A stretch of 62,231 nucleotides of DNA from Komagataeibacter melaceti (GTDB lineage Bacteria; Pseudomonadota; Alphaproteobacteria; Acetobacterales; Acetobacteraceae): contig NZ_QUWV01000004.1 in the NCBI RefSeq assembly GCF_003403295.1, forward strand, positions 1 through 62,231. Reading direction: 5' to 3'. The notes under the pieces were generated by a model. That model searched no databases. It saw only the letters and a program-made list of their open reading frames with translations, and had not been told where the DNA came from. The translations under genes and the position numbers were made by a program. Positions 1 to 62,231 of the stretch are shown here, piece by piece; position 1 is the stretch's first letter; the number at the start of each line of letters is the position of its first letter.

Positions 1-2
1 AC

Positions 3-2366
3 CACGCCCGGCACCCCACCAGATCGGTCGGGACCAGCGCCCCCACGGCCCACCCTGCCCCCGTGATGGCCACCCATCCCGAGCAACTGAAAGTTACCGC
101 CACGCGCACGCTGTCCCGGCGGCAGATTCTCCTGCGGCAGAACGATCCCGTTGCGGTCACGACCATTACCGAGCACGACCTGCAATCGCACCAGATCACC
201 AACATCCAGCAGGCCGTAAAGCTCCTGCCCGCAGTCTCGCTTCAGGTCACAAATCCGCGCAACACGGCCATCAACGTGCGCGGCCTTGGCAATTTCAGTT
301 CCAGCGCGCAGGACGGGCTGGAAAATGGCACGGCTGTCTATATCGACGGCGTGTACCAGACACGCCCCGGCGCGGTGCTGGGGGATATCAGCGACCTGTC
401 GGGCATGGAGGTCCTCAAGGGCCCACAGGCAACACGCGGCGGCGTGGATAACGATGGCGGCGCGATCAACATCACCACGCTGGCGCCGTCCTTCACGCGT
501 GGCTACTCCGTCACGGGCGATTATGGCAGTTACAATACCGCCAATGTCCGGCTGCGGGCCACAGGCCCGATCGGCAATAGTGACAAGGTCGCCTACAGCC
601 TTTCAGGCTTTTCGATCAATCATGATGGTTACGTCAAAAACGTCACGACCGGCCGTGACTATCAGGATTATCACGACCTTGGCGTAAAGGGGCAGATACT
701 GGCGGTACCCACCGACAGGCTGACCCTGCGGCTGATCGCTGATTACTCACATCTGCGCGAAAGCTGCTGCGTCACGCCCTTTTCCACGGCGCTGACGCAA
801 TATGCCAACGGTGCGCCGGTAGTTGGGACTTACTGGCAGCGCGCCGCCTTTGCCGGTGCCGAACCGTTACCGGCGCATGGCGTGCGTGACATGCTGGTGG
901 CGCTGCCCGCCACTGGTGGGCAGGCGGTGGATCAGGAAACGTACGGTGTCTCGCTGGACGTGACCTATCGCCTGTCCCACGGGTGGAAGCTGCAAAATAT
1001 TGCGGCGTGGCACGCATGGTTCTGGTACCCGCATAACGGTTTTTCCGGCGGTCTGGGCACTACGCCGGGCCTGCGGACACTGACGGCGGGCAACAATCAG
1101 GTCTATGAACAGCACGCCACCGAAGAAATCAGGATTTCATCCCCGGAAGGACGCCGTTTCCGCGTGTCGGCTGGTGCGTTCTATATGTATGAGGAAGTGC
1201 CCGATTACACGCGCTGGCAGATATCTGCCCAAGGTGCGAAGTATTACGGCTATGGCATGTCACCTGCCGAGTACAATGCCGCCTATAACGGGGCGCTGTT
1301 CACATCATCGGATAACCCGATCACCAACGACCTCGCGGGCTATGTTCGGGCGCGGTACGACATTACGTCAAAACTCTCGCTGGAAGGCGGGTTCCGCTAT
1401 TCCTTTGTCACGAAGTCCGGCAGCTATACGTCAACCATCGTGAATTCCGCCAATCCATCACTTGCGGCAGGCGTGCTGGGGGCGGCAACATCCTATCACG
1501 CCGCGCACCGGGAAAATGAACCCAGCGGTACGGCAAGCCTTGTGTACCGTCCTTCTGACACGAACCTTGTCTATGCGACCTATAGCCGGGGGCTCAGGAA
1601 TGGCGGCATCAACCTGGTCAGCCTGAATATTGCCCAGGGTGCCAACCCGAATGTGAAACCGGAAATTGACGACATGTTCGAGGTCGGGAGCAAGAACGCA
1701 TTTTTCAACCGGCGGCTTGTGGTCAATTTCGATGCGTTCTGGAACAACGTGCATGACTACATTACCAGTGCCGCCTACTACACTTCAGCCGGCACCACGA
1801 TTTCATACCTGACAAACGCAAAGCATGTCGTATCCCGTGGTTTCGAGCTTGAGACACGCGGTACGATCCTGCCGGGGCTTGAGGGCCGCCTGTCAGCATC
1901 CTATACCGATGCTTTCTTTGCCTCCTTCAACAACGCGTCCCACCCGCTTGAATCTTCCAACGTGAAGGGACTGTACAGCCTGACAGGCAACCAGATTCCG
2001 TTGAATTCACGGTGGAACCTGTCCGCAGGGCTGGAATATACCACACGGCTCAGGAACATCAGCAACATGCCCGGAGGGTTCTGGCGGCAGCTCGTCTTCT
2101 TTGTCGGGGCTGATTACACCTATCGCAGCAGCTATTATGCCGATGCATCCGAATCCAACTATACACGCATCCGGCCCTACGGGCTGCTTGACGGCCATAT
2201 CGGCATCCGCCCTGAATCCGGCAAATGGGATCTCAGTTTCTGGGGGCATAACATGCTGGACAAGCGGTATTTCATTACCATGACACCCCTTGCCGCCGGT
2301 GCCGTATTCTATGGCCAGCTTGGCGATCCCGCCATGTTCGGTGGCGAGTTCAGTTACCGGATGTAG
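3..2366 (+). CDS. TonB-dependent outer-membrane receptor, 5' end cut by window
   Basis: Outer-membrane receptor for TonB-driven uptake; ligand unknown. The frame is open from base 3 and no signal peptide is visible, so the true start lies upstream; the GTG at 63 is only the first start inside the window. After that GTG, roughly residues 20-150 form the plug domain, with VYIDGVYQ and MEVLKGPQ typical of the family. The rest is a beta-barrel with alternating aromatic residues, ending GGEFSYRM rather than in the usual C-terminal Phe. Family members that take up siderophores, vitamins or oligosaccharides look alike, so the substrate cannot be read from this sequence. It converges on the cytochrome bd operon with a gap of about 48 bp and has no obvious functional partner in the window. 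Confidence 0.9.
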   Translation, partial: HARHPTRSVGTSAPTAHPAPVMATHPEQLKVTATRTLSRRQILLRQNDPVAVTTITEHDLQSHQITNIQQAVKLLPAVSLQVTNPRNTAINVRGLGNFSSSAQDGLENGTAVYIDGVYQTRPGAVLGDISDLSGMEVLKGPQATRGGVDNDGGAINITTLAPSFTRGYSVTGDYGSYNTANVRLRATGPIGNSDKVAYSLSGFSINHDGYVKNVTTGRDYQDYHDLGVKGQILAVPTDRLTLRLIADYSHLRESCCVTPFSTALTQYANGAPVVGTYWQRAAFAGAEPLPAHGVRDMLVALPATGGQAVDQETYGVSLDVTYRLSHGWKLQNIAAWHAWFWYPHNGFSGGLGTTPGLRTLTAGNNQVYEQHATEEIRISSPEGRRFRVSAGAFYMYEEVPDYTRWQISAQGAKYYGYGMSPAEYNAAYNGALFTSSDNPITNDLAGYVRARYDITSKLSLEGGFRYSFVTKSGSYTSTIVNSANPSLAAGVLGAATSYHAAHRENEPSGTASLVYRPSDTNLVYATYSRGLRNGGINLVSLNIAQGANPNVKPEIDDMFEVGSKNAFFNRRLVVNFDAFWNNVHDYITSAAYYTSAGTTISYLTNAKHVVSRGFELETRGTILPGLEGRLSASYTDAFFASFNNASHPLESSNVKGLYSLTGNQIPLNSRWNLSAGLEYTTRLRNISNMPGGFWRQLVFFVGADYTYRSSYYADASESNYTRIRPYGLLDGHIGIRPESGKWDLSFWGHNMLDKRYFITMTPLAAGAVFYGQLGDPAMFGGEFSYRM

Positions 2367-2414
2367 CATGGAGGCTGGCACTCCGCCCGGCGGATACAAC
2401 AGGGTGCGATCAGG

Positions 2415-2564
2415 TCATTTGGGCACGACCAGATGAACCAGTGCGGCCACGGCAAAAAACGTGGCCGCACTGAACGCCCAGATGGCGACAAACCAGCCGA
2501 TCCGCACGCCAAGGCGCCGGGGCGCGCCCTCCCCGTTGCCCTGCACGATTTCAATGATAGCCAT
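2415..2564 (-). CDS. Cytochrome bd oxidase small subunit, CydX/DUF2474-like (49 aa)
   Basis: A 49-residue single-pass membrane protein. Its ATG lies inside the last codons of cydB (14 nt overlap), so it is translationally coupled to the oxidase. After a short polar N-terminus comes LGVRIGWFVAIWAFS, matching the R-x-x-W-x-x-x-x-W-x-x-S pattern of the DUF2474 small subunits that follow cioAB-type oxidase genes, then one hydrophobic helix ending in LVHLVVPK. Known small subunits (CydX, CbdX) stabilise the haem site of cytochrome bd. The family assignment is from pattern and position, not a database search. At this length it is easily missed by automatic annotation. Confidence 0.8.
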   Translation of the reverse strand: MAIIEIVQGNGEGAPRRLGVRIGWFVAIWAFSAATFFAVAALVHLVVPK

Positions 2565-3570
2565 CGGCCTGCGTTACCTTTCCGCGAAACACGCGATAGG
2601 AATAAACCGTATAGGTCAGGATGATCGGCAGCAGGACCGCCGTGCCAACAAGCTGGAAGAACTGGCTGGATGGCGGCGAGGAGACATCCCACAGCGTAAG
2701 CCCGGGTGGCACGGCATAAGGCCAGACCGTAATGCCAAGACCAGAAAGGCACAGGAAGAACCACCCCAGCGCGCACAGGAACGGGACGCGGGTGTGGCCA
2801 CGGCGCAGGCCCATGGCCAGCAGGCCCCCCAGCACGACCACCAGCACGGGTACGGGGGCCACGGCCACGATGTTGGGCCATTCGGTCCAGCGGCGCAGAT
2901 AGGGCGCATGTAGCAGCGGTGTCCAGAAACTGACGGCCACGATGCACGCAAACAGCCCGGCAGCCAGCCAGACGGCCCATTTCCGGCATGCGGCTTCGAG
3001 CACATCGGTCGTGCGCCAGACCAGCCATGTAGCGCCCAGCAGGGCATAACCACACATGACCGAGAGGCCGCACAGCACGCTGAATGGCGTCAGCCAGTCA
3101 AGCGAGCCCCCGGCAAACGCACCATCCACCACCCTGATGCCCTGAACAACACCCCCAAGGATCGCGCCCTGGCAGAAGGCTGCGATGCCCGAACCCGCCA
3201 TAAATCCGAAATCCCACAATTTTTCACGGCCCGTGCCCCGCGTCATGATACGGAATTCAAAAGCAACGCCCCGAAAGATCAGCGCCACCAGCATGAACAC
3301 GATCGGCAGGTAGAACGCTGGCAGCAGCGTGGAATAGGCCCCCGGAAACACGCCATAGAGCGTGGCGCCACCCAGCACCATCCATGTCTCGTTGCCATCC
3401 CACACGGGTGCGATGGTGTTGACCATTACGTCCCGACGCCCCTCGTGGCGTTCCAGCGCGAACAGCATCCCGATGCCAAGGTCAAAGCCGTCAAGGACGA
3501 CATAGATCGAGATCGCGGCGACCAGAATGACGGCCCAGACAATCGGGAGCCAGTATGCAAAATCCATCAT
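2551..3570 (-). CDS. cydB: Cytochrome bd ubiquinol oxidase subunit II
   Basis: Subunit II of the membrane-bound bd quinol oxidase, which reduces O2 to water without pumping protons. The 339-residue protein starts MMDFAYWLPIVWAV, contains the family stretch NTIAPVWDGNETWMV near residues 55-70, and has eight or nine hydrophobic helices. The start follows two bases after the cydA stop, so the two are translationally coupled, and the small subunit overlaps its end. Short loops and similarity to CioB suggest the cyanide-insensitive type common in acetic acid bacteria; this sub-type is inferred. Confidence 0.95.
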   Translation of the reverse strand: MMDFAYWLPIVWAVILVAAISIYVVLDGFDLGIGMLFALERHEGRRDVMVNTIAPVWDGNETWMVLGGATLYGVFPGAYSTLLPAFYLPIVFMLVALIFRGVAFEFRIMTRGTGREKLWDFGFMAGSGIAAFCQGAILGGVVQGIRVVDGAFAGGSLDWLTPFSVLCGLSVMCGYALLGATWLVWRTTDVLEAACRKWAVWLAAGLFACIVAVSFWTPLLHAPYLRRWTEWPNIVAVAPVPVLVVVLGGLLAMGLRRGHTRVPFLCALGWFFLCLSGLGITVWPYAVPPGLTLWDVSSPPSSQFFQLVGTAVLLPIILTYTVYSYRVFRGKVTQADGYH

Positions 3571-3572
3571 GT

Positions 3573-5006
3573 TCAGGTTCCCTGATCGGAAGACGGGTCA
3601 ATGACCCGGGGGTGCGTACTGGTCGCCATAATGTCGGGTGCGTGTGAGGGTCTGGTCTGGTGTTCACCTTCCTGCGGCGCGCGCGCCAGAAGGCGGGCGA
3701 TAATGCCCATGCCCGACCCGAACACGATCACATACACCACAACAAACACCGTCATGCTCAGCGCCATGTTGGACAGCGCCAGTGGCGAGATGCTGTCGGA
3801 TGTGCGCAGCAGGCCATAGACGGTCCATGGCTGGCGGCCCACCTCGGTCGTAACCCAGCCGCACAGCAATGCGATGAAGCCCGCAGGCGCCATGCACACG
3901 GCCACCCGATGAAACCCCGGACTGCTGAACAGGGTACCCCTGCGCCGGAGCCAGAGCGACCAGAACCCAACAAGGACCATCAGCATCGCCAGCGCGACCA
4001 TGATGCGGAAGGAAAAGAAAATAACGTAGGATGGTGGTCGCTGGTCAGGGGGAAAATCCTTCATGCCCGGCACCCTGCCATCGGGGCTGTGCGTCAGGAT
4101 CAGCGAACCGACCAGCGGAATCCCGATGGCGTAATCCGTATGCTCGGTCCGCATGTTGGGGATGCCGAACAGCAGTTCGGGGGCGCGGCCCTTTGACTCC
4201 CAATCCCCCTCCATCGCCGCAATCTTGACCGGCTGGTATTTCAGGGTATTCAGCCCGTGGGCATCACCTGCAAGGACCTGCAACGGCGCGACAAGTGCCG
4301 CCATCCACATGGCCATGGAAAACATGACCCGCACCGGACCGCTGGCCTGCCGTCCCTCGCGCCGGGCTTTGAGCAGGTGCCACGCCCCGGTTGCCCCTAC
4401 GATAAAGGCGACGGACAGGAACGCCGCCAGCCCCATATGCACAAGCCGGAACGGAAAGGACGGGTTGAAGATAATGGCCAGCCAGTCCGCCGGAATGAAG
4501 CGCCCCGTGCCGGGCTCGATCATGTAGCCCCGTGGCGTCTGCATCCATGAATTCGACGCCAGTATCCATGTCATGGAAATCAGGGTGCCGACCGATACGC
4601 AGCACGTGGCGGCAAAGTGCAGCCCGCGCCCGACCCGGTTCATGCCGAACAGCATGACGCCAAGGAAGCCTGCCTCAAGAAAAAAGGCGGTCATGACTTC
4701 ATAGGACAGGAGCACGCCGGTAATGGGCCCTGCCCTGCGGGAGAAGACGGACCAGTTCGTGCCGAATTCATACGACATGACCAGCCCCGACACGACACCC
4801 ATACCGAAGACGATGGAGAACACCTTGATCCAGTAGCGGTACAGGTCAAGATAGACCGCGCGGTCGGTTTTCAGCCACAGCCCTTCCAGCACCGCCAGAT
4901 AGGCCGCCAGCCCGATGGAAAAGGCGGGAAAGACGATATGGACGCCCACGGTGAAGGCGAACTGAAAGCGTGCCAGAAGCAACGCAATATCATGGGCTGG
5001 TTGCAT
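3573..5006 (-). CDS. cydA: Cytochrome bd ubiquinol oxidase subunit I
   Basis: Subunit I of cytochrome bd oxidase, carrying the haems and the quinol site. I choose ATG at 5006, giving MQPAHDIALLLARFQFAFTV, because it matches the family N-terminus and has GGAAGG five bases upstream; an 18-codon upstream extension is possible. The N-terminal helix has the conserved His in VGVHIVFP, a haem b595 ligand in the family. GRQPWTVYGLLRTSD near the C-terminus is also typical. At about 477 residues it is shorter than E. coli CydA, consistent with a short Q-loop (CioA type). First gene of a three-gene operon read away from the divergent alcohol dehydrogenase. Confidence 0.95.
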   Translation of the reverse strand: MQPAHDIALLLARFQFAFTVGVHIVFPAFSIGLAAYLAVLEGLWLKTDRAVYLDLYRYWIKVFSIVFGMGVVSGLVMSYEFGTNWSVFSRRAGPITGVLLSYEVMTAFFLEAGFLGVMLFGMNRVGRGLHFAATCCVSVGTLISMTWILASNSWMQTPRGYMIEPGTGRFIPADWLAIIFNPSFPFRLVHMGLAAFLSVAFIVGATGAWHLLKARREGRQASGPVRVMFSMAMWMAALVAPLQVLAGDAHGLNTLKYQPVKIAAMEGDWESKGRAPELLFGIPNMRTEHTDYAIGIPLVGSLILTHSPDGRVPGMKDFPPDQRPPSYVIFFSFRIMVALAMLMVLVGFWSLWLRRRGTLFSSPGFHRVAVCMAPAGFIALLCGWVTTEVGRQPWTVYGLLRTSDSISPLALSNMALSMTVFVVVYVIVFGSGMGIIARLLARAPQEGEHQTRPSHAPDIMATSTHPRVIDPSSDQGT

Positions 5007-5593
5007 TGAAACCTTCCAGAAAATCGTAGGGACGCCGCAGTCACCGCAAACCGAGTTCATGAACTGGCAGTCAGGATTATTTCTGCCGGATACCTTGCGA
5101 AATCATTCCTGCACTCCGTGCATCGGGCCGGAACGGTCAGGGCAGACCTGCTGTAAACCCGTTAATATTTCCATTATCCGCCACGTATTACGTGTGCGGG
5201 CAGAACCTGACGGGCGCAGGATCGTCCTGTGCCACCCGTTCATTCCTTGCATACGCAGCAAGGATAACGTCAGCAGGCCAGCAACCGTTTCCGGGCAATT
5301 TTGCGACTGCAACACGATCGTTCATGACGATAATGCTGCTGACATTGGCCATGATCCCGTGGGCATGGACAGGGTTGTCATGCTTCCTGCCCTAGCCGCA
5401 GGAAATACCAGATACGCCGGAGCATCTATCCACCTCCCCGGAAGTCATTTGCCTTCATGGTTCAATACAGGGATCAGCCACTTTCCCCGGCGCGCCTCAT
5501 CTCAGGGAAAAGCCACCCCGCGAAGATTCCCGAAAAACCATGGCCCGGGGCGCGCGTCTGTTTTCGTATCCACACGAAGCAGGATGACCTCCC
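5007..5593. other. Divergent intergenic region, cydA / alcohol dehydrogenase
   Basis: About 590 bp between the divergent cydA and adh starts. An open frame across most of it on the plus strand has no recognisable protein features and runs into adh, so I do not call it. The one structure I see is an interrupted palindrome at 5178-5199. No perfect FNR-type TTGAT-N4-ATCAA site was found. The last 15 bases hold the adh ribosome-binding site (AGGATGACCTCCC). Confidence 0.6.
5178..5199. promoter_or_regulatory. Inverted repeat in the cydA/adh divergent promoter region
   Basis: CCGC-CACGTA-T-TACGTG-T-GCGG: 6-bp arms around a single central T, with a further 4 bp pairing after one unpaired base. It lies about 170 bp upstream of the cydA ATG. 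Its symmetry and position suit an operator. The binding protein is unknown. Confidence 0.35.
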
Positions 5594-6778
5594 ATGAAAG
5601 CACTGACCTGGCAGAAAAAGGGCAAGATCACATGCGAGAGCGTGCCTGATCCTGTTATCCATGATGGCCATGACGTCATCATCAAGGTAACCGCCTGCGC
5701 CATCTGCGGCTCCGACCTCCATCTGATGGACGGCATGATGCCGACCATGCAGCGCGGCGATATTCTTGGCCATGAAACGATGGGCGAAGTGGTCGAGGTC
5801 GGGAGGGACAATACCCGCCTGTCGGTCGGGGACCGTATTGTCGTTCCCTTCACCATTTCCTGCGGCGCGTGCCGACAGTGTAAATGGGGCAACTGGAGCT
5901 GCTGCGAGCGGACAAACCCCAACGGACGCCAGCAGGCCGAAACATTCGGCTATCCGCTGGCCGGCCTGTTTGGCTATTCCCATATTACGGGCGGCTTTGC
6001 GGGTGGTCAGGCAGAATACCTGCGCGTTCCCTATGCCGATATCGGGCCAATCGTGATTCCTGAAGGGATGGCGGATGAACAGGTCCTGTTCCTCTCCGAT
6101 ATTTTCCCGACAGGCTATCAGGCTGCTGAAAACTGCGAAATTACACCGGAAGCTGAAAAAACCATCGCCGTATGGGGCTGTGGGCCGGTGGGACAGATGG
6201 CGATCCGGTCGTGTTTCCTGCTAGGTGCAAAGCGTGTCATCGCCATAGATGAAGTGCCCGAACGACTGGAAATGGCCCGTGCGGGCGGGGCTGAAACCAT
6301 AGATTTCCGCACCCAGAACATTCAGGAAACACTTGTGGACATGACAGGCGGCCACGGCCCTGACGCGGTGATCGAAGCCGTCGGGATGGAAGCACATGGC
6401 GCGGACACCATGATGCAGAAACTCGGCTCCGCCGTGCTGTCCGCCACAACGCTGGAGCGGCCTTTCGCCCTCAATCAGGCCCTTCTCGGCTGTCGGCCGG
6501 GCGGGATCGTGTCCATGCCGGGTGTCTATGCCGGTGCGCTGGGTCCGGTCATGATCGGCGTCCTCATGAACAAGGGCCTGACCTTACGCACAGGCCAGAC
6601 CAATACGCAGAAATATCTTGCTCCCCTGCTGGAGCGTATCCGGAACGGGGAGATCGACCCGTCCTTCGTCATCAGTCACCGCTCCGCAAATCTTGAAGAC
6701 GGTCCGGCCCTGTATGAGAAATTCAGGGACAAGAAAGACCACTGCACCAAGGTCGTCTTTCATCCGCATGGAAACTGA
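5594..6778 (+). CDS. Zinc-dependent alcohol / formaldehyde dehydrogenase (MDR family)
   Basis: Cytosolic medium-chain dehydrogenase oxidising an alcohol or formaldehyde adduct with NAD. The 394-residue protein has the catalytic zinc Cys in CAICGSDLH (about residue 38), the GHE motif near residue 60, and the structural zinc cysteines in CGACRQCKWGNWSCC (about 95-110). The nucleotide-binding GCGPVG lies near residue 200. It resembles the formaldehyde dehydrogenase and threonine dehydrogenase-like MDR branch, but the insertions do not allow a firm substrate. It is divergent from cydAB and followed by a hairpin at 6929-6948. Single-gene transcription is likely. Confidence 0.85.
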   Translation: MKALTWQKKGKITCESVPDPVIHDGHDVIIKVTACAICGSDLHLMDGMMPTMQRGDILGHETMGEVVEVGRDNTRLSVGDRIVVPFTISCGACRQCKWGNWSCCERTNPNGRQQAETFGYPLAGLFGYSHITGGFAGGQAEYLRVPYADIGPIVIPEGMADEQVLFLSDIFPTGYQAAENCEITPEAEKTIAVWGCGPVGQMAIRSCFLLGAKRVIAIDEVPERLEMARAGGAETIDFRTQNIQETLVDMTGGHGPDAVIEAVGMEAHGADTMMQKLGSAVLSATTLERPFALNQALLGCRPGGIVSMPGVYAGALGPVMIGVLMNKGLTLRTGQTNTQKYLAPLLERIRNGEIDPSFVISHRSANLEDGPALYEKFRDKKDHCTKVVFHPHGN

Positions 6779-6928
6779 AGCCGGGAAACACCGGGGGCCG
6801 GTTTGTCCCTCAACCAGCCCCGTAGCGGCCACCCCTGAAATTCGGTCCTTACGTTTAGCGCCAGCCATATTGAACCGGCCCGTGTAGATGACGAACACGC
6901 GGGCGAATGCCTGACATAGACGCACGAA

Positions 6929-6948
6929 GCCCCGGGATTGCCCGGGGC
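6929..6948 (+). terminator. Hairpin downstream of alcohol dehydrogenase
   Basis: GCCCCGGG-ATTG-CCCGGGGC: a perfect 8-bp stem with a 4-nt loop, about 150 bp after the adh stop. No T-run follows, so it may stall RNA polymerase or protect a 3' end rather than act as a classical intrinsic terminator. Confidence 0.4.
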
Positions 6949-7245
6949 GGAACGTGGTTGCGTTCAGCCATCCCCTCAATAGATCAGCGGACAACCTTTT
7001 GCATAAGCTACCCATTCCGGGCGTGCATTTCCGTATCCATTGTCTGTCACGCTGCGATGGTTGCTGGCCAATCGGGATATGGGCACGAACCCGCGCAGGG
7101 ATGATGATCCACGTTCGGACCTGTCAGTCATAACAGCGGCCCGGCGACCTGCTTCACCGCCACCCGCCTTGCAAATACCGCCCTGTTCTGGCTATGATTC
7201 CTTACCCTAAAACAGGTAGGCGTCATTTACCATATTCTACATTTA

Positions 7246-7257
7246 TTGATATATCAA
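7246..7257. promoter_or_regulatory. Palindrome TTGATATATCAA upstream of the DyP-encapsulin operon
   Basis: A perfect 12-bp palindrome about 180 bp before the DyP start. The half-site TTGAT resembles FNR/CRP-type sites, but those need a 4-bp spacer and here it is 2 bp, so I do not call it an FNR box. A TATAAT 52 bp downstream makes it a plausible operator. Confidence 0.3.
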
Positions 7258-7308
7258 CTTGTGATCTTTTGTCTGATAACCCCTGATTATATCAATATGC
7301 ACACAGGC

Positions 7309-7314
7309 TATAAT
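7309..7314 (+). promoter_or_regulatory. Candidate -10 element (TATAAT) of the DyP-encapsulin operon
   Basis: A perfect TATAAT in an AT-rich stretch 123 bp before the DyP start. No good TTGACA-like -35 sits 16-18 bp upstream (best is TGATTA at 19 bp), so the promoter would be weak or activator-dependent. Confidence 0.3.
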
Positions 7315-7436
7315 GATAACTGTATTCCCACACTAATTGTTATGCTGTAATACCTTGGAACGGTTCGTCAGGCAGTCTTCCCTTGCCCGCTCAGTGTCAT
7401 CAGACGTTTCAGAGTTGTGAAAGGAGTTTTCTTACA

Positions 7437-8471
7437 TTGGCTACGCCTCAACCCGTTGATACCAAGCTCACCCAGGCGGCAATGTTCCTTGTTCTCACTC
7501 TGGATGAAGGTAATCCCACCACCCTCGGCACACAGGTTCGTGATCTGCTGGGCGACATTTCCTCGCTCGTGCGTGGCGTCGGTTTCCGTATTCCGGACGG
7601 ACGCCTGTCCTGCGTGACCGGGATCGGGTCATCGGCCTGGGACATTCTTTTTGATGGTCCCCGCCCGAAGGAACTGCATCCGTTCAGGGAAATAAACGGC
7701 GTTCACCATGCGCCTTCCACCCCCGGTGATCTCCTGTTCCACATCCGCGCCACCCGCATGGACCTGTGTTTCGAACTCGCCACGGCCATCGTCTCACGCC
7801 TGGAGGGTGCGGCGACGGTTATTGATGAGGTCCACGGGTTCAAGTATTTCGATGCGCGCGACCTGCTTGGCTTTGTGGACGGGACCGAGAACCCGTCCGG
7901 TCAGGCGGCCACCGATTGCACGATCATCGGTGACGAAGACCCGGATTTCTCAGGCGGCAGCTATGTCATTGTCCAGAAATACCTGCATGACCTGAAAAAA
8001 TGGAATGCCATCCCGACCGAGACACAGGAAGACATTATCGGCCGCAAGAAGCTTTCCGACATCGAGCAGGCCGATTCCGTCAAGAAAAGTTATGCCCATA
8101 ACGTGCTGACAACGATTGAGGAAAACGGCGAGCAGCTCCAGATCGTCCGCGACAACATGCCGTTTGGCGAGGTCGGCAAGGGCGAATTCGGCACGTATTT
8201 CATCGGCTATGCCTGCTCCCCCGCGCGGACGGAACAGATGTTGCAGAACATGTTTGTTGGCAAGCCACCGGGCAATTACGACCGGCTGCTGGATGTCAGC
8301 ACCGCCGTCACCGGTGTGCTGTTCTTCATCCCGACCACTGATTTTCTGGACGGCGCGCCGGACATGGCCGCCCCCGTGCCCGCAACCGATACCGCCGGGC
8401 GGCCCTCCGAAGCCACGACATCACGCAGCGATACCTCTCTGGGTATCGGCTCATTGAAAGAGGAATCGTGA
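7437..8471 (+). CDS. DyP-type haem peroxidase, encapsulin cargo
   Basis: Dye-decolourising peroxidase of the encapsulin-associated (B) type, using H2O2 to oxidise bulky substrates. I place the start at TTG 7437 (MATPQPVDTKLTQAAMF) because AAGGAG ends 10 nt upstream; an upstream TTG at 7383 has no such site. GFVDGTENP near residue 145 is the DyP GxxDG motif with the distal Asp. The His in SYAHNVL is the likely proximal haem ligand, and the Arg of IVRDNMPFG the distal Arg. The C-terminus, after a Pro/Thr/Ser-rich linker, is SLGIGSLKEES, the known cargo-loading signature that docks enzymes inside encapsulin shells. The shell gene starts one base after the stop. Confidence 0.93.
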   Translation: MATPQPVDTKLTQAAMFLVLTLDEGNPTTLGTQVRDLLGDISSLVRGVGFRIPDGRLSCVTGIGSSAWDILFDGPRPKELHPFREINGVHHAPSTPGDLLFHIRATRMDLCFELATAIVSRLEGAATVIDEVHGFKYFDARDLLGFVDGTENPSGQAATDCTIIGDEDPDFSGGSYVIVQKYLHDLKKWNAIPTETQEDIIGRKKLSDIEQADSVKKSYAHNVLTTIEENGEQLQIVRDNMPFGEVGKGEFGTYFIGYACSPARTEQMLQNMFVGKPPGNYDRLLDVSTAVTGVLFFIPTTDFLDGAPDMAAPVPATDTAGRPSEATTSRSDTSLGIGSLKEES

Positions 8472-8472
8472 T

Positions 8473-9273
8473 ATGAACAATCTTCACCGTCATCTCGCCC
8501 CCATTTCCAGCGCAGCCTGGGCCGAGATTGAAGAAGAAGCCACACGCACCATCCGCCGCCATCTGGCCGGCCGCCGCATTGTCGATACGTCCGGCCCGCA
8601 GGGGCTGGCGCTGTCAGGCGTGGGAACCGGGCGCGGTAGCGAGATCGAGGCGCCGGGTGATGGCATCCGTGTTGTAAAACGTGAGATCCTGCCCGCCATC
8701 GAACTGCGTGTTCCCTTCACGCTTTCCCGCAACGAAATTGATGCGGTGGATCGCGGCTCCAAGGATTCCGACTGGGAGCCAGTCAAGCATGCCGCGAAGA
8801 AAATCGCGTTTGCTGAAGACCGGGCCATTTTCGATGGCTACACCGCCGCCGGAATCCAGGGTATCCGGGCGGCCAGTTCCAATATCCACCTGAAGCTTCC
8901 GTCCTCCGCAAAGGACTACCCGCGCGTCATTGCCGATGCGCTGGCCGAGCTGCGACTGGCGGGTGTGAACGGGCCTTACTCCATTGTTCTGGGTGCGCAG
9001 GCCTACCAGACCATCAGCAGCGGCGATGATGACGGCTATCCCGTTCGCAAGCACATCGAGAGCATGATTGACGGCAAGCTCATCTGGGCGCCCGCGATCG
9101 AGGGTGCATTCGTCGTGAGCATGCGCGGTGGTGATCTCGTGCTTGATATCGGGCAGGACTTCTCGATCGGCTACCTGAGCCATACGACCGATACAGTCGA
9201 ACTGTATCTGGAAGAAAGCTTCGTGTTCCGTGTCCTGACAAGCGAAGCAACCGTCGCCATTGACGCCACATAA
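8473..9273 (+). CDS. Family 1 encapsulin nanocompartment shell protein
   Basis: HK97-fold shell protein that self-assembles into a protein nanocage around the DyP peroxidase. At 266 residues it matches family 1 (T=1) encapsulins. Typical stretches are MNNLHRHLAPISSAAW at the N-terminus, the ALSGVGTG region, VPFTLSRNEIDAVDRG, EDRAIFDGY, and SFVFRVLTSEA near the end. It starts one base after the dyp stop, so the two are co-translated, and a large hairpin lies 35 bp downstream. Known DyP-encapsulin pairs act in oxidative or acid stress. That role here is inferred. Confidence 0.95.
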   Translation: MNNLHRHLAPISSAAWAEIEEEATRTIRRHLAGRRIVDTSGPQGLALSGVGTGRGSEIEAPGDGIRVVKREILPAIELRVPFTLSRNEIDAVDRGSKDSDWEPVKHAAKKIAFAEDRAIFDGYTAAGIQGIRAASSNIHLKLPSSAKDYPRVIADALAELRLAGVNGPYSIVLGAQAYQTISSGDDDGYPVRKHIESMIDGKLIWAPAIEGAFVVSMRGGDLVLDIGQDFSIGYLSHTTDTVELYLEESFVFRVLTSEATVAIDAT

Positions 9274-9645
9274 ACCACGGCATTGCTAACTGGCGGAGCC
9301 GTTACGTCCATATCATCATGAAGATTGACCAGAAAAACACATAATCTGGTCAATCAGTCATGGTGATATGGAGCTTAAATATCAAAAATATATCTCAGTT
9401 CAGATCGTAGTATATTATTTACAAATCTAAAAATAATATACAAATCACGATCAAAATAATCAGCAACAATATATACTTGTTTAAGTATTTTAATATTACA
9501 TGTCCCGAAATAAATTATATGACAAATATCTACATTTAAAAATATATCTACTTAATGGGAATTAAAAATTAAAATATTATTGTAATAATACCTACGTCAG
9601 TCAGACACCATATTACCTGCTTCCCCCATATCCTCCCTGCCCTAC
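9274..9645. other. AT-rich intergenic region between encapsulin and SDR genes
   Basis: About 370 bp. The first 100 bp hold a long imperfect inverted repeat (9308-9371). Positions 9380-9600 are very AT-rich compared with the surrounding high-GC DNA, with no open frame of note. This could be foreign DNA or a spacer between convergent operons; I see no gene in it. Confidence 0.6.
9308..9371. terminator. Large bipartite hairpin downstream of encapsulin
   Basis: Outer arms CCATATCA (9308-9315) and TGATATGG (9364-9371) pair; a T-G wobble and a 5-bp CATGA/TCATG stem follow. After a small internal loop comes a perfect 9-bp inner stem, TTGACCAGA (9325-9333) with TCTGGTCAA (9345-9353). It could act as a terminator for either direction or be a remnant of a small palindromic element. 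No clear T-run follows. Confidence 0.5.
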
Positions 9646-10404
9646 TCAACTCATATACCACCCACCATTAAGATTTATTGTCTGCCCCGTAACGTAACCA
9701 TTACGGATCGTCGCAACCGTCATATCCGCAACTTCATCGGCAGTACCAAATCGTCCGATCGGGATCATGCCGGGCCGGATCGCTGGATTATGCGCGATCA
9801 TGTCGCTTTCAATCAGGGCCGGTGCGACCGCGTTTACTGTAATGCCCTCATGCGACAGAAGCTTTGCATAGGAATGGGTCAGCCCCAGCATCCCGGCCTT
9901 GGAGGCCGCATAATGCGGGCCGATCACGCCGCCTGTCTGCGCGGCGATGGAGGACATGTTGATGATCCGCCCCCACCCTGCCCTGCGCATTGCTGGGAGA
10001 ACGGCCTGTGTCATCAGAAATGCCGATGTCAGGTTGGTGCGCAGCAGGTCATCCCAGTCCTGAACCGTAATCTGGTCCAGCGGTGCATGGCGAGAAATTC
10101 CGGCGTTATTGACCAGAATTGCAACCTCTCCCAAGGCATCGGTCGCCTGATCGACCAGGGTGGAAACCTGCGCCGCGTCACCCACATCGGCACGGATCGC
10201 GACAGCCCGGGTACCGATGGCTTCGATTTGCTTACAGACCTCATGCGCTGCCGCTGCGTTCTCATGGTAATTGACGGCCACATGCACGCCTTCACGCGCA
10301 AGCGCGCATGCTACGGCCCGGCCAATCCCGCGCGACGCGCCGGTTACGATCGCAACACGGTTTGTAAGTGTATTATCGGCATGCGTTCCTGTATCTAACC
10401 CCAT
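9646..10404 (-). CDS. SDR-family NAD(P)-dependent oxidoreductase, FabG-like
   Basis: Classical short-chain dehydrogenase/reductase of 252 residues, acting on a hydroxyl/keto pair in the cytosol. The cofactor site TGASRGIG is near residue 20, NNAG near 98, and the catalytic Ser and YAASK follow in the usual order. It ends GQTINLNGGWYMS, as in FabG-like acetoacyl reductases. It is the last minus-strand gene downstream of the FAD monooxygenase (gap about 170 bp), so it may belong to the same catabolic cluster. Its substrate cannot be deduced. Confidence 0.9.
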   Translation of the reverse strand: MGLDTGTHADNTLTNRVAIVTGASRGIGRAVACALAREGVHVAVNYHENAAAAHEVCKQIEAIGTRAVAIRADVGDAAQVSTLVDQATDALGEVAILVNNAGISRHAPLDQITVQDWDDLLRTNLTSAFLMTQAVLPAMRRAGWGRIINMSSIAAQTGGVIGPHYAASKAGMLGLTHSYAKLLSHEGITVNAVAPALIESDMIAHNPAIRPGMIPIGRFGTADEVADMTVATIRNGYVTGQTINLNGGWYMS

Positions 10405-10571
10405 GCTTTATACCTCCGCCTCGTTCACAACAGGAATGGCTACCATACTGTCTGCCCTGAGCATGTCGAATGATGCACAGTGCTCCCGGCTGGCCCACAC
10501 ACTGAACCTACAAAGACAGGGCGGATAACCCGTTTTCTTGGACCGGCTTTACATGGCGGCACGTTCCGGTT

Positions 10572-12029
10572 TCATACGGCTATCCGCATCAGGGCTTTTT
10601 CGATCACCGGCCAGTTGCCGCTTCGCGCAGTCGCCGCAACGTAGCCATCGGGACGTACCAGCCATATGCCCTTTCCATCCAGCGGCTGTCTGATTTCAGG
10701 TTCCAGCAGGGCGGAATGGCGTGCGATCATGGCCTGTGCTTCGGCATCATCGGTGGCGACCAGTGTAAAACGTGGCAGCCTGCCTGCACCAATGGTAAAA
10801 TCGGCATCAAACCGTTGCCCCGGCCACGCACCGCGCAGCCCTGTTGCGCAACCCATATTGAGGGGGCTGTCAGGATACGCGATCATGATGCCGGATAGCC
10901 GGTTGGCAACGGCACGACGGACCTCCGGTATCTTAAAAAGATCCCGCACGACAAAACCACGCAGCCGTTGCGCCAGGGGGCTGGCCAGCAGGACAATTCG
11001 GGTCATACGACCGGATTGTGCCAGTATCTGCCGGGCAACCGCGCGGCGTTCGATGCCGTAACTGTCCAGCAGGGCCGGGCAGGCCTCCTGCCGGATGACA
11101 AGCGCCAGCTTCCACGCAAGGTTAAAGGCATCCTGCATGCCCATATTCATGCCCTGCCCGCCCGCCGGGCTATGGACATGCGCCGCATCCCCCGCAAGAA
11201 ACACCCGCCCCGCACGATAGTCCCGGACCGTGCGTTCATTGACACCGAAATCCGACAGCCAGACCGGATCGGACAGGATAACCCCGCCCGGCCCGCGCCG
11301 GTCCACGATTGCCTGCACTTCCTTCAGGTCCGGCACGTGCAATGCCGCAGAGCCTATATCGGCAATGATACGGTACCGGCCCGGCATGACCGGAAAGAAC
11401 ATGACAGCCCCCTCCGGGTGCCAGAAAATCGCCAGTTCATCCGGCGGCATGGTAAGGCCCGTGACATGCACATCCGCGACGATGAAGCCGGTTGGCAGGG
11501 TATCGCCCTCAAATTGCAGGCCAAGCATGCGGCGGACCGTGGAATGGGCACCGTCGCAGCCGATAAGCCACGCGGCCTCCACGGTTTCGCTTTCGCCCCC
11601 GGCATGTTTCAGGGTGCATGAAACACTGTGCCCGCCATCAACAAAGCCTGTCAGTTCGGTGCCGCGTTCGACCTGCCCCCCAAGGCTCCGAAAGTGGTCT
11701 TCCAGCAGGCGTTCGGTTTCCGATTGCGGGATCATGAGCAGGTAGTTGAATGGCGAGGCAATCCCGTCGAACGTGACGCGGGCAAGGATCTTGCCACCGG
11801 CATGAATCCCAACGGCCTTTGCATGCAGGCCCGCAGCCACGAAGGCATCGGCACATCCCGCCACCCCGAGCAGTTCAAGCGTGCGCGACCAGACAGCAAG
11901 GGCCCGGGACTGATCGGTGCGCGCGGGCATCCTGTCGATCAGCCTGACAGGCACACGATACCGCGCCAGTTCGGCAGCCATGGTCAGCCCGACAGGCCCC
12001 GCACCGACAACAAGAACAGGGTTCGACAT
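10572..12029 (-). CDS. FAD-dependent monooxygenase, TfdB/PheA/MhpA class
   Basis: Class A flavoprotein hydroxylase that inserts one oxygen atom into an aromatic or heteroaromatic ring using NAD(P)H. The ATG at 12029 gives MSNPVLVVGAGPVGL, with the Rossmann GxGxxG at the right place; a GTG nine codons upstream is possible. Other signatures are the DG motif in LIGCDGAHSTVRR and GRVFLAGDAAHVHSP binding the FAD ribityl chain. The C-terminal domain ends with VRPDGYVA, as in phenol hydroxylase-like members. It lies about 190 bp after the BMP-family gene on the same strand. Distant relatives include urate-type hydroxylases such as HpxO and TmuM, but nothing here proves a purine substrate. Confidence 0.88.
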   Translation of the reverse strand: MSNPVLVVGAGPVGLTMAAELARYRVPVRLIDRMPARTDQSRALAVWSRTLELLGVAGCADAFVAAGLHAKAVGIHAGGKILARVTFDGIASPFNYLLMIPQSETERLLEDHFRSLGGQVERGTELTGFVDGGHSVSCTLKHAGGESETVEAAWLIGCDGAHSTVRRMLGLQFEGDTLPTGFIVADVHVTGLTMPPDELAIFWHPEGAVMFFPVMPGRYRIIADIGSAALHVPDLKEVQAIVDRRGPGGVILSDPVWLSDFGVNERTVRDYRAGRVFLAGDAAHVHSPAGGQGMNMGMQDAFNLAWKLALVIRQEACPALLDSYGIERRAVARQILAQSGRMTRIVLLASPLAQRLRGFVVRDLFKIPEVRRAVANRLSGIMIAYPDSPLNMGCATGLRGAWPGQRFDADFTIGAGRLPRFTLVATDDAEAQAMIARHSALLEPEIRQPLDGKGIWLVRPDGYVAATARSGNWPVIEKALMRIAV

Positions 12030-12217
12030 GATTTTCGCCCGCAGGAAAAGAACCACCCCGCCACCGGGGCAGATGCCGCCGGTTTAACGCCGGACCTGTT
12101 CGCCCCGTTCCAGGCCAGACGAAATGGCTGATGCTGCGCGATGCACTGCCGGACGGGGGCAGCCGCAAGAACATCGCCCTCCCTGCAGTGACTTCCAGCC
12201 CCACGGGGAAACCCCGT

Positions 12218-13339
12218 TCACAGGCCGGTTACGCCCTCCACGGCCCAGTTCCAGTTATAGATGGCCGTATCCGCCAGTGACTGGCCCGCCGCCAGACGCA
12301 ACTGGCCATGATTGTCATATAACGGCCCGGTAAATGGCTGCCAGCCGCCAATTATGCGCGCCCGTACGGCATCGGCCTGCTGCTGGACGGATATGGGCAC
12401 GTTCCGGCCCCACGCATCACGGTCCACCCCGCCACCAAGAGGCAGCAGGAATTCCCCCGGTGTCCATGTACCGTTCAGCCGTGCCCTGACCTGCTCCACA
12501 TAGAAATGGCTGAAATCCGCCACTACCGAACTGACATAATGGTCCGGGCCGAAGCGGCGCATGTCGCTGTTCCACATTGCCGCCCATACGCCCTCCTGCT
12601 CGGCAACGCGCAGGTAGGCCGGTTCATCCATGATCCCGCACAGGAAATCGCACCCCGCGCTTACAAGCGCCTGCGCTGCCTGCGTGGCAGCCTGCGGGTC
12701 GAACCATGCATTGATGGACATGACCTGAACCGTGGCCCGCGGGTTCACGCTCCGCGCGCCCATCAGCGTGGCATTGGCCCCGGCATAACATGAGGGCAAC
12801 GGAAAGGACGCGATATAACCCAGACGGCCCGAGCGGCTCAGCAGCCCCGCCGCAACACCAATCACATAGCTTGGATACCAGTGCGCCAGATAGTACCATC
12901 CCAGATTGGGGCCGGGATTGCGCCCGTCACATTCCATAAAGGCCACTTCCGGCGCACGGTCCGATACATCACGCAGGAAATCACCGTAAGAGGACGTGGC
13001 GAAGACCATCTGCGCGCCCTCCGCCACGAAATGGCGGAAAATCCGCTCCGCATCGGCGGAATAGGGAATGTCTTCCACATACATGGTCTGGAGTGCGGGA
13101 AATTCAGCCCGCAGCTTCTGCATGGCCTGATGATGCAGCGTGGTCCACCCGCCATCACTCACCGGGCCGACATGGCCAAAGGCGACCAGGGCATCGGCTT
13201 CCCTGACCGGTGGCAGGGCGGCGGCATGCGCCCGCGCGGGCAGAAGGCCGGGGGCAAACCCCGCCAATGCGGCCGCCTGCAGGAAGCCGCGCCGCCCCAG
13301 ATGCGCATTCCGTCGGGACCGGTCATGGTGTGATGTCAC
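12218..13339 (-). CDS. BMP-family (PnrA-like) ABC substrate-binding protein, Tat-exported
   Basis: Periplasmic binding protein of the basic membrane protein family, whose characterised members bind purine nucleosides or related ligands. The GTG start at 13339 has GGAGG seven bases upstream. The N-terminus has a Tat signal (LGRRGFLQAAALAGFAPG, about residues 15-32) followed by ARAHA. The mature domain shows VAFGHVGPVSDGGW, typical of the family. It is read after the [2Fe-2S] gene in the same direction with a 39-bp gap. No permease or ATPase gene accompanies it in the window, so the rest of the importer is encoded elsewhere or the protein has another role. Confidence 0.85.
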   Translation of the reverse strand: MTSHHDRSRRNAHLGRRGFLQAAALAGFAPGLLPARAHAAALPPVREADALVAFGHVGPVSDGGWTTLHHQAMQKLRAEFPALQTMYVEDIPYSADAERIFRHFVAEGAQMVFATSSYGDFLRDVSDRAPEVAFMECDGRNPGPNLGWYYLAHWYPSYVIGVAAGLLSRSGRLGYIASFPLPSCYAGANATLMGARSVNPRATVQVMSINAWFDPQAATQAAQALVSAGCDFLCGIMDEPAYLRVAEQEGVWAAMWNSDMRRFGPDHYVSSVVADFSHFYVEQVRARLNGTWTPGEFLLPLGGGVDRDAWGRNVPISVQQQADAVRARIIGGWQPFTGPLYDNHGQLRLAAGQSLADTAIYNWNWAVEGVTGL

Positions 13340-13378
13340 CCTGTATCCTCCTGCATGGCTTTGATGGCAGTCGTGGCG

Positions 13379-13876
13379 TCAGCCCCCGGCGGGTATGGCG
13401 GCGACGCGGCGGGCAATCCGCAGTACGGCACGTTCGATGGAGGCATATCCGGTGCACCGGCACAGGTTGCCGCTCATGGCCGCGCGGATCTGCGCACGGC
13501 CTACATGGCCGCCCGTCTCGCGCATGAGTGCGGTGATGGCGATGACAAAGCCCGGCGCGCAGTAGCCGCACTGGAATGCATTGCCCTGCACCAGTTCCTC
13601 ACGGACAATCGCGCCCTCCGGCAGCATTTCGATGCCCGCGGCGGTAATGACCGAGCGTCCCGCCGCCCTGTAGGCCGGCAGCAGGCAGGCATTGATGGCC
13701 TGCCCGTCCAGCAGGACCATGCAGCCCCCGCACCGCCCCACGCGGCAGCCTGGCTTGACGCTCATGTCCCCCACCTGCTCACGCAGGACATCAAGCAGGG
13801 TGGGCGCGGCCCCCAGCGTGGGCGAAAGGGGCGCAACCGGGCAGGCGCGCCCGTTGACCTCCATGGTGGCTGTCAT
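13379..13876 (-). CDS. [2Fe-2S] subunit of a molybdenum hydroxylase
   Basis: Small electron-transfer subunit of a xanthine dehydrogenase/CO dehydrogenase-family enzyme. The ATG at 13876 overlaps the aldehyde dehydrogenase stop by 4 bp (ATGA), which decides the start; an in-frame start eight codons upstream is less likely. The plant-type ferredoxin cluster motif is CRVGRCGGC with a fourth Cys about 12 residues on (INAC). The second, helical cluster has QCGYCAPGF and CRCTGY. About 165 residues is the usual size. Its partner is the fused FAD/Mo subunit two genes upstream, with the aldehyde dehydrogenase gene unusually placed between them. Confidence 0.93.
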   Translation of the reverse strand: MTATMEVNGRACPVAPLSPTLGAAPTLLDVLREQVGDMSVKPGCRVGRCGGCMVLLDGQAINACLLPAYRAAGRSVITAAGIEMLPEGAIVREELVQGNAFQCGYCAPGFVIAITALMRETGGHVGRAQIRAAMSGNLCRCTGYASIERAVLRIARRVAAIPAGG

Positions 13877-15369
13877 GTCACGGCGCATACCGTCTTCCAT
13901 TCCATGTAGTTATCCAGCCCCTGCGTGCCGTTTTCCACGCCCCAGCCGGACAGCCCGCGCCCGCCCTTGGGCAGGTCGGGGGAAAAATAGCTGTGGCAGT
14001 TCACCCACACCGTGCCCGCGCGAATGGCCGAGACGGTGCGCTCGCTGACCGATATGTCCTGTGTCCATACGCTGGCCGCCAGCCCGTAGCGCGTGTCGTT
14101 GGCGGCGGTGATCGCCTCCTCCCACGTGTCAAAGGGCGTGATCATGGCGACGGGTCCGAAAATCTCCTCGCGCATGATGCGCATTTCCGGCCGTGCGCCT
14201 GCTATGACGGTTGGCTCGAAAAAGGCCGCATCCCTGCGCTGGCCGCCCGCCAGAACCTGTGCGCCCTCCGTCCTGCCGCCGCTTATGAACTCGGCCACCC
14301 GTTCCGCCTGGGTGGTGTTGATGAGCGGGCCGATCTCGGTCGTGCCTTCCAGCCCGTGCCCCATCCGCATGGATTTCGCCTGCTGGCACAGCCCTTCCAC
14401 CAGTTCGTCATAGCGGCTGCGATGGACGTAAATGCGCGAGCCCGCCACACAGACCTGCCCGGCATTGGAAAAGATGCCGCGCGCCACGCCGGGCACCGCC
14501 AGCCCCATATCCGCATCCGCCATGACCAGCATGGGCGACTTGCCGCCCAGTTCCAGCGTCAGCTTCTTCATGTCGGGCATGGCCGCTGCGATGATCCGGC
14601 GGCCGACCTCGGTTGACCCGGTAAAGCTGATCTTGTCCACGCCCGGGTGGCTAGCCAGCGCGGCACCCGCATCCGGTCCGTCGCCCGTTACGATATTGAC
14701 CACGCCGGGGGGCAGCCCCGCCTCCATCATGATCTCCCCCAGCCGGAGTGCCGTAAGCGGTGTTTCCTCGGCTGGCTTGAGCACCACGCAGCACCCGGCG
14801 GCAAGGGCCGGGGCAAGCTTCATCGCCGCCATGACCAGTGGCGAGTTCCATGGGCAGATGGCACCAACCACCCCGATCGGTTCACGCCGGGCATGGGCGA
14901 ACATGCGCCTGCCTGCAGGCTGGTAGGCGATGTTGGTGGGGATGTACGTACCCTCGATCCGCGGGGCCAGCCCGGCATAATAGCGGAACTGCCCCGCTGC
15001 GGCCGGAATGTCCCCCCTGCGGCTGGCGGCGACCGGCTTGCCGTTATCCAGCGTTTCCAGCACCGCCAGTTCCTCCAGGTGCTGTTCGATCAGGTCGGCG
15101 ATGCGCCACAGGATACGCCCGCGCTGCATGCCGGTCATGCCATGCCATGGGCCGGTGTTGAACGCGGCGCGGGCTGCCATTACCGCCGCATCAATATCCG
15201 CCGCCGTGCCGGACGCGACTTCCGCCAGCACTTCGCCACTGGCGGGGTCGCGCGTTTCAAACCATTCCCCTGCCACCGGCGCGCGCCATTCACCGCCAAT
15301 CAGCAGGCCATGGCGGCGGGGGTGCAGGAAGGCGCTAGCCACGGGCGGGATAACCGGGTGTTCATTCAC
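13873..15369 (-). CDS. NAD-dependent aldehyde dehydrogenase
   Basis: ALDH-superfamily enzyme of 498 residues converting an aldehyde to its acid. It starts at GTG 15369, overlapping the preceding stop by GTGA. It has the NAD-binding region CPWNSPL, the ELGGKSPM motif with the general-base Glu, and the catalytic Cys in NAGQVCVAGSR. EEIFGPV near residue 400 is also conserved. It most resembles the betaine-aldehyde and phenylacetaldehyde dehydrogenase-type branch. Within the cluster it could oxidise the aldehyde made by the GMC oxidoreductase or by the ThDP decarboxylase; which of these is unknown. Confidence 0.93.
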   Translation of the reverse strand: MNEHPVIPPVASAFLHPRRHGLLIGGEWRAPVAGEWFETRDPASGEVLAEVASGTAADIDAAVMAARAAFNTGPWHGMTGMQRGRILWRIADLIEQHLEELAVLETLDNGKPVAASRRGDIPAAAGQFRYYAGLAPRIEGTYIPTNIAYQPAGRRMFAHARREPIGVVGAICPWNSPLVMAAMKLAPALAAGCCVVLKPAEETPLTALRLGEIMMEAGLPPGVVNIVTGDGPDAGAALASHPGVDKISFTGSTEVGRRIIAAAMPDMKKLTLELGGKSPMLVMADADMGLAVPGVARGIFSNAGQVCVAGSRIYVHRSRYDELVEGLCQQAKSMRMGHGLEGTTEIGPLINTTQAERVAEFISGGRTEGAQVLAGGQRRDAAFFEPTVIAGARPEMRIMREEIFGPVAMITPFDTWEEAITAANDTRYGLAASVWTQDISVSERTVSAIRAGTVWVNCHSYFSPDLPKGGRGLSGWGVENGTQGLDNYMEWKTVCAVT

Positions 15370-18300
15370 TGTCTGGGTTCCTCAATCCATGTGCCAATGG
15401 CACGCATGATCTGTTCGGGTCGGAAGGGGGCGGCATGCGGCCACATGCCCGTGGCCGCCGCGACGGCATTGGCCATGGCGGGGGTCAGGGCCGCCATGCC
15501 AAGTTCGCCCACGCCACGCACGCCCGCCGGGTCGTTGCTGTCCATGGCCTCATAGGCATGGATGGCAAGCGCCTGTGGCGTGTCGGGCATCATGGGCACC
15601 ATGTAGCCATCAAAGTTGAGGGCGAGCGGCCTGCCCGCCCCATACGGAACATGTTCCATCAGGGTGAAACCCATGCCCTGCATCAGCCCGCCCTCAAGCT
15701 GGCCAAGATAGCCCGCCACATCAATGACCGGCCCCGCCGCGCAGTGCAGTTCCGCCTTCTCCAGCGTCACGACGCCGGTCGCCCGTTCAACGGCAACCTG
15801 ACAGATGACGACACCGGTGCAGAACAGGTAGCGGGCATTGGCGCGCTTCCACAACGTGGTGGGCACCTGCCCCCGGAATTCCACCGTCAGGCCGGACAGG
15901 TCGGGTGCCCGCCGGGCCAGCTCCGTATAGGTCAGCAATGGCTGTGTATCCGCATTGCGGGTCACATCATGGATACCACCCCGGCCCGGGCGGAGCATGG
16001 CCGGGGGGCAGTCCAGCACCATCGCCGCCTGCGCCACCAGCCTTTCGGCCAGCATGCCCGCCGCGCCACGGATGGCGATATTGGCGGCGATGGTCCCGCG
16101 TGAGGCGGTGGTCGAGCCGCTGTCCAGATTGATCCGGGTATCGCCCAGCACCGGCCGCACGTCCTCACGCGCGCAGCCGAGCGCCTGCTCCATGGAGGAC
16201 TGCACCACGGCGGTAATGCCCTGCCCCATCTCCACCAGATCGCACCACGCCTCGATACATCCATCTTCGGCAAGGCGCAGCCGGCAGGCCAGCGGGTCCT
16301 CGAACTTCGTGCCAAGTCCGTTGCCCTGATAGATCAGACCCATCCCCACGCCGCGCAGATGCGTGTCATCCCCCTGCGAAGGCAGGCGGGGGTTGCGCCA
16401 TAGCGGGCTGCTGGCCGCCGCATCGAGCATTTCGTTCAGGTAGATGGAAGGGGCCACCATCTGCCCCAGATAGCCCCTGTCCTCGGGGCCACGCAGGTTG
16501 CGACGCCGCATCTCGACCGGGTCAAGGCCGACCTGCCGGGCCAGCCTGTCCATCTGACATTCGATGGCATAGGTCATCTGGTTCGCGCCAAACCCGCGAA
16601 ACGCGCCGCCCGTGCCGTTATTGGTATAAACCAGCCGCCCGCGTGAGCGCACATGCGCGGCCAGATAGGGGCCGATGACATGCTCCATCCCCGTTTCCAG
16701 CACGCAGGGCGCGAGCGAGGCATAGGCCCCGCAATCGGCAATCACATCCACATCCTGCGCCACGATCCGGCCCTGCGCATCGCAGCCGGTTTTCATGCGG
16801 ATGCGCATGGGCGGGCTTTTGGTGCCCGCCTGCACGGATTCGTCACGGTCCAGGTGCATGCGCACGGTCCGCCCGCTCCTGATCGCCAGCAGGGCCGCGG
16901 CAGGCTGCACCGTCAGTTCGTCCTTGCCGCCAAAGGCCCCGCCCACGGGGCTGGACACGATGTGTATCCGCTCGGCCGGCCAGTCCAGAATACGCGCAAG
17001 CTGCATCCTGTCGCGCGTGCCATGCTGGGAGCCGATGCAGACATGCAGCGTGCCTTCGGCATCGACATAGGCGTATCCGCCTTCCGTCTCCATGAAGGCG
17101 TGCATCTGCCGGGGCGTTTCGTAGGTGGTTTCCAGCACGTGGGCGCAGGTCCTGAACGCGTCCTCCACATCGCCGTAGCCGAACCTGATTTCACGGCACA
17201 GATTGCCGTTGTCATGCACGCCCGGCGCGTCATGCGCCAGCGCCGCCACAGGGTCGGACACCACGGGCAGGTCTTCATAGTCCACATGGATCAGTTCAAG
17301 CGCGCGGGCGGCGGTTGCCGCATCCTCTGCCGCGACGGCGGCCACCATGTCCCCCGTGTAGCGGACTTTCGTATCACACAGGGCGGGCTGGTCCTGAAAT
17401 ACAATGCCAAAGCCATTCAGGCCGGGAATATCGGCGGCGGTCACGACCGCATGCACGCCCGGCAGCGCACGCGCGGCTGCAACGTCAATGTGTCTGATCC
17501 GCGCATGCGGTCTGCCCGCGCGCAGGATGCGCCCGACCAGCATCCCGTCCTCGCGCCGGTCGGTCAGGTAGCCAAAGCTTGTATCCACCTTGCCCGGCAT
17601 GTCGGACCTGACCGCCCAGCGATCGGGCATGGTGGCGCGTGAGACCAGTTTTTCCCCCTCCAGCGGGGGCATGGGTGCCGGTGCCCTGAAATCCGGCACC
17701 GCCGAGACAGGCAGACCCTGCCTGCCGCCAAGGAATACCGCCAGCAGGTTGGCAATCATGGTGCGGATATACGCCGTCTGCCGCCCGTCCTGCCCGGGTG
17801 GGCACAGTCCGGTGGCAACGCCTTCACGCCAGCGCGGCCAGCATATCTCCGCCTCCCCGTCGCCCCGCAGCAGCGCCTCGGCCTGGTTCAGGCGGCACGG
17901 GCGCAGTCCCTTGCCCCCGGCAGCAAGCCGGACATCGACAATACTTCCGTCCTCCGCACGCCGGACCATGCCAGCCACCACGGCGGTCGCGGGGGTGAAT
18001 GCCTGCCGCAATCCGACCTTGCGGTAAAAGCCCTGCCAGCCTTCGATATCCCGCACGGGGTAGCCGATCCCGACCACAATGCCTGCCGGGGGATCACGCA
18101 GCCACTGCGCCAGCGGCTGCACCACGGGCGTACTCTCACCGGGCAGCAAACCCTGTACCCATGCCTCCATGACAAGAAGGGCGGCCAGGGTACATCCCGA
18201 CCGCCCTCCGATCTGTCCGCCCAGCGTCGCCAGCCGACGCACGGCAGGCGATGCGACATTGCCGATTGCCTGCCGCAGCAGGGCGGGCACCCGGTCATCA

Positions 18301-18533
18301 TGTTCCAGCGTGGCCAGTGGCACACCCGCCCCGATCCATCCCGGCGCGATGCCGACATAACGGGCGTCTTCCACCCCCGAAAGGTCGATCACCACCCTGC
18401 CCCGCGGCAGCACACGGTTCCACTCGATCCGCAGCGCCGTGCCACCCCCCATGAGCAGGACAGGCCCCCCGGCCAGAAGACTGGCCGCCTGCCCCATGTC
18501 CCGGGGCCGATGGATGAAGGGGAAAGGTGTCAT
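15366..18533 (-). CDS. Molybdenum hydroxylase, fused FAD and molybdopterin subunits
   Basis: Large subunit of a xanthine dehydrogenase-family hydroxylase. Residues about 1-280 form a CoxM-like FAD domain (MGGGTALRIEWN; RLATLGGQIGG). Residues about 320-1055 form the molybdopterin domain, with VGGAFGGKDE, GAFRGFGANQ, QGITAVVQ and the active-site Glu in RGVGELGMAAL near residue 1010. The enzyme would hydroxylate a heteroaromatic ring or an aldehyde with water as oxygen source. I prefer ATG 18533 because GAAAGGGA precedes it; an ATG at 18554 overlaps the GST end. Fusing FAD to Mo while leaving [2Fe-2S] as a separate protein is an unusual arrangement. No XdhC-like maturation factor is seen. Confidence 0.93.
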   Translation of the reverse strand: MTPFPFIHRPRDMGQAASLLAGGPVLLMGGGTALRIEWNRVLPRGRVVIDLSGVEDARYVGIAPGWIGAGVPLATLEHDDRVPALLRQAIGNVASPAVRRLATLGGQIGGRSGCTLAALLVMEAWVQGLLPGESTPVVQPLAQWLRDPPAGIVVGIGYPVRDIEGWQGFYRKVGLRQAFTPATAVVAGMVRRAEDGSIVDVRLAAGGKGLRPCRLNQAEALLRGDGEAEICWPRWREGVATGLCPPGQDGRQTAYIRTMIANLLAVFLGGRQGLPVSAVPDFRAPAPMPPLEGEKLVSRATMPDRWAVRSDMPGKVDTSFGYLTDRREDGMLVGRILRAGRPHARIRHIDVAAARALPGVHAVVTAADIPGLNGFGIVFQDQPALCDTKVRYTGDMVAAVAAEDAATAARALELIHVDYEDLPVVSDPVAALAHDAPGVHDNGNLCREIRFGYGDVEDAFRTCAHVLETTYETPRQMHAFMETEGGYAYVDAEGTLHVCIGSQHGTRDRMQLARILDWPAERIHIVSSPVGGAFGGKDELTVQPAAALLAIRSGRTVRMHLDRDESVQAGTKSPPMRIRMKTGCDAQGRIVAQDVDVIADCGAYASLAPCVLETGMEHVIGPYLAAHVRSRGRLVYTNNGTGGAFRGFGANQMTYAIECQMDRLARQVGLDPVEMRRRNLRGPEDRGYLGQMVAPSIYLNEMLDAAASSPLWRNPRLPSQGDDTHLRGVGMGLIYQGNGLGTKFEDPLACRLRLAEDGCIEAWCDLVEMGQGITAVVQSSMEQALGCAREDVRPVLGDTRINLDSGSTTASRGTIAANIAIRGAAGMLAERLVAQAAMVLDCPPAMLRPGRGGIHDVTRNADTQPLLTYTELARRAPDLSGLTVEFRGQVPTTLWKRANARYLFCTGVVICQVAVERATGVVTLEKAELHCAAGPVIDVAGYLGQLEGGLMQGMGFTLMEHVPYGAGRPLALNFDGYMVPMMPDTPQALAIHAYEAMDSNDPAGVRGVGELGMAALTPAMANAVAAATGMWPHAAPFRPEQIMRAIGTWIEEPRQ

Positions 18534-18543
18534 TCCATCCCTT

Positions 18544-19176
18544 TCAGGTAACATCCGGGATGCCCGGCATGGTTATGAAACCGGGCAGCGTGCGCATGGC
18601 GCGCATCCATCGGCGCAATGCGGGAAAACCGTCATGGTCCACCCCGTAATCCCGGCACAGCGCAAAAGCGGGAAACAGCAGGATGTCGGCAATGGTGGGC
18701 GTTGCATCGGCAAACCACTCATGCCCCCCGATATGGCGCAGGACCATGTGGTCCTCCATCACATTGAACGCACGGCGCACCTGCGCGCGCAGTGCGGGGG
18801 AAGGTTCTTCCTGCCCCAGCAGGGCGCAGTCACGGGCCTGATGGGCCGCATGCAGGTCACGCACGGAAAACACCAGCCAGTCCATGACCGCGCCAAAGGC
18901 CGCCGGGTCGGCGGGCAGCCAGTTCCCGGCCTTCAGCCCACGCGCGCAGGCCAGAACGATCGTTGCCGCCTCGCGCAGGATAACCGGGCCATCCACCCAG
19001 ACCGGCAGGGTGCCGAGCGGGTTGATACGCAGGAAGGCGGGCTTTTCATGTTCGCGCCCCGGCACCATGTCCACCGGGCGGGAGCGGGAGGCCACCCCCA
19101 TGAGCGACAGGGCGAGACGGACCTTGTAACATTCGTCATCAAGGGGAAATTCGTAGAGTTCCGGCAACACGGTCAT
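18544..19176 (-). CDS. Glutathione S-transferase family protein
   Basis: About 210 residues with an N-terminal thioredoxin-like GST domain (LYEFPLDDECYKVRLALSL; NPLGTLPVWVDG; a Glu-Ala pair at ILREAATI) and an all-helical C-terminal domain. The ATG at 19176 overlaps the oxygenase stop by ATGA. GSTs usually conjugate or remove glutathione, but in the methylxanthine N7-demethylase of Pseudomonas putida CBB5 a GST-like protein (NdmE) is a structural partner of a Rieske-less oxygenase (NdmC). This gene directly follows such an oxygenase, so a similar role is a reasonable inference. Confidence 0.85.
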   Translation of the reverse strand: MTVLPELYEFPLDDECYKVRLALSLMGVASRSRPVDMVPGREHEKPAFLRINPLGTLPVWVDGPVILREAATIVLACARGLKAGNWLPADPAAFGAVMDWLVFSVRDLHAAHQARDCALLGQEEPSPALRAQVRRAFNVMEDHMVLRHIGGHEWFADATPTIADILLFPAFALCRDYGVDHDGFPALRRWMRAMRTLPGFITMPGIPDVT

Positions 19177-20066
19177 GCGCGCTCTCCCTGCCCGTGTGGA
19201 AGGATGGTGCCATAGCCAAGCCCCTTGGCCGCAAGCCACCGGCGGTAAGCGACGGATGCGGTATCCGCGCGGGTGGGGATCTCGGCCTGCCCGTCAAGCG
19301 GCAGGCGGCGGGGCACCTGGTTTTCAAGGATCAGCCGGTCCTGCAGGAAGATCACCTGCTCGAAATGCAGCAGCTCGGTATGGGTGGATATTTCATCAAC
19401 CAGGAATTCGACCGGCTGGGCACGGCACAGTTCCTCCCCCATCGGCTGGATGAACAGGGCGATCGCATCGCGCCGGTCGGGCGCGGATGGGGCGACGCGG
19501 TACAGCATGACAATGAAGGGGGACGGCACGCGGTAATCAATATGCATCATCATGCCGCTGCCATCGCGCTCGGTCGCCGCGCCACGGGGCTGCCAGAAAT
19601 GGCATCCGGTCGCCCAGACCTCATCCACATCCGCCCTGATCTCGGCGCGGTAGGGTCCGACATCGGTATTCGGTTCCGAGCCAAGGATGTCGGTATGGAC
19701 GTATGGGAAATGCGCCATATCAAGAAAATTCTCGACAATGCGCGGCCCGGAGGAGCGGATGGTAAACCACCCGCACGGCACTACCCGCCGGTCCGGCTCA
19801 CCTGCCTCCTCAATCTCCACGATCGGGGTATCGGGATTGCCGAATGTGGTGAACACGCAGGCGTACCGTTCGATCACGGGCAGCGGGTCGCCATATTCCC
19901 CGCCATGCAGCACCGGGCGCACGCGTATCGCGCCGGTATCACGGCAACGGTCTATGGCAATGTCCTGCCCCAGCAGGCGCGTCCTGTCGGGGCGGTGCGT
20001 GACCTCGCTGGCGGTCGCGACCGCGTACCAGGCGTCAAGGGCAACGGGATCGGTCGTCAATGTCAT
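19173..20066 (-). CDS. Non-haem iron oxygenase component lacking a Rieske cluster
   Basis: A 297-residue relative of Rieske oxygenase alpha subunits. The N-terminus (DAWYAVATASEV, LLGQDIAI) starts like a Rieske domain, but the CxH...CxxH cluster ligands are absent and the domain is shortened. The catalytic part is intact: ENFLDMAHFPYVH near residues 110-125 fits the N-x2-D-x2-H-x4-H mononuclear iron motif. It must therefore receive electrons from a separate Rieske protein, presumably the preceding gene, which it overlaps by ATGA. The closest analogy I know is NdmC, the N7-demethylase component for methylxanthines. The substrate here is unproven. Confidence 0.85.
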   Translation of the reverse strand: MTLTTDPVALDAWYAVATASEVTHRPDRTRLLGQDIAIDRCRDTGAIRVRPVLHGGEYGDPLPVIERYACVFTTFGNPDTPIVEIEEAGEPDRRVVPCGWFTIRSSGPRIVENFLDMAHFPYVHTDILGSEPNTDVGPYRAEIRADVDEVWATGCHFWQPRGAATERDGSGMMMHIDYRVPSPFIVMLYRVAPSAPDRRDAIALFIQPMGEELCRAQPVEFLVDEISTHTELLHFEQVIFLQDRLILENQVPRRLPLDGQAEIPTRADTASVAYRRWLAAKGLGYGTILPHGQGERA

Positions 20067-20797
20067 GTGTCTGCTCCCTGCCGGTCGTCATGGCCACGTT
20101 CGGCACTGTCGCGCAGCCAGCCCATGCGGCGGGCACATTCGGCGCGCAACGCGGCATCGGCTTGCCCCCGCAGCACCGCATGGACCGCGCACTGCGCGCT
20201 GCTTATGGGCTGGAGCGCCAGAACCAGTTCACCCGTCCCGTCTTCCATCGTCAGGCTGAACAGGTCGGGGTGCCCGCCCACGGGCAATAGCTGCCCGAGA
20301 CCGTAAAAAAACTCGCCCGGCGTTTCTTCCAGCATGACCCGCATGGCACCGGCCGGAACGGCAGCGTGGATGCTGCGTACGGCCGTGCCGGACGCAGCCA
20401 CCTCCGGCGCGCCGGTGGCGCGGTCACGGCCATGCCACCCCCACAACATGCCGCCACGTTCCGCCACATCGAATGTTTTCATGCAGATACGCGCGGAGAC
20501 CTTCAGTTCCGGGTGTGCGGGGATCTGGCGGCACTGGCCCGCGCCATCAAAGCGCCAGCCATGGTACAGGCATGCAAGGTCGTTCCCGCGCACGAACCCG
20601 AGGCTCATTCTCATGCCGCGATGGGGGCAGCGGTCCTCCCACAGGTGCGGCGCGCCTTCCCCGTCACGCCACAGGGCCAGTTGCCGGCCCGCCAGCACGA
20701 CCCCGGTTACACAACCCGCCGGCACATCATCAGACAGGCCGATCGCGATCCATCCGGCCCCGTCATCCGGCAGGCGCGACGTCATGAATTCGTCCAT
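20063..20797 (-). CDS. Rieske [2Fe-2S] protein, separate from the iron-site subunit
   Basis: A 244-residue soluble protein with a full Rieske motif, CPHRG plus CLYHGW about 17 residues later (approximately residues 57-80), followed by about 110 residues without a recognisable mononuclear iron site. It should feed electrons to the Rieske-less oxygenase encoded next. The ATG at 20797 has GGAG ten bases upstream; an ATG at 20785 overlapping the amidohydrolase stop is the alternative. No ferredoxin reductase is present in the cluster, so the reductase must come from elsewhere. Confidence 0.88.
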   Translation of the reverse strand: MDEFMTSRLPDDGAGWIAIGLSDDVPAGCVTGVVLAGRQLALWRDGEGAPHLWEDRCPHRGMRMSLGFVRGNDLACLYHGWRFDGAGQCRQIPAHPELKVSARICMKTFDVAERGGMLWGWHGRDRATGAPEVAASGTAVRSIHAAVPAGAMRVMLEETPGEFFYGLGQLLPVGGHPDLFSLTMEDGTGELVLALQPISSAQCAVHAVLRGQADAALRAECARRMGWLRDSAERGHDDRQGADT

Positions 20798-22182
20798 TGC
20801 GTCAATGCTCCGTTATCAGCAAGCCATTGGGCACGGCGCGCGAACAGCGCCGGGGCCACGGCATTCGCCTGCGCCAGCAGGGCAGGCAGGTCTTCAGTCA
20901 GCACCTGGCCATCACGGGCGACTACACGGCCATCAACCATGGTCAGGCATACATCCCCCCCCTGCGCCGCATGCACGAGGTTGTGGTGCAGGTTGGCCCA
21001 CTGCCCCGAACCGACCAGCGGCGTCATGCGCGGGGTGTTGGTGCGCACGGCAATGATGTCGGCCCGGAACCCCGGGGCAAGCTGCCCCAGTTCATGGCCA
21101 TGCCCCACCGCACGCGCGCCCAGCCGCGTGGCCATGTCCAGCACCTTCCAGCTATCGAGAGCCGCCGCATTGCGCCGCCCCAGCTTGGCAAGGAGGGAGG
21201 CGGTCTTCATCTCCTCGAACATGTCGAGGTTGTTGTTCTCTTTCTCGCCATCCGTGCCCAGACCCACGGCAAGCCCGGCATCGAGCATGTCCTCCACACT
21301 GGCGATGCCGCTGGCGAGCTTCATGTTGCTGACCGGGTTGTGGGCAATCGCCACGTCATGGCGGGCACACAGTGCGATTTCACTTTCATCCAGCCATACG
21401 GCGTGGGCGAACATGACATGCGGGGTATCGAGCACGCCCAGCTTTTCCATCGCCTGCACGGGGCGCACGCCATAGCGGCTGACGAATTCCGGCGGCTCAA
21501 GCTCTGATTCCGAAAGATGGGTATGAAAGCCGGTACGGTGGCGGATGGCCATGTCCACCGCGCGGCGCATGCCTGCCTCATCGGCGTAGAAGGGATGCTC
21601 CAGCCCGACCCATACATCAATCCGCCCGTTGGCCGCGCCATGCCAGCGTTCGATCAGGGCTTCGTTATCATCCAGCGTGTCGAAATAGTCGTAGTCGGGG
21701 TGCGCGCCCACATAGGGCACGAGCACCGCGCGCAGCCCCATCTCCTCGGCGGCGCGGGCGCTGCCATCCATGAAGCGCCACATGTCCACCACCGTCGTCG
21801 TGCCCGACAGCAGGGCCTCGGCATAGCACACGCGGGAGGCTAGCTCGGCCTCCTGCGCCGTCAGCACGCGGTGCATGGGGTTGATGTGCTGGGTCAGCCA
21901 TTCCCATACCGGCAGGTGCTCGGCCGTGCCGCGCAGCAGGCCGGAATGGGCGTGCGCATTGATAAGACCGGGCATAAGCAGCGCATCAGGCAGGTCTTCG
22001 ACCGGCGCGTCGGGCCAGCGTGCCGTGACCGCCGCGCGCGTATCCACCATAAGGATTCGCCCGTTCTCCACCGCCACCGCGCCATCAACGATCACGCGCC
22101 TTGCGTCATCCATCGTCACGACATGGCCCGCGGCAAGGATTTGGGGGGCCATGGCTGTGTTTTCGGTCGGGTTCATGGTCAT
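20782..22182 (-). CDS. Amidohydrolase / aminopurine deaminase-like metal hydrolase
   Basis: Amidohydrolase-superfamily enzyme of about 466 residues. Metal-binding motifs are in order: NAHAHSG, HTHLSES, FAHAVW and the Asp in GLGTDGEKENNN. This last pattern, with NNLDMFEEM after it, is typical of the branch containing 5-methylthioadenosine/S-adenosylhomocysteine deaminase and the triazine hydrolases, so hydrolytic deamination of an amino-substituted N-heterocycle is likely. The ATG at 22182 overlaps the GMC stop by ATGA; a longer ORF start is rejected for that reason. Confidence 0.88.
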   Translation of the reverse strand: MTMNPTENTAMAPQILAAGHVVTMDDARRVIVDGAVAVENGRILMVDTRAAVTARWPDAPVEDLPDALLMPGLINAHAHSGLLRGTAEHLPVWEWLTQHINPMHRVLTAQEAELASRVCYAEALLSGTTTVVDMWRFMDGSARAAEEMGLRAVLVPYVGAHPDYDYFDTLDDNEALIERWHGAANGRIDVWVGLEHPFYADEAGMRRAVDMAIRHRTGFHTHLSESELEPPEFVSRYGVRPVQAMEKLGVLDTPHVMFAHAVWLDESEIALCARHDVAIAHNPVSNMKLASGIASVEDMLDAGLAVGLGTDGEKENNNLDMFEEMKTASLLAKLGRRNAAALDSWKVLDMATRLGARAVGHGHELGQLAPGFRADIIAVRTNTPRMTPLVGSGQWANLHHNLVHAAQGGDVCLTMVDGRVVARDGQVLTEDLPALLAQANAVAPALFARRAQWLADNGALTQWTNS

Positions 22183-23735
22183 GTTCCCTCCTTCATCATG
22201 TCTGCGGCCCGTTCGGCCACCATGACCACCGGCGCAAGGGTGTTGCATGTCGGGATGACCGGAATGACCGAGGCATCGGCAATGCGTAATCCGTCCACCC
22301 CGCGCACGCGCAGCGTCGGATCGACAACGCTCATCTCATCCGTGCCCATGGAACAGGTGCCGCAGACATGGAAGAACGTGGACAGGCTCTCGCGCACGAA
22401 GGCTTCACGCCCTGCCCGGTCCAGCCTGCGGGCGGGGGAAGCGGGACGCAGCACCAGGTCACGGAACGCAGCACTTTCAGCCAGGTCGAACACCGTCTCG
22501 ACCGCGCTGGCCAGCGCCCGGAGGTCGGAGGGTTCGGCCAGGAATTCAGGCTGTATTTCCACCGCCCCGTCATGCCGGGCTTCGAGCAGGCGCATGTAGC
22601 CCCGGCTTTTAGACCCCATGAGCCCCGGAGAGATGGCGAAACTGTCGTCCGGAATATCATAGCGTGCCCGCAGTTCGGGCGAGGCATGCGGCCGCTGGAC
22701 AATAAAGGCATGCAGGTCAGGCGCCTGCAGGGCGGGATCGCTCTTCCAGTTCATCATCGCCCCACCACCCTGGTCATGGATGGGACCAAGGGGCGCGCGG
22801 GCGACGAAGTTCATGCCCTTGAGCAGGGGATGGTCCTGCAGGTTCATGCCCACGCCCGGCAGGTCCACCCGCACCGGCAGGCCCAGACGCTCCAGCTCGG
22901 CAGCCGGACCGATACCAGAGAGCAGCAGCAGGCGCGGCGTATCAATCGCGCCTGCCGCCAGAACGACCTCCCGCGTGGCGGACAGGACCCTTGTGGTGCT
23001 GCCAGATGCAACGCGCACGCCGGTGCAGGCACCGTTTTCCACAACAAGTGACGTGACCTGCACATCGGTCAGGAGCGTGAGGTTGGGCCACGCCATTGCC
23101 GGGCGCAGGTAGCCACGACTGGTGCTCCACCGTTCCCCATCCGCGATATTGAGGTTGGCGAGGCTCGCACCCTCATTATCGGGGCCGTTGCCGTCCTCCA
23201 GCACGGGAAAGCCACATTCGGCCGCCGCCGCCAGCAGCGCCCGCGCAATGGGGTGGGGATCGGGCGAGCGGGTGATGCGCAGTGGCCCGCCTGTGCCGCG
23301 CAGCGCGGTCGCCCCGCCCTCCCAGTCCTCGGCGCGGCGGAAATAGGGCAGCACGGAACGGAAATTCCACCCGGTCGCACCCGCCTGTTCCCACGCATCA
23401 TAGTCCGAAGGATGGCCGCGGTACCACAGCATGGCGTTGGTGGATGAACACCCCCCCACAACCCGCCCCCGCGGGATGGGAATGGACTGCCCCATGGCAT
23501 GGCGCGCCGGGGCATATACATAACGGTAATCGTAGCGCGAAGTCGCAAGACCGGCCCATGCGGCAGGGTCCGAGATTTCACGCACGTGTTCATCCGTGGG
23601 GCCGGATTCCAGCACCAGCACCCGCGCATCCGTATCTTCCGCAAGGCGGCGGCCCAGCACGGCGCCGGCCGAGCCCGCGCCCACGACAATATAGTCCCAG
23701 ACGGCGCCGATGTCGGACAGGACAGAATGTTCCAT
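22179..23735 (-). CDS. GMC-family FAD oxidoreductase (alcohol dehydrogenase/oxidase)
   Basis: Glucose-methanol-choline oxidoreductase of 518 residues that oxidises an alcohol to an aldehyde. It has the dinucleotide-binding VVGAGSAGAVL near residue 17, the GMC signature regions GCSSTNAMLWYRGHPSDYD and GAIDTPRLLLLSGIGP, and the catalytic-His region FHVCGTCSMGTD near the C-terminus. It starts 12 bp after the ThDP beta-subunit stop. It probably works with the aldehyde dehydrogenase of this cluster to turn a side-chain alcohol into an acid; the substrate is unknown. Confidence 0.92.
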   Translation of the reverse strand: MEHSVLSDIGAVWDYIVVGAGSAGAVLGRRLAEDTDARVLVLESGPTDEHVREISDPAAWAGLATSRYDYRYVYAPARHAMGQSIPIPRGRVVGGCSSTNAMLWYRGHPSDYDAWEQAGATGWNFRSVLPYFRRAEDWEGGATALRGTGGPLRITRSPDPHPIARALLAAAAECGFPVLEDGNGPDNEGASLANLNIADGERWSTSRGYLRPAMAWPNLTLLTDVQVTSLVVENGACTGVRVASGSTTRVLSATREVVLAAGAIDTPRLLLLSGIGPAAELERLGLPVRVDLPGVGMNLQDHPLLKGMNFVARAPLGPIHDQGGGAMMNWKSDPALQAPDLHAFIVQRPHASPELRARYDIPDDSFAISPGLMGSKSRGYMRLLEARHDGAVEIQPEFLAEPSDLRALASAVETVFDLAESAAFRDLVLRPASPARRLDRAGREAFVRESLSTFFHVCGTCSMGTDEMSVVDPTLRVRGVDGLRIADASVIPVIPTCNTLAPVVMVAERAADMMKEGT

Positions 23736-23746
23736 GATGCCCGCCC

Positions 23747-24355
23747 TCAGTTATGTTCGCTCGGGCCCATGATGACGATGTTCTCCGTCTCTTCCACGTG
23801 GCGGACGAAGATGTACTTGTCCTCGCGCCCGTCGGAATGTTTGCGGCGGATGTCCCTGCGCACCGTGGATGTCACCTTCGCCACCACGATATACGGCTCA
23901 CGCGCGGCCAGCCCCTTGCGGCAGTGTTCCTCGAACGTGGCGAGGTCGGTCGCCACATGCGCCTCCTTCACCCCCGACCCGCGCGCGATGGCCGCGATGT
24001 CCACCCGCTGGGCGGCGGTATGGGTGGGCGGGCCACCGATGGACTGGTAACATTCATTGTCCCACACCACGACGAACAGGTTTTCAGGCTGCTCGTTACC
24101 CAGCGTGGCGAGGATACCGAGGTTGAAAAGCATCCCGCCATCGGTATCGAGCGAGACGATGCGGCGGTGCGGCAGGCCCACCGCAAGGCCGAATGCCTGT
24201 GGCGTGACACAGCCGAGCTGCTGCTGGAACAGGCTGGCCTTACGCATGTGCGGGGCGGCGTTGTACCATTCATCCACACTGCCACCGAGCGAGAGGATGA
24301 CCAGTTCATCCTTGAGCTGCGCCGAGAGCACTTCCATGCAGTCAAAACGGTTCAT
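23747..24355 (-). CDS. ThDP-dependent decarboxylase, beta (cofactor-binding) subunit
   Basis: About 202 residues corresponding to the diphosphate-binding domain of a 2-oxo-acid decarboxylase. LDTDGGMLFNLGIL followed by VVVWDNECYQSIGG is the ThDP/Mg motif. ATG 24355 overlaps the alpha-subunit stop by ATGA. The two-subunit layout matches sulfopyruvate decarboxylase (ComDE) and the related phosphonopyruvate decarboxylases. The actual 2-oxo acid here is unknown. The product would be an aldehyde, suiting the ALDH in the same operon. Confidence 0.87.
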   Translation of the reverse strand: MNRFDCMEVLSAQLKDELVILSLGGSVDEWYNAAPHMRKASLFQQQLGCVTPQAFGLAVGLPHRRIVSLDTDGGMLFNLGILATLGNEQPENLFVVVWDNECYQSIGGPPTHTAAQRVDIAAIARGSGVKEAHVATDLATFEEHCRKGLAAREPYIVVAKVTSTVRRDIRRKHSDGREDKYIFVRHVEETENIVIMGPSEHN

Positions 24356-24852
24356 CGTACAATCTCCCCGCTCAGTGCAATGGCGACGTGGTAATAGGCG
24401 GCGTAGGCCCATTCATAGGCATCGTGGATGGCGGTCTCGATCTCGTCTTCCTTCCGCACGACGCGGTAGGGAATCCGCATGGCGTTGAGCAGCGGCTCCA
24501 TGGTGATGCCATGCGGGATCGCCCACCAGTTGTTCTCGCCCAGGTCGCCGCGGTAGCTCATCAGCATGATGACGGGAATGCCCGCACCCAGCCCCATGCG
24601 GGCCAGCGGCTCGATCGAGGCGCGCAGGCCGGAATTTTCCATGACCAGCGCGGCCCGCTTGCCCGACAGGAACACACCGCCACAGATCGCGGCCCCCTCG
24701 CCTTCGTTCGTCACGGGGATGGTCCGGATGTCGGGGTCGGCATCAAGGGCCGGGTAGAGCTCCTTGAAAAGGGAGTCTGGCAGATAACACACAACGCTTA
24801 CGCCCGCGGCCTTGAGGCCCCGGATGACGGCGTCGACGGCACCCTGTTTCAT
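24352..24852 (-). CDS. ThDP-dependent decarboxylase, alpha (pyrimidine-binding) subunit
   Basis: A 166-residue PYR domain; VTNEGEGAAICGG near residue 50 carries the conserved Glu that activates ThDP. YLPDSLFKELYPAL matches the ComD-type N-terminus. It is the first enzyme gene after the LysR gene, separated by a 107-bp gap that contains a near-ideal LysR-type box. With the next gene it forms a heteromeric decarboxylase. Confidence 0.87.
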   Translation of the reverse strand: MKQGAVDAVIRGLKAAGVSVVCYLPDSLFKELYPALDADPDIRTIPVTNEGEGAAICGGVFLSGKRAALVMENSGLRASIEPLARMGLGAGIPVIMLMSYRGDLGENNWWAIPHGITMEPLLNAMRIPYRVVRKEDEIETAIHDAYEWAYAAYYHVAIALSGEIVR

Positions 24853-24939
24853 GAGTTCGCTACCTTCGCATCTAATATCGATAGCGACACGGTCTCAGGT
24901 TTTTGCTGTCCCGCATAGACCCTAAATTCGCACCATAAT

Positions 24940-24956
24940 GTTGTGCTGGGCACAAC
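24940..24956. promoter_or_regulatory. LysR-type box between the regulator and the catabolic operon
   Basis: GTTGTGC-TGG-GCACAAC, a perfect inverted repeat containing the T-N11-A pattern (TGTGC-N3-GCACA) bound by LysR-type regulators. It lies 88 bp before the ThDP alpha-subunit start and 4 bp after the LysR stop, so it is the natural operator of the operon. It could also act as a small terminator hairpin for lysR. Confidence 0.55.
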
Positions 24957-24959
24957 AAC

Positions 24960-25943
24960 TCAGGGCAAGGGCGCAAGCCGCCTGAAGGCGTCAGAAATCA
25001 GGTTTGACAACAGTAATGGCGCGGCGGGCAGCAGCAGGCCGGTGCGCACGTAAACCCCAAGTGCCCGCGGTTTTATGCCGCTGGCATGAAAGGGGACGAA
25101 GACAAGCGTCTTCTCGCGCAGTTCGTGTTCCACCCCGATACGGGTCTGGAACGCGATCCCCGCCCCGCGCGCGGCCAAGTCGGCCATGAGGGCGATCGAA
25201 TTCGTCGCCATGCGCGGGGATGCGACCGGCTCCGCCTCCTGCCCCGCATGCAGCAGGTTATTGATGGTCAGCCCCGTATCGGGGCCAAGGATACGCTCGG
25301 CCGCAAGGTCCGCCATGCGCAGCCGCTTGCGCCGCGCCAGATGGTGCCGGGGCGACATGATGACGCCAATGGGCAGCGACACCACATCCAGCCGGTCAAG
25401 CCGGGCGGGGTCATGTGGGGCATCGAACGCAACACCCAGATCACACGCGCCATCCTGAATGGCGGCCAGGATCTGCTCCGAACCCAAAACCTTTATGTCA
25501 ACATTCACATCCGGCGCGCTGGCCCAGAATTGTGACAGGAGTGCGGGCAACATGCCGCGCGCGACACTTTCCACCACGCCGATGGTGATCGAGCCATGCC
25601 GCAGGCCCTGCATGTCACGGATCAGGGCCTGCGCGCGCTCAAGCTCCAGCGCGCCCGCATGGGCATGGTCACGCAGCACCTTGCCCGCCGCCGTCAGCAC
25701 CAGCCGACGTGCTATACGCTCGAACAGGGATGCGCCCAGCTCCGCCTCAAACTGCGCAATGACACGGCTGATGGATGAAGGTGCTACCCCCAGCGCGGCG
25801 GCGGCGCTGCGTATGGACCCATGCCGGGTTACGGTAAGAAAATACTGCAGCCGTGTGGCAAGCAGGTATCCATGCATGTCGGCAGCCATCTGTTCGTGTT
25901 CCCCCCCCTGCGCTGACGCCGCGATACCCGGCGTGGGTGACAT
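24960..25943 (-). CDS. LysR-family transcriptional regulator
   Basis: A 327-residue regulator; the first 18-23 residues may be an over-extended start, since MAADMHGYLLATRLQYFLTV fits the family better. The winged helix-turn-helix is GSIRSAAAALGVAPSSISRVIAQFEAELG (about residues 42-70), followed by a type 2 periplasmic-binding-like effector domain. Co-directional with and immediately upstream of the catabolic operon, it is the probable pathway-specific regulator, responding to the substrate or an intermediate. Confidence 0.9.
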   Translation of the reverse strand: MSPTPGIAASAQGGEHEQMAADMHGYLLATRLQYFLTVTRHGSIRSAAAALGVAPSSISRVIAQFEAELGASLFERIARRLVLTAAGKVLRDHAHAGALELERAQALIRDMQGLRHGSITIGVVESVARGMLPALLSQFWASAPDVNVDIKVLGSEQILAAIQDGACDLGVAFDAPHDPARLDRLDVVSLPIGVIMSPRHHLARRKRLRMADLAAERILGPDTGLTINNLLHAGQEAEPVASPRMATNSIALMADLAARGAGIAFQTRIGVEHELREKTLVFVPFHASGIKPRALGVYVRTGLLLPAAPLLLSNLISDAFRRLAPLP

Positions 25944-26138
25944 AGGTTCCTGAAATCGTCCTTTTACTCAATCCCTCCGCCATACCGGGATTAGGCAGCA
26001 TCGGGTTGCGCAATGGTGGCGTGGCGGAGGGCAGGCGGAAAAAACTTTTTCCGGTTTCCTGCCTTGTCACCACAGGCGAACTGCCATCCCGCATGGCGCG
26101 GAAGGTGGCAGGAGCCGGATGGAACGGGAGCATGGATC

Positions 26139-26444
26139 ATGCCGCGTGGTGACAAATCCGCCTATACGGACAAGCAGAAGCGACAGGCCGCACATATCGA
26201 GGAAAGCTACGAGGAACGTGGCGTCAGCGAAGACGAGGCCGAACGCCGTGCATGGGCTACCGTCAATAAGGAGACGGGCGGCGGCAAGAAAAGCGGTTCG
26301 GGCCGGGGCCATGCCGTAACGCATGAACCCTCCCGCCGGGGTGGCCGGATCGGGGGTGCCGCATCCGCCCACCGTCCGGCGGAAGAACGCGCGGCCTCGG
26401 CCAAAAAGGCCGCTGAAACCCGCCGCAGAAACGCGCAGGAATAG
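26139..26444 (+). CDS. Small highly charged protein, 'plasmid stabilisation'-like family
   Basis: A 101-residue hydrophilic protein starting MPRGDKSAYTDKQKRQAAHI, with a middle rich in Glu/Arg (YEERGVSEDEAERRAWATVN) and a Gly/Ser/Lys/Arg-rich tail. ATG 26139 has GGGAG eight bases upstream; a longer in-frame start has no support. The same N-terminal pattern is widespread in proteobacteria under the vague name plasmid stabilisation protein; no function is established. It converges with rtcR, with a 12-bp gap. Confidence 0.75.
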   Translation: MPRGDKSAYTDKQKRQAAHIEESYEERGVSEDEAERRAWATVNKETGGGKKSGSGRGHAVTHEPSRRGGRIGGAASAHRPAEERAASAKKAAETRRRNAQE

Positions 26445-26456
26445 GATACGGCGCGT

Positions 26457-28031
26457 TCAGCCACCGCCTGTAACCATCTCCCAGTTCAGGCCGAAGCGGG
26501 CGAGGTATTTGCGCAGGCGGTCCGCGTCGTTCTGGCTGGTCTTTCCCTGCCGGGATACGGCGAACAGCCGTCGCCCCGCCGCGGAAAGTGATGACGCCGC
26601 GCGGCATGCCCGCACGACCGCCGCCAGTTGCGCCCGGTCAAACTCATCCACGCCCGCCGGATCGGGCAGCACTTCGGCCAGCAGCGCAAGGTCACCATCA
26701 AGCGCGACCGCCGCCCACTGATGGCGCAGGACCATGATTTCCGCCTCCACCATCGGCAGGGTTATGCGCCCGCGTTCGGCAAGGGTGCACAGCCTGCGGA
26801 CCGAGGCCGACAGGTCACGGCAATTACCCGACCATGGCGTGGCCGGGTCACGGGCGAAATGCAGGTAGCGCGCCATCGCATCCGCATTGAAGCCGGTCTT
26901 GCAGCCAAGGTTCAGTTCGGCTTCCTCCAGCTCATACGCCAGTTCGGCTTCCATATCTTCCCGCCGGTCGCGCAGCGGTGGCAGGCGGAAAACCCATAAC
27001 GCCAGTCGCGCCAGCAGGTCGGGGCGCATGATCCCCTGCCGCGCCAACACGGACAGGTCGCGGCTGGTTGCGGCAATCAGGTGGAAACGGCAGGTCTGCG
27101 CGGTATCGGCCCCCACGGGGTAATAACTGCCACTTTCCAGCGCATCGAGCAGCATGCCCTGCAGGGCATGGGGCAGCAGGTCGATGTCATCAAGAAACAG
27201 TACCCCGCCTTCCGCCTCGCCCAGGAATCCTGTCCGTTCGGTGCCCGCCAGCCCCACGACATTGCGCCGCTGGCCAAACAGGGCGGACATGGCGTGCGGC
27301 CCCTGCAACCCTGCACAGTTTACATGGACCAGACGCCCCCTGATCCGCCGGCGCTGGAGTTTCAGTTCATGGATGCGCCGGGCCAGCGTGGTCTTGCCAA
27401 CACCAGCCTCCCCCACCAGCACGACCGGCCCGTCCGAGCGGGTCACGACCTGTTCCAGCCGTTCCATCACGTCATGAAAGGCAGCGTTCCGGGTCGGGAT
27501 GCCGCCGCGCAGCATGTAGGAATGTTCCCGCGCCGCCGCCTCAAACCGGCGTTGCAAGGCATTATAGCGCGCAAGGTCAAGGTCAATGATGTCGATCGTG
27601 CCGTTGGGTGCATCCTCGCCCCGTGGTGGCCCGCTCTGGAGCAGGCAGGCGGGGATATGGCGGCTTTCCGTCAGCAGGAACCAGCAGATCTGGGCCACAT
27701 GCGTGCCGGTGGTCAGGTGGACGTAGTAACGCTCCCGCTCCTCATCAAAGCCGTATGATTGTGCAAAGTCATACAGCTTTCCATAAACTTCCTGAAAATC
27801 CCATGGGTTGTCGAGTTCCATGTCCACCAGCCGCACCTCGGTCCGAGGGGACAGGGCCACGATGTCACGCGCCACCTTCTCGGCCAGCCGGAGGTTTTGA
27901 TGCTGATAGAGCAGTTCCAGCCGGTCGACCGGAAAATCGGGATGGGCACAGATCTGCACCGAAGGCCGCCATGAGTAACGACGCCCCTGATCGAGGGTGG
28001 TACCGAGGAAGCCGATGACAACATTACGCAT
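26457..28031 (-). CDS. rtcR: RtcR-like regulator: CARF domain plus AAA+ domain, GAFTGA motif lost
   Basis: Regulator of RNA-repair genes, about 524 residues. The N-terminal CARF-type domain (RNVVIGFLGTTLD; VHLTTGTHVAQICWFLL) is followed by an AAA+ domain with Walker A GEAGVGKTTLARRI, Walker B GGVLFLDDID and the arginine-finger region MRPDLLARLALWVFRLPPLR. The C-terminus SLSAAGRRLFAVSRQGK plus NDADRLRKYLARFGL matches RtcR of E. coli. The loop that should read GAFTGA and contact sigma-54 reads NVVGLA (around residue 255), so classical sigma-54 activation is doubtful. ATG 28031 starts MRNVVIGFLG; a start 12 codons upstream is less likely. Divergent from the TROVE gene. Confidence 0.88.
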   Translation of the reverse strand: MRNVVIGFLGTTLDQGRRYSWRPSVQICAHPDFPVDRLELLYQHQNLRLAEKVARDIVALSPRTEVRLVDMELDNPWDFQEVYGKLYDFAQSYGFDEERERYYVHLTTGTHVAQICWFLLTESRHIPACLLQSGPPRGEDAPNGTIDIIDLDLARYNALQRRFEAAAREHSYMLRGGIPTRNAAFHDVMERLEQVVTRSDGPVVLVGEAGVGKTTLARRIHELKLQRRRIRGRLVHVNCAGLQGPHAMSALFGQRRNVVGLAGTERTGFLGEAEGGVLFLDDIDLLPHALQGMLLDALESGSYYPVGADTAQTCRFHLIAATSRDLSVLARQGIMRPDLLARLALWVFRLPPLRDRREDMEAELAYELEEAELNLGCKTGFNADAMARYLHFARDPATPWSGNCRDLSASVRRLCTLAERGRITLPMVEAEIMVLRHQWAAVALDGDLALLAEVLPDPAGVDEFDRAQLAAVVRACRAASSLSAAGRRLFAVSRQGKTSQNDADRLRKYLARFGLNWEMVTGGG

Positions 28032-28033
28032 AG

Positions 28034-28045
28034 GTTTATATAAAC
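28034..28045. promoter_or_regulatory. Palindrome GTTTATATAAAC at the rtcR start
   Basis: A perfect 12-bp palindrome beginning three bases upstream of the rtcR ATG. An ATATAAA copy recurs about 16 bp further on (near 28055). It overlaps the expected ribosome-binding site of rtcR, a position suited to autoregulation. Confidence 0.35.
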
Positions 28046-28092
28046 GGATAAACCCATATAAATCCATATATGATTTCAGGAGGCACCCATGT

Positions 28093-28111
28093 CAGAATTC
28101 CGATAATTCTG
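28093..28111. promoter_or_regulatory. Inverted repeat between rtcR and the TROVE gene
   Basis: CAGAATT-CCGAT-AATTCTG, 7-bp arms with a 5-bp spacer, followed by TTTTAT on the plus strand. It is centrally placed in the divergent rtcR/TROVE promoter region, so it is a candidate operator for the RtcR-like protein. The T-rich tail makes a short terminator possible instead. Confidence 0.4.
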
Positions 28112-28207
28112 TTTTATAACAATCAGCTACAAGAAATTATCGTTTTTCTTTTTCTCCGTATTTCCCTCGGGCACAAAAAAGGGGTGACGAAGAAAGGGAA
28201 CAGAGCC

Positions 28208-29764
28208 ATGGCAGACCGATCCATGCTTGCATCGCTACGGGAGTGGTTCACACCACGGGCCAATACCCGTAACGTGATCGGGGCTCCCGCCTATGATCCG
28301 GGCGCGCGCCACAAGCTGGCCCAGCTTGCCATGACAGGCACCTTTGGCGATGGCTATTATCAGGACGCGCAGGCGTACATAGATGCCCTGGTCGAACAGG
28401 CTCACGCCGTAAGCCCTGATTTCCTTGCCCGCACAGCCATCCATGCCCGGGACCGGGGGCACATGAAGGATACGCCCGCCCTGCTGCTGGCCATCCTGTC
28501 CATGCGTGATACGGCGCTGTTTGTCCGTGCGTTCCCGCAGGTCGTGACGTCCGGCCGTATGCTGCGCACCTTCGTGCGGATCATGCGCTCCGGGCAGGCG
28601 GGGCGCAGGTCGCTTGGCTCACGGCCAAAGGCCATGGTGCGGGACTGGCTGGATGGGGCATCGGACGGGCAGCTTCTGGCAGCCTCGGTCGGGAATGACC
28701 CGTCGCTGGCCGATATCATCCGCATGGTCCATCCGCGCCCCGGCAATGCGCAACGTGAGGCATTCTATGCCTGGCTGATCGACAGGCCCGTCGATACATC
28801 GGCCCTGCCGCCCATCGTGCAGGAACTGCTGGCCTTCCGTTCAGGGGTGTCGGAACAGGTGCCCGCCGTGCCGTTCCAGCTTCTGGCCAGCCTGCCGCTC
28901 TCACCCGGGCAGTGGGGGGCCGTCGCCCGCATGGCATCGTGGCAGACCCTGCGGCAGGGGCTGAACATGCTGACACGCAACGGTGCCTTTGATGATCCGG
29001 CGATCGTGGCCCACGTAGCGGCGGTACTGCGCGACCCGGAACGGTTCCGGGCAGCCAGGGCCCAGCCCTACCAGTTGCTTGCGACCCTGAAGGCGCTGGA
29101 CCCGGCTGTGCCCCCTGCCCTGACGGAGGCCCTGCACGACGCCATGGAACATGCGGTGGACAATGTGCCCCAGTTTGGGGGGCGCGTAGTGATTTGCCCC
29201 GATGTATCGGCGTCCATGCATGCGCCAGTCACGGGCTACCGGGGCAGCGCCACCTCGGCGGTGAGGTGCATTGATGTCGCGGCTCTTGTGGCGGTGGCGG
29301 TCAGGCGCAGCAACCCTGCCGCCCGCATCCTGCCCTTTGCCATGCGGGTGCATGACATTGATCTGGGGTCCGATGATACGATCCTGACCAACGCCTGCCG
29401 CCTTGCGAAACTGGGCGGTGGCGGCACGGATTGCGCGGCCCCGCTGGCATGGCTCAATGCCCGGCGCGAACCGGTGGATGTTGTTGTGTTCGTATCGGAC
29501 AACGCCTCGTGGGGTAACGCATGGGTGGTGGAGTGGGGAACGGGCATGATGCAGGAATGGATAAAGCTGAAAGCCCGCAACCCGGCGGCACGCCTTATCT
29601 GTATCGACATCCAGCCTTACGGCACCACACAGGTGGCCGAACGGCCAGATGTGCTGAATATTGGCGGCTTTTCCGATGCGGTCTTTGACCAGATGGCCGA
29701 ATTCACATCGGGCCGGATGGAAACCGCGCACTGGGTGGGTCAGATCATGGCCCGGCCGCTCTGA
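28208..29764 (+). CDS. rsr: TROVE domain / Ro60-like RNA-binding protein with vWA domain
   Basis: Bacterial orthologue of Ro60 (Rsr), a ring protein that binds Y RNAs and misfolded RNA and works with exoribonucleases in RNA quality control. ATG 28208 (MADRSMLASLREWF) has AAAGGGA about nine bases upstream and replaces a 46-codon longer frame. Residues about 1-340 are the HEAT-like TROVE ring. The C-terminal von Willebrand A domain has an intact metal site: DVSAS (in CPDVSASM), the Thr in GGTDCAAPL, and FVSDNASW. Followed by a candidate Y RNA and rtcB, as in the rsr-yrlBA-rtcBA locus of Salmonella. Confidence 0.9.
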   Translation: MADRSMLASLREWFTPRANTRNVIGAPAYDPGARHKLAQLAMTGTFGDGYYQDAQAYIDALVEQAHAVSPDFLARTAIHARDRGHMKDTPALLLAILSMRDTALFVRAFPQVVTSGRMLRTFVRIMRSGQAGRRSLGSRPKAMVRDWLDGASDGQLLAASVGNDPSLADIIRMVHPRPGNAQREAFYAWLIDRPVDTSALPPIVQELLAFRSGVSEQVPAVPFQLLASLPLSPGQWGAVARMASWQTLRQGLNMLTRNGAFDDPAIVAHVAAVLRDPERFRAARAQPYQLLATLKALDPAVPPALTEALHDAMEHAVDNVPQFGGRVVICPDVSASMHAPVTGYRGSATSAVRCIDVAALVAVAVRRSNPAARILPFAMRVHDIDLGSDDTILTNACRLAKLGGGGTDCAAPLAWLNARREPVDVVVFVSDNASWGNAWVVEWGTGMMQEWIKLKARNPAARLICIDIQPYGTTQVAERPDVLNIGGFSDAVFDQMAEFTSGRMETAHWVGQIMARPL

Positions 29765-29778
29765 ACAGGCTTGGCGAA

Positions 29779-29953
29779 TGCCGGGGGGACTACAGTCACG
29801 AGGCCACTCTTACGGGAACCCTCCCCCCTTTGTCCTTCCAACCCCTTGTCGCCAGAACCTTTTTTTCACCACCCGCCCACCGGGGATACACGCCGGACCA
29901 CGCTGCAAGCAAGGTCCGGCACCTCTCCTTTCCCCTGATGTAGCCCCCCGGCA
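29779..29953 (+). ncRNA. Candidate Y RNA between TROVE gene and rtcB
   Basis: The 276-bp gap between the TROVE gene and rtcB can fold into an RNA of about 175 nt closed by a long terminal stem: TGCCGGGGGG (29779-29788) pairs with CCCCCCGGCA (29944-29953). After one bulged A (29789), CTACA (29790-29794) pairs with TGTAG (29939-29943). That is 15 bp with a single bulge, the kind of bulged end stem that Ro60 proteins bind in Y RNAs. Inside is a perfect 8-bp hairpin, GCCGGACC (29892-29899) with GGTCCGGC (29913-29920). I cannot see a clear tRNA-like T-loop. The strand is assumed to be that of the flanking genes. Confidence 0.55.
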
Positions 29954-30040
29954 GAAACCGCGCGGGCGCTATCGGGATCATGCAGGCAACATGCCGTGGG
30001 CGCCCACGCCCCATGGCCCCGGAAAGATATGTGAACGATC

Positions 30041-31432
30041 ATGACCCATGAAATTCCCGGCCCCATAACCGGCACGCACCTGATTGAATGGGGCCATTGC
30101 CCCGGCCCTGCCTTTGCCGCCCTGCTGGAGCGGGCCAACGCCGCGCGGGCCGACGGGATGGACATGACCCGTATCCGCGCCCTGCTGGCTGCCGACCTGC
30201 CGCAACCACCGCCCCCGCATCGGCCCCTGCTAGGGGCGGGCGACGTGCCGCTGCATATCGCGATCCGTGCGGAAAACGGGGATGAAACCGACAACTTGAA
30301 CGGCGTGCTGGCCACAATGCGCGAAGTGCTGCGCACGCCCACGGTGCAGGCCGGGGCCATCATGCCCGATGCCTGCCCGTCCGGCCCGCTGGGCACCATT
30401 CCGGTTGGCGGGGTTGTCGCGACACGCAACGCTATCCATCCCGGCATGCATTCGGCCGACATATGCTGTTCGGTCATGATGACCGACCTTGGCGTGGCTG
30501 ATCCGAAAATGGTGCTGGACGTGGCCTCGGCCACTACGCATTTCGGGCGCGGCGGCCGCGGGGATGCCAGCCGGTTCGCGATGGAACCGGACCTGTTTGA
30601 GGCTTTCCGCGCCAATCCGTTCCTGAAGCGCCAGAAGACATTGCAGGCTGCACGGAGCCATATGGGCACGCAGGGGGATGGCAACCATTTCCTGTTCGTG
30701 GGGCGTTCGCGCAGTACGGGGCATACGGTCATGGTCACGCATCACGGCTCACGCGGACCGGGCGGGCAGTTGTACAAGGCTGGCATGGAGGTGGCCGAGC
30801 GCTACAGGCAGCAGCTTTCTCCCGCCACGTTGCCGCAGAATGCGTGGATTCCGGCGGATAGCGCGGATGGCCGCGCCTACTGGCAGGCCCTGCAGCTCAT
30901 CCGCCGCTGGACCAGGGCCAACCATACCGTGCTCCACCACGCCATCAGCACCGCCATAGGAGCCAGCGTGGTGGACCGGTTCTGGAACGAGCATAACTTC
31001 GTCTTCCAGCGCGATGGCCTGTTCTATCATGGCAAGGGCGCCACACCCGCCTGGGGCAGCCATGCCGATGATGCCTGCGGCCGGGTGCTCATACCCCTCA
31101 ACATGGCCGAGCCGGTCTTGGTCGCGCGGGGAAAGGATGCCCGCCACGCGCTGGGCTTCGCGCCCCATGGGGCGGGGCGCAACTTCTCGCGCACCGAGCA
31201 TCGCCGCCGCATGGGCAATGTCTCCCCGGCCACCCGGCTTGCCGCCGAGACACAGGGGCTGGACATCCGCTTTTACGGGGGCGAGGTCGATACATCGGAA
31301 CTGCCGTCAAGCTACAAGCGGGCCGATGCGGTCGTGCGGCAGATTGACGAATACGGCCTTGCCGAGATTGAGGACTATATTGACCCCTTCGGCTGCATCA
31401 TGGCGGGCAACATGCCCTACCGCAAAAGGTAG
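30041..31432 (+). CDS. rtcB: RtcB RNA-splicing ligase
   Basis: GTP- and Mn-dependent RNA ligase joining 2',3'-cyclic phosphate (or 3'-phosphate) and 5'-OH ends; 463 residues. Family motifs: the metal-binding SADICCSV (Asp and Cys spaced as in DIGCG of typical RtcB), QGDGNHF, THHGSRG, HGKGATPAW, and the GMP-accepting His region FAPHGAGRNFSR. The gene follows the TROVE gene and the candidate Y RNA. No rtcA cyclase or archease is seen, so this is a reduced repair operon. It converges with the urea transporter operon. Confidence 0.93.
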   Translation: MTHEIPGPITGTHLIEWGHCPGPAFAALLERANAARADGMDMTRIRALLAADLPQPPPPHRPLLGAGDVPLHIAIRAENGDETDNLNGVLATMREVLRTPTVQAGAIMPDACPSGPLGTIPVGGVVATRNAIHPGMHSADICCSVMMTDLGVADPKMVLDVASATTHFGRGGRGDASRFAMEPDLFEAFRANPFLKRQKTLQAARSHMGTQGDGNHFLFVGRSRSTGHTVMVTHHGSRGPGGQLYKAGMEVAERYRQQLSPATLPQNAWIPADSADGRAYWQALQLIRRWTRANHTVLHHAISTAIGASVVDRFWNEHNFVFQRDGLFYHGKGATPAWGSHADDACGRVLIPLNMAEPVLVARGKDARHALGFAPHGAGRNFSRTEHRRRMGNVSPATRLAAETQGLDIRFYGGEVDTSELPSSYKRADAVVRQIDEYGLAEIEDYIDPFGCIMAGNMPYRKR

Positions 31433-31601
31433 TCCGCCTGCCATGCCATCTGAAACCCGGCCGGGGATGTGCGCGCACTCACGGGCCATAAGGTGTGCAT
31501 TTACGCCAGCCATGTCGTCAGACTGGCCTGTCTGATACGGCTGGCCCCGGTGGAACAGGTGACATGCACGACCACGTATCCTGCCCTGCTCCACCGCGCG
31601 T

Positions 31602-32297
31602 TCAGATGGTGATGTAGGAGCGCACATCCTCCGCCACGAGATCACACGCCTGCCCCGCCAGCACGACCTTGCCACGATCCAGCACGGCTATGCTGTCAGC
31701 CAGTTCAAAGGCGAAGTCGAAATACTGCTCAACCAGCACGATAGCCATGTCACCCCGGTCACGCAGCATGCCGATGATGGTGCCGATATCCTTGATGATG
31801 CTGGGCTGGATGCCCTCGGTCGGTTCATCCAGCACCAGCAGGCGCGGGCGGATGACCAGCGCGCGGGCAATGGCAAGCTGCTGCTGCTGGCCGCCCGACA
31901 GGTCGCCGCCCCGGCGGTCAAGCATCTGCGCCAGGACGGGGAACAGGTCGAATATCTCATCAGGCACCCTGCGCTGCCCGCGTGGCAGCAGGCCGAACCC
32001 GGTCTCAAGGTTCTCGCGCACGCTCAGCAGCGGGAAAATATCGCGCCCCTGCGGCACGGTGGCGATGCCGCGTCTGGCACGTTCATAGGCGGGGAGCCTG
32101 CTCAGCTCCTCTCCTTCCCATTTGATATGGCCAGCGCTTATGGCGTGCATGCCGGTTATGGCGCGGATCAGGCTGGTCTTGCCCACGCCATTGCGCCCGA
32201 GCACACAGGTCACTTTTCCCATGCGCGCCTCAACCGACACGCCGCGCAGGGCAATCGCCGCACCATAATGCAGGTGCACATCCTTAACGTCGAGCAT
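31602..32297 (-). CDS. urtE: Urea ABC transporter ATPase UrtE
   Basis: ATP-binding subunit of the high-affinity urea importer. ATG 32297 (MLDVKDVHLHYG) has GGAGG eight bases upstream, better than ATG 32333, which overlaps the urtD stop. Walker A is GRNGVGKTS, the signature is LSGGQQQQLAIAR, and Walker B is LLVLDEPTEG. The GIQPSIIKDI stretch after Walker B is characteristic of UrtE among LivF-like ATPases. It is the last gene of urtABCDE. Confidence 0.94.
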   Translation of the reverse strand: MLDVKDVHLHYGAAIALRGVSVEARMGKVTCVLGRNGVGKTSLIRAITGMHAISAGHIKWEGEELSRLPAYERARRGIATVPQGRDIFPLLSVRENLETGFGLLPRGQRRVPDEIFDLFPVLAQMLDRRGGDLSGGQQQQLAIARALVIRPRLLVLDEPTEGIQPSIIKDIGTIIGMLRDRGDMAIVLVEQYFDFAFELADSIAVLDRGKVVLAGQACDLVAEDVRSYITI

Positions 32298-32332
32298 GGA
32301 CGTTGCCTCCTTCCGTGCTTCGGGTGCGTTCA

Positions 32333-33073
32333 TCAGCGTCCAAGATAGACCTCGATCACACGCGGGTCGGCGCTGATTTCATCCAGCGTGCCTTCGGCCA
32401 GCACCGCGCCTTCATGCAGTACTGTCACCCCCACCCCGAGGGCGCGGACAAAATCCATGTCATGCTCCACCACCACCACGCTGCGCGTCCGGTTGATCTC
32501 ACGCAGCAGGTCGGCCGTGGCCATGGTCTCGGCATCGGTCATGCCCGCCACGGGTTCATCCACCAGCAGCAGATCAGGCTCCTGGCCCATCAGCATCCCA
32601 ATCTCGAGCCACTGCTTCTGGCCATGGCTCATGCCGCCTGCGGGCTGGTCGGCCATGTCCTGCAGGCGCGTAAGCTGGAGCAGGTGCGCGATCCGCTCAC
32701 GCTCGCGCGCGCTCTGGCGTGCCATCAGCATGGCGAAAGGCGAACGGATGCCCTTGAGCGAAAGCAGGAGGTTTTCGGTAACACTCAGGGCCTCGAACAC
32801 GGTCGGCTTCTGGAACTTGCGCCCGATGCCCAGCCGGGCAATGGCCGGTTCATCCAGCCGGGTCAGGTCATGCCCCTGAAAGCGCGCCGTGCCGGTATCG
32901 GGCCGGGTCTTGCCGGTGATGATGTCCATCATCGTCGTCTTGCCCGCCCCGTTCGGCCCCACGATGGCGCGCATCTCGCCCGGTCGCAGCGAAAGGCTGA
33001 GGTTGTTGATGGCGCGAAAGCCGTCGAACGTAACGCTCACATTGCGCACATCAAGCAGGAGATCCCCGGTCAT
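32333..33073 (-). CDS. urtD: Urea ABC transporter ATPase UrtD
   Basis: LivG-type ATPase of 246 residues with Walker A GPNGAGKTTMMDII, signature MSHGQKQWLEIGM (the altered SHGQ form usual in UrtD), Walker B LLLVDEPVAGM and the switch His in VVVEHDMDF. It overlaps urtC by 4 bp at its start and touches the longer urtE start at its end. It pairs with UrtE to energise urea import. Confidence 0.95.
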   Translation of the reverse strand: MTGDLLLDVRNVSVTFDGFRAINNLSLSLRPGEMRAIVGPNGAGKTTMMDIITGKTRPDTGTARFQGHDLTRLDEPAIARLGIGRKFQKPTVFEALSVTENLLLSLKGIRSPFAMLMARQSARERERIAHLLQLTRLQDMADQPAGGMSHGQKQWLEIGMLMGQEPDLLLVDEPVAGMTDAETMATADLLREINRTRSVVVVEHDMDFVRALGVGVTVLHEGAVLAEGTLDEISADPRVIEVYLGR

Positions 33074-34209
33074 GCTTCGCCTCCCTGCGTATCCGATACC
33101 TCCGGCGTGACTTCCTCTGCCGGGGGCTTACGGACATGGCGCAGCAGCCCCATGATTCCCTGCGGCAGGAACAGCGTGGTGCCAATGAACAGGAAGCCCA
33201 GCCCATACAGCCAGAACTCCGGCAGCCATGCCGTGAACAGCGTCTTGCCCAGATTGACCAGGATCGCCCCCAGCACGGCCCCGCACAGCGTGCCACGCCC
33301 GCCCACGGCCACCCAGATCACGGACTCGATGGAATTGGCGGGCGCGAACTCCCCGGGGTTGATGATCCCCACCTGCGTTACGTACAGCGCGCCCCCAAGC
33401 CCCGCGACCATGGCGGAGAACACCCACACCAGCAGCTTGACCTGATCGGGGCGGTAGCCAAGGAAGCGGGTGCGGTTTTCCGCATCCCGCACGGCCACCA
33501 GCAGATGGCCAAAGCGACTGGCCACCACAAAACGCGCGGCAAGCAGGCTGGCCGCCAGCAGCACGCCGGTCACAACCAGCAGCACGGCGCGCGTCAGGGG
33601 AGCGTGCAGGTCGGCGCCAAGGATATCCTTGAAGTCGGTCAGGCCATTATTGCCCCCGAAGCCAAGCCCGTTCTGGAAAAAGGCCAGCATGAGCGCATAG
33701 GTCAGCGCCTGCGTGATGATGGACAGGTACACACCCGACACGCGTGAGCGAAAGGCAAGCCAGCCGAACACCCCGGCCAGCAGCCCCGGCACCGCCACGA
33801 CCAGAAGGGCGGCCCATGCGAAATGCTCTGACCCCCACCAGTACCACGGCAGGCTTTTCCATGAGAGGAAGATCATGAAATCAGGCAGGCTGGCATTACC
33901 GTACACCCCCCGCGCCCCGATCTCACGCATGAGGTACATGCCCATGGCATACCCCCCCAGCGCGAAGAAGGCCGCGTGGCCCAGCGTCAGGATACCGGCA
34001 AACCCCCATACCAGGTCAACCGACAGCGCCAGCATGGCGTAGGCCAGATATTTGCCCGCCAGCGACACGACAAAGGCCGAGGCATGGAACGGGCTGCCCT
34101 CGGGCAGCAGGCTTGCCATGGCCAGCCCACCGGCCACCACCACCACGGCCACCGCCATCCAGATCACGCCACGCAAGTTGCGCGGGCCATGGACAGAAAA
34201 CGGGTTCAT
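33070..34209 (-). CDS. urtC: Urea ABC transporter permease UrtC
   Basis: Inner-membrane LivM-type permease of 379 residues with about nine hydrophobic helices. It has KYLAYAMLALSVDLVWGFAGILTLGHAAFFALGGYAMGM-type sequence near residues 50-90 and the WVAVGGRGTL loop typical of the family. Both ends overlap neighbours by 4 bp. With UrtB it forms the channel. Confidence 0.94.
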   Translation of the reverse strand: MNPFSVHGPRNLRGVIWMAVAVVVVAGGLAMASLLPEGSPFHASAFVVSLAGKYLAYAMLALSVDLVWGFAGILTLGHAAFFALGGYAMGMYLMREIGARGVYGNASLPDFMIFLSWKSLPWYWWGSEHFAWAALLVVAVPGLLAGVFGWLAFRSRVSGVYLSIITQALTYALMLAFFQNGLGFGGNNGLTDFKDILGADLHAPLTRAVLLVVTGVLLAASLLAARFVVASRFGHLLVAVRDAENRTRFLGYRPDQVKLLVWVFSAMVAGLGGALYVTQVGIINPGEFAPANSIESVIWVAVGGRGTLCGAVLGAILVNLGKTLFTAWLPEFWLYGLGFLFIGTTLFLPQGIMGLLRHVRKPPAEEVTPEVSDTQGGEA

Positions 34210-35810
34210 GATTCAACTCCCCGTCCGCGCACGGGAAACATGCCGCGCGGATGCCGCTGGATGTAGAGGATGACCAGCACGAGAATGGCGATCTTGGCCG
34301 AGACCGCGCCAATGGCCGGTTCCAGCACCTTGCCGCCCATGCCCAGCGCCATGGCGGCCGCAAGCGTGCCCCACAGGTTGCCCACGCCGCCAAACACCAC
34401 CACCATGAAGCTGTCGATGATGTAGGACTGGCCAAGGTTGGGGCTGACATTGTCAATCTGGCTGACCGCGACACCCGCCAGCCCGGCCAGTCCCGCGCCC
34501 AGCCCGAAGGCCAGCGCGTCCACCCGTGGCGTGCGGATACCCATCAGCGCCGCCATGCGCCGGTTCTGGGTAACGGCGCGCATCTGCAGCCCCAGTGGCG
34601 TGCGACGCAGCACTAGCATGAGCCCGCCCAGCACCAGAGCGGCAAAAACAAGGATGGCCAGCCGGTTAAGCGTGATGTCCATGCCCCCCACGGCAACTGA
34701 ACCAGACAGCCATGCTGGGGTCTGCACCGCGATGTTGGTCGGCCCGAAAATGGAGCGCACGGCCTGCTGCAGGATGAGCGAAAGCCCCCATGTGGCCAGC
34801 AGCGTTTCCAGCGGCCGACCGTACAGGAAGCGGATCAGCCCGCGCTCGATCAGCACGCCCATGCCGCCGCACACCACGAACGCCACGGGAATGGCCACAA
34901 GAATGGCTACGGGCTCCAGCGCGGGAACGCTAACGCGGATGGCCTGCTGCACCATCCATGTCACATAGGCGCCGATCATCATCATCTCGCCATGGGCCAT
35001 GTTGATCACGCCCATGACGCCAAAGGTAATGGCCAGCCCCGTCGCCGCCAGCAGCAGCACGGAACCATAGCTCAGGCCATAAAAGGCATTCTGCGCCACG
35101 CTCCATGCCCGCAGGTGCCAGTCCATGCTGGACACGGCAGCCTGCGCGGCATGGCGCACCTGTGGCGCTTCCGCATCCGACTGGGCCACGCCAGCCAGGA
35201 TGCCCCGCGCCTCAAGCCCGCCTACCGCCGCAAGCGAACGGACCGCCTCAAGCCGCTGGTCCTGCGTGTCCTGCTGGGCGGGCTGGGCCAGTATGGTCGC
35301 GGCACGCGCCTGCATGAGCCGTGTACGGACGGCAGCGTCCTTTTCAACCGACAGGGCATGTTCAAGGGTAGGCACCATGGCGGGGTCGTGGCGGGCATAG
35401 AGCGCGTCAGCCGCCTTAAGCCGTGTTTCGGCCTGCGGGGCAAGCAGCGCCATGCTGGCCTGCGCACCCGCCAGCGCCGTGCGGATGCGGTTGTTCAGGC
35501 GGACCGGTTTCAGCCCATCGGGCACGGTGGCCACAGGCTGGCCGGTGCGGGCATCCACGCAGGTCTCGCCCTGCCGGATGTACAGGCCGCCATCGGGGGC
35601 CGCGAACAGGTGCCGCTCCCCCAGCGCCCGCAGCACGGTGCCGGCCTGCGGATCGCCCGATACGGCCAGCGTGGAGATGGCGCCGAGCATCTCATCCGGC
35701 CGGGCGCTGCCCAGACCGGAAAAGGCATCAGCATAGGCACAGGCGCCCGGCAGCAGCACCGCCCCCAGCCACAGCGCCACCACAAGGCAGGCGGAACGCA
35801 TTTCAAGCAT
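34206..35810 (-). CDS. urtB: Urea ABC transporter permease UrtB with periplasmic N-terminal extension
   Basis: LivH-type permease with a signal peptide (MRSACLVVALWLGAVLLPG) and an N-terminal region of about 220 residues rich in helical Ala/Leu repeats before the membrane domain, which starts near FYGLSYGSVLLLAATGLAITFGV. This extension is normal for UrtB. The start is ATG 35810, overlapping the urtA stop, or ATG 35801. It ends in a 4-bp overlap with urtC. Confidence 0.93.
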   Translation of the reverse strand: MLEMRSACLVVALWLGAVLLPGACAYADAFSGLGSARPDEMLGAISTLAVSGDPQAGTVLRALGERHLFAAPDGGLYIRQGETCVDARTGQPVATVPDGLKPVRLNNRIRTALAGAQASMALLAPQAETRLKAADALYARHDPAMVPTLEHALSVEKDAAVRTRLMQARAATILAQPAQQDTQDQRLEAVRSLAAVGGLEARGILAGVAQSDAEAPQVRHAAQAAVSSMDWHLRAWSVAQNAFYGLSYGSVLLLAATGLAITFGVMGVINMAHGEMMMIGAYVTWMVQQAIRVSVPALEPVAILVAIPVAFVVCGGMGVLIERGLIRFLYGRPLETLLATWGLSLILQQAVRSIFGPTNIAVQTPAWLSGSVAVGGMDITLNRLAILVFAALVLGGLMLVLRRTPLGLQMRAVTQNRRMAALMGIRTPRVDALAFGLGAGLAGLAGVAVSQIDNVSPNLGQSYIIDSFMVVVFGGVGNLWGTLAAAMALGMGGKVLEPAIGAVSAKIAILVLVILYIQRHPRGMFPVRGRGVES

Positions 35811-37143
35811 GCCTGTGGCCAAGGCAGGTCTTGGTTGCGGTATTATAGTTGCCGCATGCGATGGGCTTGCTCCAGTCCCCGATCAGGTCCCGGGTTTCCG
35901 GCACCCATGGCGACCATGCCTGACCGGGCACGAGGCTGGGCGTTTTCCATACGACGGAGAACTGCCCGTCTTCCTGAATCTCGCCAATATAGACCGGCTT
36001 GGTCAGGTGATGGTCCGGCAGCATCTCGGCCACGCCGCCCGTCAGGTTGGGCTGGCGGATGCCGATCATGGCGTCGATCACCTTGTCATGGTCGGTCGTG
36101 CCCGCTTTGGTCACCGCCTGCACCCACATGTTGAAGCCGATATAATGCGCCTCCATCGGGTCGTTGGTGGTCCGCTTGGGATTTTTCGTATAGTCGTGCC
36201 ACTGCTTGATGAAGCTGGTGTTTGCGGGCGTGTCGATGCTCTCGAAGTAGTTCCACGCGGCAAGCTGGCCCACCAGCGGGGCCGTATCCATGCCCGCCAG
36301 TTCCTCCTCGCCTACGCTGAAGGCCATGACCGGGATGTCGGTGGCCGAAATGCCCTGATTGCCCAGTTCCTTGTAGAACGGCACGTTCGCATCGCCATTG
36401 ATGGTCGAGACCACGGCGGTCTTTTTACCGGCCGAGCCGAAGGCCTTGATCTGCGAGACGATGGTCTGCCAGTCGGACTGACCGAAGGGCGTGTAGTTGA
36501 CCATGATGTCCGCGTCGGCAATTCCCTTGGCCTTGAGGTAATTGACAAGGATCTGGTTGGTCGTGCGCGGATAGACGTAATCCGTGCCGATCAGCGCGAA
36601 ACGCTTCGCCCCGCCGCCGTCCTCGCTCAGCAGGTAGTCAACCGCCGGAATGGCCTGCTGGTTGGGGGCCGCGCCGGTGTAGAAGATGTTGCGGCTGCAC
36701 TCCTGTCCTTCGTACTGCACGGGATAGAACAGGATGCCGTTAAGCTCCTCGAACACCGGCAGCACCGACTTGCGCGAAACGCTGGTCCAGCAGCCGAACA
36801 CGGCGGCGGCCCGGTCCACCGACAGGAGCTGGCGCGCCTTTTCGGCAAAGAGCGGCCAGTTGGAGGCAGGGTCCACCACCACGGGTTCCAGCGGGCGCCC
36901 CAGCACGCCGCCCCTGCGGTTCTGCTCGGCAATCAGCATCAGCATGACATCCTTCAGCGTCGTCTCGCTGATGGCCATGGTGCCGGACAGGGAATGCAGG
37001 ATACCGACCCGGATCGGCTCGCCCGTGGGGGCGGCGGCGCGTGCCGGGGCCGTGCGCCACATCCCCCCCACAGCAGCCGCCGAGGCGGCAAGGGCAAGAC
37101 GTCCGAACGCACGACGGGAAAGTGGAGGCAGGTTGACGGGCAT
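35803..37143 (-). CDS. urtA: Urea ABC transporter substrate-binding protein UrtA
   Basis: Periplasmic urea/short-chain amide binding protein of about 446 residues. ATG 37143 begins a Tat signal (LSRRAFGRLALAASAAAVGG); a 48-codon upstream extension is rejected. The mature protein shows VGILHSLSGTMAISE, FYPVQYEGQECS and GDANVPFYKELG, typical of UrtA/FmdD. First gene of urtABCDE, divergent from the sensor kinase, with a shared regulatory region containing an 18-bp inverted repeat. Confidence 0.95.
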   Translation of the reverse strand: MPVNLPPLSRRAFGRLALAASAAAVGGMWRTAPARAAAPTGEPIRVGILHSLSGTMAISETTLKDVMLMLIAEQNRRGGVLGRPLEPVVVDPASNWPLFAEKARQLLSVDRAAAVFGCWTSVSRKSVLPVFEELNGILFYPVQYEGQECSRNIFYTGAAPNQQAIPAVDYLLSEDGGGAKRFALIGTDYVYPRTTNQILVNYLKAKGIADADIMVNYTPFGQSDWQTIVSQIKAFGSAGKKTAVVSTINGDANVPFYKELGNQGISATDIPVMAFSVGEEELAGMDTAPLVGQLAAWNYFESIDTPANTSFIKQWHDYTKNPKRTTNDPMEAHYIGFNMWVQAVTKAGTTDHDKVIDAMIGIRQPNLTGGVAEMLPDHHLTKPVYIGEIQEDGQFSVVWKTPSLVPGQAWSPWVPETRDLIGDWSKPIACGNYNTATKTCLGHRHA

Positions 37144-37199
37144 GGTGAACGGTCCTTTTGCTGCTGCCCCCATTGTCTGCTGGCATAAAAGCACTTCCC

Positions 37200-37217
37200 A
37201 TACGCATTCCTGCGTAT
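37200..37217. promoter_or_regulatory. Operator candidate between urtA and the sensor kinase
   Basis: ATACGCA-TTCC-TGCGTAT: perfect 7-bp arms with a 4-bp spacer, midway in the 135-bp divergent region. The half-site TGCGTA recurs upstream of ureD. The LuxR-type response regulator encoded in this island is the likely binder. Confidence 0.55.
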
Positions 37218-37278
37218 GTCCTGCCGCCCATTCCGTTACGATGATGGGTACAACCCCAAGCCGTGGAAACCGTGAACC

Positions 37279-40200
37279 TTGCCGCACCCGACCAGCCGCC
37301 TGCGTATCGTGCGCCCCCGCCGGGCCTACAGCCGCTGGGCCGCCGACCAGACATTCGAGGATTACGCCCTGCGCTTCACCGCGCGCAGCGCACGTACGGC
37401 AACGCCCATGCGCGCGGCGCTGACGGCGCTGGGGTCGATCTCGTTCCTGGCGCTGGAGGCCATGGGCGGCACGCTTACGCTGGCCTTCGGCTTCGCCAAT
37501 ACGGCGGCGGCGATCGCGTTCGTCACCCTTGTCATCTTCACCATCACCCTGCCGCTATGCGTCAGTGCCGCGCGGGCGGGGCTGGATATCGACCTGCTCA
37601 CGCGCGGCACGGGGTTCGGTTATATCGGCTCGACCATTACCTCCCTGCTCTATGCCAGCTTCACCTTCATCTTTTTCGGGCTGGAGGCAGCGATACTGGC
37701 GGGCACGCTGCATGCACTGCTGGGCATGCCGCTATGGCTGGCCTACCTTCTGTGCGCGGCCATCATCATCCCGCTGGTCACATGGGGCATCACGTTTATT
37801 GCCCGCTTCCAGATCGCAACGCAGCCGGTGTGGTTCGCGCTGAACATCATCCCGCTGGCAGTGCTGGCGGCCATGCACCCCGACCTGCTGCATGAATGGA
37901 CACATTCGGGCGGCCTGCTGACACGGCCCGGCGCGCTGGACCCCATCGCCATTGGCACGGCGGCGTCGCTCATGATCGTGCTGGTGTGCCAGAGTGCCGA
38001 GCAGATCGACTTCCTGCGCTTCCTGCCCCCACCAACGCCTGCGAACCGCCGCCAGTGGTGGACCGCGCTGGTGCTGGGGGGACCGGGCTGGGTGGTGCTG
38101 GATGCCTTCAAGCTGCTGGCGGGGTCATTCCTGGCATGGATCATCCTGCGGGCCGGTTTTTCCACAACGCAGGCGGTGCAGCCCGGCCTTATGTACCGTT
38201 TCGCATGGGGCACGTTCACACCCGCGCCGGTGGCCACCGCCCTTACGGTGGCGCTTGTCGCGCTGGCGCAGGTCAAGGTCAACATCACCAATGCCTATGC
38301 CGGGTCTCTGGCATGGTCGAACTTCTTCTCGCGCCTGACCCATACCCATCCGGGGCGGGTGTTCTATGTCATCTTCAACGTCGCCATCGCCTTCGTGCTG
38401 ATGGAGGCGGGACTGGTCAGCACCATCCAGACCGGCATCACGCTGTACGGCGTGCTGGCCTGTGCATGGATTGGCGCGATACTGGGCGATGTGACCATCT
38501 GCAAGCCCCTTGGCCTCAGCCCCGCTCTGGTGGAGTTCAAGCGCGCGCTGCTGCCGGATTTCAACATCGTGGGGCTGGGGGCATGGGGGCTGGCCGCAGG
38601 CGTGGGCATGATCGCCTACTGGGGTGTCCTTGGCGACCATGCCAGTGCCTATGCCCCTTTCCTGACGCTGGTGGTGGCCTGCGCCACGGCCCCGGCGCTG
38701 GCGTGGCTGACCCATGGCCGCACCTATCTGGCCCGCCAGCAGCCTGCCGGGTGGAGCAGCCGCCCGGCCATGAAGTGCGTGATATGCGAGCATACGTTTG
38801 AAGCCGAGGACATGGCCCCCTGCCCCGCCTATGGCGGCACGATCTGCTCGCTATGCTGTTCGCTGGACGGGCGCTGCCGTGACCGCTGCAAGCCGGTTTC
38901 CACACGCATGGCCAGCCAGATCGCGGCCCCCCTGCGCGCGCTGCCCCCCTACCTGCGCCGCAGGCTCATGGCCCCGGGCGGGCGGTTTTCACTCATGCTG
39001 GCGGGAGTGGCACTCGGCCTCGGGCTGCTGACATGGCAGACGGGACACCCGTGGAATGGCACGGTACTGGCCGTTTTCGTGGCCAGCGCCGTGGGGGCGT
39101 GGCTGCTGGTCATGGCGCAGGAAGGCCGCCGGGCCGCCACGCGCGAGACGCTGCACCAGACCCGCCTGCTGATGAACGAAATACGCGCCCGCCGCCGCAC
39201 CGACCATGCCCTCAAGCTCGCGCGTGAAAAGGCCGAGGCCGCAAGCCTGGCCAAGACCCGCTACATCAGCGGCATAAGCCATGAAATCCGCTCCCCCCTG
39301 AACGCCATAATGGGCTACATCCAGCTTCTGCAGCATGATGCGCGCCTGCCCCCCGAGCGCCACAAGGCGCTGGGCATCATGCGTGAAAGTGGCGAGCACA
39401 TCACGAGCATCCTGTCGGGACTGCTCGACATATCGCGCATCGAGGCCGGGCGCATCGAACTGCATGCCGATACCATAGCCCTGCCCGCCTTTCTGGAATC
39501 CGTGGCCCAGATGATCCGCCCGCAGGCGCAGACCAAGGGGCTGGACCTTGTCTGGCAACCCGGCTACCTGCCCGCCGTGGTGACATGCGACGAACACCGC
39601 CTGCGCCAGATCCTGCTCAACCTGCTGTCCAACGCCGTCAAGTTCACGCATCGCGGTGGCGTGACGTTTTCGGCCCGCTGGCATGGGCAGATTGCGGAAT
39701 TCATCATAGCCGACACCGGCCCCGGCATTGCGGAGGAAGATTACAGCCGCATATTCGAGCCCTTTGAACGCGGGGCCGCCACGGCGGGCGTGCCGGGCAC
39801 CGGGCTGGGGCTGACCATTACCAAGCTGCTGACGGAAATCCTTGGGGGCGAACTGACATTCACCAGCACGCCGGGCGTGGGCACGCGCTTTCGCGTGCGG
39901 CTCATGCTGTCGGACCGGCAGGTGGAGCTTGCGCCCCAGCTCCCCGCCTTTCCGGTTGGCTACGAAGGCCCGCGGCGCACCGTGCTGGTGGTGGATGACA
40001 ATGCCGAACACCGGCTGATCATGCGCGAAACCCTTGAACGCTGCGGCTTCGTGTTCGAGGGGGCTGAAAGCGGCGCGGAATGTCTTGACCGCCTGCCCTT
40101 CGTGCAGCCGGACCTGCTGCTGCTGGACCTGTCCATGCCGGGCATGGACGGGCGCGACCTTGCACTGCGCATACGGCAGTCCCCCTTTGCCGCCGTTCCG

Positions 40201-40590
40201 ATCATGTTCCTGACCGGCAACCTGGTGGAAAGCACGAACCGCCACGTTCCCTCGCTCGATGACTGCCCGGTGCTGGGCAAGCCGGTAAACCTGTCCCTGC
40301 TCGTGACCGAAATCGGGCAGATGCTTGAACTGGCATGGATTTTCCCCACACCCGACGGGGCGGAGATGACAGAAGGGCCCGCGCCCATCGACATGCCCCT
40401 GCCCGAGGCCGAGCGCGCAACCCTGCTGGCGCTGCTCAATGGCGGGAACATGCGGCGGCTGCGCGAACACCTCATGACCCTTCAGGCCGAAAACCCGGCC
40501 CTGCGCGCGGCCATCGCGCCCTTGGGCGAACTGGCCGCCGCCTATCAACTCGAAGCCCTGCGTCATCATCTGGAGCCACCTGCGCCATGA
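37279..40590 (+). CDS. NCS1 permease-fused hybrid sensor histidine kinase/response regulator
   Basis: A 1103-residue sensor. Residues about 25-480 form an NCS1-type (purine/cytosine/allantoin family) permease with about 12 membrane helices (FEDYALRFTARSAR; DIDLLTRGTGFGYIGST). A Cys-rich zinc-ribbon-like segment follows (residues 499-540: CVIC...C...CSLCC...C...C), then two more helices. The kinase has the H-box GISHEIRSPLNAIMGY (His about 668), N-box NLLSNAVKF, and G-boxes DTGPGIA and GTGLGLT. A receiver domain starts near 900 (VLVVDDN; Asp in LLLLDLSMPGMDG), followed by a 90-residue tail. Start TTG 37279 is uncertain; GTG 37309 is an alternative. Divergent from urtA and overlapping the regulator gene by ATGA, it probably senses urea or a related amide. 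Confidence 0.9.
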   Translation: MPHPTSRLRIVRPRRAYSRWAADQTFEDYALRFTARSARTATPMRAALTALGSISFLALEAMGGTLTLAFGFANTAAAIAFVTLVIFTITLPLCVSAARAGLDIDLLTRGTGFGYIGSTITSLLYASFTFIFFGLEAAILAGTLHALLGMPLWLAYLLCAAIIIPLVTWGITFIARFQIATQPVWFALNIIPLAVLAAMHPDLLHEWTHSGGLLTRPGALDPIAIGTAASLMIVLVCQSAEQIDFLRFLPPPTPANRRQWWTALVLGGPGWVVLDAFKLLAGSFLAWIILRAGFSTTQAVQPGLMYRFAWGTFTPAPVATALTVALVALAQVKVNITNAYAGSLAWSNFFSRLTHTHPGRVFYVIFNVAIAFVLMEAGLVSTIQTGITLYGVLACAWIGAILGDVTICKPLGLSPALVEFKRALLPDFNIVGLGAWGLAAGVGMIAYWGVLGDHASAYAPFLTLVVACATAPALAWLTHGRTYLARQQPAGWSSRPAMKCVICEHTFEAEDMAPCPAYGGTICSLCCSLDGRCRDRCKPVSTRMASQIAAPLRALPPYLRRRLMAPGGRFSLMLAGVALGLGLLTWQTGHPWNGTVLAVFVASAVGAWLLVMAQEGRRAATRETLHQTRLLMNEIRARRRTDHALKLAREKAEAASLAKTRYISGISHEIRSPLNAIMGYIQLLQHDARLPPERHKALGIMRESGEHITSILSGLLDISRIEAGRIELHADTIALPAFLESVAQMIRPQAQTKGLDLVWQPGYLPAVVTCDEHRLRQILLNLLSNAVKFTHRGGVTFSARWHGQIAEFIIADTGPGIAEEDYSRIFEPFERGAATAGVPGTGLGLTITKLLTEILGGELTFTSTPGVGTRFRVRLMLSDRQVELAPQLPAFPVGYEGPRRTVLVVDDNAEHRLIMRETLERCGFVFEGAESGAECLDRLPFVQPDLLLLDLSMPGMDGRDLALRIRQSPFAAVPIMFLTGNLVESTNRHVPSLDDCPVLGKPVNLSLLVTEIGQMLELAWIFPTPDGAEMTEGPAPIDMPLPEAERATLLALLNGGNMRRLREHLMTLQAENPALRAAIAPLGELAAAYQLEALRHHLEPPAP

Positions 40591-41474
40591 CAACGCCCGA
40601 CACATCCCGCAAGACCGTCCTTGTCATTGACGATGACCCGGCCGTACTCGGCCTGATGGACGAAAAACTGGCCGAAAGCGGCTATATCGCCCTGCTGGCG
40701 CAGTCCGGCAGCGCCGCGCTGGAAGTGGTGGCGCGCACCGTGCCCGACCTGATTGTAGTCGATGCCCTCATGCCCGGCATGAACGGGTGGGAAGTCTGCG
40801 CTGCCCTGCGCCATGACATGCGGCTGAGCGCCGTACCCATCATCTTCATGACCGGCCTGACCGAGACGGAACACGTCATACGCGCATTTGAAGCCGGAGC
40901 CGCGGATTACGTGACGAAGCCGTTGCGGCTGGAGGAAGTGATGGCCCGCATTGGCGTGCGGATGGAGGCTGCGGCACGAATCCGCTCCGCCCATGGCGCA
41001 CTGGACCATGCCGGGCGTTTCCTGTTTGGCGCAAGCCGCGCAGGCGCCGTGCTGTGGGCGACCCCGCAGGCGGGGCTTATACTGGATGAACTGGCGGATA
41101 CGACGGGGGCGGCCATTCCCCTGCCCGACACGCTGCCCGCGCCGGGTGGCGTGCTGCTGCGCCAGAGCATGGGGGAAAACGAATTCGTCCTGATCCTGGT
41201 GGGGGCCACCGGACCGGACGAACTGCTGCTGCGCATTACCCGCCAGGCGCTGTTTCCCGAAAGGATACTGCGCGACCAGCTTGGCCTGAGCGCGCGGGAG
41301 GCGGAGGTGCTTTTATGGATCTCACGCGGCAAGACCAGCCGCGACATTGCCGACATCCTGCAGGTCAGTCCCCGCACGGTCGATAAGCATATCGAGCAGA
41401 TTTACAACAAGACCGGCCTGAGCACGCGCGCGGCGGCGGCGGCCACCGCATCGCGCCTGCTGCAGGAGGGGTAG
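40587..41474 (+). CDS. LuxR-family response regulator
   Basis: A 295-residue regulator: receiver domain (VLVIDDDPAVLGL; phospho-acceptor Asp in IVVDALMPGMNGWE; Lys in YVTKPLRLEE), a linker of about 90 residues, and a C-terminal LuxR helix-turn-helix (LSAREAEVLLWISRGKTSRDIADIL plus SPRTVDKHIEQIYNKTGLSTRAAA). ATG 40587 overlaps the kinase stop by ATGA, so the two form a two-component system. The likely target is the urt and ure promoters carrying TGCGTA half-sites. Confidence 0.92.
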   Translation: MTTPDTSRKTVLVIDDDPAVLGLMDEKLAESGYIALLAQSGSAALEVVARTVPDLIVVDALMPGMNGWEVCAALRHDMRLSAVPIIFMTGLTETEHVIRAFEAGAADYVTKPLRLEEVMARIGVRMEAAARIRSAHGALDHAGRFLFGASRAGAVLWATPQAGLILDELADTTGAAIPLPDTLPAPGGVLLRQSMGENEFVLILVGATGPDELLLRITRQALFPERILRDQLGLSAREAEVLLWISRGKTSRDIADILQVSPRTVDKHIEQIYNKTGLSTRAAAAATASRLLQEG

Positions 41475-41481
41475 CGCCGCG

Positions 41482-41931
41482 CTAATGGGCGCTGCGCACC
41501 GCCTCATCGGAAAGCCGGTCCTGCTCCATATCGGGGGCGCTGACCTCCGGGCACAGTTTCTGCTGTTCATATTTGCGCACGTCCGCCAGTTTCCGCCGCA
41601 CGCCGTCAAGGCTCCGTTCGGTCGCGTCCTCCTGTATCGGGTGGCCTGCGGGGGTCAGGGTGGCCCCTTTCATGATGCCAAAGCCCGGCACGGGATCGAA
41701 TTTCACGAAAAAACCCTTTTCCTCCGGTGCCGCGTCCCTGGCTATGGCGCTGGCCTCGCTGTGCCGTAACGCGGACAGGCGATCGGACAGGCGCACATCC
41801 TCCACCAGCAGGTGGCGGCAGTCCAGCGTTTCGGGCGCGGGCTTCCCGGCCGCGTGCGCCATCTGCGGCGCAAACCCGCAGGCCGCCAGCGCGCCAAATA
41901 CGGCCATGACCTGTCGCTTGAAGATCAGCAT
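41482..41931 (-). CDS. Small exported protein of unknown function (149 aa)
   Basis: The start ATG 41931 (MLIFKRQVMAVFGALAACGFA) has GGGAG eight bases upstream; a longer frame that runs antisense over the porin gene is rejected. An N-terminal signal peptide ends near AHAAGK. The mature part of about 125 residues is charged, with two cysteines (LDCRHLL and KLCPEV) that could form a disulphide. I do not recognise a domain. It lies downstream of the porin on the same strand (about 70-bp gap), so it may be a periplasmic accessory of that gene. Confidence 0.7.
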   Translation of the reverse strand: MLIFKRQVMAVFGALAACGFAPQMAHAAGKPAPETLDCRHLLVEDVRLSDRLSALRHSEASAIARDAAPEEKGFFVKFDPVPGFGIMKGATLTPAGHPIQEDATERSLDGVRRKLADVRKYEQQKLCPEVSAPDMEQDRLSDEAVRSAH

Positions 41932-41998
41932 TCGGATATCTCCCGGCGGTGGCCGCAACCTGCCCGCCATTTCAAATGGTATGACTGGCCGTCCGCCT

Positions 41999-43198
41999 TC
42001 AGTACTGGAACTGCATGCCCAGCAGGAAGGCCCCGATCGCACGCGCGCCCTCGGGCTTGTAACGGGCGTAATCAAAGGTAAAACGCAGGTTGTGCCCATC
42101 CATGACATAGTTCGCACCCGCATCGAACTGCGTGGTCTTGGGGTGGCCGGGGCCATACATGTTCTTCCTGAACCGGAATTCCTGATAGCGCACCAGCGGC
42201 TGGATACGCCCCCAGCCCAGCCTGTAGGGAATGAGATAGGCGGTGCTGGCAAGGAACGCCGTGCCGTCATTCACACCGCCCACATTGCCATAATCGGCTG
42301 ATTTCTGCCCGTAGCCCGGGGCGATATCCTTCACGCCGCCGGTATAGTACTGGTAGTACGCGCCTTCGAGCGTATAGACGCCACCGCTTGCGTTCTTCCC
42401 GATCCGTTTTTCAAACAGGCCATCTATGTTCCACGCCTTGTAGTCGCCCTTCTGCTCGGCGGTGCCCACGCCATCGGTTTCGTACTGACCGGCAAGGCCG
42501 ATGGCGAGGATGTCCGCCTTACCGTAATAGGTGCTGGCGGTGTAATAGGCGGGGGAAGGTTCGGCATCGAGAAAGTTGTATTCCATGCGGGCGGCAAACA
42601 GCGGGTGTTCGCCATAGTTGGACCCACCCCGGACCCAGTTATGCCCGCGATAGACACCCGCCACGTAACGGAAATGGTCCTTGAGCAGCTTGCCCCACAC
42701 GGCAATGCCGTCATCACGCCCCGACCACGCGCCGGGATACTGTGAGACCATGGGAAAGGCATAGGTGCTGAGGAAGTACGGGCCATCAAGGTTGGAGCGG
42801 TCACTGGGCGTGAGCATGCGGCCACCCCAGATGTTGAACGCCTTCCACCGTTCGACCTGCAATATGCCATCCAGCACGTTCCAGTTCCCGTCGCGCAGGC
42901 GTTCAAGGTTGAGCGTGGATTTGACGTATTTATGGAACTGCGCGCCCATGTATATACGCAGGTCACTTGCGCTGGCGGCGTCACCATTGCCGGGCATGGT
43001 GGTATCGTGGCTGAGGTACTGCGCCCTGACACCCAGCCCCAGGGTAAAGAACTGGTCCTTGCCAAAATTGACGGTTGTCCCGGCATGGGCCTGCTGCGGC
43101 GTGGCGACCCCGATGGCGGCACAGGCCGACAGGACACTGCCACAACGAAACAGTTTCTTCTTCCGGCTCATCATGAACCGGGACACAAGCGCAATCAT
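41999..43198 (-). CDS. Outer-membrane porin
   Basis: About 399 residues. The start ATG 43198 has AAGGGG six bases upstream, and the signal peptide ends near PQQAHA. The mature protein is a beta-barrel with many Tyr/Phe/Gly alternations (YYTASTYYGKADILAIGLAGQYE) and ends FLLGMQFQY, a good C-terminal outer-membrane signal. It lies 300 bp downstream of ureG, between the urea two-component system and the urease genes, so it may admit urea or amides. That role is inferred from position only. Confidence 0.82.
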   Translation of the reverse strand: MIALVSRFMMSRKKKLFRCGSVLSACAAIGVATPQQAHAGTTVNFGKDQFFTLGLGVRAQYLSHDTTMPGNGDAASASDLRIYMGAQFHKYVKSTLNLERLRDGNWNVLDGILQVERWKAFNIWGGRMLTPSDRSNLDGPYFLSTYAFPMVSQYPGAWSGRDDGIAVWGKLLKDHFRYVAGVYRGHNWVRGGSNYGEHPLFAARMEYNFLDAEPSPAYYTASTYYGKADILAIGLAGQYETDGVGTAEQKGDYKAWNIDGLFEKRIGKNASGGVYTLEGAYYQYYTGGVKDIAPGYGQKSADYGNVGGVNDGTAFLASTAYLIPYRLGWGRIQPLVRYQEFRFRKNMYGPGHPKTTQFDAGANYVMDGHNLRFTFDYARYKPEGARAIGAFLLGMQFQY

Positions 43199-43498
43199 GA
43201 ACATCCCCTTGTGGCTGCGGTCACCGGCTGGCGACAGGGAAATATTACGAAATTGCATCGGTAGGGCGGGATGCGTGAAATTACTTAGAGCGGCTGGTTC
43301 CTGACCTTTTCCTGCTCCCGCACGGCATGATCCACGCGCGCATACCCCCGCGCCCCGCAGGGATATGCGGGACGGGGGCGCTGAAACTGCAAATGAAATA
43401 CTTAATAAATACAGATATATCCGGTCTCATACCTGCATCATGCAGGACCGGAATGGCCTGCGGCCTGAAAACCCTGCCGTCGTGACCTGACAGATAGT
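43199..43498. other. Intergenic region between ureG and porin
   Basis: 300 bp with no gene. It holds a nested hairpin at 43421-43451 and a GC-rich inverted repeat around 43351-43380 (CCCGCA...TGCGGG). A TGCGT half-site at about 43272 partially matches the island's TGCGTA motif and lies close to the porin start. Confidence 0.5.
43421..43451 (-). terminator. Nested hairpin after ureG
   Basis: CCTGCA-TCA-TGCAGG (43432-43446 including flanking pairs) enclosed by CCGGT (43421-43425) and ACCGG (43447-43451). On the minus strand it is followed by a T-rich stretch (ATATATCTGTATTTATT), which suits transcription ending after the ure operon. Confidence 0.4.
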
Positions 43499-44113
43499 TT
43501 ACAGGCCACCCTGTTCGGTTATGAAGCGGGCGATCTCGTCCACCCCTTCACCCGCGCGGATATTGGCGAACACGAAGGGGCGCGCACCCCGCATACGCTT
43601 GCTGTCACGGTCCATGACGCCCAGATCAGCCCCGACATGGGGGGCGAGGTCGATCTTGTTTATGACCAGCAGGTCGCTGCGTGTGATGCCGGGGCCACCC
43701 TTGCGGGGTATCTTGTCACCGGCCGAGACATCAATGACGTAAATGGTCAGGTCCGCCAGTTCGGGGCTGAATGTGGCGGCAAGGTTGTCCCCCCCGCTTT
43801 CGACCAGCACCAGATCCAGCCCGGCGAAACGGTCGGTCAGTTCGGCAATACCGGCGAGGTTGATGCTGGCGTCTTCCCGTATGGCGGTATGCGGGCAGCC
43901 GCCGGTCTCGATACCCATGATCCGCTCGGGCGGCAGGGAGCCTGCGCGGGTCAGGAACTCCGCATCCTCGCGCGTGTAGATATCGTTGGTGATGGCGGCG
44001 ATATTGTATTCGTCACGAAAGCGGCGGCACAGCGCATCCATCAATGCTGTCTTGCCCGTGCCGACCGGGCCACCAATACCTACACGCAGCGGGCCGTGTT
44101 GTGCCTTTGTCAT
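43499..44113 (-). CDS. ureG: Urease accessory GTPase UreG
   Basis: SIMIBI-class GTPase of 204 residues that drives nickel delivery to urease. P-loop [44 protein letters not shown] (the nickel-binding CPH), and [13 protein letters not shown] as the base-recognition motif are all present. Last gene of ureDABCEFG, overlapping ureF by 4 bp. Confidence 0.97.
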
Positions 44114-44790
44114 GTCCTGAACAACCTTGTTTCCTGAGTTTCGTGATACATGGCGGCAAGGTCCGAGCCAAAGCAGGCGCCGCCTACATCATCCAGCGTC
44201 TGCTCACGCGCATGCCGCGCCACTTCGGCCAGAACGGGTTCCAGCCGGGCAAGCGCATGCAGCCCGTCCGTCTGTCCCAGCGGCACCAGCCTTACGGCGG
44301 CGGATACAAGGGCGGCCACTGCCGCGTACCCACCCGAAAGCACGGCCTGCCCGCACGCGACACCCCCACGACGGAACACAAGCCCCTGCGCCACCGGCAA
44401 GGCCCAGCGCACCCCCGCCAGGGTGGCTTTTGGCGGCACGACACCCCATACCCCCGCCGCCCGCAGGAAGGCCTCGCCCTGATAGACCGTTTCCTCATAC
44501 CGCTCACGTGATGTCGCGCAGGCGCAGGCGAAGCGGGTAATGTCGCGTAGCTGCCCGTCATCCTGCCCGGCCATCCATGCGGCATGCAGGATGATGAGGT
44601 CATTGCCAATGCTGCCATGCCGCAGCAGGGCGCTGATCCATGCGCACAGCGTTTCCACATCCCGCACGTCACCCTGCTCGACCGCCCATTCCAGCCCATG
44701 GCTGTAGGCATAGCCCCCCGTGGGAAAGGCAGGGGACACCCATGACAGGAGCCGCAGGAAATCCTGCCCGGGCGGGGCGGGTTCAGTCAT
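44110..44790 (-). CDS. ureF: Urease accessory protein UreF
   Basis: All-helical accessory protein of about 226 residues, acting with UreD and UreG on the apo-urease. ATG 44790 ([34 protein letters not shown]) overlaps the ureE end by 8 bp; a longer in-frame start over the His-rich ureE tail is rejected. [16 protein letters not shown] is the family signature. Confidence 0.94.
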
Positions 44791-45286
44791 GTGAATGATG
44801 GTGGTGGCCGTCACCATGATCATGATTATGGCCGTGGCCATCCGTGCCCGCCCGCCCGGCATAGGCTCCGCTTTCGGGGTCGAAAGGTGCCTGCACGCTG
44901 CGGACATGACCACCAAGGCCACGGATCATGTCGGCAATCACATGGTCGTAGCGCACAAGGATACGCCGTTCCTCAATGGCGGCGGGCAGATGCCGGTTGC
45001 CCAGGTGCCACGCCAGCCGCAGCAGGTGCAGCGCGTCATGCGCCGTGACTTCCATCAGGTCTTCGAGCATGGCCTCGACCCGTATGATCCGCCCATCGTC
45101 CAGACGCAGGCCCTCGCCATCATGCAGCAGGCGGGCATGGTCGAGTTCCAGCAGCACTTTCGTGCCCGAACGCAGGGGCAGCATCATGCGCCGGCGGTGG
45201 CGGCCTTCATAATCAGCGGTGAAGACATCGGCCTCGTCAGCCCCTGCCCAGCTTCCTGCTGGCAGGATTTCGGTTACGCGGGTCAT
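44783..45286 (-). CDS. ureE: Urease nickel metallochaperone UreE with His-rich tail
   Basis: A 167-residue chaperone carrying nickel to the UreDFG complex. The N-terminal peptide-binding half is followed by a metal-binding half (AWHLGNRHLPAA, RYDHVIADMIRGLG) and a C-terminal tail with many histidines ([15 protein letters not shown]) that binds extra nickel. Its start overlaps the ureC stop (TGATG). Confidence 0.95.
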   Translation of the reverse strand: MTRVTEILPAGSWAGADEADVFTADYEGRHRRRMMLPLRSGTKVLLELDHARLLHDGEGLRLDDGRIIRVEAMLEDLMEVTAHDALHLLRLAWHLGNRHLPAAIEERRILVRYDHVIADMIRGLGGHVRSVQAPFDPESGAYAGRAGTDGHGHNHDHGDGHHHHSHD

Positions 45287-46992
45287 CAGAACAGGAAATA
45301 CCTCTGGGCCATGGGCAGGATATCGGCAGGCTCACATGTCAGCAGCACGCCATCGGCACGCACTTCATACGTTTCGGGATCGACCTCGATATGCGGCATG
45401 GCGTCGTTATGGATCATACTGCGCTTGCCAATGCCGCCGCGCGTGTCGGACACGGCGGACAGACCCTTGCGCAGGCCGAGCTTGCGGCCAATATCATCCT
45501 CAAGGGCTGCCTTTGATACGAATGTCAGGCTGGTATGCGCCAGCGCGCCACCATAGCCGCCAAACATCATGCGCCCATGCACCGGCTGCGGCGTGGGGAT
45601 GGAGGCATTCGGGTCGCCCATCATGGCATAGGCGATCGCGCCACCCTTTATGACCAGATCTGGCTTTACGCCAAAGAAGGCCGGGTCCCACAACACAAGA
45701 TCGGCCAGCTTGCCCACGGCGATGGACCCGACCTCATGCGACAGGCCATGGGCGATGGCCGGGTTGATGGTATATTTCGCGATGTAGCGCCTGACGCGGT
45801 TGTTGTCCGCCGCGCCATCGCCCGGCAATGCGCCGCGCTGCTGCTTCATCTTGTGGGCTGTCTGCCATGTACGCAGCGGCACTTCCCCCACCCGGCCCAT
45901 GGCCTGGCTGTCGGATGACATCATGGACAGCACGCCCATGTCATGGAAAATGTCCTCGGCCGCGATGGTCTCGCGCCGGATGCGACTTTCGGCAAAGGCG
46001 ATGTCTTCGGGCACCTTCGGGTCAAGGTGATGGCAGACCATGAGCATGTCCAGATGCTCATCCAGCGTATTGCGCGTATAGGGCCGCGTGGGATTGGTGG
46101 AAGATGGCAGCACATTGGGCAGCCCCGCCACGCGGATGATGTCGGGCGCGTGTCCGCCCCCTGCCCCCTCGGTATGGAAGGCGTGGATGGTGCGGCCCTG
46201 AAAGGCGGCGATCGTATCCTCCACAAAGCCGCTTTCGTTCAGCGTGTCGGTATGGATCATGACCTGCACGTCCATCCGGTCGGCAACGCCCAGGCAACAG
46301 TCAATGGCAGCAGGGGTTGAGCCCCAGTCCTCATGCAGTTTCAGGCAGCAGGCCCCGGCGCGGACCATTTCCTCCAGCCCCTCCGGGCGGGAGGCATTGC
46401 CCTTGCCCGCAAAAGCCAGATTGACCGGAAATGCATCCGCCGCCTGCAGCATGCGCGCCAGATGCCACGGCCCCGGTGTGCAGGTGGTGGCCGCCGTGCC
46501 CGTGGCAGGCCCCGTGCCGCCACCCAGCATGGTCGTGATGCCTGACGCCAGTGCCTCCTCAATCTGCTGGGGGCAGATGAAATGGATGTGGCTGTCTATG
46601 CCGCCCGCGGTCAGTATCTTGCCCTCACCAGCGATGATTTCCGTGCCGGGACCGATGATGATGTCCACGCAGGGCTGGATATCGGGGTTGCCTGCCTTGC
46701 CAATGGCCACGATGCGCCCGTCACGCAGCGCTACATCCGCCTTGACAATGCCCCAGTGGTCGATGATCAGCGCGTTGGTGATGACGGTATCGGCCGCGCC
46801 CTCCGCCCGTGTGGCCTGTGACTGGCCCATGCCATCACGGATTGTCTTGCCACCACCAAAACGCACTTCCTCACCATAGATGGTGAAATCCTTTTCTACC
46901 TCCACCAACAGGTTCGTATCGGCCAGCCTGACACGGTCGCCCGTGGTGGGGCCGAACTGGCCCGCGTAATCATGCCGTGCAAGACGGGTCAT
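45286..46992 (-). CDS. ureC: Urease alpha (catalytic) subunit UreC
   Basis: Nickel amidohydrolase splitting urea to ammonia and CO2. At 568 residues it has the full family length. [14 protein letters not shown] holds two nickel-ligand histidines; [12 protein letters not shown] carries the Lys that becomes carbamylated; [14 protein letters not shown] carries the mobile-flap Cys/His; and [18 protein letters not shown] follows. No active-site residue appears to be missing. It overlaps ureB by 4 bp and ureE by one base. Confidence 0.98.
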
Positions 46993-47333
46993 TTATCCAC
47001 GCTCCCCATCACATCCCCCCGAAAGCCCACCACGCGCCGCAGCCCGCGCAGGGGCACCAGCGTCACCTCACGCGCCTGCCCCGGCTCAAAGCGCACGGCC
47101 CCACCCGATGGCACATCCAGCCGCCAGCCCAATGCCTGCGCGCGATCAAAACACAGGGCAGGATTGACCTCGGCAAAGTGGTAGTGGCTGCCCACCTGTA
47201 TGGGCCGGTCGCCGGTATTGGTCACATGCAGCATGCGGCGGGGCTGCCCTGCATTGAGGGTGATCTCGCCATCGGCAGGCAGGATCTCGCCCGGCACGGC
47301 GCCTTCGGGCAGGGGGTCAGCGTATCGGGTCAT
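46989..47333 (-). CDS. ureB: Urease beta subunit UreB
   Basis: A 114-residue structural subunit ([64 protein letters not shown]). It overlaps ureA by 17 bp and ureC by 4 bp, so stoichiometric translation is expected. Separate A and B genes are the normal bacterial arrangement. Confidence 0.97.
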
Positions 47334-47619
47334 GGACTGTCACCAGTTTCGTGCCATCGGGAAATGTCGCCTCAACCTGCACATCATGAATCATCTCGGC
47401 CACGCCGGGCATGACCTGCGCACGGGTCAGCACATGGCCGCCACTGGCCATGAGGTCGGCCACGCACATCCCGTCGCGCGCCCCTTCCACCACATGGTCG
47501 GTAATCAGGGCCACGGCCTCGGGGTAGTTCAGGCGCACGCCACGCTCCAGCCTGCGCCGGGCCACCATGGCAGCCATGGAGACAAGCAGTTTGTCCTTCT
47601 CTCGGGGTGTCAGCTTCAT
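47317..47619 (-). CDS. ureA: Urease gamma subunit UreA
   Basis: A 100-residue structural subunit starting [20 protein letters not shown] and containing [22 protein letters not shown], both hallmarks of UreA. ATG 47619 is chosen over an upstream in-frame extension that is not conserved. It begins 43 bp after the ureD stop. Confidence 0.97.
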
Positions 47620-47662
47620 GTATCCATCCGTTCCCTTGCGCGCCTGTCCCGCGCCATACGCA

Positions 47663-48550
47663 TCATGACCGCCACGTGGAAGGCATGGGCCGTCCCCCCC
47701 GCAGCACTGGCAGGATATGCCGCAGGGCAACCTCCAGCGGCCAGCCATCCGGTGCCAGTCCCCTGACTACCAGCATGCCATTCCATGCGGAGGCGGCAAA
47801 CCCCGCGCATTCGGGCGCTGCCAGCCGCGTGCGCAGGGCGGGCAGCAGGTCCATGGCCTGCGGGCTGACCAGCACCAGTGTCGCCACGGCCCCCTGGCCG
47901 CCTGCAATGGCGGGTTGCGCCAGCAGGGCGGATACATCCGCGCTTTCCAGCCGCAGCATATCTTCCAGCAGCACTTCGCCATCACGCCGGATGGACAGGC
48001 GATCCCGCACGCCCAGCCGGGACAGGTGCTCGCCCGAGCCCTTGCGGCCAAATATCCGGCTTTCAAGGAACAGGAAGGTGGAGGAGCCGGTCATGTTCAC
48101 CATCATATGGCGGTTAAGGCGGCTGCCATTGAAAAAGATCGTGCCATGGGGGAGCCATTCCAGCCGGGCATTGGCCCCGATCCCGCATGAGACCGCCATT
48201 TCCGCCGGGACATCATCGGCACGGGCACGATAGATCCGCTCGGCCGCCTGTGATGTGACCAGAAGGTCCGTCCCCTCGCCACAGGCAAGGCGTCCCTCGA
48301 TGCGATCTCCCGCAACGATGCCGCCGGATATGTTGACGGTAGCCGCCTCAAGCCCCTGCCCCGCGACACGCGGAAATAACAGGCGGCAGCATCCCGCCTG
48401 CACCAGATCGACCATGCGTGTGCGGGCACCGGAAGCCCGGACTTCCAGCCCGAACCGCCCTCTTGCACGCTGGAGAGGCGTAATCACAAAACTCCACTTC
48501 CGTCCTGATATGACCGACGCGACCTTATAACCTGCACATGGCAGGCTCAT
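47663..48550 (-). CDS. ureD: Urease accessory protein UreD
   Basis: A 295-residue scaffold for nickel insertion. The family stretches [28 protein letters not shown] and ERIYRA are visible, and the end is fairly short. ATG 48550 is the only ATG near the N-terminus; GTG 48487, preceded by GGAG, is an alternative that would remove 21 residues. First gene of the ure operon, with TGCGTA repeats starting at the base just upstream of its start codon. Confidence 0.9.
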
Positions 48551-48579
48551 TGCGTAAAATTGCGTAGCACCTCTACGCC
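48551..48579. promoter_or_regulatory. TGCGTA half-site cluster upstream of ureD
   Basis: Two direct TGCGTA copies (48551-48556 and 48561-48566), spaced 10 bp apart, and an inverted TACGCC (48574-48579) lie directly upstream of the ureD ATG. The same half-sites form the perfect inverted repeat between urtA and the kinase. One turn of helix between copies suits a LuxR-type response regulator. Because the cluster touches the start codon, a shorter ureD start (48487) would place it better. Confidence 0.45.
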
Positions 48580-48994
48580 ATATTGCGAAATGGCAGTAAA
48601 GCCAGCCTGATAGGCCGAGGTTGATATGATTTGCCCTCCGGGAGCCAGACAGAACCTGCCCTATTCGGCCTTCTGTTTCCCCTGCGGAACTTTCGATCGG
48701 TACAGAACGGGCCAGTCACCTGATATGCTGCGACCATAGGCACGCTGAAAGCGTCGTACCCGTCAGAATGAAGTCGTGGCCATCCCACCGCCATGTGCAA
48801 GAATCACCGCAATAAGCCAGCCCTATTTCTTTGTCGAATGCCGTTAGTATTCCGGTCAGGACATCAAAATCAGGACTCATCACCACGCCGCCTTCATCGC
48901 CTGTGTTCCTTTTACTCAGGACAGGGACTGACAGGCGAGCACAGGCTGGCCATTACCCGTGCGTGGCACGACAAAAGTCAGGGATGCCTCCTGA
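48580..48994. other. Intergenic region upstream of the ure operon
   Basis: About 415 bp without a supportable gene. Small open frames here lack ribosome-binding sites and family features. The right end runs into the transposase remnant at 48995-49087, so part of this stretch may be decayed insertion-sequence DNA, but I cannot trace it further. Confidence 0.5.
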
Positions 48995-49087
48995 TACGCC
49001 GCCCTTAAACACCTAAACTCTAAGCTGAAATCAACTTCCCTCGCGGCCATTCAACTCATTTCCGCAATCATCGGAATCGACTGCTGA
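48995..49087 (+). pseudogene. IS5-family transposase C-terminal remnant
   Basis: The frame reads YAALKHLNSKLKSTS then LAAIQLISAIIGIDC and a stop. This matches the conserved C-terminus of IS5/IS1031-type transposases (…DKLKxxFLAAIQLxxxIIW…), which are abundant in acetic acid bacteria. No more than about 30 codons are recognisable. It lies seven bases from the hutI stop and marks the left border of the hut island. Confidence 0.55.
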
Positions 49088-49093
49088 CACGCC

Positions 49094-50320
49094 TCAGTCT
49101 GTTCCAGAAAAAATACGCCGGACAGGCTGCATGCCTCCTATCCAGTAAGACAGTTCGTCAGGCCCCGTGATATCCCATAAATTCATATCGGCCTTCATGC
49201 CGTTACGGAGCATTCCGACATCCTTCTCCATTCCCAGAGCCTGTGCCGCAACACTGGTAACGGCCCTGAAGGTTTCTTCCGGTGTCAGGCGGAACAGGGT
49301 ACAGGCCATGTTCATGACGCCTGTCAGACCAAGAACAGGCGACGTTCCGGGGTTACAGTCCGTCGCCAACCCGATTTTGACGCCATGTTTACGAAACAGA
49401 TCAACAGGTGGCTGCTGTGTTTCCCGGATGAAATAGAAAGCCCCCGGCAGCAGCATTGCAACCGTTCCCTGACGTGCCATGTCCATGACGGCAGCTTCAT
49501 CAGCATATTCAAGGTGATCGGCGGATAGTGCATTATACCGGGCGGCCAGTGCGGTTCCGCCACCAAGGGTAAGCTGTTCGGAGTGAATGCGCACGGGCAA
49601 TCCCAGCTCCCGCGCTTTTGCAAACAGCCGATTGGTCTGTTGCGGAGTAAAGGCAATGCTTTCACAAAAAGCATCGACACTATCAACCAGCTTTTCAGCA
49701 TGAAGGCGTGGAAGAAGAGTATCGATCAGGAAAGTAATATAATCTTCTGGCCGCCCGGCATATTCCGGTGGCACGGCATGGGCGCCCAGGAATGTTGTAT
49801 GTACGCGTATGGATAGAATTCTGCCCAACTGACGGGCAACCCGCAACTGTTTCAGTTCATCTTCCAGCGTCAGGCCGTAACCGGATTTGATTTCTATGGA
49901 AGTTGTGCCGGCCTGAATCATTTTCCTGACCCTGTGGGCGGAAATTTCCAGTAGCGCGTTTTCACTTGCCTCACGGGTGGCACGGACCGTCGACAGTATC
50001 CCCCCGCCCTTTCGCGCAATTTCCGCGTAGGATACGCCATGAAGGCGTTCGGCAAATTCATGGCTGCGATCGCCAGCAAACACAACATGCGTATGCGCAT
50101 CCACCAGCCCCGGCGTCAGCCATCCACCGTGACCATGCTCGATCCGGTTGGCCAGTGCCTCCGGAGTATCAGGCAGGTCGGCCTGACGCCCCACCCAGCA
50201 GATCGTGCCGTTCTGGATACCGATTGCGCCGTTACGGATACATCCATATCCATCCTGCGCTGACATGATCCGGTCATCGCTGGTAGCAAGATGGACATCG
50301 AGCCAGAGACTATCCCACAT
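49094..50320 (-). CDS. hutI: Imidazolonepropionase HutI
   Basis: Metal-dependent hydrolase of 408 residues opening 4-imidazolone-5-propionate to N-formimino-glutamate, the third step of histidine breakdown. ATG 50320 ([12 protein letters not shown]) replaces a 50-codon longer frame. [15 protein letters not shown] holds the metal-binding His pair; [20 protein letters not shown] and [11 protein letters not shown] are typical of HutI. It is divergent from hutF; a HutC-type box lies 37 bp upstream of the ATG. Confidence 0.95.
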
Positions 50321-50356
50321 GTTTCTTTCCCGTATTGTTTTAATACCCCTGATATA

Positions 50357-50366
50357 TGTATATACA
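50357..50366. promoter_or_regulatory. HutC operator candidate in the hutI/hutF divergent region
   Basis: TGTATATACA, the core of a 12-bp palindrome (ATGTATATACAT, 50356-50367). It fits the TGTA-NN-TACA form reported for HutC operators in Pseudomonas. It is placed to control both hutI and hutF. Confidence 0.6.
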
Positions 50367-50451
50367 TCATAGTCAATCCCATTATGATGGTCGTGCGGCG
50401 CGGGCAGGCACTTTCCGCCATCCCGCCGATGGCGCAGTTTGGAATCCGGTG

Positions 50452-51822
50452 ATGACAGAATTGTTTGCAAAACAGGCGCTTCTCCCGCAGGGGTGGTGCC
50501 ACAATGTAAGAATTATTTTGGGGGAAGATGGTCGGTTTGCTTCCGTCTCGCCTGCAACCCGTTCACACAGAAACGAAAATTGTCACGACATCATCGTTCC
50601 TGCGCAGATCAGTCTTCATTCGCACGCATTCCAGAGGGCCATGGCCGGACTGACGGAAGAACGAAAAAATCCTGATGACACGTTCTGGACATGGCGTACG
50701 CTCATGTATCAGCTCGCCCACCACATCACACCCGAACAGTTGCAGGATGTTGCGTCTTTCCTGTATATGCAAATGCTGCAGTCCGGTTACACGCAGGTGG
50801 CGGAATTCCATTACCTGCATAATGAAACAGATGGGCGCCCTTATGCTGACCCAGCCGAAATGTCCGGTCGCCTCGCCGCCTCTGCGGTTGATGCGGGCAT
50901 CGGCATTACGCTTCTTCCCACATTATACGCACAGGCAGGTTTCAACGGCCTGCCGCTGCGCGATGCCCAGAAGCGTTTCGCCACAACCCCGGACAGGATT
51001 GCGCGCATTGCAGATGATGTCCGCACGAAATGGGCTGGATCGGATCTGGTAAAAGTGGGCGTCGGCCTGCACTCCCTACGTGCGGTTGATATAGCGGACG
51101 CCACAGAATTACTGGACATATCCGACAGGCTGGCCCCCATACACATTCACATTGCCGAGCAGCAGCGGGAAGTCGATGAATGCCTGGACGTTACCGGCAT
51201 GCGTCCTGTCGATTACTTATCCGACCGGATCGGGATAGATGCGCGCTGGTGCCTTGTCCATGCAACCCATCTGTCCGAACGGGAGGTCACGACCATAGCG
51301 CGTTCAGGTGCGGTCGCAGGCCTGTGCCCCATTACCGAGGCTAATCTGGGTGACGGTATCTTCCCCTTTGAGGACTATATTGACCAGGATGGTCGCTTTG
51401 GCGTCGGGACTGACAGCAATGTCCTTATCAGCCCGTGGGAGGAGTTGCGGGTACTGGAATATGGCCTGCGCCTGACACGGCAGAAACGTTGCGTGGGCCG
51501 TCCCACCAGCACAAAAGGGCCAATTGGTACGTGGCTTTATGAACAAAGCCTGCGCGGTGGCGCACAGGCCTGTGGCCTGTCCAGTTGGGGCATTACCCCG
51601 GGCGCCCGTGCGGATCTGTGTGTACTGGACAGTAATGCGTTATCCCTGCCCCACCTGCAGGGCGATAACGTGATCAATTCCGCCATTTTTGCCGCATCGC
51701 GCCCCCCCGTCAGGCATGTCATGTGTGCAGGGAAATGGCAGATCGTGGATGGGCATCATGCCGATGAAGCGCGGATCACGACCGCGTTTCATAAGGCAGT
51801 CCGCACCCTTGTGAATTCCTGA
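50452..51822 (+). CDS. hutF: Formimidoylglutamate deiminase HutF
   Basis: Amidohydrolase-superfamily enzyme of 456 residues converting N-formimino-L-glutamate to N-formyl-L-glutamate and ammonia, which defines the five-step hut pathway. ATG 50452 ([15 protein letters not shown]) is chosen. [18 protein letters not shown] with the metal-binding His pair, [22 protein letters not shown] and [17 protein letters not shown] are family marks. It is followed by hutG after 24 bp. Confidence 0.95.
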
Positions 51823-51846
51823 CAGTATTTTTTACCGGATTGAATC

Positions 51847-52647
51847 ATGACTGATACTTTCTCCTTCGTCCCCGGTGATCTTCCCGTATTGATCACCCTT
51901 CCCCATGCTGGTGAACAATTGGCACCGGGCATGGCGGAACGTATGACGCCACGCGGCCGGCAGTTGCCGGACACGGACTGGTATATGGAACGGCTTTACG
52001 GCTTTGCCCGAGATAAGAATATTGGCGTCATACGGGCCAACCATTCCCGTTATGTGGTTGACCTCAACCGTGGCAGTGATGACGCTGCTCTCTACGCGGG
52101 ACGGCCCAGCACGGGCCTTGTGCCCCTGCTGGGTTTTGATGGACAGCCAATCTATCATGAAGGCAGCGAGCCCGATGACACGGAAATGGCGCGTCGGACA
52201 GAAACCTACTGGAAACCCTATCATGACGCAGTAGCGCAGGAACTCGCGCGCCTTCGGGAAAAATGGGGCTGGGCTATATTATGGGATGGACATTCCATCT
52301 GCTCCGAGGTGCCACGCCTGTTTGAGGGTCGACTGCCTGACCTTAATTTTGGCACGAACAGCGGCGTTGCCTGTGACCCCTCCCTGCTTCAGGCGGTTGT
52401 GGAGCGGGCGGAAACATTGACCGCCTATTCCCATGTCGTCGATGGCCGTTTCAAAGGGGGCTTCACCACGCGGCATTATGGCCGCCCGGCGGAAAACATT
52501 CATGCCATTCAGCTAGAAATTGCCCAGTCAACCTATCTTGCGTCGGAGCAGGCACCGTGGCCCGCTGATCCGGATGCCGCAGCACGACTGTCTGGTGCGC
52601 TTGAGCATCTCATGGACGCCGCCCTTGCCTGGCGTCCGGCACGATAG
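51847..52647 (+). CDS. hutG: N-formylglutamate deformylase HutG
   Basis: Zinc hydrolase of 266 residues releasing formate from N-formyl-L-glutamate to give glutamate, the last step after HutF. LPVLITLPHAGEQL, RANHSRYVVDLNRG and LWDGHSICSEVPRLFEGRLPDLN are typical of the N-formylglutamate amidohydrolase family. It converges with hutD, leaving 7 bp between stops. Confidence 0.95.
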   Translation: MTDTFSFVPGDLPVLITLPHAGEQLAPGMAERMTPRGRQLPDTDWYMERLYGFARDKNIGVIRANHSRYVVDLNRGSDDAALYAGRPSTGLVPLLGFDGQPIYHEGSEPDDTEMARRTETYWKPYHDAVAQELARLREKWGWAILWDGHSICSEVPRLFEGRLPDLNFGTNSGVACDPSLLQAVVERAETLTAYSHVVDGRFKGGFTTRHYGRPAENIHAIQLEIAQSTYLASEQAPWPADPDAAARLSGALEHLMDAALAWRPAR

Positions 52648-52654
52648 GCAGGTT

Positions 52655-53233
52655 TTATTTAGGGATGATGCGATATAGCAGGGCATCATCCCCGCCATCC
52701 GGTATCAGGGCAAGGCGGGTCCGGGAATTGCAAACCATGAATTCACCCGGCAGGCATATACCCTTTACCCCGGATGGGCACTGAAATTCCCATCTGCCAC
52801 GCGCAACGATAAATGCCAGGATGTCACACGGTGGATGTGTCCGATCCACAGGCTCCAGACTGTATGCACTGCCGGACACATGCATCAGGTTCACCACCTG
52901 TACGGGGCCGTCCGCAAGGGTGGCGGATACCTGCGATTCTCCTGAAAACGTAAAAACTTCTCCCGGCCTGCCCAGATGTACCTTACTGCCATCCGAGGCG
53001 CGCAGGACCAGCCCATTCCCCTGCACAAGGGCTATATGCCTTGTCATGCCGGAAAAAAGCGAAAAATCCCCCTCACGATCAATTTCAGCAATACTCAGCC
53101 GCCAGACGGCGTTGCGGAGCAGAACACGGGTGATCCCACGCCCATTTTTCCATGGCTGGGGAATAAGCCCGGCAATGGATGCCACCCTGTTCTCCGCAGG
53201 GAAGAGATTGCCATTTTCTTCATCTGGTTTCAT
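52655..53233 (-). CDS. hutD: HutD/Ves-family cupin protein
   Basis: A 192-residue cupin-like protein with PQPWKNGRGITRVLLR at the N-terminus, WRLSIAEIDREGDFSLFSGMTRHIALVQGNGL in the first barrel and CDILAFIVARG later, as in HutD. HutD is thought to set the upper limit of hut expression in Pseudomonas by binding a pathway metabolite; it is not an enzyme of the pathway. It is divergent from hutC with a HutC-type box between them. Confidence 0.88.
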   Translation of the reverse strand: MKPDEENGNLFPAENRVASIAGLIPQPWKNGRGITRVLLRNAVWRLSIAEIDREGDFSLFSGMTRHIALVQGNGLVLRASDGSKVHLGRPGEVFTFSGESQVSATLADGPVQVVNLMHVSGSAYSLEPVDRTHPPCDILAFIVARGRWEFQCPSGVKGICLPGEFMVCNSRTRLALIPDGGDDALLYRIIPK

Positions 53234-53269
53234 AAGGCTGTGGAATCCTGTTTATGTGTTTGCGTTATA

Positions 53270-53279
53270 TGTAAGTACA
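53270..53279. promoter_or_regulatory. HutC operator candidate in the hutD/hutC divergent region
   Basis: TGTAAGTACA, a perfect TGTA-NN-TACA inverted repeat, 37 bp upstream of hutD and about 100 bp upstream of the chosen hutC start. It is consistent with autorepression by HutC. Confidence 0.55.
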
Positions 53280-53377
53280 ATAATCTACAAGCATGATTGA
53301 TGACCAGCCGACCGGAACCATCCGGGATCATATCGACACTCAAGAGAAGCAAAGGTAGGGGAGACGTGCAGCAGACC

Positions 53378-54091
53378 ATGGACAAGGCGAAAACGGTCGC
53401 GCGTTATGAACAGGTGAAAGCCTTCATAATCGAGCGGATTGACTGTGGAGAATGGGAGGTTGGCCACCGGCTCCCCTCCGAACACGAACTGGTTGAAAAA
53501 CTGGGCGTGTCACGCATGACCATCCATCGGGCGCTGCGTGAACTTACCGCAGACGGGATCGTCCGCCGTGCCCAAGGTGTGGGAACTTTCGTCGCCCAAC
53601 CCGCCAAGCATGTTGAACTGCTCGAAATCCGCGATATTGTTGATGATATCGTGGCAAGCGGCCATCAGCACAGGGCGGAAGTCATTGCGGCTGAAACCAT
53701 CCGTGCCGATAGCGACCTTGCAATTGCATTCGAGCAGAGGGCAAGCACGCGACTGTTCCGTACCCTGATCGTACATTACGAGGATGACCTGCCCCTGCAA
53801 CTGGAGGAACGTTTTGTTTCACCCCAGTTTGCGCCTGATTATCTGGAACAGGATTTTACCACAACGAATCCGCACAGGCATCTGTATGGAATAGCTGGGC
53901 CTGAGGAAATCGAGCATGTGGTCTTTGCCGTAACGCCGCCGCCTGACATCTGCTCCCTGCTTCAGCTCAAGAAACCGGAGGCCTGCCTGCAACTGGTCCG
54001 GCGGACATGGGTGGAAGGTCGCGTAGTCATGAAAGGTATTTTTACCTATTCCGGCAATCGGTACAGTTTTGGCGGCCGTTACCGGGCCTGA
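53378..54091 (+). CDS. hutC: Histidine utilisation repressor HutC (GntR family)
   Basis: GntR/HutC regulator of about 237 residues. The winged helix-turn-helix (VGHRLPSEHELVEKLGVSRMTIHRALRELTADGIVRRAQGVGTFV) is followed by a UTRA effector domain (VASGHQHRAEVIAAE … RLFRTLIVHYEDDLPLQLEERFV). In Pseudomonas, urocanate is the inducer. I choose ATG 53378 (MDKAKTVARYEQVKAF); TTG 53297 or ATG 53300 would add about 27 residues. It is read into the lyase gene 34 bp downstream. Confidence 0.9.
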   Translation: MDKAKTVARYEQVKAFIIERIDCGEWEVGHRLPSEHELVEKLGVSRMTIHRALRELTADGIVRRAQGVGTFVAQPAKHVELLEIRDIVDDIVASGHQHRAEVIAAETIRADSDLAIAFEQRASTRLFRTLIVHYEDDLPLQLEERFVSPQFAPDYLEQDFTTTNPHRHLYGIAGPEEIEHVVFAVTPPPDICSLLQLKKPEACLQLVRRTWVEGRVVMKGIFTYSGNRYSFGGRYRA

Positions 54092-54125
54092 CCGGTCAAT
54101 GATAACGATATGAAAGTGCCCCCGC

Positions 54126-55619
54126 ATGCCTGAAATCGTGCTGGACCGGCCACTGACGCCGGGACAGGTTTGTGATGTTGCGCGCCGGAAATACCCTCTG
54201 CGCCTTTCTGAGGCCGCGCGGGCAAGGCTAAAGAAAGCCAACCAACGCCTGCGCATACTGGTGAATGGGGAGGCGGCGGCATATGGCCTGAATACGGGTG
54301 TTGGCGGCCTGTCCGATACCCGCATTACGCCCGAGAAACAGTCCGTCCTATCCCGCAAGATCCTGTTCAGCCACGCAACGGGTGTGGGCCAGCCATTAAG
54401 CAGCGAGCAGACACGCGCCATCATGGCCTGTGCAGTGAATCAGTACTGTCTTGGGTATTCCGGCCTGAGGGAAGAAATCGTTGACCGTCTGGTAGCTCTC
54501 CTGAAACATGACTGTCTGCCGATCGTGCCGCGTGACGGGTCAGTCGGGTACCTAACCCATATGGCGCATATTGCCCTTGCGCTGACAGGATATGGCGAAC
54601 TCCAGTGCGGGAATAATATCCGCAGGCCTGCGGCACTGGTGCTACAGGATCTGGGGTTTGCTCCCCTTATCCTTGAAGCCAAGGAAGGGTTGTGCCTAGT
54701 CAACGGCCTGTCCTGTGTCACTGGCATTGCCTGCCTTGTCATGGAAGATGCTTGGGTCTGCCTTGACTGGGCCAACCGGATCGCCACTGCGTGTTTTGAT
54801 ATTCTGGGTGGTCAGCAGACGGCTTTTGATCCCCGATCCGCAGCCCTTCGGATGATGCCCGGTCATCGGGACATTTCCCACTATATGAACGAAAACCTTG
54901 CCGGCTCCATCCACATCGCCAGGGCTGCGGGACAGCGCACACAGGATGCTTTGAGCCTGCGCGCCATTCCCCATATCCATGGTTCCATCCACGACGCCCT
55001 GCGCAATATAATGGAAACCGTCACGCAGGAACTGGAAAGCCTGTCGGATAATCCCGCGATCATGGAAGATGAAAGCGGCATAGGCGCATTTTCACAGGCA
55101 CATGCCGTGGGGGCGAGCATGGCCCGCGTCATGGATGAGGCCGCGATTGCATTGGCCAGTCTGGGCGCTATTTCCGAACGTCGTCTTGATCGTATGGTCA
55201 ATCCGCTGACCAGTCCGTTCGCGCCGTTCCTGTCCAGTGATTCCGGCACCGGCAGCGGCTTTATGATCGCCCAGTACACGGCATCATCCCTGACCGGCGC
55301 AAACCGCCGCCTTGGCGCGCCAGCCTGTCTGGATGGCGGGATTACGTCAGGATTGCAGGAAGATATTCTTGTGCACGCAACGCCTGCCGCCCTTAAGGCT
55401 GCTGACGTTGTACGGAACACGCGCACCATTCTGGGTATCGAATTGCTGGCGCTGTGTCAGGCTATGGATCTGGCCGGGCTGGTCGATGAGGTCTCACCTT
55501 CGACACGCGCCCTCTATACTGCCGTCAGGGAACAGGTGCCGTTTTATGAGGAAGACCATCCCCTCTCCGACGATATGATGCATATCTCGGGCTGGATGAA
55601 AACACAGCCCCCCGGTTAA
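54126..55619 (+). CDS. HutH-like ammonia-lyase family protein lacking the MIO triad
   Basis: A 497-residue member of the HAL/PAL superfamily in the place of hutH. Family features are present: AAAYGLNTGVGG with the conserved Tyr, LEAKEGLCLVNGLS, SDNPAI, ISERRLDRMVNP, GSGFMIAQY and GLQEDIL. Normal histidase has GSVGASGDLAPLAHM, whose Ala-Ser-Gly cyclises to the electrophilic MIO cofactor. Here residues 138-149 read GSVGYLTHMAHI: the triad and neighbours are missing, with the frame clean on both sides. A classical histidase reaction is therefore doubtful. Ergothionase, a family member that expels trimethylamine, is the precedent I recall; hercynine or ergothioneine are candidate substrates. Its end overlaps the MFS gene tail by 4 bp. 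Confidence 0.85.
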   Translation: MPEIVLDRPLTPGQVCDVARRKYPLRLSEAARARLKKANQRLRILVNGEAAAYGLNTGVGGLSDTRITPEKQSVLSRKILFSHATGVGQPLSSEQTRAIMACAVNQYCLGYSGLREEIVDRLVALLKHDCLPIVPRDGSVGYLTHMAHIALALTGYGELQCGNNIRRPAALVLQDLGFAPLILEAKEGLCLVNGLSCVTGIACLVMEDAWVCLDWANRIATACFDILGGQQTAFDPRSAALRMMPGHRDISHYMNENLAGSIHIARAAGQRTQDALSLRAIPHIHGSIHDALRNIMETVTQELESLSDNPAIMEDESGIGAFSQAHAVGASMARVMDEAAIALASLGAISERRLDRMVNPLTSPFAPFLSSDSGTGSGFMIAQYTASSLTGANRRLGAPACLDGGITSGLQEDILVHATPAALKAADVVRNTRTILGIELLALCQAMDLAGLVDEVSPSTRALYTAVREQVPFYEEDHPLSDDMMHISGWMKTQPPG

Positions 55620-56839
55620 ACGGGGGTTGCCTGCACGATCTTGCTCCGCACCATATCTTCGTGCTGGTGCTGGCGAATTTCACGGAACAGGATGGGTAGC
55701 CCGATCGGCATGCTGATAACGCAGGCAATAAAACCGGCAACGCCCAAAGTGGTAAAGGATGCATGATCAACGATCAGCCCGCCAATGGGCGCACCCAGTG
55801 CGTAGCCCATACGGTCCATGCCGCCACAGAAGGTGCCTACCCGCCCGGTGTGATCCAGCGTTGCGGCACTGCCCAGCAGCCAGGCGTAGGATAGCATGGA
55901 ACAGTTCCAGTAAATGACCACGCCGGTTGTATAGACCCATGCATTCCCGGCCGAACAGGCCAGAAGCCCCCCTACGCCTACCCCAAGGAGGGTCAGCGTA
56001 AGAAAGACATCCCTACGTAATCTGTCCGCAAGACCACCGAATAGAAAGCTGACCCCAACACTGGAGAGGATGCAAAGGGTGGAGAGAAGGACAATATAAT
56101 TAGCCGACAGGTTCAGGGAGCGTCCTACCGTTTCAGCAAAGGACCAGATAATGCTGGAACCAAGGGATGACCCGACCCATATGCACAGTAACGCAATCGC
56201 CCCGGGCGTGAACGATACCGTGCCGCCACGCCTGCTGGGCGGCGGCGCCATGGGGACATGCCGCAGCGTAAGCATGCAGGGGGCAAGGCAGATGACAATC
56301 CCGGCCAGCCCCACGAAGACCCCAAGCGCACCAAATACCTGCGTTGCATAGGGAATGGCATCAATGACGGCAACCAGAACAAGTTGCCCGCCCCCGTTGG
56401 CAATGGCGTATATCCGGTCAGGATTGTCGCTGGCTGCGGCCGCACAGACAAAGGACCGGCCCAGAAGGGCCTCCGCCAGACCAAAAACAATGGCGCAAGC
56501 CCAGAGCCAGATGAACGATGTCGCACCACTTGCGATCAGCAGTGAGGACATGACGGCAAGTGCGGCCCCCAGGAAGGCAGTGACGATAACGGGCAGGCGC
56601 AGATGCACTCTGGACAGGACGATCATGAAAACCGCAAAGGACATGATCTCGAAAAAGCCAAACAGGCTTGCCCGGCTGGCAGACTGATGCAGACCGGTCA
56701 TCAGCGCATCGATCTGGAATGGCATGACGGATGAGCCGAGATATGCAAATCCCGAACAGACACTCAGCCCAAGCGAAAGCAAAAGAAGTTTCCGATCAGA
56801 CGAACGGCGGCCGGTGCGTGTCCCTGTCATAATCATCAA
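55616..56839 (-). CDS. MFS transporter of the hut cluster
   Basis: A 407-residue major facilitator protein with about 12 membrane helices, and the loop GGLADRLRRDV between helices resembling the MFS motif A. It is read after hutU (60-bp gap holding a strong hairpin). It probably moves the substrate of the hut-linked lyase or an intermediate across the inner membrane; no similarity to the usual HutT permease is apparent. Substrate unknown. Confidence 0.82.
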   Translation of the reverse strand: MMIMTGTRTGRRSSDRKLLLLSLGLSVCSGFAYLGSSVMPFQIDALMTGLHQSASRASLFGFFEIMSFAVFMIVLSRVHLRLPVIVTAFLGAALAVMSSLLIASGATSFIWLWACAIVFGLAEALLGRSFVCAAAASDNPDRIYAIANGGGQLVLVAVIDAIPYATQVFGALGVFVGLAGIVICLAPCMLTLRHVPMAPPPSRRGGTVSFTPGAIALLCIWVGSSLGSSIIWSFAETVGRSLNLSANYIVLLSTLCILSSVGVSFLFGGLADRLRRDVFLTLTLLGVGVGGLLACSAGNAWVYTTGVVIYWNCSMLSYAWLLGSAATLDHTGRVGTFCGGMDRMGYALGAPIGGLIVDHASFTTLGVAGFIACVISMPIGLPILFREIRQHQHEDMVRSKIVQATPV

Positions 56840-56863
56840 TGCCTTGTCGTACCTGATAAAAGA

Positions 56864-56892
56864 AGGCGCGCTTCCACTACAAAAGCGCGCCT
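56864..56892 (-). terminator. Hairpin between hutU and the MFS gene
   Basis: AGGCGCGCTT (56864-56873) pairs perfectly with AAGCGCGCCT (56883-56892) around a 9-nt loop. On the minus strand it is followed by TCTTTTATC. It would end or attenuate transcription after hutU, so the MFS gene may be expressed at a lower level. Confidence 0.55.
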
Positions 56893-56898
56893 GATAGA

Positions 56899-58596
56899 CT
56901 ACTTGACCGTCGTAATCATGGGCAGATTAAGCCCTTTTTCATGAGCACAGTCGACGGCAATCTCATACCCAGCATCGGCATGGCGCATGACGCCAGTTGC
57001 CGGGTCATTCCACAGAACCCGGCCCAGCCGCTCGGCCGCATCCGCTGTTCCATCGGCAACAATCACCATGCCGGAATGCTGGGAGAAGCCCATACCCACG
57101 CCCCCGCCATGATGCAATGATACCCATGTCGCGCCTGATGCGGTGTTGAGCAGCGCGTTCAGCAGCGGCCAGTCGGACACGGCGTCCGATCCGTCACGCA
57201 TTGCCTCGGTTTCACGATTGGGGCTGGCCACCGACCCACTATCGAGATGGTCGCGACCAATAACGATAGGCGCCTTCAGTTCGCCTTTTGCCATCATTTC
57301 ATTGAAGGCAAGGCCCAGGCGGTGGCGATCCCCCAGACCTACCCAGCAGATACGCGACGGCAGGCCCTGAAACTGGATCTTTTCCCGCGCCATATCCAGC
57401 CAGTTGTGAAGGTGCCTGTCATCGGGCAATAGTTCCTTGACCTTCGCATCCGTCTTGTAAATGTCTTCCGGATCACCAGACAGCGCGGCCCAGCGGAACG
57501 GCCCGACACCACGGCAGAACAGCGGCCGGATATAGGCAGGGACAAAGCCGGGGAAGGCAAAGGCATCTTCCAGCCCTTCTTCCAGTGCCATCTGCCGGAT
57601 GTTGTTCCCGTAATCGAAGGTGGGAATACCCATACGGTGGAACGCCACCATCGCCGCGACCTGCGCCTTCATGGATTCCTTGGCCGCCTTTTCAACGGAT
57701 GCCGGATCGGTAACGCGCAGTTTTTCAGCCTTTTCCAGCGACCAGCCTGCAGGCAGATACCCATTCAGCGGGTCATGCGCCGATGTCTGGTCGGTAACTG
57801 CATCGGGGCGGATGCCGCGACGGACCAGTTCAGGAAACACTTCAGCGGCGTTACCCAGCAGGCCTACGGATACGGCCTCACCTTTAGCGCAGGCATCATG
57901 GATGATTTCCAGCGCCTCATCCAGACTGTCCACCTTACGGTCCAGATAGCCGGTTTCCAGACGCTTCTGTATGCGTGAAGGCTCACATTCCACGGCCAGC
58001 ATGGAGGCCCCGGCCATGACAGCGGCCAGAGGCTGTGCGCCACTCATGCCGCCCAGCCCACCGGTCAGTATCCACCTGCCCTTCAGGTCGCCGCCGTAAT
58101 ACTGGCGCCCCATTTCGACAAATGTTTCGTAGGTCCCCTGTACAATGCCCTGACTGCCGATATAGATCCACGAGCCAGCCGTCATCTGGCCGTACATCAT
58201 AAGTCCGGCACGATCGAGTTCGTTGAATTTTTCCCAGTTGGCCCAATGCGGGACAAGGTTTGAATTGGCGATCAGCACACGTGGCGCATTGGCATGCGTG
58301 CGGAATACCCCCACCGGCTTGCCTGACTGTACTATCAGGGTTTCCTCATTCCCCAGATCCTTAAGACATTCGACAATACGGTCATAGCAGGCCCAGTTGC
58401 GTGCTGCCCGTCCAATACCTCCATAGACCACCAGTTCAGACGGTTTTTCCGCGACTTCGGGATCGAGGTTATTCATCAGCATGCGCATGGCTGCTTCTGT
58501 CTGCCATGACCTGGCGGTAATTTTAGCACCACGGGCGGCGCGGATGACGCGATCATTTGCCAGACGAGAATTGGAAGTAAAGATTGACTGGTTCAT
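56899..58596 (-). CDS. hutU: Urocanate hydratase HutU
   Basis: A 565-residue NAD-dependent urocanase giving imidazolone propionate. It is classical throughout: [58 protein letters not shown]-like [17 protein letters not shown] with the active-site Cys, and [24 protein letters not shown] 58596 has GGGAG nine bases upstream. This typical urocanase shows that true urocanate is the intermediate of the pathway. It follows the TonB receptor gene by 33 bp and is probably co-transcribed with it. Confidence 0.97.
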
Positions 58597-58629
58597 GTAT
58601 ATGATCTCCCGTTAAGGTATATAAGGAGG

Positions 58630-61011
58630 TTAAAACCCTGCCGCGATTGTCATGGCGGTAGTAAAGCGGGGCGCAATGTAATATTCCGGCGCACTACCTG
58701 CGATTGCGGTCCCATGTACCCCCACTGCATTGTTCGCATTCAGTGCAGGGGAAGCGATGCCTGACAATACTTTCTCATCAGTCAGGTTGATGAAGGCGAC
58801 ACGGATTTCAGGGTGTTTGACAAAGCCCACGCTGGGAAGACGATAGCCCAGCGAAAGATTGAAGGTTTTATATGCGGGCATTTTCTCATCATCCATAAAG
58901 GTGGAGTACTGAGAGCCGGTGTATTTGAATGAGAAACTTCCGAAGATGTTCTTGTAGTCATAGACAAGACCTACCGCCCCCTGGAAAGAGGGACTGCGGA
59001 CAGCCGTTTTTCCAGCAGTTCGAAGGTAGTCATTCCCTACCTGAATATTGTTATCAATCGTGGCATGCAGGTATTCGACGGATACATATGGCGAGAAACC
59101 ATGGAATGGCATCAGGCCAGCTTCAAAATCCACCCCTCGGGATGTCTGCCCACCACCATTTATTGTCGAATAGACAGCAACGTTATTGACGTAACGGAGG
59201 CTAGAAACCTGTCGGTTTGTGAAGTTGTAGTTAAACAGGGCAAGGCTGGCATGAACATATTTGTCCTGATACCGGTAACCAAGCTCTTCAGAGATTGAGT
59301 ATTCCGGCTTGATGGCGGAATTGCCCTGTGTAGCAACGGCGCCGCCGGAATATGAATTATAGAGCGTATCATCAATGGGCATCAGGGTATTGGTCGTGCC
59401 ATTAACAAATATCTGATGATGGTTGTTGATTTTGTAAGTAATGGACACGCGCGGCAATGGCTCAAAGTTATTTGCCGTAACGTGATACTGTGGGCCAGGC
59501 AGGCTATTGGTACCATCCCGGCTCATCATCAATGTTTTCAGGCCACCAATAATTTTGAGACGGTTATGAAGCAGGGAAATTTCATCCTGCAGGTAAAGGG
59601 CATTGGTCTGTGAAATCGTCTGCTCTTTTTCCGCGTAATAGGGCTGCCCATTGGCCATGGTAACATCATGCGTGCTCCATGCGGAGCCTGCATCCCCCCC
59701 TGCCCCAACGGATGAAAATGGCATGGAAAGACTATCGACGCTGTACTGGTACCAATACCCGAACGTTACTTTCTGAACACCAAACTTTCTGGTCAGGGAA
59801 GCATTGACCCCGCCTACGGACTGCAACCCGACATAATCGCTACGTACGCTGCCGCCCGAAGCCGCGTAATCGGGAATGTTCAGGGAAACCGGTTGGGTTC
59901 CGTAATAATTCCCATCCGTTGATAACGAGGAAGATGCAGGCGAGTTCTGCATGGCATAAAGGAAATAAGGGGTTACATTCAGCTTTATTTTTTCAGGCAA
60001 TGTAAACTCAGATGGCATGCTGAGCATGATCTGCTCCCATTTCCACCGGTTCTGGGTCCAGTAATCGGAACTACCCGGACTGAATGTTCCCGACCATGCA
60101 TAACTTCGCCCGGATGCCTGCCAGTCCGCCATTGTTGGGTTGGGGTTATACATATAGTCCATATCAATGTAGGACCCCATCAGGCGGATCGTATCGCCGT
60201 TATTGAATTCCTTCTTGAAGCCGAAATCAACATGGCGGCGCGTCTGTCGGCCTGGCCCCAGGGAGTTTTTTGCCGTGCCGTTGGAAAAAGAAACATAAGC
60301 AGACAGCCCGGTATGGCCGATTTCACCAGTATCGAACCGGCCATAAAACCGTTCCAGATTCAGGGTGCCGTAGCTGTAGTCGATCAGGCCACCCATCTTT
60401 TTGCTCGGGTCCCGCATCGTTGTGGTAACCTGACCACCCGATGCATTGACCACTGGCGCTGCAATTGTGGATGAGCCCTGCGTCAGGCTGACGGAGTCAA
60501 TATCCTCCCCGTCGGCCCAGAACGAGGGATATCCGTTATAGGTCTCGATATCATTGACTGGCATCCCTTCCCATACCTGACCAACTTCGTTGCCACCCAA
60601 CCCACGCACACTCAACTGGGTATTGGCAGCGAAACCATATGGATCGCTCTGGGAAAGGTTAGCGCCGGGAGAAAGGGAAACCGCCTGATAGGCTGTCGTC
60701 GTGGAGGCCTGTTTGTTAATATATTCAGACGTAACGGTGCTGCGCATGTCGCCGCCCGTCTGAAGGGCCATCAGGCCACCACCCGCAATGCGTCGGACCC
60801 TGCCGTAAGCCCCGTTCTCGCCCTTGGCATGAACGTGTATCACCTCCGGCTTGGATGACGGCGTGCCACGTGTTGCAGCGGCTTTTCCATCATGCGCCGC
60901 CGTATTGACATGTGCATGAGTAGGTGATGCGGCGCTGGCCAGCGAGGTCGAGGCAAGAAAAGTAGCGGTGGAGAAGGCTAGACAGGCATGAGAACGTTTG
61001 ATGGTCAGCAT
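58630..61011 (-). CDS. TonB-dependent receptor of the hut cluster
   Basis: A 793-residue outer-membrane receptor with signal peptide (LAFSTATFLASTSLASA), a His-rich N-terminal stretch (HAHVNTAAHDGK), a plug domain (about residues 85-200; LSVRGLGGNEVGQVWEGMPVND) and a beta-barrel ending MTIAAGF with terminal Phe. It lies 33 bp upstream of hutU on the same strand. Its base composition appears lower in GC than the ure region. Its position suggests high-affinity uptake of the pathway substrate, which would be unusual for plain histidine. Confidence 0.9.
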   Translation of the reverse strand: MLTIKRSHACLAFSTATFLASTSLASAASPTHAHVNTAAHDGKAAATRGTPSSKPEVIHVHAKGENGAYGRVRRIAGGGLMALQTGGDMRSTVTSEYINKQASTTTAYQAVSLSPGANLSQSDPYGFAANTQLSVRGLGGNEVGQVWEGMPVNDIETYNGYPSFWADGEDIDSVSLTQGSSTIAAPVVNASGGQVTTTMRDPSKKMGGLIDYSYGTLNLERFYGRFDTGEIGHTGLSAYVSFSNGTAKNSLGPGRQTRRHVDFGFKKEFNNGDTIRLMGSYIDMDYMYNPNPTMADWQASGRSYAWSGTFSPGSSDYWTQNRWKWEQIMLSMPSEFTLPEKIKLNVTPYFLYAMQNSPASSSLSTDGNYYGTQPVSLNIPDYAASGGSVRSDYVGLQSVGGVNASLTRKFGVQKVTFGYWYQYSVDSLSMPFSSVGAGGDAGSAWSTHDVTMANGQPYYAEKEQTISQTNALYLQDEISLLHNRLKIIGGLKTLMMSRDGTNSLPGPQYHVTANNFEPLPRVSITYKINNHHQIFVNGTTNTLMPIDDTLYNSYSGGAVATQGNSAIKPEYSISEELGYRYQDKYVHASLALFNYNFTNRQVSSLRYVNNVAVYSTINGGGQTSRGVDFEAGLMPFHGFSPYVSVEYLHATIDNNIQVGNDYLRTAGKTAVRSPSFQGAVGLVYDYKNIFGSFSFKYTGSQYSTFMDDEKMPAYKTFNLSLGYRLPSVGFVKHPEIRVAFINLTDEKVLSGIASPALNANNAVGVHGTAIAGSAPEYYIAPRFTTAMTIAAGF

Positions 61012-61458
61012 AGCATCTTCTCAAAAATCTGTTCATATCGATTTCACAATGACAGATCAGGTTGCATATGCAACCTATTTTTTTTGCTTACATGTGAGAA
61101 AATATGCAGATTTTCACAAATTATATATAATTTATCTTTTTATATCAGTTTATTATGTTAATTTATATGTACTGACATTTAGGTAAGAAAACGCGGAATC
61201 GGTAGGAATGATGTTATCTGGATAAGAACCCTACAAAACTCACTGCCGCAATATGACCAGCGATATGTTAAGGCGCTATATAAATATATTAAATTCCATT
61301 TAATATCATAGTATTACGCCAAATTTCTTGCGCGGTCGTTCCTGCACTTTGCGAACATCACTAACAAATAAGACGGATGGAGCTGAATTTTGCCAAGTTG
61401 TATATACATTATGGTATTGCAGCAAAACCCATGATGCACTGCGATTAAATAGCCCTTA
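61012..61458. other. AT-rich upstream region of the TonB receptor gene
   Basis: About 450 bp with no gene and a markedly low GC content, especially 61050-61170. It contains a HutC-type box at 61399-61408. The right end abuts the probable left end of the IS5-family element, so the promoter region may have been cut by that insertion. Confidence 0.55.
61399..61408. promoter_or_regulatory. Third HutC-type box, upstream of the TonB receptor
   Basis: TGTATATACA, identical to the hutI/hutF box, about 390 bp upstream of the TonB receptor start. It extends HutC control to the tonB receptor-hutU transcript if the promoter lies here. Confidence 0.45.
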
Positions 61459-61740
61459 GAGGGTGTTATGTACTTTCGTGCGTGATTGGTTCAGTAATGC
61501 TGGATGACGCAAGTTCGGAAGCCGTACCTCTCTGACGTATCAGACGAAGAATGGTCGTTGGTTGTCCCGTATCTGGTTCTGATACGAGAGGACGCGGAAC
61601 AGCGGCGGCATGATCTGCGCGAACTGTTCAACAGGTTGCGCTACGTGATCCACTACGGGATTGCTTGGCGCGCCATGCCGAACGATCTGCCGCCTTGGTC
61701 GGCGGTCTATCGGCAATCCCGTCGCTGGATGGAGGCAGGC
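61459..61740 (+). mobile_element. IS5-family (IS1031-like) element, 5' part, interrupted
   Basis: Left part of an IS5-family element. The probable end is GAGGGTGTTATG preceded by TTA, a common target for these elements. The transposase frame runs to 61740 and is then broken by the IS21-type element. The exact terminus is inferred from the position of the transposase gene; the right end is outside the window. Confidence 0.55.
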
Positions 61741-61746
61741 TGTTGA
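61504..61746 (+). pseudogene. IS5-family transposase, truncated by IS21 insertion
   Basis: The N-terminal 78 residues of an IS5/IS1031-like transposase (YLSDVSDEEWSLVVPYL; LRYVIHYGIAWRAMPNDLPPW; QSRRWMEAGC). In intact relatives the frame continues with more than 150 further residues after EAGC; here TGT-TGA comes from the inserted IS21 end. The product lacks the DDE catalytic domain. Confidence 0.8.
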
Positions 61747-62231
61747 TTTTCACTGAGAACTGACCCGAGTAGGGCGGAAATTTTCATCGAGATTTGACCC
61801 ATGCCTTCACACTCCCCGGCAGCATCTGCTGGGGGTTTGAGGAGTGATTGACATGGAGCTTCTGAGTGTGATCCGTCGGTGGCACTGCCGGGATCATCTT
61901 CCGATCCGCGAGATCGAACGCCGGACGGGACTGTCACGCAATACGATCCGGAAATATCTCCGGGCACAGAATATTGAACCGCGGTTCCAGTTACCCGAAC
62001 GTCCCAGCCAACTGGACCCGTTTGCTGACAGGCTGAGGGGATGGCTGGTCCTGGAAGCCGCCCGCCCCCGCAAGAACCGGCGCACGGCGCGACGAGTGCA
62101 TGAAGACCTTGTGGCACTGGGTTATGATGGATCCTACGGACGGGTGGCCGCTTTCATCCGGCAATGGAAACACGAACAGCACCAGGCACGCCAGACAACG
62201 GGTCGGGGTGTTTTCGTGCCCCTGAGCTTCC
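61741..62231 (+). mobile_element. IS21-family insertion sequence, left end
   Basis: Starts TGTTGATTTTCACTGAG at the break in the IS5 transposase. IS21 ends carry multiple terminal repeats; here ATTTTCACTGAGAACTGACCC (61746-61766) is repeated as ATTTTCATCGAGATTTGACCC (61780-61800), 17 of 21 bases identical. An istA frame follows. The right end lies beyond the window. Confidence 0.75.
61853..62231 (+). CDS. istA: IS21-family transposase IstA, partial
   Basis: Open to the window edge (126 codons). It starts MELLSVIRRWHCRDHLPIRE with the helix-turn-helix IREIERRTGLSRNTIRKYLR, then RRTARRVHEDLVALGYDGSYGRVAAFIRQW, both typical of IstA. The catalytic DDE domain lies beyond the end. ATG 61853 is preceded by GAGGAGTGATTGAC, a good ribosome-binding site. 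Confidence 0.88.
   Translation, partial: MELLSVIRRWHCRDHLPIREIERRTGLSRNTIRKYLRAQNIEPRFQLPERPSQLDPFADRLRGWLVLEAARPRKNRRTARRVHEDLVALGYDGSYGRVAAFIRQWKHEQHQARQTTGRGVFVPLSF

Follow-up and report, generated by a model that had tools for sequence, protein, structure and literature searches.

A histidase homologue without the MIO triad in a hut cluster of Komagataeibacter melaceti, predicted to be a hercynine trimethylamine-lyase

Introduction

The hut cluster of Komagataeibacter melaceti raises the question of what substrate feeds a histidine-degradation pathway in which the histidase homologue lacks the MIO triad. The window analysed in this work is the whole stretch of 62,231 nucleotides (positions 1 to 62,231 of contig NZ_QUWV01000004.1, assembly GCF_003403295.1). 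Histidase needs the MIO electrophile; the free amino group of its substrate must be activated and kept from deprotonation. Ergothionase lacks MIO (PMC13405746), and trimethylammonium thus has a precedent as leaving group.

Results

The lyase gene and the loss of the MIO triad

The lyase gene (54126..55619, forward strand) encodes a protein of 497 residues that matches PF00221 with 441 bits (gathering cut-off 27.3), which places it in the aromatic amino acid lyase superfamily. Its score with TIGR01225, the equivalog model of hutH, is 410 bits, below the cut-off of 539.15. That model does not test for MIO, because a MIO-less member from a genome of another class (L191:8653-10161) passes it at 544.9 bits.

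The protein exhibits GSVGY where histidases have GSVGASGD. Residues 138-149, GSVGYLTHMAHI, are encoded in a clean frame at 54537..54572 on the forward strand, and they align as GSVG-Y---LTHMAHI with GSVGASGDLAPLAHM of the Pseudomonas putida histidase. Tyr142 replaces ASGD, so that 12 residues stand against 15. The net loss is three residues and not about six as the sequence-only reading had stated; its claim that Ala-Ser-Gly is absent in frame was confirmed by the open reading frame, the clean frame, and the alignment. No MIO is expected in this lyase, as the triad that forms it is absent. GSVGYLTHMAHI is identical in Komagataeibacter intermedius TF2 (92% protein identity), Gluconobacter roseus (75%), and Gluconobacter albidus (74%). 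Sequencing error, frameshift, and chance were ruled out, given that the motif is conserved in these three species and in a wide clade. The AlphaFold model built from four close sequences acquired a mean pLDDT of 42.6 and was too poor for use.

The hut cluster of the window

The lyase gene is surrounded by hut genes. The gene of imidazolonepropionase, hutI (49094..50470, reverse strand, open reading frame as listed), matches TIGR01224 with 443.9 bits (cut-off 298.15), and its true start is probably near 50320, judging by Gluconobacter relatives. It is divergent from hutF, encoding formimidoylglutamate deiminase (50356..51822, forward, as listed; NF006684, 608.7 bits, cut-off 525), which probably starts near 50452 since the match begins at residue 33, and from hutG, encoding N-formylglutamate deformylase (51847..52647, forward; TIGR02017, 322.1 bits, cut-off 278.75). 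These are followed by hutD (52655..53233, reverse; PF05962, 100.9 bits) and by the repressor gene hutC (53297..54091, forward, as listed; TIGR02018, 264.5 bits from residue 37, cut-off 220), which lies 34 bases upstream of the lyase gene on the same strand. The genes of an MFS transporter (55616..56839; PF07690, 51.7 bits), of urocanase, hutU (56899..58596; TIGR01228, 967 bits, cut-off 375), and of a TonB-dependent outer-membrane receptor (58630..61011; PF00593 and PF07715) are on the reverse strand, opposite to the lyase. The TonB receptor is presumed to take up the substrate.

The hutU, hutI, hutF, and hutG genes had been read as classical, and these and hutC do match their families and pass the NCBIfam cut-offs. 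The urocanase scores 697 bits with the thiourocanate hydratase model NF058530 (cut-off 930) and 718 bits with the S-methylthiourocanate hydratase model NF058531 (cut-off 880); the thiourocanate hydratase that would mark an ergothionase cluster is thus not the hydratase encoded beside this lyase.

Palindromes were searched with a motif that we take to be the HutC operator. One site, ATGTATATACAT, is located at 50356..50367 between the probable starts of hutI and hutF, and two sites are located upstream of the TonB receptor gene at 61062..61073 and, with one mismatch, at 61398..61409 (all forward). Four matches, one of them inside hutF, were found against 0.53 expected, a number reached by one of 100 shuffles, and the palindromes lend weak support. 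The whole gene set occurs together in nine of the 13 Acetobacteraceae loci examined (window included), and relatives of the MFS transporter and of the TonB receptor are each found near the lyase in 11 of these 13. By eye, a gene resembling the urease alpha subunit was also seen at 45286-46992, a few kb from the hut cluster.

The second lyase of the genome

Two members of the PF00221 family were found in the genome, one in the window and one on another contig (C42), and both are without Ala-Ser-Gly; the search for a second, MIO-containing hutH that had been suggested therefore gave none. The second member belongs to a set (L050:6435-13404) that consists of a MIO-less lyase, ErtD (755 bits, cut-off 600), ErtE (564, cut-off 520), thiohydantoin desulfurase (600, cut-off 440), and thiourocanate hydratase (1010, cut-off 930). 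A TonB receptor and an MFS transporter adjoin this set as well. By these models the set would be an ergothioneine degradation route, with a lyase step that is deduced from the company of the gene, as no model names it. The genome exhibits no match to EgtD of ergothioneine synthesis.

Distribution of the MIO-less family

Relatives of the window lyase were found in Acetobacteraceae, rhizobia, Burkholderia, and genomes of other classes, some of which may be Pseudomonas-like to judge by their gene layout. A relative at E <= 1e-100 is present in 14 of the 395 genomes of the order sample, the own genome among them. For the class and phylum samples, a family profile of 12 sequences (A2) was used, and matches of at least 531 bits were identified in nine of 385 and 23 of 398 genomes, respectively (own included in both). 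All 29 fetched relatives at or above 531 bits exhibit GS[VA]GY[LI], and the fetched relatives at or below 382 bits exhibit ASGD (25 of 26) or ACGD (one of 26). These motif counts cover the fetched loci; among lower-scoring matches without a fetched locus, the one at 407.5 bits was read, and it has GSVGY too. The window-type lyases share 33-38% identity with the ASG-type relatives compared, and 28-29% with one distant row.

The family is also present on plasmids, where 855 records matched. Among the 40 matches listed, the identity is 46-52%, the genera are Burkholderia, Rhizobium, Neorhizobium, Sinorhizobium, and Aureimonas, and 30 bear the name "histidine ammonia-lyase". The six plasmid members first read all have GS[VA]GYLTH. 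On p42e of Rhizobium etli CFN42, the MIO-less gene is located about 7.7 kb from a canonical hutH with ASGD, and a MIO-less lyase adjoining a canonical hutH was also seen in genomes of another class. The plasmid stretch of Rhizobium daejeonense (L119) carries the lyase with genes resembling a fatty-acid desaturase, molybdopterin cofactor-binding and 2Fe-2S proteins, and cytochrome c, and no hut genes were found in that stretch; its lyase possibly acts on another substrate.

Phylogeny and active-site residues

The tree of the superfamily consists of 71 rows, with P. putida and 20 randomly drawn rows standing for the ASG type, and the root was placed by choice on the ergothionase-like rows. The alignment and tree that had been proposed as a check set the GSxGY members apart: the main group forms one clade of 36 rows (100/100). 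A smaller GSVGY group of three rows is its sister (joint branch 99/90). Both groups are separate from the ASG histidases (21 rows, 100/100) and from the ergothionase-like rows that include the Treponema denticola ergothionase (11 rows, 99/96). In a second tree, where three divergent MIO-type rows were added and two long rows omitted, the MIO state needs two changes; the decisive branch acquired an SH-aLRT value of only 89 and long rows are still present, so one and two losses of MIO are both compatible with the data.

A second GSVGY clade has the motif GSVGYL[IV]ATAH and includes L111:3183-4808 (G102), L112:3312-4886 (G123), and L073:1459-3000 (G405). Going by first residues only, the G102 and G123 genes lie near CoA-transferase-like and 3-hydroxyacyl-CoA dehydrogenase-like genes; the substrate of this clade is perhaps another amino-acid betaine. 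A further variant, GSVGYLGPEGHLA, was seen at L219:7454-9022 (G829) behind a polar-amino-acid-type ABC transporter.

The residue comparison used 122 aligned rows, near copies among them, of which 49 are main-group, 14 ergothionase-like, and 56 ASG-type rows. Y53, H83, N195, Q277, R283, M382, and E414 (P. putida numbering) are kept in all 49 main-group members. Y280 is replaced by leucine in all 49, and leucine is also present in 11 of the 14 ergothionase-like rows. Tyrosine occupies the position of the MIO alanine in every main-group member. The position of V386 is tyrosine in 49 of 49 main-group rows, lysine in 12 of 14 ergothionase-like rows, and valine in 53 of 56 ASG-type rows. The position of Phe329 is alanine or proline in the family motif alignments, and GGNF of histidase becomes [QEN]A[HN][AP]. 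The new invariant tyrosines are Tyr142 and Tyr384 in window numbering. Taking Y53, H83, N195, Y280, R283, F329, and E414 to be the histidase active site, the window lyase keeps five of the seven, with Y280 replaced by leucine and F329 by alanine or proline, so that the full histidase set is not present. The features expected of an ergothionase are present in part: the family is without the MIO triad, and it exhibits neither the lysine at the V386 position nor a grouping with T. denticola. The family thus appears to have a histidase-like imidazole site without the lysine that is the presumed sulphur partner in ergothionase.

Gene neighbours and transporters

Neighbours were mapped by tblastn with 26 reference proteins in 39 loci, namely 33 of the 43 lyase genomes (window included) and six plasmid records. 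Directly upstream of the lyase (same strand, less than 400 bases), the gene is a glycine-betaine-type ATPase in 10 loci, hutC in nine, a polar-amino-acid-type ATPase in eight, MFS in two, hutF in one, and none of the references in nine. The controls are 20 loci around lower-scoring matches of the class and phylum searches, of which 19 were motif-checked (18 ASGD and one ACGD; the exception is L216), and two of the stretches (L201 and L212) are shortened by contig ends. This mapping, also suggested by the sequence-only reading, gave an amine ABC-transporter ATPase gene abutting the lyase in 18 of 39 loci and in none of the 20 controls (Fisher 1.7e-4 for any ABC type, 0.012 for the betaine type alone; the loci are partly close relatives, so these values overstate independence). 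With the two MFS genes, a transporter gene stands directly before the lyase in 20 of 39 loci. Within 10 kb, the controls exhibit no glycine-betaine-type binding protein or permease, hutU in 18, and some ABC-reference match in four, mostly weak ATPase matches.

In 30 of 39 loci, hutC or the gene of a hut enzyme is found no more than 10 kb from the lyase; hutU is found in 21. The other nine loci have neither, and the eight whole genomes among them have urocanase elsewhere. Seven of the 10 betaine-type loci have a canonical hutH no further than 10 kb away, and about 11 of all 39 loci have one in the lyase cluster, as assigned by similarity and not each by motif; the extra hutH of L053 and L054 belongs to the second GSVGY clade and was not counted as canonical.

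Two layouts illustrate the transporters. On pSymB of Sinorhizobium meliloti Ak57, the operon consists of an OpuAC binding protein, a permease, an ATPase whose gene overlaps the lyase gene, and the MIO-less lyase, with hutC and hutF upstream. In R. etli, the adjacent binding protein belongs to family 3, and it resembles a binder of an N-alpha-substituted amino acid because its nearest relatives in the PDB are octopine- and nopaline-binding proteins. Two further plasmid records have the polar-amino-acid-type layout.

Co-occurrence with urocanase and canonical histidase

Urocanase was found in all 43 lyase-bearing genomes checked, with a best match of about 945 bits or more in each. In the phylum sample, a TIGR01228 match is present in all 22 lyase genomes and in 131 of the 375 without the lyase (Fisher p about 3e-10, uncorrected for kinship); this count omits the own genome (G000), and some of the 131 matches may be thiourocanate hydratases. 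The phylum searches for lyase and urocanase used separately drawn samples of equal size, and all 23 lyase genomes are in both. In the genus sample of 19 genomes, urocanase occurs in exactly the 10 that have a canonical (eight) or a MIO-less (two) lyase.

The lyase occurs in 14 Acetobacteraceae genomes (own and 13 others, one of which, G016, is in 940 contigs). Five of them have a match of at least 600 bits, all with ASG (G156, G169, G205, G211, and G405). The other nine have no match in this ASG-type range, and ASG is absent from all of their members that were fetched. G169 has two hut sets; an ASG histidase belongs to one, the MIO-less lyase to the other. In that second set (L221), the matches of hutI, hutF, and hutG are each split in two beside an intact lyase, and these three genes may be broken. 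Thiourocanate hydratase is over its cut-off in five of the 14 genomes; nine are without it, one of these having a split copy at 891 bits.

Discussion

The proposed reaction

We consider it probable, at roughly 0.6, that the window gene encodes a MIO-independent trimethylamine-lyase of the histidase fold that converts hercynine into urocanate. It is likely that urocanate is made from an N-alpha-substituted histidine, and we infer that this is hercynine. The sequence-only reading had put urocanate formation from N-trimethylated histidine first among its alternatives, and this appears to be the best explanation of the residues, the clade, the neighbours, and the genome content.

The lyase would eliminate trimethylamine from hercynine (N-alpha-trimethyl-L-histidine, histidine betaine) without a cofactor, and the trans-urocanate would be converted to glutamate and formate via HutU, HutI, HutF, and HutG. 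In window numbering, Arg279 would bind the carboxylate, His83, Met380, and Glu412 would bind the unmodified imidazole, and Tyr53 would abstract the beta-proton. MIO would be unnecessary because a quaternary ammonium group has no proton to lose and departs as neutral trimethylamine. The loss of MIO and the changes of Tyr280 to Leu276 and of Phe329 to alanine or proline would free space for the trimethylammonium group, whose pocket is perhaps lined by Tyr142 and Tyr384.

Three features together suggest hercynine, namely an imidazole site like that of histidase, a urocanase of the classical type, and uptake systems of amine or betaine type; in this genome, the sulphur-free betaine would also be the logical substrate since another MIO-less lyase is available for ergothioneine and the hut cluster is classical. 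Judged from sequence comparison, the points for hercynine are the clade-wide replacement of ASGD by tyrosine with active-site residues kept, the MIO loss and leucine at Y280 in common with ergothionase, the lack of ASG in both family members found in the genome, the co-occurrence with urocanase, the betaine-type and polar-amino-acid-type ATPase neighbours, and the separate ergothioneine set. The points against it are that the betaine-type transporter could serve histidine, as most such loci also have a canonical hutH nearby, that the polar-amino-acid-type transporters would also suit other N-alpha-substituted amino acids, that nine of the 39 loci are without nearby hut genes, and that four of the 20 controls do have an ABC-reference match.

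Alternative explanations

The same MIO-free elimination on another N-alpha-substituted histidine, such as a histidine opine (e.g. histopine), a histidine-containing metallophore, or dimethylhistidine, is unlikely but is the first alternative to be weighed. The octopine- and nopaline-binding relatives of the R. etli protein and the eight polar-amino-acid-type loci speak for it, and the TonB receptor in 11 of 13 Acetobacteraceae loci would suit a larger or metal-bound ligand. Such a receptor need not mean a large ligand, because the ergothioneine set also adjoins one. The glycine-betaine-type transporters in 10 loci and the OpuAC domain in S. meliloti argue against it, and by inferred chemistry secondary and tertiary amines, being deprotonable, would gain less from a MIO-free elimination.

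That the protein is still a histidase, either MIO-free or with an unrecognised electrophile, is improbable. In genomes where the search gave no histidase of the ASG type, the lyase does fill the place of hutH in full hut clusters, and it retains most of the residues that bind histidine. A study of S. meliloti by Boncompagni from 2000 reportedly found growth on histidine reduced by about 30% in a hutH2 mutant, and uptake of histidine, proline, and betaines by the adjoining transporter; should hutH2 belong to the MIO-less family, some link to histidine is possible. However, a duplicate histidase poorly explains the loci with a canonical hutH in the same cluster or the second hut set of G169, and one hutH copy of Pseudomonas fluorescens SBW25 is reportedly non-functional. 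In addition, the S153A variant of a Rubrobacter PAL, which is free of MIO, lost practically all activity (PMC3903478).

A catalytically dead relative that acts as hut regulator or sensor, in organisms that use exogenous urocanate, is more doubtful still: the lyase no longer has the cofactor found in its nearest characterised relatives and stands directly behind hutC in nine loci, but the equivalents of Tyr53, Arg283, and Glu414 are invariant in 49 of 49 members, and a place directly after a transporter gene in 20 loci is as expected of an enzyme. An ergothionase (ergothioneine trimethylamine-lyase), the other substrate reading offered earlier, shares the MIO loss and leucine with the T. denticola enzyme and is very improbable, because the window urocanase is classical and below both hydratase cut-offs, the C42 set has its own lyase, the ergothionase lysine is missing in all 49 members, the clade is separate, and nine of 14 Acetobacteraceae lyase genomes have no intact thiourocanate hydratase over the cut-off.

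Comparison with known systems and significance

The predicted hercynine lyase resembles P. putida HAL (HutH, 1GKM/1B8F) in the PF00221 fold, in Y53, H83, N195, R283, M382, and E414, and in its place in the hut cluster, and differs from it in the absent triad, in Y280 and GGNF, and in the two invariant tyrosines. With the T. denticola ergothionase (6S7J) it shares the lack of MIO, the leucine at Y280, Y53, H83, R283, E414, and the presumed loss of trimethylamine from a betaine; that enzyme belongs to another clade and has lysine for the family tyrosine, glycine for Met382, and serine for Asn195. The partners differ as well, since the ergothioneine set of this genome has thiourocanate hydratase and Ert enzymes whereas the window lyase has classical hut enzymes.

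In S. meliloti, hutXWV-hutH2 is reportedly an operon for a transporter of histidine, proline, and betaines together with a putative histidase. P. fluorescens SBW25 reportedly has two hutH genes, one of which was called non-functional. Both cases would fit the MIO-less family. A pair of neighbouring hutH genes has been published for Pseudomonas sp. J380 (PMC8069873). Such second hutH genes are named (putative) histidases, and neither their lack of MIO nor a betaine reading was found in the literature searched; likewise, neither a hercynine lyase nor a hutH without MIO was reported in any of the matches listed in this limited search.

We lean slightly towards the wider reading that this widespread "hutH" family is a class of MIO-independent hercynine lyases. 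It would form a histidine-betaine branch into the hut pathway in alpha-, beta-, and, going by gene layout, gammaproteobacteria. This branch would have uptake systems of its own, would accompany or replace histidase, and would release trimethylamine as an unrecognised product. If true, this would explain the hut loci that have two hutH genes and a glycine-betaine-type transporter, and a considerable number of genes now annotated as "histidine ammonia-lyase" would be misnamed. Organisms apparently able to degrade histidine may not be, as for the genome of the window, in which the search gave no histidase of the ASG type. Beside ergothionase, the family would add another clade without MIO, useful for studying elimination without an electrophile in the histidase fold. 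The family would provide a catabolic route for hercynine and thus a second, overlooked entry to the histidine-degradation pathway.
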